Source: Crossaster papposus (taxonomy: Eukaryota > Echinodermata > Asteroidea > Velatida > Solasteridae). From it: a stretch of DNA of 64,000 bases. The notes under the pieces were generated by a model. The model had not been told where the DNA came from. It did not search any database and saw only the letters and a list, made by a program, of their open reading frames with translations. The position numbers and the translations under genes were made by a program. The DNA is taken from contig JBAIAA010000107.1 of the NCBI GenBank assembly GCA_037893245.1, positions 186,001 through 250,000 on the forward strand, given 5' to 3'. Below are positions 1 through 64,000 of this stretch, piece by piece (position 1 is the first letter of the stretch; every line of letters begins with the position of its first letter).

Positions 1-5
1 TGGCT

Positions 6-534
6 ATGGCCCTACCACACCAGAACGTTTTAGGCCAATGCATGAGTAGCGCGTTAAAAATAGTTGATACGCTGGCAATTGCTGAACTTTCACAGAAAAA
101 AAGTCAAGTGGAACCGTGATTTCAGCGTGTCCATGCAGGGTGATAAGGGGTTCATAGCGTATGCCAGCGCGTGAGTAGCGTGTGAGGAACGCGCTAAGCG
201 TGTAAGGAACGCATCACTGATTTATAGTAAAAATACGACAGCGTGTCGCCAGCGTGAGAGTAGTGGGTTGGTAACGATCGTCTAGCGCGTTCGACGCGTG
301 AGTAACGGCCTTCCTGCGCGCCGCCAGCGTGTGCAGTCACACGCTGGCAAACGCTGACATTTTTTAGGTATGTTGAAAAATGTATTTTTGCCTCAGCGTG
401 TGACAGCGTGTTCCAGCGTGTGGGTAACGCGCGCAGCGCGTTGCGAACGCTGGCCTAGCGTTGGTCAACGTTTACCCGCGTGTTGCCGAAATTCCAACAC
501 GTTGGCCTAAAACGTTCTGGTGTGACAGGGCCAT
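6..534. mobile_element. Inverted-repeat non-autonomous DNA element, ~530 bp
   Basis: The first 33 bases (6-38) and the last 33 (502-534) are near-perfect inverted repeats; both carry the word CAGAACGTTTTAGGCCAA or its complement and begin ATGGCCCT. The interior holds no coding frame and is packed with GCGTG, CAGCGTG and GTGTG words in both orientations, so single strands would fold extensively. No clear target duplication is visible, and the element starts so close to the window edge that it may extend leftwards. It looks like a MITE of unknown superfamily. Confidence 0.7.
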
Positions 535-1867
535 GACCTTCTTTAAATAAGAAGGTGCCGCTGATACCTCCACAACGCTTGCGGGCACCTGCACAGCGCG
601 TGTAGGTCGCCCGGTTGAGGGAGAGGTTGGCGTTTGCACGCTATACCGCTACAACCTGGTTCTTGTTGCATTGGTGGCTGAAGAAGAGATGTAGTACTTG
701 CACTATGAAACTTGTGTGATAAACTGTGTGTAGATGTAGACCGATGAGCCGCTTTTTTTTACCCTGCGAGCCCCGGCCGATGCATGACCGATTTCAGGCT
801 GGGCGCCGGCAGGGCGCCGTCCGGCCCCCGGTCGATTTCCGGCCAGGCACCGCCAAGTCGGCCGGACGCCTGGCGGGACCCGGCCGGCGTGTGGGCGGCG
901 CCTGGCCGATATATTGATTGTCTGGGTTGTCCAAAATTTGGTTCGGCGCCCGCCCGGCGTGTGCGATGCCCTGCCGGACATCGGCTAGGCATCGACCGAT
1001 TTATTGGCGATCAGTTTGCGATGCGAAACGCCGCACCAGGTTTTAAGTCCGAGTTAAAAGTAACTCGATGCCCGCCCGATGCCAAAAAATGACCCGGCAG
1101 CCGCAAGGAGTCCTGTGGGGCCCCGGCCGAAAATGCCTAGAAATCCGCCGCAAACTAATCGCAAACCCATCGCAAGCCAATTGTGACTGGGGTATTAGTG
1201 ATGATATGTGTAGTGAAACAGTCAAAGGTTTTCACGTATAGGTTCTCCGTTGCTTCTGACAGCTGTTTCACTTTTTCCTACATGTATAAATAAATATGAG
1301 TGCAATATGGACTAAGTTACTGTCTTAATATTATCAAACTTGTTACTGTATTTATTTTAAAAGTCTGCCCTCATTTGTTTTGGAATTCATTTTTAAAGAG
1401 GCTTTATCCAAAGATCTATAAATGAAACAGAAAAAAACTTGAAATTTAAATGAATTATTTCAAAGTGATCGCTATATTTCGAGCATTGCTAACTGTTAGA
1501 AACTGTACTTTGGTACATGAATTTGGGAGTTATCCCTGGCTTACATGTACATGGCATACAGCAGTGTTGTAGTACTCATGATAAATGTACATGTACTCAT
1601 ACTGATGATAAGTACTTGTACTCTTGAAAATGTTACCACACATGAGAAGAAAAAAAAGAAGAGCTATTGTACACCCTGGAAACAATCAAGTTTCCTACTG
1701 TTTGGGAAACTTGTACAAGTGTATAAAAGTACTTTGACAGCTAAAAGCATTTGAAAACCTGTTAAAATATTGAAATTTGCTCTACATGTACTTAAAGAAA
1801 GTACTTGTACTCGTGTAAACAAATAACCTTGTACTCGTACTCTTACTCTACTCATGCCAGTTTTACA
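535..1867. other. No gene seen; GC-rich 735-1130, AT-rich afterwards
   Basis: Between about 735 and 1130 the sequence is GC-rich and built from recurring CGGCC, GCCGGC and CGATG words. Overlapping short reading frames occur on both strands there, none with a recognisable domain, so I read it as repetitive non-coding DNA. From 1230 to 1867 it is AT-rich with TGTACATG words and no support for a gene. Confidence 0.5.
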
Positions 1868-2092
1868 GTCACTTCGCCCATTTTCCACTTCGCCCATAAC
1901 CACTTCGCCCACAACCACTTCGCCCATTTACCACTTCGCCCATTTGCCACTTCGCCCATTTGCCACTTCGCCCACTTACCACTTCGCCTACGCGCCACTT
2001 CGCCCACTTACCACTTCGCCCACTTACCACTTCGCCCACGCGCCACTTCGCCCACGCGCCACTTCGCCCACGCGCCACTTCGCCCACGCATA
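1868..2092. repeat. Left tandem-repeat arm of the foldback element
   Basis: About 13 units of 16-17 bp containing CACTTCGCCCA with spacers such as TTTAC, TTTGC and CGCGC. The inner units are more uniform than the outer ones. Confidence 0.9.
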
Positions 2093-2564
2093 GCACGCCC
2101 GTGTTAATTCGACAGGTCGTTGCATGCTTGAGGCGGCAGGGGGACCGTTTGTTGGGTGGGCCCGGCCCGGCCCGCCCTAAACCATACATTTGGGAATGTT
2201 TCAATAAAAGACATAACAGGATTATTACTATTCTGCAATGTATTCACTAAAGCAATAAAGGTTTTTAAAATCTGTTTTCTTGGCGAATGCCAAGATCAAA
2301 AGATAATGTTTTTAGGAGGAAATCAACCAAGTAAGCCTACCAAGCTAGTAACGCGTTTTGGCAGCCAAATTCCTAATTACGAGTCTCCCATTTTTTGCAT
2401 GAAGTTCATAAAATCAAACGGTCCGTTTCAAATATAAAAGTGTTTATTTCTCATTCGTCGACTTGTTTATACATGTATACTATTCTTCTACCAATTAGCA
2501 CTGCGCTTCTATCCTGTGTAAATTTTGATGAAGTTAGAATTCACCATTAGTGTGAAGTGATAGC

Positions 2565-2921
2565 GTGACTTTCCTTGAATATAGGCCGTGTGGAAATAAA
2601 GTTCGCCAATTCAATAATGTTCGCCAATTCAATAATGAAACAAGATTGTTACAGAGACAAATAATGCAGACAAGCAGCTACAAGCTACAACTTTCCATAA
2701 CTTGGTACTATTTATTAAGTTTGATAGCAGGATTGGTAAACGGTAAATTAAAATCTACAGATTTGGATCTGCATGTTAGACAGGCAAGAAGTAGAAGTAA
2801 AGCAGTTAAGCATTATATAAACAGACCTGGCAGCTTGACAAACAACTACATGTATGATGTATACCAAACAAACAAACATACACCCCCATTCGTCTTATTG
2901 AAACATCCTCCCCGCCCTTAA
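2565..2921 (+). other. Internal open frame of the foldback element, function not recognised
   Basis: A 118-codon frame inside the foldback element. It starts just before a perfect 18-bp tandem duplication (TTCGCCAATTCAATAATG twice, about 2600-2637). The predicted product has no recognisable motif and its composition is unremarkable, so it may be spurious. If the element once encoded a protein, nothing here identifies it. Confidence 0.12.
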
Positions 2922-3280
2922 TGAACTATTGTCTAATCACAGCTGATATTTCCAGTGAAAGCGAGCGACAGCTGCCACTGCACCATACCACCACGCGTCA
3001 AGCATTCCACACAGGAACGACCGCCCTCTTTGAATCGCCGAAATCCGGCGCGTTGTTACTCAAGTTGTCAATGGCACTTGCAAAACGCCCGTGGGTCTCC
3101 ACTGGCGGCCAAAAAAGGGACTTCAAAAGTAACCTGTGGTTTCTTGACTTGAAGACGTAACCATTAAGCTGCGTAGGTCATCATTAAATTTATACAGGTC
3201 GGGAATGCATTTTTCTCATTTTTTTTTGGCCGACTGATCTGACCCTATACTAACTTGTTACTTCTAAAGAAATAATGGAT

Positions 3281-3466
3281 GGGCGAAGTGGTGGATGGGC
3301 GAAGTGGTAAATGGGCGAAGTGGCGCGTGGGCGAAGTGGTAAGTGGGCGAAGTGGCGCGTAGGCGAAGTGGTGAGTGGGCGAAGTGGTAAGTGGGCGAAG
3401 TGGTAAATGGGCGAAGTGGTTGTGGGCGAAGTGGTTATGGGCGAAGTGGAAAATGGGCGAAGTGAC
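3281..3466. repeat. Right tandem-repeat arm of the foldback element
   Basis: About 11-12 units of GGGCGAAGTGG with short spacers, the reverse complement of the array at 1868-2092. It ends GGGCGAAGTGAC at 3466, mirroring GTCACTTCGCCC at 1868. Confidence 0.9.
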
Positions 3467-3771
3467 CGACAGGCGTATATACGTCATCTATGTGGAACTA
3501 CACCCAGGGCCGGGGACATTGTATGCGATAATAATACAAATATTTGCAAGCCCAGCTGAAAAGCACCCTTTCAAATATTTTAAAGGAGACTAAGGAACAA
3601 TAGTTTAACAATTTAAACGTCAAGAAATTACTAGACGCAGCTGATAATCCTCGGCTGTATAAATTCAACGGAAACAATGGAACTAGGGTGTCGAATAGGC
3701 CTAATCACTAAAGTGTGATACCACAATATAGCACGTCCACGAAGCATGCTTGGCAACATTGACATATACTC

Positions 3772-4611
3772 ATGTGCACCGCGTGTATGCATACATGTTG
3801 TGTATACCCATCCTCCGCAGCGCTAGCGGGTAGCTTTTGGCGTAAATACACTTCAACTGCAACAACCAAGAAAACCTTGGCAGCGTATATACACGTCCTC
3901 CGCGGAATTAAACTGCTGTGCCCGACGAGTTTTCTATCAAAACTCGACACTAAGATGCAGGATATCGTGTCTAAATTCCAAGTGTCGCCGCCTATGTCAT
4001 TGCGGTCAGTGCTAAGTAGTGATTTTACCATTGATGAATTGTTACAAGCGAGGATTGTGATTTTTGAAGCTGCGATGGAGAAGTACCGTGAAGACGTCCA
4101 AGATGGCGACGAAACGGGCGACTCGTCAAAAAAGCTAAGTACAGTTTTTTCACTTAAATCCCGTAGATCTAATCAAACAGCATCCGATGACATCAAGGAC
4201 CTATGTCTGTATATTTTTCGTCATCGGAACACTTTTCCCATGTCTTGTCTTAGTTCAGCTTGTCAGATAAATTACAAGCAAACAATTACTACAGATCGGG
4301 ACTTAACAGGTGTCACAACCCCCGATCAAGTCCCCGAACCCACCCCACAGGTCATTTATCAAGCCATCATACAGGTCAAAAATGACATAAAATTACTTGA
4401 TCAGAAATTTTCAGACCAATTTGCAACACTATCTGACCAGATTTCTCGAGCCACCGTACAGCGGATCTCAGTCCAGCGAGCCACTGTACATTGGATGTCG
4501 GCCCAGCGGTTCTGGTACCGACAAGCAACCGCTTCGCTGCATTGGCGACAGAGGATCCCGTCATCACCGACTCCAGCACCGGTGATTCCCGGACCGAGGC
4601 CGAGTTGGTGA
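3772..4611 (+). CDS. LINE ORF1, N-terminal part (gag-like), out of frame with its esterase part
   Basis: An open frame of 279 codons. The N-terminal roughly 60 residues look non-conserved; a second in-frame methionine at 3955 opens a more plausible start (MQDIVSKFQVSPPMSLRSVL). Around residues 200-235 an amphipathic stretch (IKLLDQKFSDQFATLSDQIS) resembles the oligomerising coil of LINE ORF1 proteins. After that the frame turns into low-quality sequence, while the next frame, open to 5615, carries an NRFAALA motif often seen in such ORF1s. A one-base indel near 4440-4490, next to a tandem duplication of about 30 bp (4446-4504), therefore probably splits one ORF1 into two. It would have bound LINE RNA as a particle component. 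Confidence 0.6.
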   Translation: MCTACMHTCCVYPSSAALAGSFWRKYTSTATTKKTLAAYIHVLRGIKLLCPTSFLSKLDTKMQDIVSKFQVSPPMSLRSVLSSDFTIDELLQARIVIFEAAMEKYREDVQDGDETGDSSKKLSTVFSLKSRRSNQTASDDIKDLCLYIFRHRNTFPMSCLSSACQINYKQTITTDRDLTGVTTPDQVPEPTPQVIYQAIIQVKNDIKLLDQKFSDQFATLSDQISRATVQRISVQRATVHWMSAQRFWYRQATASLHWRQRIPSSPTPAPVIPGPRPSW

Positions 4612-5615
4612 TCGACACGTACTTCGAAGTCTTGCAGCTAAACGGCCAGCCTGACACCGAGGAGCAGGGATCCTCCCCAACCCCAAACCATTTGCCCCAT
4701 CCCTCAAAAACTAAAATGTCCTTAGCATTTGACGAGCAGCTGAATCAATACCGGAAAAAGCACAAGAAGCTGACCACTGCAAAGGACAAACCGGCACCTA
4801 AAGTAAAACAATCACCAACGGAACACCACTGTGCAGATGTGCTTCTAATCGGTGACTCGATGATAAAACGGCTTCAGCCCAGGAGATTGAGCAGGCAAAA
4901 GAAAGTGATGTGCCACACCATGCGTGGAGCAAAAATCCAAGATCTTGCTCCCCACGTCATACAGCTGTCGACCAAGCACGACGTATCTCGGGTAATTCTC
5001 CATGTTGGGACCAACAACACATCCGACAACCCGGAGACTATTGCCGCTCAGATCACCTCCCTCGGCGAGTCACTACAACCAAGATCAGTGACAATATCTT
5101 CGATCATACACCGTAAAAACCAAACGGTGCCACAGTGCAAGAGAGTAGATGATTCCAATAATCTGCTCAAGTCCATAGCAAAGCGAAATAACTGGGGCTT
5201 CATTGACAACGGTAACATAAACTCAAACCACCTTGTGTCGGACGGTGTGCACCTCGACTCGGCAGGAGTGCGCCTACTTGCCACGAACATTATCCAACAC
5301 ATCAAAGGACCACCAAAGACCTTTGATAGTCGCATTCCACATCAGAAAACCCCTTTCGGTCAGAGTTTGTACTCTGATGTCCTGACGAAGCGGACTACAG
5401 CGACCCGTGATGTTCCGACGGGTTTTCTAATGGCCAACCAGTATTACCCGCATCCCCATCAGAAACGGCACCAAATCAACCTCAATCAACGACGGCAGCC
5501 AGTATCCCAGACCAGAGCACCCGCCCCGACACATTATCGAGGCCAGAAGTGGAACCAACATCTGAAAATGGTCAGGGAGCTGCTCAATTACCCACAAGGC
5601 AAGGTTCTAAAATAG
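4491..5615 (+). CDS. LINE ORF1, C-terminal part with SGNH (GDSL) esterase domain
   Basis: The esterase domain spans roughly residues 120-270 of this 374-codon frame. The catalytic blocks of the SGNH fold are visible: LIGDSMIKRL (block I, nucleophilic Ser), HVGTNN (block III, Asn) and SDGVHLDSAG (block V, Asp-x-x-His). Esterase domains of this kind are known in ORF1 of CR1-like LINEs and may act on membranes or acyl groups; the substrate is not known. The first methionine at 4491 is probably not the native start, because the frame continues the reading of the upstream ORF1 segment after an indel. The 3-prime end overlaps the start of ORF2 by 67 bases in another frame, a compact arrangement typical of LINEs. 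All catalytic residues are intact. Confidence 0.8.
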   Translation: MDVGPAVLVPTSNRFAALATEDPVITDSSTGDSRTEAELVIDTYFEVLQLNGQPDTEEQGSSPTPNHLPHPSKTKMSLAFDEQLNQYRKKHKKLTTAKDKPAPKVKQSPTEHHCADVLLIGDSMIKRLQPRRLSRQKKVMCHTMRGAKIQDLAPHVIQLSTKHDVSRVILHVGTNNTSDNPETIAAQITSLGESLQPRSVTISSIIHRKNQTVPQCKRVDDSNNLLKSIAKRNNWGFIDNGNINSNHLVSDGVHLDSAGVRLLATNIIQHIKGPPKTFDSRIPHQKTPFGQSLYSDVLTKRTTATRDVPTGFLMANQYYPHPHQKRHQINLNQRRQPVSQTRAPAPTHYRGQKWNQHLKMVRELLNYPQGKVLK

Positions 5616-8476
5616 ACATAACAGATGGTATTATCTGCAATCAAAGTTCCGAGGGTTTCTCATTCGCCCATCTTAATGTAAGAAGCCTCATAAACAAATT
5701 TGACCATTTTAAGATTGTAATGTCTAAAAATCCATTCGACATCATCTGTCTAAACGAAACTTTTTGCGACGCCTCAATCTCTGATGACGAAATAACTCTA
5801 CCAAATTATTCTATTGTCAGAAAAGACAGGAACCGACATGGTGGCGGTGTTGCAATTTACATTCGAGATACCCTAATGTTCTCTCGTCGTGAAGATCTCG
5901 AAATATATGATGTCGAGTGTATATGGGTTGAAATTAAGTGCAAACAAAGACAGCCTGTGCTTATCAGTTCTATTTATAGGCCTCCTTCAAGCTCTGTCGA
6001 ATTTATGGGAAAACTGAGTGATATCCTTAATAAGGCCTCGTGTGAATGTAAAGAAATTATTACAACTGGGGACTTTAATTGTGATGTTTCAGATGAATAC
6101 GATAGTATGCAATCAAATCCAATTATTTCTTGCTTTAGTTTGTTCCAAATGGCGCAACTCATACATGACCCAACACGTGTCACTGAATCTACTAAAACTA
6201 CCATCGATCTCATTTTTAGTTCCCACCCAGAGCTCATAAAGGACTGTGGTGTTTTACCAGTCCTAATCAGTGATCATTATCTTGTTTATGGGCTACACAG
6301 TTGGAAAACACCAAAAATGAAAGGTCGTTCAATAAATTTTCGATGTCTAAAAAATATAGACAGTGATGCATTTACGGACGATCTCCGTAATGCACCATGG
6401 CAAGATGTTTTTGGTTGTTATGATGTGGATAATGCATGGTCTATATGGTACTCCATATTTATGAGTATTATTAACCTCCATGCGCCAGTCAAAACCAAAC
6501 GCATTCGGGGTGCCTCAGTTCCGTGGCTCGATAGCGAAATTCTTAAACTTATGCGGCAGCGCGATCGTGTACACAAAATTGCAAAGCACACAGGCTTACA
6601 AATTCATTGGGATTCATACAAAAACCTGCGGAACAATGTTACTAATAAAATCCGCAGTAAAAAGAGTAATTACTACACATCCGCCATAGAAGAAAATAAA
6701 AGCAACTCTTCTATGCTGTGGAAAACTCTGAAGGAGGTACTCCCTAAGAAACAAAAAACTGTACCAAATTCGATTACTTCCCCAAATGGGGAAAATATTG
6801 ACAATATCGCCGACATTGCTGATACATTAAATGAACACTTTTCAACAATCGGCAAGCGTACTGCTGGAAATTACCCTTTGCGTGAACTTGAAATAGATGA
6901 CAATACTGACGCCTCTATATTTGATTCTGTTGATGAAGATTGCGTAGTACCTAACATTACAGAAGAGTTTGTTCGAAAGCAAATATCATCTATGTCGGTT
7001 GGGAAAGCAACAGGTCCGGATGGAATTAGTGTTAAAATGATTAAAATTGCTTCACCTTATATCATTAAATCTTTAACTCATATTGTTAACCTGTCTATAA
7101 GATGTGAGCGATACCCTAAAGATTGGAAACATGCTTTAGTAACACCAATTCACAAGGGAGGAGATAAATGTAGTACAGGTAACTATCGTCCAATTTCTAT
7201 ACTGCCAATTATCTCTAAGATTTTAGAAAGATGGGTGCACTCATCGGTATATAGATATCTTGATGAAAACAATCTGATTCCTAGTTGCCAGTCGGGATTT
7301 AGACCCCTGCACTCAACTGAAAGCACCCTACATGACTTAACAAACAAGTGTTTTGCGGCCATGGAGAATGGACAAGTTACAGGCAGTGTGTTTATAGACC
7401 TCAGTAAAGCATTTGATTGTGTTGATCATGAAATCTTACTAAAGAAACTAGAAAGGATGAACGTGTCATCTTCTGTAACAAATTGGTTTAAGTCGTACCT
7501 AAGTGAACGTAGTCAGTCTGTGAATATTGGCGGCACCATATCAAATTAGGTCCTGTCCGTAAACACTGGTGTTCCACAGGGGTCGATACTAGGTCCACTT
7601 TTATTCATTGTTTATACTAGTGACCTTCCATTTTGTATTGCCCCAAACTGCAACTTATTTATGTATGCAGATGACTCAACATTAACGTGTAGCTCCTCCA
7701 ACATTAATATAATAGAAAGTAGCTTAAATACAGCTCTTACTAGTTTTCACAACTGGTGCGGAAAAAACAAGCTAGCTTTAAATGCCACCAAAACCAAATG
7801 CATGCTTATTGGTACTAGGCAGAAAATATCTAATGTTAATTTAAATGTATGCATTGCTGGTAGTCGTATTGAAAATGTGAAGTCATATAAATGTTTGGGT
7901 GTAATTATTGATGAAGCATTAAGTTGGGGCCCACATGTCGAATACGTAAGAAAAAATGTGGTGTCTAAATTAGGTATAAGAAGAATCCGTGATTGTATTC
8001 CTCAGCACAGCTTGCACACACTATTTGTAAGTCTAATTATGCCAACATTAGAGTATTGTTGTACTGTGTGGGGAGGAAGGTACATATCTCACGATAATAT
8101 TTTAAACAAATGTCTCAAAAGAGCCGCGCGGATAATCCTTAAATGTACCTTCCTCACCCCTTCAGAGGATATGTTTGCTCGTCTTAATTGGACCCCTTTT
8201 TCAAAAAGAGTCAAGTCAAAAAAGGCTATTCTTGTCTTCAAAAGTATCAACAAAATGACTCCTTTGTACATGACAAATATTTTCAAACCACTTACAGTAA
8301 TTCGCGAAACAAGGCAATCAACCCACACGGCACTGAAAGTTCCTTTCGCCAAAAAAGAATGCTACGCCACAAGTTTCGCTGTGAGTGGTGCAAATATTTG
8401 GAATAATCTGCCCGAACAATTGCGAACATTGGACTCATTAAGCACATTTAAATCAGAACTCCGACATGCCATCTGA
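5549..8476 (+). pseudogene. LINE ORF2: endonuclease and reverse transcriptase, one in-frame TAG
   Basis: The frame runs 666 codons to a TAG at 7547-7549 and then continues in the same frame to 8476, so the only visible damage is one nonsense codon. The N-terminal half is an exonuclease-endonuclease-phosphatase domain: HLNVRSLINK, ICLNETF, GGGVAIYIRD, SSIYRPP, TTGDFNCD and ISDHYLVYG are its successive motifs. The reverse transcriptase follows: GKATGPDGIS, NYRPISILP, SGFRPLHSTES, FIDLSKAFDCVDH, then after the stop GVPQGSILGP and the catalytic YADDST (7664-7681), then the thumb and a LINE C-terminal region. The proteins would nick target DNA and prime reverse transcription there. The stop lies between the palm A motif and the GVPQGS block, so the truncated product would lack the catalytic YADD. 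Confidence 0.9.
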
Positions 8477-8760
8477 GTGTTAGATATTATGCCAATTGCG
8501 CTGACCTACGGAGTTAGAACTTGGTTGCCACTATAATGTGGAGCCGGATAGGAATTTCCCCTTCTTATTTTTCACCTAAAAGTTTTTTTTATTTGGCGGG
8601 TTTTCGCCTATCTCGTAAATCAGAGTTAGTATTAATGTTTAGAATTCCTGTAATATCCTTGTATTTATAATATGTACTGTTATTTTATTTGATGATGTAT
8701 GCAGGGCCCCAATGAAAACCAGTTTTAAACTGTTTGGGCACACCCTGGGTAAAGAAATGG

Positions 8761-8786
8761 AATAAATAAATAAATAAATAAATAAA
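8761..8786 (+). repeat. (AATA)n tail of the CR1-like LINE
   Basis: A short AATA microsatellite ends the LINE 3-prime UTR. A microsatellite rather than a pure poly(A) tail is usual in the CR1/L2 group. Confidence 0.85.
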
Positions 8787-8833
8787 ACACGTCATCCGTG
8801 GATAGTAAACAATTTGTTGGGGCTTTGCTCGGG

Positions 8834-8906
8834 ATGTGTTTATTTGTCATCCGTTTTAAATCTCAGAAAAATTGTGTGTGTATATATGTCAACCGGCGCA
8901 AACTGG
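8834..8906. mobile_element. Right-end fragment of a piggyBac-like MITE
   Basis: This stretch matches the right ends of the elements at 25409-25749 and 56950-57194: GTTTATTTGTCATCCGTTTT, then CCGGCGCAAACTGG directly followed by TTAA (8907-8910). The left end is absent; the fragment lies just downstream of the LINE tail. Confidence 0.6.
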
Positions 8907-9247
8907 TTAAGCCCAAGACTAATTTCTTTGCAGATTTCTGTGCACATTTCTGCGATGTCAGCACATAAAGGTACCTTTTTATCATACATTAATCGCAAAG
9001 ATTGTTTTCTTCGGCAAGATTAGGTGATCATACATGGTATAGCTTTGTCCAGGGTACAGGTAAACTCGGCCCCTAACCATCTCAGCCCCAGTCTAGAAAG
9101 TAGAGTTGTCTTGACTTGGAGCCTTAACTTAATTGCGCCCTCTGTTGATATAATGTTTTTTAAAGTGCATTGCAACTGCTAAAGTACAAAAGTACATTAT
9201 AATAATGTCTTGGGTGGCTGGAGGGTTCACATCCTATAAAACCTTAC

Positions 9248-9465
9248 CCGGCCTCTGGATGTTATTCAGATAGTCCTGGGTTCGCCTCTCATCCACCTCA
9301 GCCTGTCCCTTCACATCCCCTTTGATCCTCTCCGTCTCCTGCGCTCTCTTCTTCCTCCGTCTGGCTTCCAGCCGGGTTCGCGTTTTCTCCTGGTTGCGCC
9401 CCTGCTCCAGGCGTTGCGAGACCTCAAAGCGCTTCATGTTCTCCTCATGCTCCCTCAATAGTTTC
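9248..9465 (-). CDS. Coiled-coil exon of a large host gene
   Basis: On the minus strand the exon starts after a CTCTCACAG acceptor and ends at a GGGTAAGG-type donor. It encodes a continuous charged helix with no lesion: KLLREHEENMKRFEVSQRLE opens it and DERRTQDYLNNIQRPG closes it. Arg, Glu, Lys and Gln dominate, with heptad-like spacing, as expected of a long coiled coil. I do not recognise the family. It is the most downstream exon seen of a series running from about 27.5 kb down to 9.2 kb, all on the minus strand; the terminal exon is not evident between here and the window start. Confidence 0.6.
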
Positions 9466-9982
9466 TGTGAGAGCGAAATGTGTTATTATATTAAAAACTA
9501 TTAGGAGGGGGCAGTCAAAATTATATCCGATTTTCAAGAGCTAAGGCACAAATAAGGAAATAACATGAGTAAACTTGAAAAAGGCTACTCGGTAGAGTGC
9601 AGATTTCCACCCTAAATGTTATCCAGATTTCTAATCTGCCCACAGATCAATCTAAAAATATAAAGGAATCATCCTTGTGACCCACCAAGTTTCGTTAACA
9701 TTCCTCCCAAATAAATTTCATAATCCTCCTATCAAACAAACAAACAAACAAACACCCCGACAGACAGCCACACCAAGACAACCCGACAGACAGCGCGACA
9801 GAAAGTGATTAATACATAAATTTCACCATCAGAGATAAGAGTTAATTAAACAACCACTATCATGACACAATGACTTTAGTTGATTATAATGCTATGGGCC
9901 AACTGTGTACACAAAATCAACACTTGACTCTCTTCTTTCAACTACATGGATTCCTCTTTTGAACGTGCTCAACTGCCTTTAC
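9466..9982. other. Intron between coiled-coil exons, no feature
   Basis: AT-rich sequence with a short (ACAA)n tract near 9740 and GACAGACAG words. No coding support. Confidence 0.5.
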
Positions 9983-10139
9983 CGCCTGAGCCTCTTTGTT
10001 GCCATCCAGCTGCTGCAGTTCTTGCTGTAGTCGTCTCTCTTTCTCCTGCTCCTCCAGAGTCCTCGCTCTCTGCTCGTCGCGTTCCTGCCGACGGTGATCG
10101 TCTCTGAAGCGGTCCATCTCAAGCTCCGACTCCAAAGTC
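9983..10139 (-). CDS. Coiled-coil exon of a large host gene
   Basis: The exon follows a TATTACAG acceptor and ends at a GCG/GTAAAG donor. The reading is open throughout: it begins TLESELEMDRFRDDHRRQER, passes RTLEEQEKERRLQQELQQL and ends NKEAQA. Composition is almost wholly charged or Gln/Leu, typical of an elongated coiled coil. It lies about 0.5 kb upstream (in gene sense) of the exon at 9248-9465. Function not recognised. Confidence 0.6.
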
Positions 10140-10353
10140 CTGTAATAGTGACAACAACGTCTGAAAAGTCAGAACGTTCTTGTTTCTTTCGGAACGTTCC
10201 GTTTGGAACATTGGATCTTCCTATCAAGAAGATTCGTTGTTCCCAATGGGAACAGCCAATGACTTGGAATCTGCGGTGTTCCCTGCCGTTCTCCAAAACA
10301 TCTTTTGATCCCAAATGAAATGTTTCAAGCATTTGAGACGTTTCCTAATAAGG

Positions 10354-10510
10354 GAATAAATGTGTGTTCGAGAGGTTTTAATCACTGTTTAATACCGCTG
10401 GAGTCTGGGTGCTGATAATTACCCGAGCCGAAGCAAGGGTAATTATCAGCACCCAAACTCCAAGCGGTATTAAACAGAGTGATTAATACCGACCGAACAC
10501 ACATTTATTC
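10354..10510. repeat. Long near-perfect palindrome in an intron
   Basis: GAATAAATGTGTGTTCG at 10354 pairs with its complement ending at 10510, and the match continues inward through TTTAATACCGCT and TGGGTGCTGATAATTACCC to a small loop near 10430. The arms are about 70 bp with a few mismatches. A partial copy of the flanking words (TTTAATACCG, GATTAATACCG) recurs at 10864-10950, so this is probably part of a larger foldback MITE. Confidence 0.75.
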
Positions 10511-10515
10511 TCATT

Positions 10516-11508
10516 CATAAATACCTTTTTGTAAAATTCAGCAAAAAAAACCCTGAAAATCCCCCAAAATTTTCGCAAGTCAATTTTGGTGTTTCGCAAT
10601 GTCAAATGACATGTTTCCGCCTCTGTCGCTCTACACAATACATGCAATAAAGCGTATTCACTATGAACCAGACTATTACTGCCATTGGCAACCTTGTTCC
10701 TAGGGTGTCGAGATGTACGCGCCCAACACTACCGCTCTTCATATTAGAGACGAGGTACAGTTGGAAATAAAGTAAGCCCTGGGGACGAGTATAATGCGAC
10801 ATCGCGTGACATTGTTTTGTTGCCAGCTGGTTTTAAACACTTCCAGCCATGTCTTTATTGTCCGTTTAATACCGGCCACGTGACGGGCTCTCGACCAATA
10901 GGAATGCCTAAACTGTCCTAGGTATTTATGAATATTGATTAATACCGCGCCAAATCACACGAAAGCTCCCCAGATTTATAGTCGGTTATGCGATAATTAT
11001 AACGTCCGATGCTCATGGTCGCGATGGACACTAAAGCCTTTTTGGGCAGTTTATATAGTTGTCAGTTGGAAGCATATGCACATCTGTGAAGTGATACCAA
11101 CAGGCATTAAGCCTACTACTTTTATATTGATACATTGAGAATGTAGCCGCACTATCCAGCTCTCTATCCGTGTGAAACATAACCTCTGCAACCAAATACT
11201 GTATCCAAATACCATCTTAAATCAAATACAAGGCCATCGCTGAAAATCCAGTGACAAAACAAGAAAAAATAAAGCTAAAACAAACAGTTGTGCCAAGACA
11301 TTTGGCAAGCACCAACTGATTTTCAGATTGTAGCCTCACAACACGAGGTCACTGTTCGTGCTTCAACAGTATGTGCGGGTGCTAGCAAGTGGCTACTGTT
11401 AGTGACCGACTATCGATCGTCAGACACCTACACCAAGGTTAAGAGATCTACTGAAGATCAAGTGCCTTAAAGATGAGGTTCAAATAAACAATACAAAATA
11501 CATCTTAC
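10516..11508. other. Intron, no gene seen
   Basis: No supported coding sequence. TAATACCG words at 10864-10950 echo the palindrome at 10354-10510, suggesting that an inverted-repeat element fills 10350-10950. Confidence 0.4.
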
Positions 11509-11651
11509 ATCATTTCTTTCTCCATTTTGTGTCGCCTCTCCTCGTTCCGTTTCTTCTTCTCCACCTTGATGCGTTCGATCTCCGAGGTCATCTGGCTCAT
11601 CTTCTGCTCCCGGAACTTCTTGGCATCCTCTGTGTACTGGTGGACCAGCGA
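11509..11651 (-). CDS. Coiled-coil exon of a large host gene
   Basis: The acceptor is TTTATTAG and the donor ATGAT/GTAAGA. The exon is uninterrupted and encodes SLVHQYTEDAKKFREQKMSQ followed by MTSEIERIKVEKKKRNEERR and HKMEKEMM, a basic/acidic helix of coiled-coil character. It sits between the exons at 9983-10139 and 12870-13064 in the same strand order. No named domain recognised. Confidence 0.6.
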
Positions 11652-11839
11652 CTAATAAATGAATAAATAAAAACAGTTAAATTGGCATAACAAAGCATAT
11701 CAAAACTTTTGTTTTTAAAGCCTTAGACATGATCTAATTGCACGATCTGATTTTACACCCCCCTCTCCGTTTCACCATATCCAAATGACTCAGCCCCTTC
11801 CTACTTCTACCCGTTACTGAGCCACTATGATCTACTGAC

Positions 11840-11895
11840 CTTTCTCTCATGATCTCAGCCAGCTCCTTGAGCTGTTTCTCTCTCTCATGGCCAGT
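11840..11895 (-). CDS. Possible 56-nt micro-exon, partly duplicated next door
   Basis: A CCTGTCAG acceptor is followed by 56 bases encoding TGHEREKQLKELAEIMRER and then a GTCAGT donor. The sequence fits the coiled-coil style of the surrounding exons. A diverged copy lies about 130 bases away at 11966-12025 (KELAEAMRDLPLKKS in the same sense) and shares the downstream intron words AGTAGATCATAG. Either could be a real small exon; the second lacks a convincing acceptor. Confidence is limited by the shortness. Confidence 0.3.
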
Positions 11896-12035
11896 CTGAC
11901 AGGGGTTTGTAACCTCTGAGTAACTCAACCCTCCCCTTACCACCCCTAGACATCACTAGGCCACTATGATCTACTGACTTCTTCAGGGGCAGGTCCCTCA
12001 TGGCCTCAGCCAGCTCTTTAAGCGGTCTCTTTCAT

Positions 12036-12869
12036 AAAATAGGGCGTGATCCCTGACAAGAGAAATGACCAATGACAAGAGAATACCGTTGTCCCAGCTA
12101 GTTTGAACAGTTTTACTAGATTTGACACTAGTTGGCTTTAATTATCCTAATTGAAGATGTTTAATTGAAGTTGGCTAGGAGACTGAGAGATTCCAACAGC
12201 TTGGTATGGTGACTGGAAGCGGGGCAGCTTTTAATTTGAATAGGGACTGGAGAACTTGTGGTAGACTTGCAAGGGATTTGTGATGGACTAGACTATATGC
12301 TTGGGTGATTCCACACCAGAATTGATTAAAATCGATTCCAAACTCGTAATCAGAATCGTGATTACACTTTTTCCGAGGAATCGATTCTCTGATGTAGCCA
12401 ATTACAGTTCTGCGAGCAGCAATTCCTGTATTTGCGCAATGATTTTAAAGACTGACCAACTCCAACACAACTTCAAAGAACGTCTGATTCTTTAACGAAA
12501 CGTATCCTAAAATGTTTAAAAAGCACGCAGTGCATCAAGCTGATAGCACAATAATAAAGCCGTCTTTTTGTTTAAACGTGAGCTATTTTATTTGTGGAAT
12601 ACAAAGGCAGCCGGCGCCACACTCTTTTCCACGTGACCCGCCTGTCGCAAGATGCAATTTTCAGTCGTCTTTTGTTGATAGTGCCGCAAAGGTGAGGTCT
12701 GGTTACTTCTGATGACATCTTTATAAAAAACTGAGGTTCTTTTATGTTTGGTTTTTGTTTATGTTCGAAATCGATTCCGAGTGAAATCACGATTCCCAGA
12801 CTGAATTAGAATTGATTCAAACATTGCTGGATTTGCCACATCCCTGTCCAAGTGAGGCTTCTAACCCAC
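12036..12869. other. Intron, no gene seen
   Basis: Contains paired words around GAATCGATTCC-like sequences (about 12315-12385 and 12765-12815: AATTGATT, ATCGATTCC, AATCACGATT), which suggests an imperfect inverted-repeat element of about 0.5 kb. No coding support. Confidence 0.35.
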
Positions 12870-13064
12870 CTGGTGTTGCTGCTGCAGTTTCTCTTCCCTC
12901 TCGGCCAGGTTGGCGGCTGACAGCGAGCCCGAGTTGGACACCAGGTCTAGGAACTCCTTCTGCTGAGCCTCAATCAGGGCGTCACGCTCCTTCTGGCAGA
13001 GCTCGGCCATCTTGGATCGGGCGTTGGCGACATCTGCCTCCTTCTCCCGATCCATTTGATCCTC
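12870..13064 (-). CDS. Coiled-coil exon of a large host gene, 65 codons, intact
   Basis: The exon begins after a TCTATTCAG acceptor and stops at a CAG/GTGGGT donor, giving exactly 65 codons in frame. It starts EDQMDREKEADVANARSKMA, passes ELCQKERDALIEAQQKEFLD and ends LAEREEKLQQQHQ. The Ser/Asn-containing centre (LVSNSGSLSAANLAE) would be a local break in an otherwise helical segment. No lesion is visible. The gene family is not recognised; the next exon upstream in gene sense is about 8 kb away at 21109, with the young LTR element inserted between. Confidence 0.65.
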
Positions 13065-16003
13065 CTGAATAGAACACCACCATTGAACACAAACAATATT
13101 AGAGAACATGCGTGGATTGGCTGGTGCGGGGGTAGACTTGGTGCCAAGTCGGTAATAGCGGTCCACTCGGTATATACAGGGGGGAGGTTGCGGTTGCCTC
13201 GTTCCCAATTTCGAAGTTAAATTACCGACTTGGACAATTCGTTTTCAGTTTTGTACACAACCTATGACAATCGCTAGCGAATTCTATGCGAGCACTCTGA
13301 TTGGTTCAGATTCCAGAGGGATACAAATTTATGAGCAGTTTTATACAGCATGTATTCTACGCTGCTTCGCGTATTGTACTGTTACCCGGTACCACTGATC
13401 TCTACAAACTGGATAATTCGAGCGTACATTAATAGGATAGAGAGCCGTGAAACTTGTATTGCCTTCGCATTCGCAAGTTCGTGCATGCGTACCGTAGACC
13501 GTCGAGAGTGACACAGTGGCAGCAGCGATGGTGGGTAAAATTGCATTAAAATCCTTTGTAAATAATTAAATTTATTATATAAACTCGCAGACTGTACGAT
13601 CAGTGAACTATCCGTGTAGAAAATGTCAGAACTACGGTTTTAAGTGAGATTTAGGAGAACATTGCTCTTGGCGAAAATGTTATTTTTGTTTTCAGCGGGA
13701 TTTGTTCATTATTATTGTGGTCCTTTCTGAGAGAAAAACTTGAATATTTCGAAAGAACAGTAGAATCAGTTGGTCTAGGGTACCCTTTACAAAGGATTGA
13801 ATTCCACAATACAGGTATTTTCAGATCAATGTTGTACACATTCCCATAAGACTGTCCCGTTGACTTTGGTTCATGGTGGTAATTTGTGTACACAACATAT
13901 TGTGTCATGAACTATTTGACGTGCATAAATGTAATGTTCTGTAGAATTTTCCTAAAATCGCAATGGTCAGTTTTTTCTCTCACAATTCTGGAAGTGTAGA
14001 GCCACCTAATGTTGCAACATTATTCCCTTGGCATTTAATTTATACCTGTATATTTTCTTTCTTTGTACACTACAGCTAATTGGTTTACCCAAGTCCACTT
14101 CTTACTACTGAGATGTCAGGCTGTACAGCTTATTAATACGGCTGCACAAGTCACAGGACGAACTGCTCCCATTAATATGACAGAGGGATAACAGATGACA
14201 GCGAATGTCAAAACTTATTTTGTTTAACCATCAGTAAACTACGGAAGCTTAATTGACCAACTAAATTTTCCAAGATAAGCTATCTCGGTGTTCCACATTT
14301 TTTAGATGTGCTGTAAAAATATCGCAGAACTCTGCATCTTGGCATTTCATGTTTCAACAATATAAGTACAGATAATAAAACAGTCGCAACAGTCACAAAA
14401 TTATCTTGGAAACATGGAAGTATACATAATATTCTTTTGAGCTTTCGTATAGTGAATATGTGATTCATGAAAACCGACAAGTTTGGTTAAAATTGTATTG
14501 TTAATATTCAAAGCAAATTATACAGATGTTAAAATGACATAGATTTACCCAGTCAGTGTTCTCCACAATCTATTTTAGCAGGGTAGCCTGCCCTGTGTAA
14601 ATGTTACGCTGTTCTGCCATATTCTGAACATTCTTTTTATGCCGCCCTGTTTTGCTTTTCAATCACGGTTTTATACAAAACAGAAATTGTGTTGTACAAA
14701 TCTTTAATATCGTGTTCATATTGCACAAATATCTAGAAACACTCACAATTCGAAGTTAAAGCCGTACAGGGTGTCCTATCAAAATTTGGCCTGTGAAGAA
14801 CGCTGCCAAATGTATCTTTGCATAGTATGAACAATTATTATTCTAAAATGACATCGCAAGTTTTTATTTTTGGTTTTAAATTCATAGAAATTTTGTTTTC
14901 GTTTTATTATTTTGGTTTTATAACATCAGTAAACAATGCATATTATGTAAGAATACGAATATTAATACTATGGCAGTAGTTATTACATGTTATCTGCAGT
15001 GTATCAATGCCAAATAAAAGCAAGCAAAATTTAATCCATTGTGTGACTTGTATGTCGTTAGTTACATGTGTGATTGGTATTTTTAATTGTGATTTATTTC
15101 AAGTTTCTCAAGTTCATAGTTTAAGCCATAGAGCTGTATCTTTATTATACAGCTCTATGGTTTAAGCTCAAACCACATAATTTATTTTTTCTGTCCACTT
15201 GTCCAGCAAGAATTGTTGGGACCCTGGTTAAACATTAGGTTGATTCCAAATCTGGACACTGTCCCCACGAACAAACCAATTAATGTGCCAAATACATTTT
15301 CCTAAAACACAGACATTTTCCCTTTTTAATTTTATCATAAAACTTGCACTTTTTATTGTCTGGATATAAAATTAAATCAACATTTTCAAAAATGTTCTTA
15401 ATCAAAAAAATCTCGTTTTTCTATGGTTTGTGCATAAGATTATGATGTCCCCTGGAATTCTTTCCCCCAAAAAAAACTTTTCTAAATTTTTTTTTTTAAC
15501 ATCTTGTAAATACGTGCACTGCATTGCATCGTCTCACACGAATGTCTCGTATCTTTTCCCGAAAATAGGTCTACCTAACATTCAAACTTGGCGTATACAT
15601 GTCATTCTTGGGTGTTTTTATGTTTAACTTAATTTTCCTGATCAAACTGGATTGTTTTTGTGATATTAACTTCGTTTCCTGTGATATTAAATTCGTTTTC
15701 TCGGTCGTGCGCTATACGAACATGTGTACGCCTGCAGTGTTTTTAAACCACCTTTACAGATCTCGTACAACACATGCGGTTAAAAAGAGGTGTTTAGCTA
15801 CTATTCTTTTTCTACGTAGATCATTCTCATTACTTCAAGGGTTCGTACTTTGTATTGTGTAGCATTACAAAAGTAATAATAGAGCATACACAACTCAAAT
15901 AAATCAAGTGTATCACAATGATATATTTTATTGCAACACGCAATTGACCTAGCTGAGTGTGTTGGTCGTTAAACATCGCCAGATCTAGAAACATGTTCCT
16001 AAA
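13065..16003. other. Long AT-rich intron, no gene seen
   Basis: Nearly 3 kb without a supportable gene. It includes a small perfect hairpin (15126-15160, arms CCATAGAGCTGTAT and its complement, 7-base loop). Homopolymer A/T runs are frequent from 15400. It probably belongs to the large intron that also received the LTR element. Confidence 0.5.
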
Positions 16004-16007
16004 GTAT

Positions 16008-16290
16008 TGTAACGAGATTTCTCCCGGGGTTCCCTGACGCATTAACCGACACACGGAAACACTCCTTCTGTGAAAATGGCTGCCTTTAGCCTGGTTTATT
16101 GCTCCAAAACCCTACTGACAACTGTCGTACTAAACTCCGCTTTACACGCGGTCTCTAAGACTGGTTCTAACTGGCTCGGCGCGCGCGCAACCCAACACGG
16201 GCCCCCGCGCGCACCCGCGGAAACCACCAGAGCGATTCCACCGTGGAATCGTTCTAGCGCCCTCTGCCCCAAACCCGGCGCCGGCGCTAC
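16008..16290 (-). repeat. 3-prime LTR of the gag-only element
   Basis: Identical to the LTR at 19902-20185 except that the outer base is T instead of A after CGCTAC. It contains GC-rich and GCGCGC stretches. Confidence 0.9.
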
Positions 16291-16409
16291 TAAGACTTTG
16301 TTTGCCCTCAAACAACAACGGCTCCGCCGCCCCGCCCGTAGGACCCGCGCCGGGAACGCACACGCCAAGCCTTACAACACAAAGAAAAGAACAGCAAGAA
16401 AAACAACAG

Positions 16410-19400
16410 TTAAAGTTCCCGTCTAGGAGGTGGGAGGTGGCCGCCGGATGACACCGTCCCTGTCCAAACGCATCCAGGTCCCGTCCGGTAGCTCCACCCG
16501 ACACCCGGCCGGCAAGAATCAGGGCTGCCCACGCCATTGGAGCTCCGTCTGCGTCCCTCCTTCTGCCCGAGCTGGCGGGGAGAGTCTGGCGGTGCTGCTT
16601 CCTTCTGGGTGGCGAGAGCGGTGTCAGTGTCCCCGTTGTCCTGACCAACGGCCCGGGGGCGCCGAGGTAGCCTCTCCTGGTCCTGGCTTGGCTGGCTGGC
16701 CGACTCGTCCTGTTTCGTGCGAGGAGGCCGGGAGGGCCGCTCCGAGTGGAGGTGGTTCCCCGGCTCTCCCGCTGGAACTGGGCCCCGTCGTCTCTTGGCC
16801 GGGGGCGGTGACGCGGGACTGGCAGCGGCTGGGTGATCCCGCCTGCCGTGGGAAAGGTCGGGGCTCTCCTGTCGGGAGAGGCGAGGCGGAGAAGGTCCTC
16901 GGCCGGCGGGATTGATGAGCTCTATCTCGTCGTCGCTGGGATGAATCTCTAGGGCGTCCATCTCCGCCATCACCCCGGCCACCAGCCCCTCCCGGCAGTA
17001 CCGATGGTGACGTCCCCGGATATCGTCTCGGTAGAACCGCACTCCGCAGCCCCGTTCGCACGCGTACGGGCGTTCCGCGTGGAGCTTCTCGCACGCAGTA
17101 AGGATGTGTCTGCGGCGGTTGCTGCTGCGGGTGAAAGCCTTCCCACAGTGGGGGCACATCACGGGAGCCCTCCTGCGGAGGGAAGGAAGTTTGGTTAACG
17201 CAATACAATATCGGCTAGGCCGGACTACCTTCCGGCCGGCACGAGTATACCTCCCGGCGTCTGGTTCCGTCGGTGGAGAAGGTGGCCGATCGCACCCCGC
17301 CTCGTGCTCGCCTAGCCCCGGACCCGGTTTTGCACCCGTCTCAACCTGCCCTTCAGGGGCGGCATCCGCCTTCGCAATTGGTGGCGACGCCTCCGCCTCT
17401 GTCAATGCCGGTGGTAGTTCCTCCTCGTCCGTCTGGTCACCCATGTCCCCTTGCGGGGCTGGCCTGGCTTGACCCGTCGGTCCAGGAACAGGCGGTCTCA
17501 GCACTCCTTCGGCCCCAGGCTGGGGCGGCGGGGGGCTGGCTCTTCCCCTCCGGCGGGGGCAGTCTCTCCTGAAGTGGCCAAACTCGTGGCACCTGTAGCA
17601 CTCCACCTGAGCCGGCGCGTTAGGTTTGTACTCCACCTGGGGAACCGACTCAGGCTCTGCAGCAGAAACTGGAGGAAGCTTCCCTACCGACATCACGTCT
17701 CTGGCTCCGGTCTTCCTTTTCCGGCTATACATGTACTCCTGTGACTTCATGAACGCCTCCATCTCGGTTGCGAGCGTGATTGCTTCGGTCAGGGTTGCCG
17801 CCTTCCGGGAGAACAGGTGACGCTGCAGCTGTTCCTCCCCCAAGGCCCTCCGGAACGCCTCTACGCCCAAGTCCTCCCGGGCGTGCGCAGGGAACCTTGG
17901 GTAGCTTTTTAGCACCAGCCGCCGAATAGAATGTCCCAGGCTGCTGAGCGACTCGTCGCGGCCCCTCGTCCGCATGGACAACTGGGCCCGATGTAATGGG
18001 ACCTGTGCCGTCACGCCGAACTGGTGATCAAAGTTCTCCAAGATAGAGGAGAATTCCCCCCGTGCCTCTGGCGCCATATCTGCCAGTGCTTCCAGAGCTG
18101 TGCTCTTCAGGTGAGCCGCCAGATACATCGCCTTCTCGGACTCACTCCAATGGTTGACCGCCGCGACGCTCTCAAAATGGATCAAGTAGTCCGACCAAGA
18201 CGAGACCCCATCAAACCTATCCGGGAGCATCAACGGTCTTCGGCCTCCCGTTTCCATTGGTTCCTGTGTGCGGAGCAGCTCCGCTCCATTGACTCCCATG
18301 CGGAGCAGTGCCGACGGCTCCGCTCCATTGGCTTGTGTGCGGAGCAGCTCTGCTCCGTTGACTCCCATGCGGAGCAGTGCCGACGGCTCCGCTCCATTGG
18401 TTTGTGTGCGGAGCAGCTCCGCTCCATTGACTTGTGTGCGGAGCAGCGTTGACGGCCCCGCTCCATTGGCTTGTGCGCGTAGCAGCTCTGCTCCATTGAC
18501 TTGTGTGCGGAGCAGCGTTGACGGCTCCGCTCCATTGGCCTGTGCGCGGAGCAGCTCCGCTCCATTGACTCCCATGCGGAGCAGTGCCGACGGCTCCGCT
18601 TCATTGGTTTGTGTGCGGAGCAGCTCTGCTCCATTGACCCCCATGCGGAGCAGTGCCGACGGCTCCGCTCCATTGGTTTGCGTGAGGAGCAATCCTGGTT
18701 GCTCCGCTCCGTAGGGAGGTGTGAGGAGCGAACTCGGTTGCTCCGCACCGTTGAGTCGTGCGCGGAGCAGCCCCGTCGGCTCCGCTCCATTGGGATGCGC
18801 GCGGAGCAGTTCCAACAGCTCCGCCCCGTCCGGTCGTGTGAGGAGCAGCTGCAGCAACTCCGCCCCGCTGAGTCGTGTGCGGAGCAACTCCATCGGTTCC
18901 GCTCCATGCGCTTGCGCGCGGGGCAATTCCGACGACTCCGCTCCATTCCCCTGTGCGCGGAGCAGCTCCGTCCCGTTGGTCCCCACGAGCAGTAGCTCCG
19001 GCTGTTCTGACCCGTTGCCTCGTGTGCGTAGCAGCCTCGTCCCGTTGCTCCCTGTGAGGAGCAGCTCCACTGGTTCCGCTCCCCGCCCCCTCGTGAGTAG
19101 CAGTCTCGAGTGTTCCCTTCCACTGCTTCCGGCGGATCTGGCCCGCGGGCGTTCCGATTGGAACGACCCCCCGGCCGCCCCGCCCCCTTCGCTCCTGTGC
19201 GGGCCCCCCCTGGACCGGAAACACTCTGGGGTGGCCTGGCAGGCCCCGAAACTGCCCCAACAGGGCCCCGCCCCCGCCGCACCGCCGGCAACAACCTGGG
19301 GTCGCTCCGTATGACGCAACCCATCGGTCGCGCCGCCATCTACGGCACGGGCCGGGCCCCCCCGGTACTCGGTACTCTTATTTTCAGACCCTTGGGAACA

Positions 19401-19850
19401 GTTTTCACGTGGCCCCGCCCCCGCCGCATCGGCGGACGCGGCCCGGGAACGTCCCGTGGGGAACACACCGTCTGCCGCGCCGCCCTCCGCTGCGCGGGCC
19501 GGGCCCTTCCCAAACTCGACTGGGACTCCGGACCGGTCATGGGTGAGGGCGCCCTCACTCCAAATCGGAGTGGACGCCTTGCCACCTCCCGGCCCTTTGT
19601 CCATGTCTCCAAAATCCCCGCTCTCATCCCCCAATTCCTCTCCCACAAAACAACCCGACTCCCAGGACCCCATGGCCCCCCCAGAATTTTCCGGTACATC
19701 CCTAAAGAAAGCCTCCAGGTCCCCCGGCGTGATCCCTTGTCCGCCGGACCCCTCCGTAGTCTGAGCCCCGCTTCCCGGGCCCATCCCTTGGCCGGCCTCC
19801 TCGCCGCATGGCGAGTCGGCCCCCAGGCCACTCGTTTTCCTCAAAAACAT
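16410..19850 (-). CDS. Gag-like polyprotein with tandem repeats, CCHC knuckle and two C2H2 fingers
   Basis: About 1,146 codons, taking the ATG at 19850 as start. The N-terminal fifth is Gly/acid-rich and disordered. Residues about 240-530 are 30 or more degenerate repeats of the form LLRTQxNGAEPSA. A retroviral-type gag capsid region follows (PDRFDGVSSWSDYLIHFESV, then a helical part to MEAFMKSQ). A zinc knuckle CYRCHEFGHFRRDC lies near residue 750, a pol-end-like motif TRAGRKVVRPSRY near 870, then CPHCGKAFTRSSNRRRH and a second finger-like CERGC...HHRYC near 900-960. It would package element RNA. The TRAGR motif normally closes a gypsy-type pol, so pol was probably deleted between gag and this tail. 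The reading is intact. Confidence 0.85.
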   Translation of the reverse strand: MFLRKTSGLGADSPCGEEAGQGMGPGSGAQTTEGSGGQGITPGDLEAFFRDVPENSGGAMGSWESGCFVGEELGDESGDFGDMDKGPGGGKASTPIWSEGALTHDRSGVPVEFGKGPARAAEGGAADGVFPTGRSRAASADAAGAGPRENCSQGSENKSTEYRGGPARAVDGGATDGLRHTERPQVVAGGAAGAGPCWGSFGACQATPECFRSRGGPHRSEGGGAAGGSFQSERPRARSAGSSGREHSRLLLTRGRGAEPVELLLTGSNGTRLLRTRGNGSEQPELLLVGTNGTELLRAQGNGAESSELPRAQAHGAEPMELLRTRLSGAELLQLLLTRPDGAELLELLRAHPNGAEPTGLLRARLNGAEQPSSLLTPPYGAEQPGLLLTQTNGAEPSALLRMGVNGAELLRTQTNEAEPSALLRMGVNGAELLRAQANGAEPSTLLRTQVNGAELLRAQANGAGPSTLLRTQVNGAELLRTQTNGAEPSALLRMGVNGAELLRTQANGAEPSALLRMGVNGAELLRTQEPMETGGRRPLMLPDRFDGVSSWSDYLIHFESVAAVNHWSESEKAMYLAAHLKSTALEALADMAPEARGEFSSILENFDHQFGVTAQVPLHRAQLSMRTRGRDESLSSLGHSIRRLVLKSYPRFPAHAREDLGVEAFRRALGEEQLQRHLFSRKAATLTEAITLATEMEAFMKSQEYMYSRKRKTGARDVMSVGKLPPVSAAEPESVPQVEYKPNAPAQVECYRCHEFGHFRRDCPRRRGRASPPPPQPGAEGVLRPPVPGPTGQARPAPQGDMGDQTDEEELPPALTEAEASPPIAKADAAPEGQVETGAKPGPGLGEHEAGCDRPPSPPTEPDAGRYTRAGRKVVRPSRYCIALTKLPSLRRRAPVMCPHCGKAFTRSSNRRRHILTACEKLHAERPYACERGCGVRFYRDDIRGRHHRYCREGLVAGVMAEMDALEIHPSDDEIELINPAGRGPSPPRLSRQESPDLSHGRRDHPAAASPASPPPAKRRRGPVPAGEPGNHLHSERPSRPPRTKQDESASQPSQDQERLPRRPRAVGQDNGDTDTALATQKEAAPPDSPRQLGQKEGRRRSSNGVGSPDSCRPGVGWSYRTGPGCVWTGTVSSGGHLPPPRREL
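18268..19100 (-). repeat. Degenerate tandem repeat inside the gag-like gene
   Basis: Units of about 30 bp and higher-order units of about 75-80 bp, containing GGAGCAGCTCCGCTCCATTG on the plus strand. They remain in frame, encoding the LLRTQxNGAE repeats. Confidence 0.8.
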
Positions 19851-19901
19851 GCCAAACTTCACCTGTTTTCCTTCGTCAGTCTATGCCACCGCTGCCACCA
19901 A

Positions 19902-20185
19902 TGTAACGAGATTTCTCCCGGGGTTCCCTGACGCATTAACCGACACACGGAAACACTCCTTCTGTGAAAATGGCTGCCTTTAGCCTGGTTTATTGCTCCA
20001 AAACCCTACTGACAACTGTCGTACTAAACTCCGCTTTACACGCGGTCTCTAAGACTGGTTCTAACTGGCTCGGCGCGCGCGCAACCCAACACGGGCCCCC
20101 GCGCGCACCCGCGGAAACCACCAGAGCGATTCCACCGTGGAATCGTTCTAGCGCCCTCTGCCCCAAACCCGGCGCCGGCGCTACA
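19902..20185 (-). repeat. 5-prime LTR of the gag-only element
   Basis: On the minus strand it reads TGTAGCGCC...TTACA. It is followed by a TGG-starting primer-binding-site candidate at 19883-19900. Confidence 0.9.
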
Positions 20186-21108
20186 GTATTGAGAAGAACT
20201 CCCCATATAACGGAATGGATGCATACCAGCATTCATTTGCATACCAGTGCGCCATTGGATCTCACCGCAGAAATACATTGCATTATGTATTGCGCTGCAC
20301 GCATATATGAATAACGGTGCGAGAACGTATTAATCAAGTCGTTAGATATGGCACGTTACTAGTCTTAAACCAGCCGTGCCGATAAACTTCGACTGAAATA
20401 CACGGATTAAACCTGACTATCTAACGACTTGTCATCAAGTCTAGTGCGGGGGTTACTTAAAATTAGCAAACACAGGTACAGCAGACATTACAATATTGCA
20501 TCCATGACCCAAGTTTGATTGCAATTGGACTTCAACTTTGCATATATTTGAGGCGTTATGGCAAAATGGGACGTAACCTGGAACAGACTCAAAACAGCCC
20601 AAAACTGAAATGACAATTTTTTAATATTTTTTTCAAATTTATTTATTTGTAATTCTTGATATGTCTACTACACATGTTTTAAAGTTATAGTATAAAATAT
20701 GTTGAATAAAAATGTTTTTAATGAAAAACGCATTTTGGCATTTTTCTCGAATAAACAAATTGAACATCTGTGGGCCTTTTCCTCATTTGTTTTTATTGTT
20801 TGTCGTGTCCATCAATGCAAACTTTAAACAGGCATAACACGTCACACGAATGTCCGATTGAAGTCCAACAAAGTACTTTTTTCTCAACACTTGCAGACCC
20901 TCATTTTGGCATCTGCCCAGTTTTGTTCCTTTCTGTCAAAATGCCTCACATGTAAGACCAATTTTTCAAAGATTTTAACCGGAATGACACATACAGACTA
21001 CAGACAGATGGACTATGGACGGACGGACAGCCCAGACAAAAACCAGTCTGTTGCAAATAAACTGACATAAGACATGTAAGAGAACAACAGACAGACAGAC
21101 AGACGAAC
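20186..21108. other. Intron, no gene; small inverted-repeat element at 20335-20431
   Basis: CAAGTCGTTAGATA at 20335 and its complement ending at 20431 enclose about 70 bp, a tiny MITE-like unit. The remainder is AT-rich without coding support; 20880-20960 resembles the sequence at 25800-25930. Confidence 0.45.
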
Positions 21109-21228
21109 CTATTGGACTTGCTCCTTTATGTGGCGTTGCCGTAGCACCCGATAGATGATGTTTTCAGCTTTCCCGTTCTCCTCGTCTTCTAGTGATTCCA
21201 CCAGCGCTTGATGTTCTGCCCCCTTTAA
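21109..21228 (-). pseudogene. Coiled-coil exon ending in an in-frame TAG
   Basis: After a TTTACAG acceptor the exon encodes LKGAEHQALVESLEDEENGK, AENIIYRVLRQRHIKEQVQ and then TAG, directly before a GTTCG that would be the donor. The exon is exactly 40 codons, like its in-phase neighbours, so the TAG most simply replaces a CAG glutamine at the exon end. Either the gene is damaged here, the donor is not used and the protein ends, or the base is an assembly error. The LVESLEDEENGKAE part resembles the short helix-breaking segments of the other exons. Confidence 0.5.
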
Positions 21229-21400
21229 CTGTAAACAACACAACGAGAAAATCTTAACTTCTAGAGACGCATCTTTGGAAATGTCCATTAGTAGATGGTT
21301 TGCGCGCATTTTGAAAAAAAATTTTCGCGGAATAAATAAAATTTATCAGGCTTAAACTTCCAACAGGTTTAAAGTTGACAATCGTTTTTCTATAGATTTT

Positions 21401-21741
21401 GCAAAACTGACAAATAGTATACTATGCCTTGAATGATTTTGGTCTACAAAGCCCGTAATGCGTGTATAGTGCCCGTAATGCGTGTATAGTACCCGAATGC
21501 AGAACTGACAAATGGTATACTATGCCTTGAATGCTTTTGGTCTAGAGAGCGCGTAATGCGTGTATAGTACCCGAATGCAGAACTGACAAATGGTATACTA
21601 TGCCTTAAATGCTTTTGGTCTAGAGAGCGCGTAATGCGTGTATAGTACTCGAATGCAGAACTGACAAATGGTTACTATGCCTTGAATGTTTTTGGTCTAG
21701 ATAGCGCGTAATGCGTGCATAGTACCCGAGTGCAGAACTGG
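21401..21741. repeat. Minisatellite, four units of about 80-90 bp
   Basis: Units begin near AACTGACAAATGGTATACTA, continue CTTGAATGCTTTTGGTCTAG and end GCGTAATGCGTGTATAGTAC. The first unit carries an internal extra copy of the CCCGTAATGCGTGTATAGT part. Confidence 0.9.
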
Positions 21742-22249
21742 TCCCATCGTCATAAATCACTTCATGGTTAGGTTGTTGTCTTTGTCCATGAGGTTTATTA
21801 GGCAGTCTACATGTTCAACAAGTGATCCTCGTATTGCTTGTGGCATTATTTAGTCCTGCAATCGATACATATTATATGTTTTGTGTTCTTAAAAAAAGTA
21901 AAATTATACAGTTTATTGTTTTTAAGACGACCCCAAATGACCTCTAGATAACTCTTGACCTCCAATTTAGAAAGAGTGCAATGAACCCCCATCCAAGTTG
22001 CATGAAAATCCATAAAATTCATCACAGAAAAATTTGAAGCATATTTGAACAATGGCCTCTAATTACCCCGACATGATTTTTGACATCCGTAAACCGATGA
22101 AGAATTGTATCCTTCACCCAAGGGTCACTGCATCCAAGTTTCATCAAAATCCATGAAAGCATGTTGATCTGATCATACGGTCTTACAGAGTTTAGCACTT
22201 TGTTTAGGCGACACACAATTGGACAAGAGAAGGCGTTGTCTTAATCGAG
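21742..22249. other. Intron, no gene seen
   Basis: AT-rich, with two mildly similar blocks (about 21935-22030 and 22075-22170, sharing CATCCAAGTT and AAAATCCAT words) that look like diverged repeat units. No coding support. Confidence 0.4.
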
Positions 22250-22483
22250 CAGGGGCCAAATTCATGGAGCTGCTTAGCACACAAATTTGCTAAGTGTAAA
22301 GGAAGTTTGCTCAGTAAAAAAAGGTTACCAGCCAAAATTCCATGTGCTTTTCATGCTAAGCCAAAACAAATCCAACTGAATATCAGTCACAAACAACATA
22401 CATCCCTTGAAATCTTGGTCGGTAACACTGTTTTTGCTAAAGAAAAATGCTCATGCTAAGCAGCTCCATGAAACAGGTCCCTG
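22250..22483. mobile_element. hAT-like MITE next to an exon
   Basis: Imperfect terminal inverted repeats of about 30 bp: CAGGGGCCAAATTCATGGAG at the left and the complement of CAGGGACCTGTTTCATGGAG at the right, both continuing CTGCTTAGCA. CAG-starting termini and this motif recall hAT elements, but no 8-bp target duplication is visible. The right end lies 8 bases from the donor side of the exon at 22491-22670. Confidence 0.6.
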
Positions 22484-22490
22484 GTCCCAC

Positions 22491-22670
22491 CTGTTTATTG
22501 TTGAGCTGCTCTCTCTCAGCTCTCTGATCCAATATTTTCTTGGACATTTCGGCTTGGTTCTTCTGCTGTAGTCACTCCTTGTGCTGCTGTCGTTTCTCCG
22601 CGATGCGATCGGCCAGGGCCGTCTTCTGCCGGCCCTTCTCCAAATCCATGTTCTGAAATAGCTTCTCCAT
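22491..22670 (-). pseudogene. Coiled-coil exon, 60 codons with one in-frame TGA
   Basis: A TTTGTTTGCAG acceptor and a CAG/GTGGGA donor bound exactly 60 codons. The reading opens MEKLFQNMDLEKGRQKTALA, continues DRIAEKRQQHKE, meets TGA, then resumes LQQKNQAEMSKKILDQRAER and EQLNNKQ in the same frame. The TGA probably replaces a TGG or CGA. Since splice sites and the frame on both sides are preserved, this is a single-base lesion, real or an assembly error. It belongs to the same coiled-coil series. Confidence 0.6.
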
Positions 22671-22966
22671 CTGCAAACAAAATAATGTTTTTTTGCCTCA
22701 TTGATGCTGTGGATCACTTCCTGGGGTACCTAGAAGGGATCCTAACTGTATGCCCAATGTCCGCTAGAAGTGTGTTAAATGTAGGAGGAAACTAGGTTAA
22801 GAAATAGATGTGTTTGATTTTCAAAAAATGTACCTCTTCTACCTCGAGGCCACAAAACATTATCAATCACCTCTCATACTCGCACTGCATAAGCACAAAC
22901 AATTAGCCACCATGGCCAGTCAGTCAATGAACCAAACTTGGACAAGACACAATTAAGATGCTCATA

Positions 22967-23375
22967 TGTGACCTGCTCTGTGAAAATGAGTCAGATGTCG
23001 TACAGCGCACTTACGAGATTTGGGTGGTTGAACGCGGAGAGGGGGGTTTTCGTAAGAAAATTTGATATTCCTATTTTATGATTTTCACCTTGGTCAGGAT
23101 CTATATTTTCAATTTCTTCATTAAAACGTGCTGAATTAACACAGGGTTTCTATTGCATACATCTCCTAAAGGGAAATAATTTGTTTAATGCATGATTTGT
23201 CATGAATGGGTTTTTTATATTTCACACAATCGTCAAAATAAAAATCGGTATATCACAAGAACGCAACATATGCTACAGACCTCCCACAAAAAGACAGTGC
23301 ACTCTTTCTAATGGTATACATAACTCTGTTTGTCAAATTGTCGACATTTGACTCATTTTCACAGAGCAGGTCACA
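22967..23375. mobile_element. TGTGACC-family MITE
   Basis: Perfect terminal inverted repeats of about 26 bp beginning TGTGACCTGCTCTGTGAAAA. It is flanked by TA on both sides (22965-22966 and 23376-23377), a 2-bp target duplication. The interior has no coding frame. The first 12 bases, TGTGACCTGYTC, match the ends of the 5.8-kb element at 52623-58450. Confidence 0.8.
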
Positions 23376-23502
23376 TATATGCCAACCTGGCCAAATAAAA
23401 CCTTAAGGGTGAACATAATATTCTCCCAAACAGGATTTTTTATTAGGTTTTTCATAAAATTCCAGTTTAAATTTGAATCAAAGTGTCTGGAGAACCCCCT
23501 CA

Positions 23503-23746
23503 CATTCTTCTCGTGCTCGTCTACCAACTCCTTGGAAGCCTCCTCTGTCAGTGTCTTGCGCTTCACCTGCATCTCCTTCTCAAACTCCAGTCCCTGGCGC
23601 GACAGGAGCGCCCTCTTCTGGTCCTCCAGCTGCTCTTCCACCGCAGCTGTCGTCGTGGCCAGCTCCTCATCCAGACTTTCTTCCGCTCGGTTCAGCTTGG
23701 CCTGCTGGGACAGATGCAGCTGGGCCTGGCAGGATTCTTGCTATTC
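23503..23746 (-). pseudogene. Coiled-coil exon with TAG as second codon
   Basis: After a CCCTACAG acceptor the reading is E, stop (TAG), then QESCQAQLHLSQQAKLNRAE, ESLDEELATTTAAVEEQLED, QKRALLSRQGLEFEKEMQVK, RKTLTEEASKELVDEHEKN to a GTGAGG donor. One TAG stands where a Gln codon fits the Q-rich context. If the true acceptor were slightly further downstream the stop would be avoided, but none is obvious. A poly(G) tract of about 17 bases (23757-23773) immediately precedes the acceptor on the plus map. It is one of the longest exons in the series. Confidence 0.6.
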
Positions 23747-24307
23747 CTGTAGGGATTGGGGGGGGGGGGGGGGGAGAAAAGAGGCAATCAGAAGTGAGAT
23801 GGTACATTATGTGACCTGCTTCACAAACAAAGCTATTATGTCGCAAACAAAGTAAAAATAGGTTATATACGTGGTTGAAAACCCCACAATGTCAGCATTT
23901 GATATATACATGTGTAATAGAGCTCATTAGCCCCTCCTGTTTCAGAAATATGACTCGTTTGCAAATTGATTACTATCTTCAAGTTCAAAATACACAACTG
24001 AGAAAACAGGCTTTGAAATAGCTGGCTCTGTTGTAAAACAACAGAACGATGCACACAAAATGGGCGTTTTTTTTAAACTTTATATCAAAATCAACATTTC
24101 TGTGAATGAAACCTGAAACAGTAGATATTCAAAGACTTTTACAAAATATTCACTCTCTCAACATTGAGCGGGTTATTACATGTGGAGCCACATTTTTGTT
24201 TGGGGTCGCACAAGATAAGTTGTATTTTTTGTAAAAAAATAAAACCTGTTCAGACTTCTTAACAATCGTTAATTTAAAATCAAGCTTTATTCAATTGGAA
24301 ATCTCAC

Positions 24308-24403
24308 CAGCAGTTTCTTTCTCTCCTCCAGCGCCTCGTCGGCCATGACATTGCTGTTGACTGTATCAATGGCAAAAGCACCCTCGTTCGTGCCCTTCAA
24401 CAC
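24308..24403 (-). CDS. Intact 32-codon exon of the coiled-coil gene
   Basis: A CCTTTTAG acceptor and a CTG/GTGAGA donor bound exactly 32 codons: VLKGTNEGAFAIDTVNSNVM then ADEALEERKKLL. The first half is not coiled coil and looks like a linker; the second joins the helical series. It is intact and in phase 0 at both ends, as for the exons at 12870 and 22491, so exon skipping would preserve the frame. Confidence 0.6.
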
Positions 24404-24904
24404 CTAAAAGGATCACACAAAAAAAATGGAAATATGTCAGTTTGTTGTTTTATAATAGTCAAAATTATATAACTGGGGAAGAAAAATTGATTGGACAGAG
24501 GATTTGGGTTTGCTTCAACATGGCATCTTGCATGGTAGTAAACAAAAAATAAATGTTTGTGAGTGCAATGGCAAGAATAATTGTATGAGGTGACAGAGGG
24601 AATGTTCCACGACATGAGGCAAAGCTGAGTGGAATGGTTCATTCCATCTGTCACCAAATGAAATTATTCTTTCCATCGCATGAACGTGAAACATTAGTTG
24701 TTGCTTTTTACAAGGCCTGAATACATCATTGCCATCTGATTGGTCAGAGAGCAACCAATGATGTGACCACACAATGGAAGCTCTATTCACCGTTTTTGCC
24801 GGGCGGTAACGCCTAACATTGGGACAAATTATTAAATGCACGTGATCAACGATCCACCAATCAGATGAGGGGGGTTCATATTCAGATGTTGTATAATACA
24901 CAAA

Positions 24905-25152
24905 TGTGACCCGCTCCATCGTAATCAGGAATAAGTGGCTGGGGCCGTTTTACGCAATCGGCCGTTGAAGTGAACGCATGGATGAAAATCGTGACCAAGT
25001 CGTTTTTCATCAGACCATAACTCGTTAACCTAAGAAGATACACACTTGTGATGGGTATCATTAGAAAGCTTATGAAATTCCCTTTTTCACCATGTGTATA
25101 TCTCAAAAAGTCATTTCGAGACTTATTCCTGATTTTGATGGAGTGGGTCACA
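24905..25152. mobile_element. TGTGACC-family MITE, second type
   Basis: The ends read TGTGACCCGCTCCATCGTAA and, on the other strand, TGTGACCCACTCCATCAAAA, both continuing TCAGGAATAAG. AA on both sides (24903-24904 and 25153-25154) is a 2-bp target duplication. ATCATTAGAAAGCT at 25068-25081 lies about 75 bases from the right end, the same place as in the 5.8-kb element (58354-58367). Confidence 0.75.
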
Positions 25153-25408
25153 AATAATATTTCTTTGGAGTGCGATGGCAAGAATAATTTAATGAGGTAA
25201 CAGATGCAATGTTCCATAACACGAGGCGAATGCAATATTTCATCTGTTACCACATACAATTATTATTTTCAATGCTCAAATCTGTAACATTGGTTAGATA
25301 GGCCAAAAGGGGCAATCATGCAATGAAACTGTGCATTCCCACCAATCGGACAAGAGAGATTGATTCAGACGTATTGTATAAATATGATTCTTCTGTAATT
25401 ATTTTTAA

Positions 25409-25749
25409 CCAGTTTGAGTTCGAAAATTTAAAATGGCTGGATGACTAATAAACACGTCATGAGCAAGGCTGTCAGTGACCAACTCGCAGTGAGCAAGGCC
25501 AGAATTATCAGGGTGTGTTACCCACAGATGCTGGCATGAACCTGTCTCGGTGCGAGGTTTGTGAAAAACAATCCCGCGCCTTGTCCCAGTCGATTCAGGC
25601 CGATAGTGCCAGGAAGAACACCCACGCATTTCCGGCCTTGCTCGCTGCTGAAGGAAATTTTCTGAACTTGAACTTGGCGTGTTTATGCGTCATCCGTTTT
25701 GAATTTTGGGAAAACTTTGCGTTTATATACGTCATCCGGCGCGAACTAG
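25409..25749. mobile_element. piggyBac-like MITE with TTAA target duplication
   Basis: It starts CCAGTTTGAG after TTAA (25405-25408) and ends GCGCGAACTAG before TTAA (25750-25753). The interior shares CACGCATTTCCGGCCTTGC and the CGTCATCCGGCGCGAACT right end with the copy at 56950-57194. TTAA duplication is the signature of piggyBac (and Kolobok) transposons. Confidence 0.7.
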
Positions 25750-25753
25750 TTAA

Positions 25754-27239
25754 GAAAAAAACAATTGGCATTGTTCAATATCACCTGTGCAAAACTCAAA
25801 ACTTCAGGGTCCTTTTCTCAACGTTTTACTTTTGCGACATGTTGATAAATGCGAACTTTGACCAGCCATAACTTGTCAAGAAAATTTCAACGTCAACATC
25901 TGCCCAGTTTCGTCTCATTTTACCAGAACCCCTCACATATAAACCATCCATCTCCTCAATGCTGACATTTCACCGTTTGTCTTTTTTAGATAGATACCTG
26001 ATGTAGATATATTTTGTCAACCAATGTTTAAAAACAATCCCAGGAAATATTGTTGGACTCGCAAAATACATACATAATGAAACCGTTATTAAACCAATAT
26101 TAAGGGTCCTAGAAATGTGGTTTGTATTAGTTTAAATGAAAGATCATAACTAATTGAGTGATTTTCAGTTCATAAAAGTTTTATTTTGGGGTAATTAATA
26201 TGAACAAAAAAAAATGAAGTGCTTTGGGGGACCAGCCCCGCCCCTAGAATGGTAGCTTATTAACATGTAAAATTGGCATAATTGTGACGTATGCATCATG
26301 TGCCACGCGTATCGATGCAAAATCATTCAGTTGATGGTCGACTCAAGTTATTGTCAAAAGAATTGTCAAGTGGAATATCTTCTTCAGATGTAGGACCTGA
26401 TGATACTGCGGATATTTTGTCCGATTCTGTGGAATATGCGCTCCCCGGCCCCGAACTGTCGTTTTCACTCGCCATGTCTGAACAAAATCTGCTGCGTGCG
26501 TATGCTTGTGCATGGCATCTCGCATGTGCATGTACATGTACATTGTACATGTATTTACGTACGCGAATCGCATGCTGCACGCACGCCGTGTCCAGACGTA
26601 TTGTCAGGTAGCAGACTATAATTTTGTTTCTTTTTGGGGGTTGCCAAATGTTCGTCACGAACAGCGCCACCATTTGTCAGTGTCTGAACATGTTAATGAG
26701 GGGGCCAATTACATTTACGGTGATTAACCCCAATTAATGTCATTTTATACCATTTTATCACCCCTGGGTAGGCACTCACCGCGTTAGGGGGACAGGCTCT
26801 TTTGTTTGGAAAAGACAGACCGAGTAGTGAGGACATTTTCGAGTCCCCATAGCGCGTTGGGTGTTCAGTTAAGGTAGAACAAGGTAAAATCGGGTTAGGG
26901 TATAATGAAAGAAATTGAAGAAGAGGACAAATTAGGGTGATCCTGAACATTTTTGAATTTTAGAGTGTTCTGAGTTTGAGATTAGAGAGATTTCAGTTTA
27001 CACACAAACCCTATGGGTTGTCCCCATAACGATATGTACCAAAAGAATAGTTGGTCTTGTTACTTACACACCAAGGCACATTTTAAATTATTAAACAGCT
27101 ATTCTTCACGAAAGGTCTGCGTAGAACCTTTAAATACATATGTATAGACTTAAGAAACTGTCGTATGATCATATACAATTAAAGGTTTCTCTTGATGAAA
27201 AAGCGCTCTAAAGTCTCTGCTAGTTTTGGCACAAACCGT
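25754..27239. other. No supported gene; one Ser-rich minus-strand frame
   Basis: A minus-strand start at about 26475 opens MASENDSSGPGSAYSTESDK and runs some 50 codons to a stop at 26323. This acidic, Ser-rich N-terminus style is common at the start of transposase genes, but nothing follows it. The rest of the region is AT-rich with TGTACATG tracts at 26520-26550. Confidence 0.3.
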
Positions 27240-27471
27240 ATTTCCTCCATCTAATCTGTTTCTTGGTGATGTGGTCCAGCTGCTTAGCCACCGCTTCCTC
27301 GGTCATTAGTCCTCCTTGAGTCGTTTCCTGGCAGCCAGCTTGGCTAGGAGGTGCGCTCTCTGCTCCTGCCGGGCTGTGTCCATCTTGCCTTGGAGCTCCC
27401 CAACATCGTCCAGATATTTCTCTAGGATGGCGCTTGCCTCTGTCGAGCTTGTCTTCCCCGCTCAGAATCTC
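27240..27471 (-). pseudogene. Coiled-coil exon with two frame changes
   Basis: After a TTTATTAG acceptor the reading EILSGEDKLDRG is in one frame, SAILEKYLDDVGELQGKMDT with ARQEQRAHLLAKLAARKRLK in a second, and MTEEAVAKQLDHITKKQ in a third. All three parts clearly belong to one helical segment, so at least two indels break it. Each frame meets stops outside its own part. The end of the exon is uncertain because no good GT donor follows KKQ. This is the most upstream coiled-coil exon seen; it shows most clearly that the locus is damaged or mis-assembled. Confidence 0.6.
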
Positions 27472-27707
27472 CTAATAAAGAAACGGGAAAAAGGAACCAT
27501 TTGTGAGACGTTCTGGTAATGATCAGGCCAAATCAACATAAAACATGATGGATACAAATAAAAAATGCGAACTGAAACGAATCGTAACTCTCCAACCTCC
27601 GGTTCTTCACAGAACCACACAACTCACTTAAGAGAATTACCATATGGTGTTACCTCAAACTATTTATCTTACAATATTTATGGAAAAACCAATCTAAACT
27701 GACCCCG

Positions 27708-27728
27708 CCCCCCCCCCCCCCCCCCCCC
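27708..27728. repeat. Poly(C) tract
   Basis: Around 20 consecutive C, followed by A-rich sequence. Such a run is unstable in sequencing and assembly. Confidence 0.9.
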
Positions 27729-27989
27729 ACAAAAAAACCCAAAAAAAAACCCCACACACGCAAGTTTCCAAAGACCTTCGATCGTGGACAGGGCATTGTC
27801 CGACCGTTATCCCTCTTTTGTTTATACTCCATATATCTCCATAGGATTTGAGCACCCAGTCGTGAACCACATAATGATCGAGGATACCCAATTGTATTTT
27901 CTTGTATTCCTGCACTATAACCAACCCCATCTACGGTTAAAATGGGGGCTGGGTAGGGGTACAAGATGAATTTTTTTTGGTAAAGTAAG

Positions 27990-28135
27990 GGTGTGGCTGG
28001 TGTGAGGGTGCAGCTGGGGTGAGGGTGCGGCTGGGGTGAGGGTGCGGCTGGGGTGCGGCTGGGGTGAGGGTGAGGGTGCGGCTGGGGTGCGGCTGGGGTG
28101 AGGGGGCGGCTGGGGTGAGGGGGCGGCTGGGTTAC
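27990..28135. repeat. GGCTGGGGTGAGGGTGC minisatellite
   Basis: About ten units of 10-17 bp on the theme GGCTGGGGTGAGGGTGC, strongly G-biased on the plus strand. Its GGGG/GGG spacing could form a G-quadruplex; that is inference. Confidence 0.9.
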
Positions 28136-28253
28136 ATAAAGTGTCGAATGGCCGACTGAAAATTTTCCCTGAAAATTGTATTGCCAGCGGGTGAAAGATG
28201 CACCCTATCTTGCCTATACAAGTGAAAATGGGTTCGAATGATTTGGGGGTGAT

Positions 28254-28655
28254 TTAAACTGATTGCCCCAATCTGCCGCAGCGGGACCTTGCCCAGCGGT
28301 TAACTGCTCGCCGTTGCCTGTCCATACTGTCCTGGGGATTGGCCCCGTAATAGAACGCCCTGGGGAGTATTTCGGACCAGATCAAAAGTGTATCTGGATA
28401 TGCATTTCTACAAAACTGCATGAAAATCACAACGCGTTGTCGCATCGAGAAAAACTCAATATTGCCCAGGTCATTTGAACCCAAATGTACAATGATAACG
28501 GAAGGAAGGGGCCCTTGCATACTGTGTAGTAATTCAGGAAGATCGTTTAGCCCGGCACCCGTTTTGCCTTGCCACAACACAGTGATATTGGGATCCAAAG
28601 GCTGCGCTACCCAGCGAATGAGGGAATCCCCAACGATCCACACGGGACCTGTCAA
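28254..28655 (-). pseudogene. SGNH-hydrolase-like fragment, probably from a Ngaro or Crypton element
   Basis: The 133-codon reading begins near PVWIVGDSLIRWVAQPLDPN, where WIVGDS is the nucleophile block of an SGNH hydrolase. IVHLGSNDLGN corresponds to block III (Gly and Asn) and LLIWSEILPRAFYYG to the strand before the missing C-terminal Asp-His block. Domains of this WIVGDS/GxxGxxLxDL type are known as passenger domains in tyrosine-recombinase retroelements (Ngaro) and Crypton transposons, where their role is unclear. The domain is truncated after CGRLGQSV, so it lacks the catalytic His and cannot be functional as written. A preceding TTTGACAG could be an acceptor. It differs from the CR1 esterase at 4491. 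Confidence 0.6.
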
Positions 28656-28663
28656 ATTAGTAC

Positions 28664-28730
28664 TCTATTTGCACTGCTGCTTTGTTCGGGCCCCAGAATC
28701 TATACTAGAGTTTTAGATATGGGGAGATTC
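28664..28730. repeat. 67-bp direct repeat, copy 1
   Basis: Identical to 29990-30056; starts TCTATTTGCACTGCTGCTTT and ends GATATGGGGAGATTC. It lies right behind the SGNH fragment. Split direct repeats mark the ends of Ngaro elements, which would fit this context. Confidence 0.85.
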
Positions 28731-28781
28731 GAGAGAAGAAACCGGAGCCCGAACAAACCAACGTGGAGAGGAAAGGCGGTA

Positions 28782-29780
28782 CACTGTTGACAATTGTGAA
28801 ACTTCACAGTTGTTTTTCTGTTGAAAATGTCAATATATAACAGTAGATATTACTGTTTGAGATTTCTTTGCATATAAACAAAACTAGTACTGTCTATGTA
28901 CATTTTTCTGAATTTCTCAGTTTGGTTACAGAAAGTTCGCTGTTAAATTAAAGTTTTGTACTGGAACAAGAAACATCATCTTTAGAACAAGCATTTTCTT
29001 CCGTTATGTTAAGACACATCAACATTACTGTTTTATAACAACACATTTTGCTGTAAATATACAGCAACGACAACGAAGTATTTATTTACAGAGAATCTAC
29101 TGTTCTCCTACACGAATCTCATTACGCAGCAACTGACCAATCAGAAGTGAGGAAATTAGTGTTCACAAAAGTCATGTTAAACTGTGTTGTTATACCACAA
29201 AACACACTTTTTTGACCACTTTGTGTAATTATTAAAGCAATTCACTGATACAATTTTGATTTTTATCAAATAAAGCTGAAGAATTGCATCCCATCTCCCT
29301 CCGCATTGAAATATTGAAATTATTCATTTGAAAGCGTGACTTCATCATTGCGGGAAAAGCTGAATATAAAAGTAACTCACGACCGTGGTTAAAGTGTTTA
29401 GTACTTTTGTACTATATATCTGTATACGTAATACATGTAGTATTGTGTAATAACTAGTTACTTATAATAGGTCTGGTTCCCATTCCCACTTCATTCATCG
29501 ATGTAAATTGCCGCAATACGCGTAACAGAAAATTGTGCTTCAACAGGAGCGTTTGTTTTTGGATAAAACTTGCTGTTATATTAACAAAACAACAACGGGT
29601 TAAACACTGTTGCAAACAGGGGAATCACTGTAGGTGTACAGTACCCACTACAGTAGAATCTCTGTTAATAAACAGAGATAAAAACAACAGCAGAATGTAC
29701 TGTTAAAAAACAGTAACTTCTGTAATGCCAATTGACAATAGAATGTACTGTTAATTAACAGATTTGATTTTTTTACAGTG
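28782..29780. mobile_element. Inverted-repeat element with ACTGTT/AACAGT words and shared core
   Basis: It begins CACTGTTGAC after TA (28780-28781) and ends TTTTTTTACAGTG before TA (29781-29782). The terminal regions are full of ACTGTT or AACAGT words in both orientations. The core (about 29120-29385, CAGCAACTGACCAATCAGAA and onward) is shared with 33303-34762 and with 46935-47913. No coding frame is supported. Confidence 0.65.
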
Positions 29781-29989
29781 TAGGGTGGTGAAAGAGGGGG
29801 AGAACAAAAAAAAGTGTAAGTAACAGCTGCTGTCCACTCGAGCCTAGGCCCAGATTTATAGAAGTACACATAATGTTTTACTTGTACCTACCGTACCGGC
29901 ATCACCTCACCGTTCATCCTTGCCTCAACCAGACTTAACACTGACAGTATCTTATCTTGCGCCCTCACGCGCCGCAGTGCAAATAGGGG

Positions 29990-30056
29990 TCTATTTGCAC
30001 TGCTGCTTTGTTCGGGCCCCAGAATCTATACTAGAGTTTTAGATATGGGGAGATTC
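29990..30056. repeat. 67-bp direct repeat, copy 2
   Basis: Identical to 28664-28730. Just before it, GCAGTGCAAATA (29975-29986) forms a hairpin with TATTTGCACTGC at the start of the repeat. Confidence 0.85.
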
Positions 30057-30929
30057 TTCGCTCCGAACCGGGACCACGAAGCCTCACCCATTCCCACAGT
30101 ATCTCGCCCCAAATACCACCCATACCTCACCCATACCTCACCCGTACCTCACCCGTACCGCGTCGCCCGTACCGCATCGTAACGCGTCACACGCACGACG
30201 CCGCCTACATGACGCCGTCCGCACAACACCACTCGCACGACGCCACCCGCACGACGCCACACGCACAACGCGACGCCGCCATCCAACCGGTAAAGCCGGG
30301 AACTATACGCCTATCTGATGGCGTTTGCCGTAAATGCTATAGCGTATTATTCGACAGACGCGGTGGAAATGCGTGCAATGAAAACCAACTTGTATTTGAA
30401 AGTCGCCCCTTGTAGACGGGGGCGCGCGTAGCCATTCAGAATATCGATGCTAACCAGATCGGCGGAGGCAGGTTCTGAAGGACCAGCACCAGAGTTAGAA
30501 TATCCGACATTTGCGAGTAGCGCGTTGCAGTTTGACACTGTAGGTGGGCAGAGGGCGGATAGCCCTACATACCGAGGCATCAAAAGCCGAGAGTTATTAG
30601 GGCGCGGAATACTACCTAATGAGCGACAGTTCGAACCATCCGGCGCAATTGCGACCTTCAAGATATCTTAAACGTACATGTACATTTTCCATGCTCCGCG
30701 GTGCCAAGGAGCGTCAATGACGGGTATATTATTATGGGGTCTCGTGTCGTCACTCCTCGCTTAGAACTCCGCCCTCGCTTTCGGGAACATCTCGATAGAC
30801 TTGCAGACGCCAAACGAGCACGGAAAGAAAAATAGCGCGGAACTGGGAAATGCATCCTGAATGAACCTACAAGACCGCCCCCTACCTTTAACGCTGTTCA
30901 TTTAGTTAATACTGTGATCTTAATCAGAT
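30057..30929. other. No gene; CACCC/CGACGCC short repeats, then unique GC-rich DNA
   Basis: From 30085 to 30260 the sequence is a run of CTCACCCGTACC-like and then CGCACGACGCC-like short repeats. From 30300 to 30700 overlapping frames exist on both strands, without a recognisable motif. Confidence 0.4.
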
Positions 30930-31059
30930 ACATTCAAATTTAACACGCAGGGCCTATCCACTGCGGAACTTCTATTTGCCTCAAATGCGGAGGCCAGTCC
31001 TCTGATCTTAACGCTAACCCTACCTAATGCTGCTTTGACTAGCAGTAAAAAGTAGTATG

Positions 31060-31400
31060 CAGAACTCTCACCTACCTGTGTACAATGCCTATAGTAATTT
31101 TTAGTATTTGGTACATGTGCACCCCTAATTGCACTCGTAGTACTAAGCATTGGGTCCCTCTGCTTGCTGAGTGTTCATGGCCCATGTATACTGCGTGGAG
31201 TGTTCTAACCTCTACAGCAAAGATTGTCACTTGGGACACGGCAATGGGTCAAGGCTGGACTACTGCATTTTTTGCCAGGTAAGAATTACTGACCTGTATT
31301 ACCACTATTGGTATTTTGTGGTTGGCAGTATCTGTAATTTGACAGTACACACCCAATCATCAGTCACGGAGAGACTGTAGAGAAAGGAACAGAGCTACAA
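31060..31400 (+). other. Insertion in the array with a Cys/His-rich short frame
   Basis: Between two array units lies unique sequence. A plus-strand frame at 31171-31280 encodes YCVECSNLYSKDCHLGHGNG and ends YCIFCQ before a GTAAGA donor; a CTTGCTGAG could be its acceptor. The C-x2-C, C-H, C-x2-C spacing would suit a zinc site. With no neighbours to support it I treat this as a possible exon only. Confidence 0.25.
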
Positions 31401-32685
31401 AATACTAAGTAATATTCTGTAGTACTCAGTTCTTTAGCCGGCCCAGAGTAAGGCCTAGGGGGTTAGGGTTAATCAGTTTAATTCAAATTTAACACGCAGG
31501 GCCTATCCACTGCGGAACTTCCATTTGTCTCAAATACGGAGGCCCGTCCTCTGATCATATCAGTTAAATTCAAAATTTAACACGCAGTGCCTATCCACTG
31601 CGGTACTTCTATTTGTCTCAAATGCAGAGGCCAGTCCTCTGATCTTATTCAGTTAAATTCAAAATTTAACACGCAGGGCATATCCACTGCGAGACTCATT
31701 TTGTCTCTCATGTCCCTACATGAGAAAAATTTCAGAATAATTAATTAGTTACATTCAAATTTAACACGCGTGGCCTATCTATTGCGGAACTTCTTTTGTC
31801 CCTCATGTAGAGGCCCGTCCTCTGATCTTAATCCGATACATACGAATTTAACACGCAGCGCCTATTCACTGCGGAACTACTTTTGTCTCTCATGCAGAGG
31901 CCCGTCCTCTGATTTAATCAGCTACATTAAAATGTAAATGTAGGATACACCATTTGCAGATATGGAGAGAGAAAAACACAACATTTACTACCGAATTGTT
32001 AAGAAATATCTTACTCATCTGAAAGTAAATAAAGATCTAGGCATCCAGCAAATTGATCGCGAAAAAACACAAATAACATAAGAATAACAGCTCGACGCCG
32101 GTTGAAAACAAACGCTGTTTTTCGTGCTTTTCTCGGCATTTATGACTGTAAAACTTCGGACAGGCCAGTTTAAAGATATTTACTATAAAATACAACCTTC
32201 CAAATTCGCCCATTCATGATAATTCAAGCATTTACCAATAGTGTATACCACCTTTAAGACGCAGGGCCTAATCCACTGCGGAACTTCAAATGCAGAGGCC
32301 CGACCTCTGATCTTAATCAGTTAAATTCAAATTGAAAACGCAGGGCCCTTCCACGGCGGAACTCCTTATGTCTCAAATGCAGAAGCCCGTCCTCTGATCT
32401 TAATCAGATACATTCAAATTTAAAGGGTAACTGAAATTAAAAACTTTAATATGGCGAAATATACGCTTTAATAACGCTGAATACTTAACAACTGCAAAAA
32501 CTTCTTATTTGTTTAGGTTTGCTCATTAATCGTGACCCTAAAATGAAAAGCAAGATGCGCCGTGCCCCGCCCACAAAAGATGACGTCACGGTAAGAATAC
32601 AGCGTGGCTGTACCAGGCTAAGCCTAGCCTTGAATACAAGGCTGCACTGTATCCGCAACGTGGGATCATCGTTTGTCATAACACC

Positions 32686-32763
32686 AAACGTGTACATAGC
32701 CCGCAATGCATTATTATAGAGAACCAGCTGTATAATAATGCATTGCGGGCTATGTAAACGTTT
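32686..32763. repeat. Long perfect hairpin inside the array
   Basis: ACATAGCCCGCAATGCATTA (from 32694) and its exact complement ending at 32755 give 25-bp perfect arms around a 12-base loop; AAACGTGT and AAACGTTT extend the pairing to about 33 bp. Confidence 0.85.
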
Positions 32764-33302
32764 AATAAGCATGTTAGATTAAAAATTCAGCACACAGGGC
32801 CTGTCCACTGCGTCACTTCTATGTTCTCTTATCCTCTGATGATATCCATGTAAGATAAACATTCATCACGCGGGGCCCGTCCCCTGCGTAACTGCTGTTC
32901 TCTCATATCCTCTGATCTTAACAATGTTAGTTTTAAATTCAAGATGCAGGGCCTACCCACTGCAGAATTTATATTCTCTCTTATCCTATGATCTTAACAT
33001 TGTTATATTTAAATTCAACACACCGGGCCCGTGCACTGCGGAACTTATATTCTATCTTAACCTATGATCTTAACATTGTTAGATTTAAATTTAACACAGA
33101 GGGCCCATCCACTGCGCAACTTCTTTTACCTCTTATTCTGTAATCTTAACAATGTTAGATTTACATTCCGACACGCATGGCCCATTCACTGCGTTACTTC
33201 TATTCTCTCTTATGCTTTGATCTTAACCATTACTAGATTTAAGTTCAACACACAGAACCTGACCACTGCATAACTTATATTCTCTCTTATCGTCTGATCT
33301 TA

Positions 33303-34762
33303 CACTCTAAAAACTGAAGTGTTAAAACCTAGCACTATCCAAGTGCTACATAAATTCAGCACTTTAAGTTTTAAGATAGTGCTATAATAACACTTGGAGG
33401 CGTTCATTTCCAACACCATAATTGGTGCTATTTATAGTGCTATAATAACACTTGGAGGCGTTCATTTCCAACACCATAATTGGTGCTATTCTAGCACTTC
33501 AAAGTGCTTTAATACACAAACATCTAAAACATCTAAAACATCTAAAACATAGGATATTTGTTTGGTTTTACCTCGATAAACGTATTGTTTTGTCTAAACT
33601 TTTGACATGGTTGTTGCTTCGAGGGATCAAGTAAAAAATAAAGGCTAATTTGAAGAGACATCCTTTTGAATTTGTCATTTCTCTGTTCAATAAAGTAAGT
33701 CTGCACAAGGACCTAACTATCTTAAATTTGTCCAAAAATTGGTCCTTGTGTCAACTAACTTCATGAAAAATCACTGCCCCCAACCACCCCGCCCTGCCCC
33801 CACTGCCCCGCCCATTTAAAAGTAACGCCTAGGAAGGACTTATATTAGCACTTCATTGGTGCTGTATCGATTAGGAAATTTACCTACAGCAACTGACCAA
33901 TCAGAAGGGAGGAAATGTGTGTTCACAATAGTCGATGTTAAATTGTGGTATTTAGTACAACAATTCACTTTTTTGACCATGATATGTAATTATTCAAACG
34001 ATTCCTCGATTGAATTTTGATTTTTGGGCAAATAGTGAGACAAAAATCGCATTACATTTTATTCGTATTCAAATGTTGACATTATTCATAAAAATTTGCT
34101 GTGACTTTTTCGTGGACAAAAAAGCGAACTATAAAACTAACAACGGCAATAGCTAAGTTTGTAGTAAGTGTTCAGTAGGTAATATCTAATAGGAATAGGT
34201 TATTATTGTATGTATGTATGTGTAATTGCAATGTGTAATAAGTTAATGTAGTATTACGTAATCTGTACACGCAGTGAATATGTACATGTACATAATTAGA
34301 GTGTTCAACAGTAGATTTGTGTATCTTGCCAATGTGCATTGAATGTTGTACGAATGTTATTTCACAACGTTTCTTTGTAACGTTCAAAGGACGTCAAGAG
34401 AACTTCACACATTTACGTTCCCGCAACGTTTTTTCCAAACGTTCCGGAAACATTACCGTAACGTTGTAAGAACGTTCATGGAACGTTTTTTGGTTAGCTG
34501 GGATGCTGACACTTCATCAAGTGCTGTATGGATTGCACCTTGGGGTGCTGGATGTACACCAAGATGGTGCTACAAAGGACTTAAATCAACACTATATTAG
34601 TGCTGTATTGGTAGCACTTTCACAGCACTTAGATAGTGCTGCAATGCTGACACTTCATCAAGTGCTGAAATGGCACTTGAGGTGCAGTCCCTCGGGAAGC
34701 ACCTGGATAGTGCTAAATCTAACACTTAGGGATTTATTTATAACACTTCAGTTTTTAGAGTG
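33303..34762. mobile_element. Inverted-repeat element with AGTGCT/AGCACT words, TA target duplication
   Basis: Perfect terminal inverted repeats of 22 bp start CACTCTAAAAACTGAAGTG. TA flanks both sides (33301-33302 and 34763-34764). Neighbouring array units read GATCTTAACAAT at this point, giving the empty site directly. The outer 200-300 bp on each side consist of AGTGCT or AGCACT words; the core at 33885-34140 matches 29120-29385. A zone at 34330-34490 has GAACGTT words instead. Confidence 0.8.
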
Positions 34763-35499
34763 TAACAATATGTAAGATTTAAATTCAGCACACAGGGCGC
34801 GTCTGCTGCGTAACTTATAACTATCTCTCATCCTCTGATCTTAACTACACTAGATTAAAATCCAAAACGCAGGGCCCGTCCGCTGCAAAACCTATTATCT
34901 TAACCATGTTAGATTACAATTGAACACACAGGGCCCATCCACTGTTCTCTCTTATGCGGAGGCCCGTCCTCCGATCTTAACCGCGCTAGTCTAGCGTAAA
35001 ATTGTGCATTTTAGTACAACTCGACCGACAGTCGGTCGCGCCTTCTTGCATTATACGTGCCACCAAACACGGCTGTTCAGATTGCCTAAAACCGGAAATC
35101 TATTGTCCAATTTAAAACACAAGAGGGCGCTGTCCAATCACATATTATTTTGGTTTTGTGCATTATATGAATATTCATGAGATCATTGTTCCCCTACAAA
35201 AACAGACTCAACAGGCCGTCCAGCATGAGGGCTTGCCTTTTGGGCTGTTCTATTGTGATAAAGAGGGTACTAGCTGTATCATTTTATCATAGCTGTACCA
35301 TTTCATCATACCTGATGCTAAACAACAATGCGCGTCATTTCCACGCGTAAATGCGTTCAAAAGACTGCACTCATAAGCCAGCGAGCACCGCGAGGCTGCC
35401 GTCCGCCTAAGTTCACACGCTGCTCAAGGCGCTACAACTCATTTGAGGGTCCACTCCCCGTTTTGTTTGAATATCAAGGCCCCTTTTGTTTGTTTAGGC

Positions 35500-36480
35500 C
35501 CATCCTAAAACACGAATGCTGCCAATTCATTATAGATCTGAACCGTCTTGGGTCCGGCCCTGTTCGTCGTCTACCTTAATGATCTGCCTAAGAAAGTTCA
35601 TTCTACCGTGATGTTCATACTACATGACTGTATCATGTACAGGATGATCAGCATACCTGCAGATAACAACATCCTGCAAGAAGACATTAACCCTCTGTGT
35701 TCCTGGCAAAATCAGTGGCTCATGAGGTTCAACCCCAAAAAGTGCTTCTCTATGGACATCACCCATAAACTTAAAGACTGCTGTCGTTCACAAATACAAC
35801 ATGGGAGGGTAACCATTACAGTCAACTGACAACCACGCCTACCTTAGCATTTATTTAAATAACAAACTCAATTGGAACCAACATATCACCAGGACTGCAA
35901 CCAAAGCCAATAAGACACTTGGTCTGCTACGTAGAAATTTCAATCAGTGCAGCAAAAAGGTGAAGTCAATTGCTTATAAAACACTGGTTCGCCCACAATT
36001 GGAATATTGCAGTACAATCTGGGACTCACATCACCAAACACTCATTGATCGAATTGAAGCTGTGCAGAATCGAGTGACAACAAATGGGGAAGTAGTGTAA
36101 CATCTATGAAAAAGAACCTAGAATGGGATTTGTTGGAAGAAAGAAGGTTGAGAGCTCGGATAATACTTCTCTACAAAGCAGCTAACCATCTAGCAGCCAT
36201 AGACATCCACAAATTTACAATCGACAAGGAAGCTAGACAACGTTCCACAATCAGACAAACATCAGCCACTTCATTTAGAAAACTTCCCACTCAGAACGAC
36301 TGCTACAAGTTTTCCTTCTTCCCACGAACGACAGCACAATGTAATTCTCTCCCGGTATTAAAAAGGCAATGACCCACATTCGAAAACCTGAAACATCAGC
36401 TAAGTTCCAGCAATTTGCTCAAACTGACCGGGGGAGCTCTTCACTAAAAATGCTTGCCGTATTGCTCCGCGTCAGCGCCC
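35500..36480 (+). pseudogene. Degenerate LINE reverse-transcriptase fragment
   Basis: The frame at 35548-35829 begins with GPALFVVYLNDLPKK, the block just after the GVPQGS motif of a LINE reverse transcriptase, and continues to WLMRFNPKKCFSMDI. After a frame change LSIYLNNKLNWNQHITRTAT, KTLGLLRRNF and LVRPQLEYCSTIWD follow, and another change leads to NLEWDLLEERRLRARIILLY (36106-36372). These are the thumb and C-terminal parts of a Jockey/CR1-type ORF2. The catalytic aspartates are not recognisable: where YADD is expected the sequence reads MFILHDC. At least two frameshifts and the lack of the 5-prime half mark it as a dead, 5-prime-truncated copy. Confidence 0.75.
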
Positions 36481-38895
36481 TGTGCTGGATATCCACCTAA
36501 TGGAGATTGCACAGTAGCCAACAGATACAGATACTATGGACAATCATGATTAAATCTGATACGCCGTGCTAATAGGGCGCGATCAACCAACTGATATTTT
36601 GAAAACCAATAACGCTACCAACATCTACAAGCCGTAACTGACTCTACAGCCGCCAAACCGAAAAGGAGAATTCCAGATGGTACCGAGAACAAAACACTCC
36701 GCGCTTAGCATAGTGCGAGGTTGAAAAACCTTTTCCCAGAGAAGGATCTTAAGGGTGCAAAACAATTACAGTTGTTTGAACCCGTGCTAGTTAGAGTGTA
36801 GTTGGACTTGTTGCCGTACTCGGACTATATGCTTGGAGTCTGGAGGTCTGACCAGAAATATGGAGCACTTGTAGTCCAGTCAATCTAACCAAATTAGTGG
36901 CTCAACCCACCACTAATTGCAACAGAATTGGTTTTTTTGGTTTTTTTACTGCTATGCATTTGAGAAATGTTCCCTTAAAACCATACTAAAAGTATACCGA
37001 AATATATTTGGTGGAAAAATGTTAAATTTGCATAAATCGTTAATCCCTGCTGTGTAATATGTTTATTCCCATATTTGGGTAGGCCTATATATTTTATTTT
37101 AATTTTTTTTTTTTTTTAAAGTTCATTTTGGTGATTCTACCCAAACATCCCCACCTCAACAACATTTGCTAAAGCATATAACTTATAAGTGACTGAATAA
37201 TTATGAGAACACAGTAATTATCCCAAAATGACAACTTCGTGACCCTATAAATGTGCGCACATTACACTGTCTCCAGATATCATCAATTGGGCTAAAAAGT
37301 AGTTAAAGGGTTTCCAAACATGGAAGACTTGAACAAGTTCGAGGAAATCCCCAAAATACATTTTAACGTAGATATGATTATTGTAAGCAACAAAAATCTT
37401 AAATTTGGGGGGGTTTCCTTGAACATGGATGACCTGAAACAAACCTGCCCCTTGGTTGTATTCTCCCATGTTAAACCCCTATAAGCAAGGCTTGAAATAA
37501 GTTTCTGCTTAAATAGCATTATTATATACAAACATATTTTACACATGGGTTCAATTTTACATTTATGATTGAAACGCATCTGCCACCGACGAAGGAGGCA
37601 CTTATAGCCAGTGAAGACATGCTGACATAACCGGCAGTGTTCTTGGACTCTAATAATACCAAAAGCTTCAATTTCAATACGGTTGTTGTTGTTGTTGTTT
37701 TTTTTGTTTTTTTGTTTTTTAACGACGATTGCTTGCAACAAAAGGGCTAAAAAATACTAGTATCGTCTTATTGTTTAGAGAGACTTTTCAAGTTTTAATC
37801 AACAGAGTTGTGCAGAATACTGTGCCGGCTTGGCGACAAGATATCTATGTGATTTAGTTACCTATCTTCAAAATGTGTGGTTCTTTTTTAGTTACCTAAA
37901 ACAATTAGGAACACTCAAAATGTCGTCTAATCCGAAAGCAGGCTCACAAAAATAATGCCGCGCAAAAAGCACATAAATGCCTCATTAAAAGTGTACTGAC
38001 CTCGAAGGTTAAAACGATGTAACACCCCGACCAAACCTGCGTTGCTATACTAAACTCAAAAGCAAATGACATGTCAGAACCCCTGCCCCATACCAGAGCA
38101 GAGCAAAGGCGCCCAACCAGAACATGTGGCGCTCGGACTATCGAAAACAAACATCACATGCAAAACAGGAGCATAAAGCAAAGTAATATAACAACAGGTA
38201 CGAGTATGCATTATAATTCACTTGAATTATCTCATTTTAAAATAGACACTATGAATCTATTTTTTTTTTTTTTTTTTTTTTATATCCCGAAACAGTCAGA
38301 GTCACTATGTTGGCCCAACACTACTGCCAAAAGGAATATTACTATACTGCGGGGCACTCCTTCGTGCGCACAAAACCTCGCATTTTTGCGGCTGTGAGCC
38401 GTCAAACCGCTCAAGACGTCGCTGCGTACATCATGATAAAGACTACGCTGCATTCTGACTGGCCATATACGATGCGAGAGCACCCACCAGGCTCTGCGAT
38501 ATTTCATTCCCATGGTATGAATTAGCATCGAAGTCCCAACATTTAGATTATACAGGCTTTCCTACAGATATGCAGCGGAAATATATTTTTCATGCTCCTT
38601 CGCTGCGCTCATCCGCATGAAAAACAGTTTTATTCTATTGAGACAACCTCAATGAATACAACAAACACAATTCAGTTTTGTATCAGAATTTATTAAAGCA
38701 TGGGAGTGTGGCCATGTTTCAGACGAGTATCGAACTGTGACTTTATAATTACAAATGTATAATGAATGCAGAAATATTTAAGTGATTACGTTCGGTATAC
38801 ACAATTACTTGATTCACAAAAATATATAAAATTAAAGGAGTACTCAATTCATCAAATTATAATTGAAGCTATAAAATATCAATCAAAAGGTAAAA
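36481..38895. other. No gene seen
   Basis: About 2.4 kb of AT-rich DNA with poly(T) at 38262-38281 and a (GTT)n tract at 37682-37700. Frames on the minus strand at 37292-37741 and elsewhere show no domain. No feature supported. Confidence 0.5.
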
Positions 38896-40130
38896 CATGA
38901 AATCAGACAACTCACATTAAACAACTAATTGATATACACATGCATTATCTCAGCAAATCCTTACTCGGGATTGTAGCCCTCTTAGCTCTTCGGATTATCT
39001 GTCCGGGTATAAATTTGTATAGTAAAATTCTTACTAAAAAACAAAATTGCACAACAGGAAAAATGCCAATATATTTAGTCACCATTCCACTAATCCCACC
39101 TTGGGATATTAGCTCCAAACACTCTTCGGATTATCTGTCCGGAACCACGAAAGTTAGGAAGAAAACAAATCTACCAATCTTTAATTTCAGCAAATCCCAT
39201 CAATACATCAGGGCTCCTATCATATTAAAAGCATTATTCGTCAATTAAATCATTTTCAAATACTCAATCACATCTTCAGCAATTCCGCCCGTTTTGACAT
39301 ACCATGTCATATATTGTTTCGATAAAATATGCGACACCGTAAACTTAGAATCAGATTGTTTTACATTAAACAACTAAATGAAATACACCTGTATTACCTC
39401 ATCAAATCCCAAATCAAAATTGTAACCCTCTTGGCTCTTCGGATGTAATGTGATAAGTTAAGATGGCCTAAAATTTCGATCTTAAATATAAATCTGTCTG
39501 GTATAAATCTATCTATGACATTTTTTACTAAAATACACAATTGAAAACAGTTTATTATGAACAAGAAAAAGGCCAATATATTTAGTCACCATTCCACTAA
39601 TCCCCACCTTGGGATTATAGCTTCAAACGCTCTTTGGATCATCTGTTCGGAACCACGACAGTTATAAAAACAAAACAAATCTACCAATGATCAATTTCAG
39701 CAAATCCCATCTTGGGATTCAATACATCAGGGCTCCTATCATATCTATAGCATTATTCGTCAATTAAATCATTTTCAATATACTCAATCACATCTTCAAC
39801 AATTCCGCCTGTTTTGACATCCCATGTCACATATTTTTTCGATAAAATATGCGACACCGCAAAACTTAGAATCAGATTTTTACATTAAACAACTAATGGA
39901 TATACACCTGTATTACCTCATCAAATCCCTGTCACAACTTCCGGGGTCTCGCAATAACTCCATGATACAACTTATATCGTTTAAAATATTTATGAATTAT
40001 ACATGTATTAACTTGATTATGGTTACATCATTTTTGGTCTTTTTACAGTCCGGAATTATCTCAAGTTATTTTAAAAACCTGAAAGCGTATCAACAATATA
40101 TTTCGAGGCAATTCAATTATAACGCAATTT
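38896..40130. repeat. Tandem units of about 500 bp, copies 1 to 3
   Basis: Unit starts recur at about 38915, 39365 and 39885 with ACATTAAACAACTAAT, then CTGTATTACCTCATCAAATCC. Within a unit, TTAGTCACCATTCCACTAAT, TTCGGATTATCTGTCCGGAA and CAATACATCAGGGCTCCTAT are conserved. The third unit is partial. More copies lie at 45800-46400 beyond a LINE insertion. Confidence 0.85.
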
Positions 40131-40434
40131 CATAATTCCAAATATACTACACTGATGGCCATTTCAGTTCACTGTGAACGCAGGCTAAATAATGCTTTGG
40201 TTTGCACAGCATCGCCATGCATCAAGAACAAACTGTAAATTCAGTACATCTAAATTACAAGTGCAGAGACTAAAAACACATCTACAATACAATAACATTT
40301 AATACAATATGGAATTTCGCTAGTTGTGCTGGTTAGCTGGGATGCGACGCCCGTCGCACAAGCCGAGGATGAAAAAACATTCGGTGATATTAGGCACGGC
40401 GTCCGAGATACTGGTTACGGTAGGTGAAGTCTAC

Positions 40435-40645
40435 TCGGTATGCAGGCATCCGATATACGGCATCCAACCCCCAATCCCGTAAGTACTCGGTGGGCAGGCA
40501 TCCGCTATATGGCATCCAACCCTCTAAGGTCCAGTAACTACTCGGTGGGCAGGCATCCGCTATATACGGCATCCAAGCCTCCAAGGTCCAGTAACTAGCC
40601 GGTGGGCAGGCATCCGCTATACGGCATCCAACCTTCAAGGTCCAA
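40435..40645. repeat. Minisatellite, four units of about 55-60 bp
   Basis: Units contain TACTCGGTGGGCAGGCATCC, then GCTATATGGCATCCAACC and AAGGTCCAGTAAC. Open on the minus strand as an amino-acid repeat, but without other sign of coding. Confidence 0.85.
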
Positions 40646-40904
40646 TCACTCGACTAGGGTCCGATTACTGCCCCACATATCAGCTCAAGTAGCTTCATAA
40701 CGTGACATAGGGACCATCTATATAAATAAACTAATCAATTCGATACTACAAAAACAATCACACTGAAATATTTTAAGTGGGCAAAGTTAAATCAAACAAT
40801 CTTCCTTCAATCATCTACATAAATAACAATGATGAATTAACAAGAAAACATCACTTACGATTGTAATTGCCACGCTGACCTGCTTGTCCGAGCCACACCC
40901 GTGA

Positions 40905-41663
40905 AACCTATCAGTCATTGAAGACAAGCTCGACAAAATCTTGAAGTCCATTCACAACATTGAATCGCGACTGACCTCCTTAGAAGTCCGATTTAAAGAA
41001 GTCCATCAGCAGGTGTCTTCAAATACCAAAGACATTGTCGACTTGAAGGAATCTGTAACTTTCGTACAAGACAAGTCCGACGCCATTAAGACACAGCTCA
41101 ATGAGAAAACACAATACAACCTCAGGATAATTAGGAACATTGAAGACCAAATTGATGACATGCACAATCGCAGCCGTCGCAACAATATCGTGCTTCAAGG
41201 TGTTCCGGAACGAAGTGAGGTTGGGTCTCAATCTTGTGAGGATTTTATCCATGAGTTCCTCACTAACCATATGAAGCTCCAGAACGGCGAGGACATTGAG
41301 ATCGACCGGGCACACCGCACGGGTTCACCACCTGGGGTTGGCCCAGCTGCCGCACTCACTTCCTCGAGACCAAGACCAATCCACTGTCGTCTTCTTCGCT
41401 ACAGCGATCGGCAGTACATCTTGAAAAATGCAGCAAAGCACCTCAAGAACAACAAATTCAAGGACCACAACATATTCATCACAGATGATGTAACACCCAA
41501 AGTCAGAGGACAGCGCAAGGAACTGCGCGAATCACATCTACGGCGCATTCAGAACCAGGAGAGGGTCCATTTCGCATATATCCCGTGGTCTGTTCCAGCA
41601 ATGATCCGGTACAAGATACGCGATGGCCCTTTCAAATCCTACCGTACTGGGGGAGATGCCTGA
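40905..41663 (+). CDS. L1-type ORF1 protein (coiled coil, RRM, C-terminal domain), 5-prime truncated
   Basis: The frame is open from just after a stop at 40902 and has no ATG near its beginning, so the N-terminus is missing or in another frame. The first roughly 70 residues form a heptad-like coil (IEDKLDKILKSIHNIESRLT and on). The RRM follows with RRNNIVLQGVPERSEVG and the RAHRTG loop, then IHCRLLRYSDRQYILKNAAK and HNIFITDDVTPKVRGQRKEL of the C-terminal domain. This is the transposase_22 (L1 ORF1p) family, a trimeric RNA chaperone coating LINE RNA. It stands 216 bases upstream of ORF2. Combination with a CR1/L2-like ORF2 is known in several invertebrate LINEs. Confidence 0.75.
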   Translation, partial: NLSVIEDKLDKILKSIHNIESRLTSLEVRFKEVHQQVSSNTKDIVDLKESVTFVQDKSDAIKTQLNEKTQYNLRIIRNIEDQIDDMHNRSRRNNIVLQGVPERSEVGSQSCEDFIHEFLTNHMKLQNGEDIEIDRAHRTGSPPGVGPAAALTSSRPRPIHCRLLRYSDRQYILKNAAKHLKNNKFKDHNIFITDDVTPKVRGQRKELRESHLRRIQNQERVHFAYIPWSVPAMIRYKIRDGPFKSYRTGGDA

Positions 41664-41879
41664 GATGTCTTAACCCACGCTCCACTTAATTTGTAGTTAC
41701 TTATAAAATGCAATTTTGTCAATTGCCCTGTCTATGTATGTATGTGTTTGTATGTATGCACTGGTGTGAGACAAACCACTTTGGATGTATTCTGGTCTAT
41801 ACTCAACTAGTTGTGAAGGATCTTCTAAACATCGGTGAGTTAATATTTATTATTACTTAACATATTACTTACAGTTAGT

Positions 41880-43715
41880 ATGAACTCTAATATCGACCCA
41901 GACTTAAATTTTCATATTCCTGACAATAACTGTAATTACTATGATCAGGATGAATGTTTGGATAATTTTAAAAGTTACATTGGTACGAAGCTGCTGCACT
42001 TAAATGCTCGTAGTCTACCTAGAAATATATCAAGCATTATTCAATACCTGAATCTTTTACAAAATAGTTTTACAGTTATTGGAATATCGGAAACCTGGTT
42101 AACGGATATACAAGACCCTTTGATACAAATACCAAACTATGTTATTGAAGGTACTTGTAGACAAAACAAAAGAGGTGGTGGTGTTGCACTTTATATAAAA
42201 CAGGATTTAGTTTATATAAACCGTACTGACCTATGTTTTGATAACCCTGATATTGAATCATGCTTTATTGAACTTGTTAATACCGGTAAGGCAAATATTA
42301 TCATTGGTATTGTTTATAAGCCACCCTGCATATCATGTACTGACTTTATTGAATGTACTGATACAGTTCTGTCACATATAGACAGCGAGAACAAAAAGTG
42401 TTACATTTTGGGCGATTTTAATATAAACTTACTGGAGTATGATACTGATAATAGCGTACAAACATTCATGAATACCCTTTTATCTCATTCATTTTTTCCC
42501 ACCATAGACAAACCAACCAGGATTACTGATGATAGTGCAACACTTATTGATAATATTTTTACCAATGTTTATCAAGACCAACCTGCTGGTATTTTGTCCA
42601 CTGATATTAGTGACCATCTTCCCATATTTGTAATTATTGAAAACCTTACTGAAAAAGTCCGACCGGATAGTAAATGTAAAAAGCGTGACTTTAACCACAG
42701 TAATGTTGATAATTTTATTCATGACTTGAATGATACTGAGTGGGATTGTATAACTTCTATAAACGATATCCACAGTATGTATGACACGTTTTTATTACAT
42801 ATCAAACAACTTTATAATAAAAACTTTCCTCTGCACGAGGTAAAATGTCGCTATGATAAACTCAAATCCCCATGGTTAACTAATGGTATTTATAACTCGA
42901 TAAGGCGTAAGAATCACTTGTACAAAAAGTATTTGAAAAACCCTACTCCGCGAAATAAATCTACTTATACTAGCTTTAAAAATAAACTTAACTCTCTGAT
43001 TAAATTATCCAAAAAGAATTATCTATATAAAAAATTCAATGAAGTAAAAAATAATATAAAAGGTACGTGGAATGTAATTAATTCTCTTTTAAATAAGCGT
43101 AAACAAAATAGTAGCTCCTATTTTAACCATGATGGCATCAACATTACGAACGACACCGAAATTGCTGATTCATTTAACAACTATTTTGTTAATATTGGCA
43201 GCAGTCTTTCTAGTGGACTACCATTATGTAACACCTCTTTTCATTCATTTTTAAATACTCGATGTTCGGATTCATTCTTCTTGTCACCTATTACCCAAGA
43301 GGAGATTGTGGACAATATTAACAAAATTCCTTCTGGCAAGGCTCCTGGTTTCGACGGTTTGAGTTCTTTTGTAATAAAACAGGCACGGTATTCGTTAGCA
43401 AAACCTTTAGCTATTATCTTTAATAAATGTCTAACAGCAGGAGTATTTCCCGATGGCTTAAAAATAGCCCAAGTTATACCAATCTACAAAAAAGGTTGTA
43501 AACATGATATTACTAATTATAGACCAATTTCAGTTCTGTCGACATTCTCCAAGTTATTTGAAAGGCTCATATACATTAGGTTAATATCTTTTATTAATAA
43601 GAATGATATTCTTTCGGAGGCACAATTTGGCTTCAGACAAAACCGGTCAACTGATTTATCAACATCATATGTTCTCAGTAAAATATGTAATGCGATCGAT
43701 CATAATGGCTCTTAG
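41880..43715 (+). pseudogene. LINE ORF2, endonuclease and first half of the reverse transcriptase
   Basis: 611 codons from the ATG. Endonuclease motifs: LLHLNARSLPRN, IGISETWLTD, GGGVALYIKQD, IVYKPPC, LGDFNINLLEY and DISDHLPIF. The reverse transcriptase opens with GKAPGFDGLSSFVIKQA, IPIYKKGCKHDITNYRPISV and SEAQFGFRQNRSTDLSTSY. The frame ends a few residues after ICNAIDHNGS in a TAG created at a deletion junction near 43711. The palm A motif with the first catalytic Asp, the GVPQGS block and the YADD motif are all absent. The endonuclease looks complete. Confidence 0.85.
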
Positions 43716-43738
43716 CAAACAAATTATGTCTTAACTTA

Positions 43739-44455
43739 TTGAAATCTAACTATATGATTTTCTGTGCCCATCAGTATAAATATTCTCAATCTGTTCCTCT
43801 AATTTTAAATGAATCAAGGCTAAACCAAGTAACAACTACTAAATTCCTAGGAATAACTATGGATGAGCATCTCACCTGGAGAAACCATATTGATGACATA
43901 GCGACAAAAATATCTAAAAATGTTGGCATAATGAACCGTCTAAAATATTACCTGCCCAGTAGAATCTTGTTAACTCTGTATAATTCTTTTGTTTTGCCAT
44001 ATTTAAATTATTCAATCTTGACTTGGGGGGGTTCTTCATCTAAATACAACAAACTGTTTACTTTACAGAAACGAGCAGTCCGAATAGTATCAAAAGCTGG
44101 CTGTCGTGATCATTCCCTTCCTTTATTTACAAACCTGAGTCTTTTACAGTTTAATGACCTGTACTATTTTAATTTAGGCAAATTGATGTATAAATTTAAA
44201 ACCAATGTATTACCCCGTTGTTTTAATTCATTCTTCATGTTAACCTCTGACATTCATTTGTATAATACCCGAAGTACTGCCAAGAACAATTTTTATGTCC
44301 AGTTTAGCCGAACAGAGTTGTGTAAAAATAGTGTTTTTCAGCGTGGCACTTTATATTGGAATAGCTTAGACGAGTCCCTAAAATCATCAAACTCCCTCTC
44401 TATATTTGTTAAAAAGCTGAAATTCTATCTTCTTGATTCACATCCATATAATTAG
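43739..44455 (+). pseudogene. LINE ORF2, thumb and C-terminal remainder after the deletion
   Basis: From about 43712 the sequence continues in another frame as ANKLCLNLLKSNYMIF, the conserved block just after the YADD region, then TKFLGITMDEHLTWRNHIDD, NRLKYYLPSRILLTLYNSFV, PYLNYSILTWGG and a typical LINE C-terminus ending at 44455. This part is intact but not joined in frame with the 5-prime half. The missing segment should be some 150-200 residues, judged from related enzymes (for example the LINE at 5549). Confidence 0.8.
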
Positions 44456-44540
44456 TTATAATTTATGAACTTAATTGTTGTGGTTTTGTCTCTCACCAGC
44501 TTGTGTTTTCCAGTGTGTGTTTCGTTATATTGTTTGTTTA

Positions 44541-45225
44541 TGGCCCAGTCACAATGTCGGCGATCTGTCGGGGATTAGTTTTGGCCGGGGGTCGTCGTAG
44601 AAAATAAAGAATCCTTGAACAATCCTAGCAATAATCCTAATAAAAGTGGAGCAGTCACATTGTCTGAGATTTTTTCAAGGATTTTGACCCGGTTTTGTCG
44701 AAAAATCGTGGGATTAGCCTCCGATCGCCTCCGATTGCATCGGAGACGATATCTGCGAGCATCTTTTCTACGATTTACTACGATTCCACCGTACGATTCG
44801 TCGGAGACGATCACAGAAAGCGTACGAATCGTCGCAGGGCGCCTCCGATTCAGTCGGAGGGCGCCGGAGACCACTCGCAGACATTGAATCTCAACCTGAA
44901 TTTCCAATCCCACACAGAATCTTGCGACTAGTCTCAGATTATTCGGAGGACGCCTCCGATTAATCGGAGGGCATCGTAGGTCATCGGAGATTGTGTCTGG
45001 GATGCCCAAAATGGGTGAAAAATCTTGCGAGCAATCTTAAAATTTTAAGTTCAAAGTTGGGGACCGCGACGGGTGTGGCGATGCCAAAAAAATCTGCGAC
45101 AAGCCGCAGGCGTCCGGAGAGCGCCTCCGACGGGTGCAAAATCGTGAGATCTGTCTCAAGATTTTGTTCAAATTTCCCGGTTTTACCCATCGCCGACGCA
45201 TCGCAACTGATTTGTGACTGGCCCA
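44541..45225. mobile_element. PIF/Harbinger-like MITE with TTA target duplication
   Basis: Terminal inverted repeats TGGCCCAGTCACAA (44541-44554) and its complement (45212-45225), with TTA on both sides (44538-44540 and 45226-45228). A 3-bp TWA duplication and GGCC-type ends fit PIF/Harbinger. The interior is filled with CTCCGA and TCGGAG words in both orientations, forming several small palindromes such as GCCTCCGATTCAGTCGGAGG. It is nested in the LINE 3-prime UTR. Confidence 0.8.
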
Positions 45226-45789
45226 TTACGTATAATGTCCTTTGTCCTGTGTGTTGACCATATAGATTGTCTGTCAATAGGTTAGGGTACAAAAGCAATT
45301 CGCTTCACCTTATACCTAAATGTTGTCATTAATTTGGTTATAATTATAATACTTCTGTATATAATTATAATTAGATCATTTAATTGTTTATTCTTTGTTA
45401 AAGTGAATTCTGTTTTCTTCTATTCTGTGTTAATGGCAGCGTTGAAATAAATGTACTACCACTACCTCACAGGACTGCAATTTTACTGTGCCGATGGGCC
45501 AAGTGACAGCACAAGCTGCCAAGAAATGGCTCCGCCAGCAGACACTCAAAACCACTGTTCACTTCATACCAACTTATAGCAAAAACTGTTCTCGCTCTAA
45601 TGTTACTCTCACCTTGTATACAACCCCAACCAATTTCACAGCATACCCGAAGTCCCTCGAGCACGCCAACTGCATTCCAGCCAGCTAAACCACAAATACC
45701 TACTTAACAAAAGAAGATTACATATACATTGAACATATAACAATCGTGGTCCCACCCATAAATCCCTGAAATATTTATAGAAAAATGCA

Positions 45790-46400
45790 CCTGCCTAAAT
45801 TCAGCTGTGACAATCCCAACTCAAGATTGTAACCCTCTTGGCTCTTCGGATTATCTGTCAGGATATCATCTAATAAGTTAAGAGGGCTTGAAAATTTCGA
45901 TCTCAAATATAAATCTGTCTGGTATAAATCTACCCAGTAACATCTTTTACTAAAAGACAATTGTAAACAGTTTATTATCAACAGGACAAAGGCCAATATG
46001 TTTAATCACCATTCCACTAATCCCACCTTGGGATATTAGCTCCAAACGCTCTTCGGATTATTTGTCCGGAACCAAAGTTGTAAAGAAACAAACTTATCAA
46101 TCATCAATTTCAGTAAATTCCATTTTGCGTTACAATTCACCAAGGCTTTTTCGATATCCAGGGCATTATTTAACCAAACTGTTATATATATATATATTTT
46201 TTTTTTTAATGTATATTCTACCAAACATTTTGATCACAGAGCATACACTTTGGCAAATTTCAGCAATTTCCATCTTGAGATTCAAAACATCAGGGATCCT
46301 GCCATATCCAGAGCATTATTTATAAAAATCTTTTCGACCAGAATATATTTAATTAAATCATTTTTAATATACTCCATCACATTTTCAGCAATCCAATCTT
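45790..46400. repeat. Further copies of the roughly 500-bp repeat unit
   Basis: AACCCTCTTGGCTCTTCGGA at about 45831, TTAATCACCATTCCACTAAT at 46002 and TTCAGCAATCCAATCTTGGG near 46385 match the units at 38896-40130. The copy ends are degenerate, and a (TA)n/poly(T) tract (46185-46207) interrupts one. Confidence 0.8.
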
Positions 46401-46934
46401 GGGAAATTAACGACATGCATCACTAAACCGATGTGTCCAAAAAATTAGGTAAACCATTAACGTCTGCCTGAACCTTTTGGTAGATATATTTATTCGTCTT
46501 TGTCTTTACCTTTGCTTCTGCCTTAATACAGTACCATCAGCCTTTGCAGACAAAACACTCGGATACATGTGATACACACTGTTAACAGTTGTGGTGCGAA
46601 AAACGGTACCCTCTGGAGACGTGAACACAACGGGGACAATGGTAGTGAAAAAGGTCTCCAAAGAGTAATTTCTATAGATGAATAGGTCTCCATTGGGAAT
46701 TTCACGAATTAGATTTTTGAATTTTACTTGAATTACTCAAGAACTAGAGTTAGGATGTGGATTAGGGCTAGTGATATGGTATATTGGGTCAACATTTCAA
46801 CCCAGGAAAATATTTGTGGTTAAAATGGGAGCATTTTGAAAAACGTGCTCTACTTTCTAACCATTTTGAACACGAGAACAAAGCCATGTCTCCACAGTGA
46901 TACAAAAATGCGAATACATGTACCTCCACATTTG

Positions 46935-46985
46935 TTTTCCTGTTGAAAATGTCAAAGTATAACTATTATTTTATTTTATTTTTAA

Positions 46986-47017
<32 letters not shown>

Positions 47018-47913
47018 TTATATTTATTTATTTATGTATAAAAACAAAACTAGTACTGTCCAAGTAGATTTTTCTGAATTTGTTTGTTAAATTACAGAAT
47101 CTCCGCTGTTAAATCAAGTTAAGTTTTGTACTGAAACAAGAAAACATCATGTTTTAAACAAGCATTTCGACCCGTCTCTGTTAAGACACAGCAACATCAA
47201 CGTTTCATAACGCCACATTTTGCTGTAAAGATACAGACAATCTACTGTTCACCTACACGAATCTCATTAAGCAGCAACTGACCAATCAGAACTAAGACAA
47301 GTTAAACTGTGTTGTTTTACCCCAAAACACATTTTGTTTGACGATTTGTGTGTAATAAATAAATTCCCTGATAAAATTTAGATTTTTAGCAAATAAAGCT
47401 GAAGAATCGCATCACATCTCCCTCCGCATTAAAATATTAAAATTATTCATTTAAAAGCGTGACTTAATCGTGGCGGGAAAAGCTGAATATAAAAGTAACT
47501 CACGACAAATTAGTAGATTATCGAAGCACTTATATATATATATATATATCTCTGTATACGTGTATTATTGGTAATGTGTAATCACTAATCACTAGTTACT
47601 TATATAGGCCTAATAAGTCTGGTTCCCGTTCCCATTCCCACTTCATTCATCGATGTAAATTGCCGCAATACGCATAACAACTGTACTTCAAACAGGAGCG
47701 TTTGTTTCTTGGACAAAAACTTCGACATAAAACTTGCTGTTATAACAAAACAACAACATTGTTAACTGTTGCAAAACAGGGGAATCTATGTAGGTGTACA
47801 GTACCCAATACAGTAGAATCTGTTAACAGAGATAACATCAACAGTATAATGTACTGTTAAAAAATAGTAACTTCTGTAACGCCAATTGACAATATAATGT
47901 ACTGTTAAGTGAT
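46935..47913. mobile_element. Copy of the ACTGTT-word element, ends degraded
   Basis: Homologous to 28782-29780 over most of its length: GTTTTCCTGTTGAAAATGTC near 46938, CAAGCATTTCGACCC near 47158, the CAGCAACTGACCAATCAGAA core near 47271 and TAATGTACTGTTAA near 47893. (TTTA)n and (ATT)n microsatellites at 46975-47035 have expanded near its left end, and a (TA)n tract lies at 47530-47550. No terminal repeat is preserved. Confidence 0.7.
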
Positions 47914-50900
47914 ACAATGTTCCATGCTGGCAGTGAATTTTAACCAAATGTCTTGATCGAGAAGGATCTTTAAGACGTCGCTGAACTTGCCTTATAAATG
48001 AGACGCTTTAGGGCAGGTCGGATCAAGCAGACCTGAGAAATGAAGATACAAGGAACAAAGAACGAGCAATACAGGAACTTGATGTGTGCACAGGAGAACA
48101 AGAACAAATGGGATGATACTCGACGTGAAGCGTTGGCCTGAAAATGAAAGGCCTGGTAATGTGCACGCCTTATAAAGTATAGTATACGCTTGGATTAACA
48201 AGAATGGAATTAGTTTCATTGAATAAACACACAAAGGAATGGAATGATCCAACATCCAAACATTCCACCCAAGGTGGTTAACATCTGTCGGCATTTCGGT
48301 AGCTCAAACCAACAAAACTAAATATTTCAACACAGACTTCCAATAAAACTCAACCTATAATTAGCTGGGTAGAGGTTTATAAAGGTCTCAATTAAACCAG
48401 AAAAACACCCCCGAAATAGAGCAATCAACGAAGACCACTGATTACACTAAGAGCACTATACGACATTTGAATGCGGAGAACATGCGAGCGTGCTATAGGG
48501 CTGCCCCTACACCAGCATATACTGCAATATACTATACACCTGATTTAATCGCACGGCGAATTCTACGTAAAATGCATTATATGAATTCAATACAAAAGTG
48601 AATTTTTAAATGCGATAAGAGATATACCTCTACTGGTGATCAATGTCTTCATCTGTTTTTTGGTTTTTTTCTTTTGAAAATTCATTGCTGAAAACGTATG
48701 CAAACATTAAGTAGCCTGAATAACATAACTTCATTTGTACACGATATTAAAACCTGCATTCCTGGCTCTCATTGTTAAACAAATAGGCCAGCCTTTTGCA
48801 TAGACCATTGTGGCGCTCTCACATTCCATTGTCACGCATCAGTGCAGCCACTCCCAACCGTGCAAATGTTGTCTTCAGTACGAAGACTCTATACCGCTAA
48901 GCATGGCAAGCATTCAAACCTATATGCTGGCGAACCCTGGAGACATTTTCTAAACTCTGCCGAAGCAAACGCAAAACGTGAGGTAAAACAAGAATACCTG
49001 CACTTCTATAAGAATACAATTGTCTCAGAGCACGGCTCCATAAACCAAATCGACACGCCCCTTTTCAAGGGGGGCTCCTTCAGTTTTGAGCTGCACCAAC
49101 AAAATAAATTAAAAAACATTAGAAAAAAAATGATCCGTGGATTTTGAGCCAATCACAATGAAGTTTACATGGATGAAAGAGGGGTTCTCTCTCTTTCCAA
49201 AACCGTTCACCCCAAAGTTCGATGACCTTTGGTTCTCTTGCTGCGTCAAGTCAAAGACGACGGGTCAGTGTAAACACGGGCCGTTTGGCCAGTTTTCAAT
49301 GCTTCTCCATAGACAACTGCATCGGAGTGCAAACATTTGAAGACAAAATGATCCCTGGTTTTTTCAAAAAGGTTTACGAAACATACATGATGAAAAAGCC
49401 TGAAACGTATTCTTTCATATTCCGTTCACCCCAAGTTAATACGATGCTCCGTTCAAAAGATACAGCAATGTTAGAACAAAAGTGCCTCCATTTTGAGAGG
49501 TTTGACCGTGTTTAAGCTCAGTGTAGTAAACCCGGGGAAGCGGATGCGCGCTAGTTTTCATTATGAAAAAGTCCAATAAACACCATGTCTCGAGCTACAT
49601 AACGACGAAAGATACCCTATTGTATTACCTTTATTCCTGTACTATAACCTAACCCCATTAACCTAACGTTACACGAACAATCAAGGACAAATTTTAACAA
49701 AGAGGATTCTAAAGAGACCTTTGTTTACTTTTGTGCTTCAATCCTCAGTCGTAATAGTAAAAGCACCCAGCTATACCATCAGACACACATTACAATATGT
49801 CCACTCTGAACTGTTCCTACATTCCTGTACCGAGCTAGCCATGGCAACTGCCATCAAGCATCATAGTCTTGCGCAGTCAACTTATCAAGCTTGATAAGTG
49901 ACACTTACAGCCTTGTGTTTAAGGTAAACAAATTGTTTTTGTACCTGTGACAGAATTTGTTAGAGTTGCCCCACGATTCCGTGGAAAGTCGGATAAAACA
50001 ATTTATAAAATTGCGGGCGGAGGTGATTCCACAACGATTTTGTAAAAGAACACAAATATACACAAAAAACACGAAAAAGCTAAATTCAGGCTATACCTGA
50101 AAACTTGTATCCAAGCCTGAATGAAACAAGAAATTAAACATGTTTTTTTTGTTTTAACAAACCAAACAAAGGTTTGCCTTCTGTCTGCATTATTATTTGA
50201 GAATTGCCTTACTTCTTGCTGCCTGTGTGTCCCTGTAGGTCCCTGGTGGGCAGGAGAGCTCTGGTGTGGCCGTGGGGCAGTAGTGACCCAACACACAGGG
50301 ACTGGTGGTGAAGTCTGTCATGACTGGGAACAATTAAATAAAAAAATACAGAAAAATAGTCAAGTCAAGTTGAAGACATCACAAAAACCAAACCACACAG
50401 TTGTAACTTCCATACCTTTGTATCCGTGTATGGCTATAATTACTCATTTTTAATTATTCCAGAAAAATAAAATTAAACCTCAAATTTGGATTCTGGGTGT
50501 TCCTCAGGTGTTCCCTTTATTTTTCTACAAATAACCATAACCCTATTTTCCCTCTAAAGCTCTTTTCCGGAGAGGGGGAAACCGACTGTGCATGTGTGCT
50601 AGTCCACAATTCGTAATCTCTTCCTGCATCCTGTGGACATCTTTTGTTCGCAGGCCAGTCAAATCAATGAACACAACTTAGACACACGGTACAAGATACG
50701 TTATTAACTGGCAAAAACCTGTCTATTCTGGTTTAGTGTCCAATTTCCTTATTTTTCCCCGACTGGATAAAACGGAAACACATTTCCAAGGTTTTTCTTG
50801 ATTGGCTGGAAAAACCCTGACAGTTCTACCATTAGGACGCCCTGTTTGGATGTCAAAACTGTCACGCATACAAATAAACAAAAACAAACGATTATGGTGC

Positions 50901-51252
50901 TAAACAAACACAACAATAAACTAATTTGGTATAAAGCACATTGATATGGACCACAGGTCATTTGGAATACAGTCAGGTAGAATAACAAACAATGTTCAAA
51001 ATTGCTGCAATTGCATGTTATTCTACCTATATTTTTTTTAAACGACAAAAACATATAGCAAAACATATTTCCCATGACATACTCTGACTGTGTGCCAAAA
51101 TTCATACTTTTATCATCAAGTGAACAATTCTATCATATTGTGCACAAATCTGCCCGACTAATAATCGAACACTCATCAAAATCACATGAATGCGCAGGCG
51201 AGAAACACAGCGAGTTTGTTATGAGCTGAATGTAGCCCCATCGGAATCGCCG
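47914..51252. other. No supported gene; one dispersed repeat at 50470-50660
   Basis: Two overlapping plus-strand frames at 48842-49515 have no recognisable motif and alternate frames, so I do not call a gene. The block at 50470-50660 (CTCTAAAGCTCTTTTCCGG, CCTGTGGACATCTTTTGTTC) recurs at 63650-63820, a dispersed repeat. The rest is AT-rich without features. Confidence 0.4.
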
Positions 51253-51598
51253 CCATCACCACGCAGTAACACAAATGTCGTGGCTGTATCGGGACCCACT
51301 TCTGGCATTTTCACGAAGAAACGCAAAGCCTATAGCTAATACACACGGATAGCGTCACTTCGTGAAAACTTGATACGCGGGGCCAATTTCTGTCATTTTC
51401 ACGAAGTAACATAAAGCCTATAGCTAATACACACGGATAGCGTCACTTCGTGAAAACTCGAACACTGCGTATCTGATTTGTTTGTTTTCACGAAGTGACG
51501 CTCTCCGGGTATATTATATATAGGCTTTGCGTTACTTCGTGAAAACGTGAGAAGTGGGTCGCCCGTATCACGTGACATTAGTGTTACTTTGTGGTGAC
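51253..51598. mobile_element. Palindrome enclosing three smaller inverted-repeat units
   Basis: The outer arms (51253-51302 and 51545-51598) pair over about 50 bp, including CCCACTTCT and its complement. Between them are three copies of a roughly 65-bp unit that itself has inverted ends TTTTCACGAAGTRACGC: about 51307-51369, 51395-51457 and, inverted, 51483-51546. No coding content. Confidence 0.8.
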
Positions 51599-51599
51599 G

Positions 51600-52620
51600 G
51601 TTACGAAATATGACTGAAATACTGGACTTCCTCCGTATCGAGAGCCACACAGCGATCACGTGTAAAAAACATTCTGTTGCTATATGGACATAGATATGAT
51701 GACAGGGTACAAAAACAGCGGTTTGGGCTTTTGTTTTCATGCAGTTACTGACTTGGGGATTCTGTATCTTCAGACCGTCTAGCTAATCCTGTACCAATAA
51801 CTAGCAAGATGGATCGTTGTGCACAAGATCGCAAATTGCCACCAATTGCAGCTTTGGTTTCCAAAAAACATGACGCATGCTCGATGTGTACGGGCAAAGC
51901 TGCCCTTGGTGTAGCCTTTAAACAAGGCCACATGTCTGATAGACGCCGAGCGACTAAAAAGAGACTAATCGCGAAAACCTGAGTGACGTCAGTGCGAATT
52001 GCCCAGACAAGTGGCCTTTATCAATCTGGTTTGGATTTCTTATGTTAACCTTTGTTTCCAACTTGAATCGCTACCTATATGGTAGCGTCCAATCAGCGAA
52101 CGTATCTCCGCGTGACGTCAGCTTATATTTGAGTTGGATTAGTTCATTTTACAAACAGGGAATGTCCAATCATGTCACTTACAATATTTAGCTCAAATCA
52201 TTAGTTGCTTCCTAATTTATTGCAATTTTGCATGTAAAATAGATTTAAATGTGATATCTTGTATTTATCATTCATATATTCAACTCAGAAGCAACATTTA
52301 TTTACGTTTTTTTACCTTTTCTTACATGCTTTGATATTGAACGAATCACGAACGAAACCAACTGGGAGATCGCCGTTCTGATTGGGCGTATTGACATGCT
52401 AATATGTATCTATGAATAATTCATGCCGAGCAGTGAAACCTACATTGCAAAAGGCCTCGTGACATTCGTCACTCGGTCGCGCGTTCACCCCGGGTATCTA
52501 GACTCATCTCAGCCGCTTAGCCAGAGTCACGAGGCCTTGTCAAAAGGCTACCCTTGGTGGCGCTATGCCTTCATTGTCAATAGCAACCGAATGTTTTCTG
52601 GACCTTCCGCCATTTTTACA
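51600..52620. other. No gene seen
   Basis: AT-rich DNA with no supportable feature; CGTGACGTCAG near 52112 is a CRE-like word but stands alone. Confidence 0.4.
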
Positions 52621-53411
52621 TATGTGACCTGTTCCCACGAAACCCGGACGAAGTCGCACCGATCCATTTTGCGTAAACAGCGTGCAAAGTCATTTCGTGG
52701 TGGAATCGTCAAATTTTTTTAGAGGATGATCATATACTATACATATTCGTCTATCATTTTAATCTAAAAATTAGTAAAATCAGTTAACGTAAAATACTTA
52801 TTTTCCCCATTATCGGAGCGATGTCGGTGAACAAAAGAAGCGTGGACTTATACAAAAGTTCGCAAATCACCGCAAAGTTACCGAAAATAAGTAGCTTTCA
52901 TACAAAGCGGAACACTCCCCCCTTTGACAAATTTGGTATCACCGTAAAGCTGGCGTCTTGCAGAATTTATTTTCATTGATAAAATTGGGAAATGACGTCA
53001 TAATAAGCCAGTAGGAGCGCACTTTACTGAGCTAAAACTTGTAAACAACCACTTTCTTGTTGCTTAGGTCGTCTATAACGAGAAGCATGATTCGTCAATT
53101 TGCATCACATGATCTACTCTATCGGTGAGTTCCCTAACGTTCATGTACATTATCAGTACAGTTTTGTTGCGCTAGCATTGAGAACCAGACCATCTCGTTT
53201 GTACGAGAATTCGCCAACGTGTAACGCGCCGCACTGCATGCCGAGAGCGGTAAGCTAATGTAGCTACTACTACTAGAGAGATATTTCCGTGTTTAGAAGT
53301 GGGTGTTTGACATAGATTTTACGCCTATTGAAGTGAGTTATTATCCAGTATAGTTACCAAACATATTTGTGATATTTCACAACGGAAAGGTCACGAAAGC
53401 AGCCCGATTCC

Positions 53412-53796
53412 ATGGCGGACAAGGCTGCAACCTCGTCGGGGAAATCTGACTCGTCGACGCTGAAGACAGCGTTAAATGAAGCACTCGTTCTTGGCTTGTC
53501 GGGGAGGGACAGCGCAAATTTGTCTGATCTTCGATCTGAACGAATATTTCGTGGACAGTATTTCTTCAGATGATGATGATGATGTGAATGATGACATGTA
53601 CTCAGATTTGTCTGAGCCATCACATTCATCGTGAACTATGCAGAGAGGGAGGGCATGGTCATTCCAGGTCGCATACCAGGGGTCAAGTGTTCTGACCCCC
53701 GAGTGAGACTCCTTCCGTCGCGGGACAATAAATCAATAATATGGCGGCAGTACAAATCGCAGCTCGAGTCAACGAACGAAGACCGTCTTGTAGCAG
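53412..53796 (+). pseudogene. 5-prime exon of the DUF7869-like gene, frames disturbed
   Basis: An ATG at 53412 opens MADKAATSSGKSDSSTLKTA and reads to a stop at 53571. An acidic stretch typical of such N-termini, DLNEYFVDSISSDDDDDVND, is in another frame (53533-53634), and NYAEREGMVIPGRIPGVKCS with VRLLPSRDNKSIIWRQYKSQ in the first frame again. Two indels, or alternative reading of a degraded exon, are needed to join them. The last part is well formed, and its GTAGCAG/GTAGAA donor is in phase with the acceptor at 54099, reading LVA-G-DPEYRVARR across the junction. The gene would be transcribed rightwards inside the TGTGACC element. Confidence 0.55.
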
Positions 53797-54098
53797 GTAG
53801 AATGTTGTTTATTTCTGTTTGGGGTTTATAGACCTCTTGCATACACGAGTAAACAATGTTGTTGTTGTTATTTGCATTGATATTCGTTTTATTTAATTTT
53901 TTTAACCCTACAGTCCTCAATCCTCCGAAATCAATATGATTTTGCACACACCCTAGGGAGTTAGGGTTAATTAAAAAAAAAATTGAGAAACATACCCTGT
54001 ACATGTAATTGATGTTATTCACGCCGCGATTTTAAAGGTCTGATGTTAATAATTCATTAAATTGTTTAATGAAAAAAAAAATTGCTTTATTTTCACAG

Positions 54099-54937
54099 GA
54101 GATCCAGAATACAGGGTTGCGAGGCGATCAACCTTCACAAAGATGTGGAGAAGATACACACCCTTCATCTTAACAACAAAACCAATGAGTGACTTGTGTT
54201 GGCAATGTCAACAAAATAACAACGGGGTGTACCGCAGCGCCAATTTGCCAGAGGACCAGAAACTCCAACGCCTTCAATGCCAAGAGGAGCATCTGCGTCT
54301 GGTCTACATGGAGAGGGAGTTGTACCGCAACATGGTAGAGGAGGCTAAGAGAGCAGTCAACGAAGGGGAGAAGCTCGGCCGCAATGATGCCTGCAGCAGA
54401 CCTGGTCAAATGCATTATGCATTTGACTTTGCCCAGCAAGTCCACTATCCAAGTGACCCCCTTCAGCCTGGGCCCATGTACTTTCTGTGTCCTAGAAAGT
54501 GTGGGATCTTTGGAGTGTGCTGTGAAGCAATCCCTCAACAGGCCAACTACCTAATAGACGAAGGTGTTTCGGTTGGCAAGGGGTCAAATGCCGTCATCAG
54601 CTATTTGCACGACTTCTTTGAGAACTTTGGTCTCGGGGAAGAACAGGTACACTTACACTGTGACAACTGTGGAGGGCAAAATAAAAACAAATACGTAATG
54701 TGGTATTTTGCCTGGAGAGCAATGACAAGGTTACATAAGTCCATCACCGTGAACTTTATGATTGCCGGACACACCAAATTTGCCCCTGATTGGTGTTTTG
54801 GCTTAGTAAAGCAGAGGTACCGCAGAACCATGGTCAGCTGCTTGGCTGACTTAGAAGAAGTGGTACGGTCAAGCTCGGTGAAGGGGGTAAATGTGCCACG
54901 AGTTGTTGGCACAGAGAAGGGCCATGGCATCGTCTAA
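54099..54937 (+). pseudogene. Main exon of the DUF7869-like gene (transposase candidate)
   Basis: After a TTTTCACAG acceptor the exon encodes DPEYRVARRSTFTKMWRRYT, a Cys motif DLCWQCQQNN, a charged helix, and then the core: MHYAFDFAQQVHYP (first acidic residue), GIFGVCCEA, NYLIDEGVSVGKGSNAVISY, LHCDNCGGQNKNKYVMWYFA (second acidic residue) and AGHTKFAPDWCFGLVKQRYR (possible third). This pattern is that of DUF7869-type proteins, widespread as hypothetical proteins in invertebrates and resembling the RNase-H-like DDE fold; the catalytic assignment is my inference. TAA at 54935-54937 is in frame, and TYNWQEFLSPYF continues behind it, so the codon (probably once CAA) truncates the protein just after the core. 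Confidence 0.7.
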
Positions 54938-55227
54938 ACGTACAACTGGCAGGAGTTCCTGTCCCCATATTTTCATCATGTTACTTTATTTCCACACAAC
55001 AATATTATATTATATTATGAAATATTTAAACCACTGCAGAATAAGTGTGGGTGGGGGCCCCCACTAACAAATAAGAGCTAATTACATATACATGTAGGAC
55101 AAATAACAAACAAAAACACGATATACAATTATTGTAGTAGCATATTAGAGAGAAACAAAAAATACTTATAACCTGTACTTATAACCTGTTGCCTGTAACC
55201 CCGTGAAATAGAGACATATTTTTATCA

Positions 55228-55840
55228 TCAGTTTGAATATTTATTTAATAATTTAATTTTGTACTTGCGTTTAAAAGTACGCAGGCTGGATATAGCTTTG
55301 AGAGAGGGGTCAATAGAACCCCACAGCTTGGGACCTTCATGTTTCACTGTAGCTTTAGCAAGCTTAGTACGAGCATAAGAACGATGAAATTCCTTGCATT
55401 GTCTTGTGGAGTAAGAATGAACTTGTTGATTTTTTGTGAATAGCGAGCAAATGGATTTTGGTAATTTAGTGTTACTAAGTTGGTGCATAAAGGAGCCAAG
55501 CTGGAGACCGTAAATATCAAAGACTTTCAATGTATTACAATTATAAAAAAGGAGATTACTATGGTCATTGAAATTAACATTGTTAATTATACGTAAAGCC
55601 TTCTTCTGTAATTTAAGTATTCTATTAATTTGACCTATACCACTGTTTCCCCATGCTAGAATGCCATATGAAATGTAAGGCAAGACAAGGGTATTATAAA
55701 GAACCATTAAAATATCACGGGGAAAAAATTGTTTTAATTTACAAAGAATACCTACATTTCTTGAAATAACTGTACATATGTAATTGACATGCCATTTCCA
55801 TGTGAGACTGTCGTCGATCATTATGCCCCACCACATGAGG
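55228..55840 (-). pseudogene. 3-prime fragment of a LINE inserted in an intron of the DUF7869-like gene
   Basis: Minus-strand reading of 202 codons. WGIMIDDSLTWKWHVNYICT, LKQFFPRDILMVLYNTLVLP, YISYGILAWGNS and LKLQKKALRIINN correspond to the thumb and C-terminal part of a LINE ORF2, closely like the segment at 43739-44455. The endonuclease and catalytic core are missing, as expected of a 5-prime-truncated insertion. Its ORF end is intact. It stands between the main exon and the 3-prime exon of the host transposon gene, in opposite orientation, so it postdates that gene. Confidence 0.8.
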
Positions 55841-56011
55841 TAAGATTTATTGTTTACTTATTATTGTAGTCTTGTGATATACCATCACATGTATAAAAAC
55901 TTGTTTGTTTCAATATTTTGAAGGATAAGATAATTATTATGAAGGTCAATCTCCAAAAATGACAACCCAATTTTTGATCCTATGATTTTTCCCTCATTTT
56001 ATTCACTTCAG

Positions 56012-56369
56012 GTTTAGTCATGATCACCCTGGAAAGGTGTTCTCCAAGCTGCATGCAGAGAGTGTTGAACAAGAGTTCCAACTTCTCTTGGATGCATCTA
56101 ACCTGCCACCGAGGGTCTTGCCTGAGCCTCTGCTAATCCAAGGTTTGTCCTTTGCCCGCATGGAGTATTTGCACAAGCACATCCGAGAGTTTTGCAGTGC
56201 CTCGACGCGGGACATCACTTGCCCACTTCCCAAGTCGCCTGAACCAGCAGAGACCGATTCGGAAGATTCTGAGGATGCAGATTCGTCTGGAGATTCATCT
56301 TCAACTGTAGACTCTACAGATGACGATGAACCACTCATCAAACTGGCTCGTCGTGCTCGTCTTCCCTAA
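56012..56369 (+). CDS. 3-prime exon of the DUF7869-like gene with acidic tail
   Basis: A TATTCACTTCAG acceptor opens FSHDHPGKVFSKLHAESVEQ, then LLLDASNLPPRVLPEPLLIQ, GLSFARMEYLHKHIREFC, and a tail of Ser, Asp and Glu (TDSEDSEDADSSGDSSSTVD) before KLARRARLP and the stop at 56369. The FxHDxPG...LP..L...GLS..R..YL..HI..FC pattern is the usual C-terminus of DUF7869-type proteins, which supports one gene across 53.4-56.4 kb. The acidic tail ending in a basic patch could be a nuclear-localisation arrangement. This exon is intact. The donor that should join it is expected near 54975 (SPYFHH) but is not clear. Confidence 0.65.
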
Positions 56370-56599
56370 ATACATGACCATGAACTTAAAACTTATAGGG
56401 ATCACGCAATGTCTTCGGCTGTCAGCTCGCTAACGAGAAAGAAAAACAACAGTTTTTAATTTATACATAATGACAAATTATGCATGTATGTGTTGTCTGA
56501 ATCTGCTACACACGTGTGAATTTAAGTTTTCCCACAAGAAATCAACACCCAACCCCTTTATTCATGACACTCTTTAATGTACACAAACATGTACCCCAA

Positions 56600-56772
56600 C
56601 AAGTGTTGAAAAATCAACATTAAAAGCGTGCGGTCAGTGACTACACTTTAAAATGTTGGATTACATGCATAATACAGCTCAACACGCGAGTGTTAAATTT
56701 ATCAGTTTGAATATCCAAATTTTAAAGAGTAGTCACTGACCACACACTTTTAATGTTGATTCAACACTTCAG
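56600..56772. repeat. Palindromic MITE with TGTTGA words
   Basis: GTGTTGAAAAATCAACATTA at 56602 pairs with the complement ending at 56772; the pairing continues through GGTCAGTGACTAC. Arms of about 45 bp enclose some 75 bp. TGTTG and CAACA words dominate the ends. Confidence 0.75.
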
Positions 56773-56804
56773 TTTCAAGCATGTAAGTATGTACAGTACA
56801 TGTA

Positions 56805-57370
56805 ACATGTAACATGTACATGTACATTTTACATACATGTACTGTACATACTTACATGCTTGAAACTTGGGGGGGGGGGGGGGGGGGTGGGGGTTAACCA
56901 CTGCGTATGCATACATGGACATACTATATTTTTTTGGATGTTCTATTAACCAGTTCGCGCAGGGATTATTTTAACATCGCCGAGCCCATCGGCGGGATTA
57001 TTTTTAACGAAACTCAATCCGAAGCGTGTTCAGGCTGATAGTGCCGGGAAGCACGTCCACCCACCCACGCATTTCCGGCCTTGCCCGCTGCTGACATACA
57101 TTTCCGAACTTGAACTTGCTGGAGTGTTTATGCGTCATCCGTTTTGAATCTGGGGAAATGTTTGCGTTTATACACGTCATCCGGCGCGAACTGGTTAATA
57201 GTAACATGTAACATGTACATTTGTTTACATGTACATGTACATGTACATTTTACATACATGTACTGTACATACTTACATGCTTGAAACTTGGGGGGGATCG
57301 GGGGTGGGGGTTAACCACTACGTATGCATACATGGACATACTATATTTTTGTTGATGTTCTATTAATAGT
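56805..57370. repeat. Tandem duplication of about 125 bp, one copy interrupted by a MITE
   Basis: Copy 1 (about 56820-56949) and copy 2 (about 57239-57366) share TACATACTTACATGCTTGAA, a poly(G) tract, AACCACTRCGTATGCATACA and GTTCTATTAATAGTAA. Copy 1 carries the MITE 56950-57194 inside its TTAA; copy 2 is empty. Confidence 0.85.
56950..57194. mobile_element. piggyBac-like MITE in TTAA, empty site next door
   Basis: It starts CCAGTTCGCGC and ends GCGCGAACTGG, with TTAA on each side (56946-56949 and 57195-57198). The duplicated flank at 57358-57370 reads TTCTATTAATAGTAA without insertion, which fixes the TTAA duplication. Confidence 0.9.
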
Positions 57371-58621
57371 AATCCGGTGTCCATTATGATTTTTGTCTGT
57401 ACAAGCAGAGCTGGTAGCTGCATTATTATGAATGTCATGTGACCCTTATTAAAGTGTGTGATACATAGTACCAGAAGCATATTAAATTGCAGAAAGAAAA
57501 CAGTATAGATGTATGTATACTCTAGATAGCCGACATTTTAAAATAATCAAAATACATGTATTTGGAAAATATTCTAAAACGTTTTGCGAAAGTTCACGCT
57601 GTACCATTGCCAAAGATACATGTACACGTATACCGATACATACCGTACTTATTGACAGTTTAGTTAACAATTTTAATAGAATTAAAGGTGACGCATCTAA
57701 AGTACTGGTATTAGTTTTTACATTTTCAGTAACGTTTAATTGGCCTAATAATTTCTAATGCCAGTCACATTGAAACTTTGTTTATGTTTTGGTTCATCTA
57801 TTTTTGTTCAATACAAAAAAATGCATTAACCGGTAAAGTAATCAAAATATCAGATCACTATAATTCGACATAAGGTCGTACACAAATAAGCACAATACAA
57901 AACAATGTACACGTGTATTGTATTCAATAACAGAAAATGTGTTTGTAAAGTACATGTACATGTATACGTACATACATGTACCTGTGTTTTTTTGGTCGAT
58001 GTGCCGATATATTTTTATTTCACTTAAAACACTACAGAAATAAACTGTCATAACTTTTGCATTATTGAATAAAATTTGTTCAAACTTTCAAAAAATATTT
58101 GTCGAGAGATGTTCTTGATGTGTGCCAATTGTCAGATTAATCCAATAATGGGAACATAGTGGTTGCTATGGGGTTTTGGATTGACCTTGTAGAGTGCGCT
58201 GACGCGTGTACATTACATTCACCAAGTTTGTGGAGTTTTTTCCTGTGAACACAGCTCTCGTTTTCTCGTAATAATTTGTTATGGGTGGGTGAAAGCTGGG
58301 GTCTAAATTCCTTCTCATGGGATCATATGGAGGGAAAAACTATACAAATTATATATCATTAGAAAGCTGAATAGCTGGAGAATTTGAAAATAGCCTAAAC
58401 TCAATTTTTATTTTTGCTACTTTGTCCGGGTTTCGTGGGAACAGGTCACATATGGCCGCTGTGTGGCTCTCAATACGGAGCATGTCCATCATTTGAGCCA
58501 TAATAATATGGCTAAGCTGAACGCACAACATCACATCGGCTTGGATGGCTTCATCGAGATTCCAAACTGGAATGCAAGAGTTATGACAGTGTTTCATCCA
58601 ACGAGGAGTACAACCACATAC

Positions 58622-58728
58622 CTGGGTAGTTGCACCAATAGCCAGCTGGGCAGGGCATGCATGTGCTGGAATTGGTGGCCTGCGATTCGGCCACTGTTTA
58701 GGATCCTCATTAAACTCACAATAGTAGC
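58622..58728 (-). pseudogene. Cys-rich (GCC2/GCC3-like) exon with a frame change
   Basis: After a GTTTCTAG acceptor the reading is GYYCEFNEDPKQWPNR in one frame; ATNSSTCMPCPAGYWCNYP follows in a second frame and ends at a CCAG/GTATGT donor. The second part shows the CxPCPAGYxC signature of GCC2/GCC3 (ephrin-receptor-like) repeats. A one-base loss between the two parts best explains the exon. Such repeats form disulphide-bonded extracellular modules. The exon is the most downstream of the Cys-rich series, 172 bases beyond the end of the 5.8-kb transposon. Confidence 0.6.
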
Positions 58729-58839
58729 CTAGAAACGACACAAAAAAGAAAGCAATTTTTTAAAAACTGTTTTGCATTTCAACAATAATATTTATTTGAT
58801 GATGAACTGCTACATGAATTTTAAAAAAATAGCAAGTGC

Positions 58840-59020
58840 AAGTGCCAACATGAATTTGTGACGTCGGGGAAAGTTTTTTTGGATAAAAATTTCAAGAAGT
58901 TGAACACATCTTAACTCCTCTTTTGAAAATTGAACAAAGAAATTGAGTGTAGCGGGGTTTGAACCAGCAACCGCCGGATTGCCGTTCCGGTGCTCTACCA
59001 ACTGAGCTGTCCAGCCCTGT
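58840..59020 (-). mobile_element. tRNA-derived SINE
   Basis: On the minus strand GGCTGGACAGCTCAGTTGGT carries an A box and GCTGGTTCAAACCCCGC a B box; an anticodon-like loop ACGGCAA is framed by CCGGA and TCCGG. The acceptor stem does not pair, so it is not a functional tRNA. The body continues CAATTTCTTTGTTCAATTTT, shared with 60670-60760. Confidence 0.75.
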
Positions 59021-59382
59021 GTTGGGGGTTCCTCAAATTATGTATCGTTGTTCGGGGGCACTAGTCAGAAGCCACAAACTCGTAATTTTCATGTAGACAG
59101 GGATCACGTCCCCAAAGTCACGACAGGGTTTTCCCTTTATAGCGGTCGCCCACTCGCCAAATGCGAGTGAAAACAGCCACGAACGAGTGAAAACACTTTC
59201 CTCGGTCGTCCGGCGGGCGAGTTAAAATATTGAAAACATTACATGTGATTTCCAAGATCAACTGTTTACTAGTACAGTACATGTACAATTTAGAGATGCA
59301 TGTACACAACAGTGCACGTGCATTGCACAGATAGGATCATGTCATTCCTGTACATACAGTGTTTATTCGCGATGTTCATGGC
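59021..59382. other. No gene seen
   Basis: AT-rich, with TACATGTACA words near 59275. No supported feature. Confidence 0.4.
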
Positions 59383-59790
59383 CGGCTGCGAATTTTTTTT
59401 TCCCAAACAGGTTTGCACAATTTCATGAATTATTCAGTAGTTGCGTTGATCGCTGTACAACACTTAGGTTCTAGGTCTCCTTTTCCCCTTAAATTAAAAA
59501 TACTCTAAAGATATCAATTTGACTAGGAAAAACGAGGTGACCTACTACAGCAGGATTCGAACCCGAGATCTTTGATCCATAACCAATCCCACTATCCACT
59601 ACACTACGTATAGCAGCTCGACAACAGCTGTTCTTTAAAGTGATTTATTGTAAATAGGTAACTAATAACAACAATGCTGTGACGTCATGTTTTATTCCGA
59701 TGAATAAACATAACTTCTCATCCAAACTACTGAATAATTCATGAAATTTTGCAAACCTGTTTGGGAAAAAAAAATTTGCTGGCCGGCTAG
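59383..59790. mobile_element. Inverted-repeat element with a tRNA-like sequence in its loop
   Basis: GGCCGGC, then TTTTTTTTTCCCAAACAGG, continuing to TTCATGAATTATTCAGTAG (59384-59447), pairs with its complement at 59725-59787. In the loop, on the minus strand, GTAGTGTAGTGGATAG (A-box-like) and CGGGTTCGAATCCTG (B-box-like) lie at about 59545-59612. Confidence 0.7.
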
Positions 59791-60084
59791 CTTAATAGCT
59801 AGCGCATGCATTGGCACGTATGGCCGGCGCGGCACACATACTGCGTGAGTATACCGCAAGCGTACATAAAAAAACCAGTACCTTAGTACTGTAGTATAGG
59901 TTTTTCCACAAAATCAACAGACGTCGTTCCGGTTCGCGTTACAAATCAAACTGAAGAAATTACTTCCCCTGTGGAATTTTTATGGAGCGCTGAGTTTTGC
60001 TCTTCTTGGAAAATATTTGGGAGCGCGGAAGAGTGCGATCGCGCTCCTTAAAAATGAAGGACTGCCATAGTTAATTGTTTTACA

Positions 60085-60405
60085 ATGTATCAATTTATTA
60101 AACCTAGTCGCTTGCGAATTGCATGTGCAAGGTTTTTTAGCTTCACATTTTGCTGCAGTATTTTGATTGAGTACAGGGCGTATCGGACAACAGTGGATCC
60201 CGAAAATAAAATTGACGCGATGTGGCGATTGTTCCCGTTCGTTCCAGATCCTGGAGCTGGGAAATTGACAAAACGAGATAGATCTGAGCGCGACAAAGAC
60301 TACGATCAAAACAAACGGCAACGATCGTACCGAAAAGAATGGGAGTCGGAATTCAAGTGGCTCGCTTTGTCCCCGTTATTAATAATAATATGTATAATAT
60401 TCTAG
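60085..60405 (+). other. Short frame with a KRQRSYRKEWE motif, possible transposase remnant
   Basis: The 106-codon frame contains RDRSERDKDYDQNKRQRSYR KEWESEFKWL split here at 20 residues. A basic stretch followed by Y-R-x-E-W-E-x-x-F-x-W-L is the usual opening of hAT-type and ZNF862-like proteins ahead of a TTF zinc finger. Nothing downstream continues the protein. It is probably a remnant; the early part of the frame is uninformative. Confidence 0.25.
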
Positions 60406-60669
60406 AACATCACTGTCCAATTAACCATTATCACGACGTCGGTGTATACGTTATTTACATTGTAATAGACGTAAAATGTTACTTACAAAAAAATAACTGG
60501 TCCGGCCGGCTAGTGAAAAAAAAAGAGTTAAGGGGAAACCCTGCACAATACTAGCAACATTAGCAATGTTGCATTGACCTGGGAAAATAACAAACTGATC
60601 ACCCAAAGATGATACGCTTTTTTAATACAACATTTTAAACGAACCGACTAGGTGCAGTTAATACTATTT

Positions 60670-60760
60670 TTTTCAAAATTTAACAAAGAAATTGACTTGA
60701 GCGTGGCTTGAACCAGCGACCTCCGGATTGCCAACTCTGGCAAATTTCGCAGCGGAGGTT
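60670..60760 (-). mobile_element. Fragment of the same tRNA-derived SINE
   Basis: Minus-strand GGCAATCCGGAGGTCGCTGG, TTCAAGCCACGC and the CAATTTCTTTGTTAAATTTT body match the SINE at 58840-59020; the A-box part is disrupted. Confidence 0.65.
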
Positions 60761-60895
60761 TTGTGAAGTGAATTTCGATTTTGCGTTCGCATTTGCAGAA
60801 AGTATAATGATCTGGCCTTTACACTAGACATACTTTGTGAACACCTTTGATATATGCGCATACATTAATACAATCTGCCTAAATGACAGCCCCAC

Positions 60896-61033
60896 CTGGT
60901 GTGCATGGCTCCGCCCTGATGCTGTCGATAGTGCAGATGTAGCCAGCCGGGCACTGGGTGCACTCCGCCGAGCTCTTGGCCCCTGGCTCTGTGATGACTT
61001 GCCCCGGTGAACATATAGATACATTCAGCGCAC
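60896..61033 (-). CDS. Cys-rich (GCC2/GCC3-like) exon, intact
   Basis: A TTTTTTACCAG acceptor and a CCAG/GTGGGG donor bound 46 codons read without a lesion: ALNVSICSPGQVITEPGAKS, then SAECTQCPAGYICTIDSIRA and EPCTPG. The C-x2-C-P-A-G-Y-x-C core followed by a C about 13 residues on is the GCC2/GCC3 repeat of extracellular proteins. It lies upstream (in gene sense) of the exon at 58622. A further candidate exon at about 61074-61144 (SKCHPGQLSYSMSCTLLPGG) has an acceptor but only a weak donor. Confidence 0.65.
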
Positions 61034-61363
61034 CTGGTAAAAAACCACCCCAATCAATTAACGAGCAGGTGTTAAACCCTCCGCCCGGCAACAGTGTACA
61101 AGACATCGAATAGGAAAGTTGACCAGGGTGACATTTGGAGCCTGGACCAACCAATTAATGCTCTACAGAGTATTTTGCGATCTAATCTTCGCTGTAAAAG
61201 GTGCACTGTTTTGTACATACAGTATTTACAGTAACATTTGCTTTTGCTGAAAGTTTCCGAAGCTGACCTGTTTAATACATACATGTACATCTACATTAAA
61301 AAAACAGATATTCAAAATACAAATTAATTAACAGACCTAGCAATTGTGTAAAAACTGAGTTAC

Positions 61364-61504
61364 CTTCCAAGCAGTAGTAGCCGATAGGGCATACCTCTCC
61401 CACGACTGGGTCTGATCCGTCGGGGGTCAGGCTGTCAGAGCCAGAGTAACAGATGAATCCTGCCGTGCAGGGACCTGCAATCCAACCACCGCGGCAGTAA
61501 CTCC
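61364..61504 (-). CDS. Cys-rich exon, intact, with a duplicated copy upstream
   Basis: 47 codons between an ATCTTTCAG acceptor and a GAAG/GTAACT donor: SYCRGGWIAGPCTAGFICYS, GSDSLTPDGSDPVVGEVCPI, GYYCLEG. The pattern C-x-A-G-F-I-C-Y-S-G-x-D...C-P-x-G-Y-Y-C is typical of long Cys-rich ectodomains in invertebrate giant proteins. No lesion. The preceding 170 bases contain a second, decayed version of this exon (61541-61668), so the exon with its intron border was duplicated in tandem. Confidence 0.65.
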
Positions 61505-61540
61505 CTGAAAGATGAAACCAATAAATGTTATCAACTCATA

Positions 61541-61668
61541 GCAGCCAAAAGGGCATAGCTCTCCCCCGACTGGGTCTGATCCGTAGGGGGTCGGGGTGTC
61601 AGAGCCAGAGTAGCAGATGAATCCTGCTGTGCAGGGACCTGCAATCCTACCCCCTCGGCAGTAACTCC
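61541..61668 (-). pseudogene. Decayed tandem duplicate of the exon at 61364-61504
   Basis: The reading SYCRGGRIAGPCTAGFICYS, GSDTPTPYGSDPVGGELCPF, GCYE follows an acceptor-like CCTTAG, but the donor is gone: GGCTGCTATGAG runs into the intron copy. Identity with the intact exon is high in both exon and flanking intron (ACCAATAAA words). It may be skipped in splicing. Confidence 0.65.
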
Positions 61669-62015
61669 CTAAGGAATCAAACCAATAAAATATAACAATA
61701 AATCAAGATAGGATGCAGGATAGGATGCAGGCTCTTAAGCAGACCAAGGCGAAAAAGCAGGATCGAAAGGACTTCGCAGAACAAAATCAGGATAAAAAAA
61801 GGACTTCTGCACACAATTGTTCTCGTTAAAAAGGTATTTATTAAAGGTAATAACAGTTCGGCTCGATCCATTGCTAGCGGTCATCCCCCAACCCGGTCAT
61901 TATCACGCAGTAATAACCGGGTCCTCGCACTGATTTATTACCTAATTAAAAAAAGAGTACGTTTCAGCAAACAAGCTATAGTTTGGTTCGAATTATTCCT
62001 TGACAGTAAACCGAC

Positions 62016-62229
62016 CTGTTGGGCATTGGGTGCACTGCGTCGCATCCTTCAGCCCCTGGACGCCATCCATGCATGTACGTGCCATTAGGGCAAGGGGTGG
62101 GCTCAAAGGAGCCCTGTGGGCAGTAGGAGTAGGCACTGCAATCCTCGGGCACGCTGGTGTTGACCATGCAGAAAAAAACCTCGGGGCAGATCTCGCAGTT
62201 TGTCTCGGCCATGGAGGGCTGGTACGTGC
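62016..62229 (-). pseudogene. Cys-rich exon with a one-base frame change
   Basis: From a TCCTACCAG acceptor the reading is GTYQPSMAETNCEICPEVFF, CMVNTSVPEDCSAYSYCPQG, SFEPTPCPNGTYMH; then DGVQGLKDATQCTQCPTG follows in another frame up to an ACAG/GTCGGT donor. The second part has the expected CTQCP spacing, so a one-base insertion in CATGGATGG (about 62078) splits the exon. Two modules of the GCC2/GCC3 type are present. The lesion could be a sequencing indel. Confidence 0.6.
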
Positions 62230-62305
62230 CTGGTAGGATTTAGAGAATTGGAGATCTCAAATTTAGATGTGATTACAGCAGAAATACATAACTATAGCCG
62301 GGTCA

Positions 62306-62601
62306 TTGGAGTGTCGTGGCCGGGCGGTTAAGAACTCAGATTTCTGTTCCACAGAGCGTGGGTTTGAGTCCCGGTGTCGACACGTGTGTCCTTAAGCAAG
62401 GCAATTAAACCACTATTGCTTCGTCCTTCGGATGGGACGTAAAGCTGTAGGTCGATCTCGTGCGTTGTGTAATGCACGTAAAAGAACCCAGTAACACTCT
62501 TCGCTAAGAGAAGGGGTTCGCCCCGGTGTTCCTGGCAGCGCCTCGGAATAGGCAACTAGATAGATGGCGCTTTACAAATGCATGATCATCATCATCATCA
62601 T
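62306..62601 (+). mobile_element. tRNA-derived SINE with (ATC)n tail
   Basis: GTGGCCGGGCGGTTAAGA (A box) and GTGGGTTTGAGTCCCGGTG (B box) form the tRNA-like head. The body runs through CCTTAAGCAAGGCAATTAAA, CTTCGTCCTTCGGATGGGAC and GGCGCTTTACAAATGCATGA to (ATC)n at 62583-62600. The layout is that of metazoan tRNA SINEs with a short microsatellite tail. It lies in an intron of the Cys-rich gene. Confidence 0.85.
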
Positions 62602-63132
62602 TGCATGTCAATTCAACATAATGTTTCTTATATTACCTCACGCTGTTAAAAAACACAACACTACACGGGATCTCGTCGCCAGGCACCAGCGCTGTATTAT
62701 CAAAACAACGTCCCACATTCGGTGATGTAATTGGCTATTGACAGTACACATTATTCAAGGTAATGATCATGAATATATCTGGTCAAAGTTTACAGTGTTT
62801 AATTGGCTCGGCCGAATTTGGCCGTAAATGTAAATAAACACATTACAAAATTGGGTCAAGGCTAGCATTCGCCTCGACTATGCCGTATTCTGTTTGAGGA
62901 TGTACGTGAGGGGCGTGTGTGTATATGTACGTGCATGCAGGCTGTTGAGTATGAGTATGAGGCTAGCCGACAAATTCTCGTTCAGGGAACAAGCTTGATA
63001 GCTTTGGTCAAAGCTTAACATTCACGGAATACAACCAACTACGACACTGGTAGGATTCTTACCCGAGTCGCAAGCCACATGTTTGGACTGGCGACAGTCT
63101 TGCAATTACTACAACATGGGTTTAATTCCTAC
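62602..63132. other. Intron, no feature
   Basis: No supported gene or repeat; GTGTGTGTATATGTACGTG-like simple sequence at 62915-62935. Confidence 0.45.
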
Positions 63133-63391
63133 CTGGGTTGCAGGCCACCGGCGTCGCTGTCTCATTCGGGCAGAAGGACCCAGCCGGGCACTCGTAGCAG
63201 GCGGGCTTAAACGAATCAATCACGGCGTCACTCGGACAGTAGTAGCGCTCTGAGCAGACGCCCGTGGGTGCCGACAGGCCCGTGCCCTGACAGAAGTGAC
63301 GAGCCTCGCATGGGACGCAGTCGTCCATGGATCGTCCACCCTCGTCAGAGTTGATTGTTCCAGGGGGGGCAAGCGGTGGCCGAGTTGGTGC
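63133..63391 (-). pseudogene. Cys-rich exon with a frame change at a C7 run
   Basis: After a CCTTCCAG acceptor the exon reads TNSATACPP, then changes frame inside CCCCCCC (63363-63369 on the plus map) and continues PGTINSDEGGRSMDDCVPCE, ARHFCQGTGLSAPTGVCSER, YYCPSDAVIDSFKPACYECP, AGSFCPNETATPVACNP to a CCAG/GTAGGA donor. It contains two or more GCC2/GCC3-like modules. A single C gained or lost in the homopolymer would restore the frame, which points to an assembly error at least here. It is the most upstream exon visible. Confidence 0.65.
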
Positions 63392-63639
63392 CTGGAAGGG
63401 TTCACAAAAAGACAAAGTGGGTGAAATAAAAGGGGTTTACAAAATCTCAGCTCCTTAGTTTTTGTCGTTTTCAAACCTTCGTCAAATTGTTGGCATCAGA
63501 AAAACACATTTGACACACATTTAACAAACACATGGACTATACACTGAGCTTTACCTTACATACGCACTGTGGACATTCCTTTGTATTCGTGTAGTTAACA
63601 AACTTTGACTAAATACTCATTTTTCTCGCTTCCCCAAAG

Positions 63640-64000
63640 CAAATTTACCCTCAAATTAGGATTATGGGCCTCTCAGCTGTCCCTTCTATCTTTTCTATAT
63701 AACCCTAACCCGTTTTTCCTCTAGCGCTCTTTTTCGGAAACTGAAAAACGGATTGTGGACGTGTGCAAGTCCACACACCGTAACCTCTTCCCGCATCGTG
63801 TGGACCTATATTGTTCGGAGGTCCACAGTGCGTATGCAAGACTAACTCACACACGCACGGACTATATACACACACGCACGAAGTATGCACACACGCACGG
63901 ACTACGCACACACGCACGGACTACGCAAATCCAGACTACTTACACACATATGAACTACGTACATACGGACTACGTAAATTACGGACTACATACATACGTA
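63640..64000. repeat. Dispersed repeat followed by ACGCACGGACTA short repeats
   Basis: 63650-63820 resembles 50470-50660. From 63840 to 63935 the word CACACGCACGGACTACG recurs four to five times, and variants continue to the window end. Confidence 0.65.

Follow-up and report, generated by a model that had tools for sequence, protein, structure and literature searches.

According to excerpts of PMC8533490 and PMC12730594, 2-bp target duplications are known from Tc1/mariner and from some PHIS (PIF/Harbinger-ISL2EU-Spy) elements, TA included for PHIS. Sailor (DD82E), as described in part of PMC8533490, mostly duplicates TATA, has ends that usually begin with GT or CC, and a spacing of DD78-111E. 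Excerpts of PMC12730594 give an 8-bp duplication for Zisupton/KDZ (7-bp for Kyakuja), and for IS3EU a 6-bp duplication with TAYGG ends. Kolobok, hAT, P, MuDR and Dada share a C/DxxH between the second D and the last acid, and Kolobok duplicates TTAA, as outlined in a section of PMC9587614.

Here we analysed a window, the whole stretch of 64,000 nucleotides, in which a 5,828-bp unit is very probably a terminal-inverted-repeat DNA transposon and its DUF7869 protein the DDD transposase, belonging to one superfamily that spans bacteria and animals. A first-pass annotation of this DNA had described inverted repeats of about 33 bp lying 5.8 kb apart and flanked at both ends by TA, and both observations hold. 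The inverted arms lie at 52619-52658 and 58415-58454 (40 nt, 95% complementary, with the flanking CATA/TATG counted in), 5.8 kb apart, and TA is found on either side of the element. Two exact copies of TGTGACCTGTTCCCACG are present in the window in inverted orientation, where 0.15 matches are expected by chance at up to 3 mismatches and at least 2 matches arose in 1 of 100 shuffles. The features are as follows.

52621..52622, no strand: left copy of the target duplication (TA), from matched MITE flanks and an empty site with a single TA
52623..52658, plus strand: left terminal inverted repeat, TGTGACCTGTTCCCACGAAACCCGGAC..., from arm alignment and genome-wide occurrences
53640..53796, plus strand: upstream exon of the DUF7869 gene (NYAEREGMVIPGR...DRLVAG), donor GT at 53797, from the open frame; exon start approximate, splice sites placed by eye
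54099..54934, plus strand: main exon with CxxC and the DUF7869/RNase H domain, D109, D188 and D230 (numbered from 54101), from the open frame, Pfam, model and alignment
54974..55828 (about), minus strand: insertion missing in group-2 copies, overlapping a non-LTR reverse-transcriptase-like frame (55228-55857, minus strand)
56012..56369, plus strand: C-terminal exon (FSHDHPGKVFSKLH...LARRARLP), from the open frame; acceptor placed by eye
58415..58450, minus strand: right terminal inverted repeat, from arm alignment and genome-wide occurrences
58451..58452, no strand: right copy of the target duplication (TA), from matched MITE flanks and an empty site

Because the site CATATG is palindromic, the window copy alone would also be compatible with a duplication of 4 or 6 bp. 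We rejected both the 4-bp (ATAT) and the 6-bp (CATATG) duplication: the empty sites give +2 bp, and among 18 matched MITEs L040 alone also fits 4. The 2-bp duplication that had been proposed therefore stands in its length, which is seen in 18/19 host MITEs and at two empty sites. Its sequence is to be corrected to any two A/T letters (TA, AT, TT, AA), the duplication being AT or TT in 6/18 of the matched MITEs.

Between these ends the first-pass annotation had placed a spliced gene of DUF7869 type with FDFAQQ and two further motifs. FDFAQQ, LHCDNCGGQNKN and GHTKFAPDWCFGL are all found in the encoded protein, and the main exon (54101-54934) matches PF25273 DUF7869 with an E value of 9.8e-14 and 51.8 bits, against a curated cut-off of 26. 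The upstream exon, compared via the same exon in L073, is the counterpart of the region preceding the catalytic domain in bacterial relatives, and the C-terminal exon aligns with the L014 protein over residues 581-667 (E 2e-11). The copy in the window is itself broken: its N-terminal part is missing near 53618 when measured against other copies, an in-frame TAA (54935-54937) immediately follows the main exon, and the insertion lies beyond it. The frame at 55228-55857 we take, from its motifs, to be a non-LTR reverse transcriptase; Pfam gives no match above cut-off for this piece. The damage is absent from the first-pass annotation.

The PF25273 cut-off was also exceeded by all five bacterial proteins scanned, and PF25273 had 0 matches in 14 control genomes. 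Three Asp are invariant in the alignment, with 78 and 41 residues between them in the window protein, and the family has the signature DNC/GHTKFxPD and a long N-terminal part in which Cys residues are conserved. The predicted model has an RNase H-like core similar to integrase and Mos1; the RNase-H-like fold with acidic residues suggested earlier is thus borne out as a prediction, with three invariant Asp. A structure predicted from one sequence alone was of no use (pLDDT 37.5).

Some DDxD mariners have their third Asp after a spacing similar to the 41 residues here. This spacing, the resemblance of the model to Mos1 and the 2-bp duplications described above for Tc1/mariner and some PHIS elements would all suit a deep branch of a named superfamily (e.g. 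Tc1/mariner, PIF-Harbinger/ISL2EU), or an element that Repbase or ISfinder already lists under another name. We consider this possible, but on the unlikely side. For the window exon and five bacterial proteins, DUF7869 alone is above the Pfam cut-off and no transposase family is listed at E up to 10, a listing weakened by filters that drop most matches above about 0.1. NCBIfam gives nothing above a cut-off, neither database points to a named bacterial IS family, and the best PDB sequence for the profile (E 1.3) is unrelated. Moreover, the duplication also takes A/T pairs other than TA, and 16/17 DUF7869 rows lack a C/DxxH between the second D and the last acid.

In the host genome (1.02 Gb) we counted 6,514 occurrences of the element end, against 0 for the control. 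Other copies of the inverted repeats enclose the gene, as had been anticipated, in 12/12 end pairs fetched besides that of the window and chosen for a spacing of 5.8-9.3 kb, yet all 13 full copies fall in only two insertion contexts. Four other group-1 copies match the window flank over 1.2-1.5 kb at 99-100% identity, and the group-2 copies have a second flank in common. These near-identical full copies multiplied along with a host repeat, not by transposition. Such shared flanks might suggest that enclosure only came about through large repeats or segmental duplication, the gene never having moved with its ends, but this is very improbable, given the undivided target site with a single TA found for both contexts and the two other host families and bacterial elements that lie in other, unrelated flanks.

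Each of these two further host DUF7869 families, at 54% and 58% identity, has TGTGAC repeats of its own on both sides. Among five divergent host loci fetched, L089 and L090 are enclosed on both sides, with 2-bp duplications of TT and AA respectively, L087 has the right end only, and L088 and L091 have no enclosing pair within 10 kb. The suggestion that DUF7869 genes elsewhere are enclosed by such ends is therefore upheld for 2/5 of these loci and, as described below, for 8/11 bacterial ones; in 3/5 host loci a pair was not demonstrated.

Bacterial DUF7869 genes exist, mostly 39-43% identical, and inverted repeats enclose 8/11 of their loci. The elements range from 2.05 to 3.5 kb, are mostly one-gene and are spread over several bacterial phyla. 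Their ends share the host layout, a TG tip and AAAA at positions 17-20. Flanks still match in only 3/8 full bacterial elements, which, like the three host loci without a demonstrated pair of ends, speaks against our reading; the mismatch in the other five might stem from old insertions, from recombination between copies or from flanks carried over in a circle. Searches with three bacterial-end queries, covering 9 of genomes G001-G010 (G006 left out), found MITEs with element ends in two of the genomes, and 3/3 of those read have 2-bp A/T duplications; this count leaves out a contig-edge end (L095), internal matches (L100, L102) and the ends of known or fragmentary gene copies. Because bacterial homologues share the end layout, A/T target and MITEs, we place them with the animal elements in one superfamily. 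A sample of 395 genomes of the phylum to which G001 belongs yielded 2 matches, one in G001 itself and the other a weak fragment (E 1.6e-4), and bacterial copies therefore look rare in this phylum.

Large inverted-repeat elements are able to carry passengers, and the L005 element contains an additional, second transposase-like gene. That the DUF7869 gene is itself a passenger, moved by an unrelated transposase, is nevertheless highly doubtful: 7/8 enclosed bacterial elements measure 2.05-2.72 kb, most of it taken up by the DUF7869 gene, differing DUF7869 families have ends that differ yet match structurally, and both the predicted fold and the triad of the protein are transposase-like. There is likewise very little chance that the bacterial loci are contaminating animal DNA, even though metagenome bins are the source of most of them and L004, from a sponge-symbiont bin, groups weakly with animal sequences (83/92). 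The strain that carries L007 has a name, Desulfocicer vacuolatum DSM 3385, and the element there adjoins a transposase frame of rve type; at its left end L014 is entered by a frame for a GAF protein, and L010 has an AlbA_2 frame at its left end. Of the 11 genes, 7 consist of one open frame of 635-668 aa, and MITEs with these ends are found in two of the genomes. A continuation of the GAF frame on the right side of L014 was looked for and none demonstrated. A search of G001 for another, uninterrupted copy of the transposase gene that adjoins L007, which would have given a bacterial empty site, found none.

We also searched more widely. In viral contigs the DNC motif had 0 matches, the GHTKF motif occurred in 8 stretches that revealed no relative when the translation was inspected, and the related-locus search yielded no relative. 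The 17-letter end was met in 2 viral contigs, which we took as chance. The exact 22-letter end had no match in a first scan of genome contigs, nor had the L007 protein among plasmids and phages. Within the open-licence PMC literature we found no paper on DUF7869, on TGTGACC terminal inverted repeat transposons or on a GHTKF transposase.

Taken together, the unit presents the features of a DDD/E inverted-repeat transposon, namely an enclosed gene, a 2-bp duplication and a predicted RNase H fold with three acids; these, with the empty sites, support the earlier proposal that the DUF7869 protein is the transposase of the element. We hypothesise that an RNase H-fold enzyme with an Asp-Asp-Asp triad (D109, D188, D230) would act as catalyst. 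It would recognise ends of layout TG...AAAA, perhaps by binding the AAAA block at positions 17-20, cut them, and join them to target DNA cut with a 2-bp stagger at two A/T base pairs, which would give the 2-bp duplication; movement would probably be by cut-and-paste, not copy-out. Short MITEs with the same ends may be mobilised by the same enzyme family.

On balance we favour the view that DUF7869 represents a superfamily that, as far as Pfam, NCBIfam and published descriptions go, was previously unnamed; its transposase would be of D-D-D type, its ends TG...AAAA and its duplications 2 bp long and confined to A/T. It would comprise rare bacterial insertion sequences and several animal families (more than 6,000 ends, many of which belong to MITEs, in at least one animal), and invertebrate DUF7869 proteins would be its transposases or domesticated derivatives. 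At least one move between domains would have occurred, in a direction that the tree, with a support of 72/57 for the animal/bacterial split, leaves undecided. If true, this would provide a function for a domain of unknown function, a likely enzyme for the thousands of orphan ends that one animal genome contains, and an additional transposon superfamily crossing from bacteria to animals. Enzyme and ends are directly testable in laboratory strains, because there are bacterial versions whose open frames are long (about 2 kb), including one from a strain in a culture collection.

Lastly, we compared these elements with named superfamilies. The predicted DUF7869 fold resembles that of Mos1, a member of Tc1/mariner, but Tc1/mariner duplicates TA only, whereas DUF7869 elements take any A/T pair (AT or TT in the six MITEs, TT at L089, AA at L090). 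DUF7869 proteins also lack a Pfam transposase domain match (E up to 10) and differ from Tc1/mariner in DNC/GHTKFxPD, the long Cys-bearing N-terminal part and the length of the bacterial proteins (635-668 aa). Some PHIS members, in the excerpts of PMC12730594, have a 2-bp duplication as here; DUF7869 proteins, compared through Pfam and descriptions, may differ from them, as Pfam lists no transposase family for these proteins at E up to 10. Kolobok, hAT, P, MuDR and Dada are likewise eukaryotic DDD/E transposases, but the TTAA of Kolobok, as given in the section of PMC9587614, is not matched by the 2-bp A/T duplication. Neither is the 8-bp (Kyakuja 7-bp) duplication ascribed to Zisupton/KDZ matched by the host MITEs, nor are the 6-bp duplication and TAYGG ends ascribed to IS3EU seen in DUF7869 elements. 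Sailor, as partly described in PMC8533490, is similarly a superfamily common to bacteria and animals, and DUF7869 elements differ from it in their 2-bp duplication, their TG ends and the spacing of 41 residues from the second Asp to the third. The Pfam entry PF25273 itself carries no function for DUF7869, a family that is here tied to element ends.

An orphan protein of the DUF7869 family and an orphan pair of inverted ends had been joined into one transposon by the first-pass annotation, and that link was right. The host is probably an animal, since its genome has 50 matches to the Wnt family, which is not known outside animals. In the window (G000:C107:186001-250000 of the 1.02-Gb genome), the inverted repeats hold between them a spliced plus-strand gene whose main exon matches PF25273 (DUF7869; E 9.8e-14); its exon borders 53796/54099 and acceptor 56012 were assigned by eye. 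The features of the window are as follows.

52623-52658 and 58415-58450: terminal inverted repeats of the transposon, seen in the window sequence
56943-57201: short inverted-repeat element with CTATTAACCAGTTCGCGC... ends, nested in the transposon
25594-25753: relative (84%) of the nested CTATTAACCAGTTCGCGC-ended element
5414-7546 and 41847-43712, plus strand: two frames of non-LTR retrotransposons, each matching endonuclease and reverse transcriptase, the latter under Pfam's cut-off in the second frame
16413-19880, minus strand: GC-rich stretch (64%) holding an open frame of 1,156 aa, with zinc-finger/zinc-knuckle matches under Pfam's cut-offs

Compared with full copies in a second insertion context (group 2), the window copy is missing ~950 bp near 53618, which hold N-terminal coding sequence, and has an ~855-bp insertion with a reverse-transcriptase-like frame. 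Its gene also has an in-frame TAA at 54935-54937. Judged by its sequence, this copy cannot encode a complete protein.

The 22-letter end occurs 3,301 + 3,213 times in the genome at ≤2 mismatches, and the reversed end, used as a control, had 0 matches. The first 30 exact matches were cut out and classified: 15 were ends of ~424-bp MITEs (short elements with ends like the transposon's), 10 belonged to window-like units and 4 to the second group, whilst the last (L039) had no partner end within 1.5 kb. Four MITEs compared with the full element share its ends plus 105-132 bp adjoining one end (74-77%).

Among 19 distinct MITEs, counted after removal of 4 duplicates, the 2-bp flanks are identical in 18 (TA 12, AT 3, TT 3), the exception being L062. 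TA stands at both sides of all 13 full-length or long copies, chosen, the window's apart, by spacing of ends; the window and L067-L072 share one context (group 1), L073-L078 the other (group 2). Because a flank of 1.2-1.5 kb is common, at 99-100% identity, to the window and the four other group-1 copies with more flank at hand, these copies multiplied with a host repeat. The cleanest evidence on duplication comes from the host repeats, since uninterrupted sites bearing one TA survive in the genome: for group 1, 10 exact matches and 119+85 with ≤3 mismatches; for group 2, 38 exact and 219+235 near-matches; control queries gave 0 in both. Against the exact sites, the insertion amounts to the element plus exactly 2 bp. 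The TA itself is altered in many group-1 near-matches. Both host repeats also occur, among the matches listed, in tandem arrays with periods of ~3.1 kb and ~2.4 kb; units of the C489 arrays differ from the site by a single base, in the TA or next to it.

G000:C489:3387523-3492470 and 3690276-3715316: tandem arrays of host repeats
G000:C880:39461-44348: tandem array of host repeats

Searching the genome with the protein gave at least 142 matches, 46 rows of them at 98-100% identity; loci on C201 and C339 were matched in pieces, and divergent loci follow. PF25273 had at least 177 matches, many in other subfamilies, and none in 14 control genomes. The best PF25273 scorers among the matches listed are other repeated subfamilies (C890, C18:248899, C192, C119 and others). 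Five divergent loci (L087-L091) were taken as 10-kb stretches, and the expectation that DUF7869 genes elsewhere are enclosed by such ends held for two, both with 2-bp duplications.

L089: 54% identical, 5,106 bp, bounded on both sides by a 37-bp repeat (TGTGACGCGGTATGTCAAAACC...), TT duplicated
L090: 58% identical, enclosed by TGTGACCCGCTCTGCAAAAAGGGGC, 5,209 bp, duplication AA

It did not hold for L087 (77%), with a matching end on the right side only, or for L088 and L091, where no enclosing pair was seen in the 10-kb stretches. The DUF7869 protein is very probably the transposase.

Beyond the first-pass annotation, bacteria have the same enzyme family, end layout, 2-bp A/T rule and MITEs of their own. 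The pattern DNCxGQNKN, run against ~85,000 bacterial and archaeal genomes, found 12 loci, 11 of which encode the family; L006 was dropped as a pattern match without a family gene. Single open frames of 635-668 aa are present in 7 of the 11, the remainder being cut or broken, and identity to the window exon is 39-43% (32% for L008). Inverted repeats of 39-64 nt surround 8 of the 11; L013 has an end on the right side only, and none were seen at L011 and L004. The latter, from a sponge-symbiont bin, groups weakly with animal sequences (83/92) and may be sponge DNA. L007 (Desulfocicer vacuolatum DSM 3385) adjoins an rve-type transposase frame, L010 has an AlbA_2 frame at its left end, and a GAF-protein frame enters the left end of L014; its continuation on the right side was looked for and not demonstrated. 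TTGTAAT lies just beyond the right ends of both L012 and L014, whose flanks are otherwise unlike, and may be a target preference or an extended end. In the 3.5-kb element of L005 (Nitrospirales bin), the right end is separated from the DUF7869 gene by a second transposase-like gene (L005:263-1582), which we take to be ISL3-like.

The flanking dinucleotides of the eight full bacterial elements are A/T-only in 15 of 16, and left and right are identical in only 3 of 8. Recombination between copies, or carry-over of flank in a circular intermediate, would be possible causes of the mismatches. A search with three of the bacterial ends gave MITEs with perfect duplications in 3/3, and none in the remaining genomes searched.

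Thiomargarita: one MITE, 486 bp, flanks AA/AA
A Desulfobacterales genome: two MITEs, 125 bp each, flanks TA/TA and AA/AA

Twelve ends, eight bacterial and four animal, were aligned gapless from the tip; the animal ones come from three families that carry the gene and from a MITE next to the gene of L091. All begin with TG, an anchor picked by eye, and A fills 45 of 48 cells at positions 17-20, a distance that was not picked; an equally good layout arose in 0/20,000 shuffles and 0/20,000 rotations.

We compared the proteins with known transposases. No Pfam transposase family was listed at E up to 10, NCBIfam gave no match above cut-off, and the best PDB sequence for the profile was unrelated (E 1.3). 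We found no mention of DUF7869 in the open-licence PMC literature. As these groups are defined in the sources cited, duplication length rules out Kolobok (PMC9587614), Zisupton/KDZ and IS3EU (both PMC12730594) and Sailor (PMC8533490). The C/DxxH signature of hAT, P, MuDR, Kolobok and Dada transposases, as given in PMC9587614, is missing from 16 of 17 DUF7869 rows. Repbase, according to PMC4455052, delimits a superfamily by lack of PSI-BLAST convergence. Compared through Pfam, NCBIfam, PDB and published descriptions, we lean towards regarding the DUF7869 elements as an uncatalogued superfamily.
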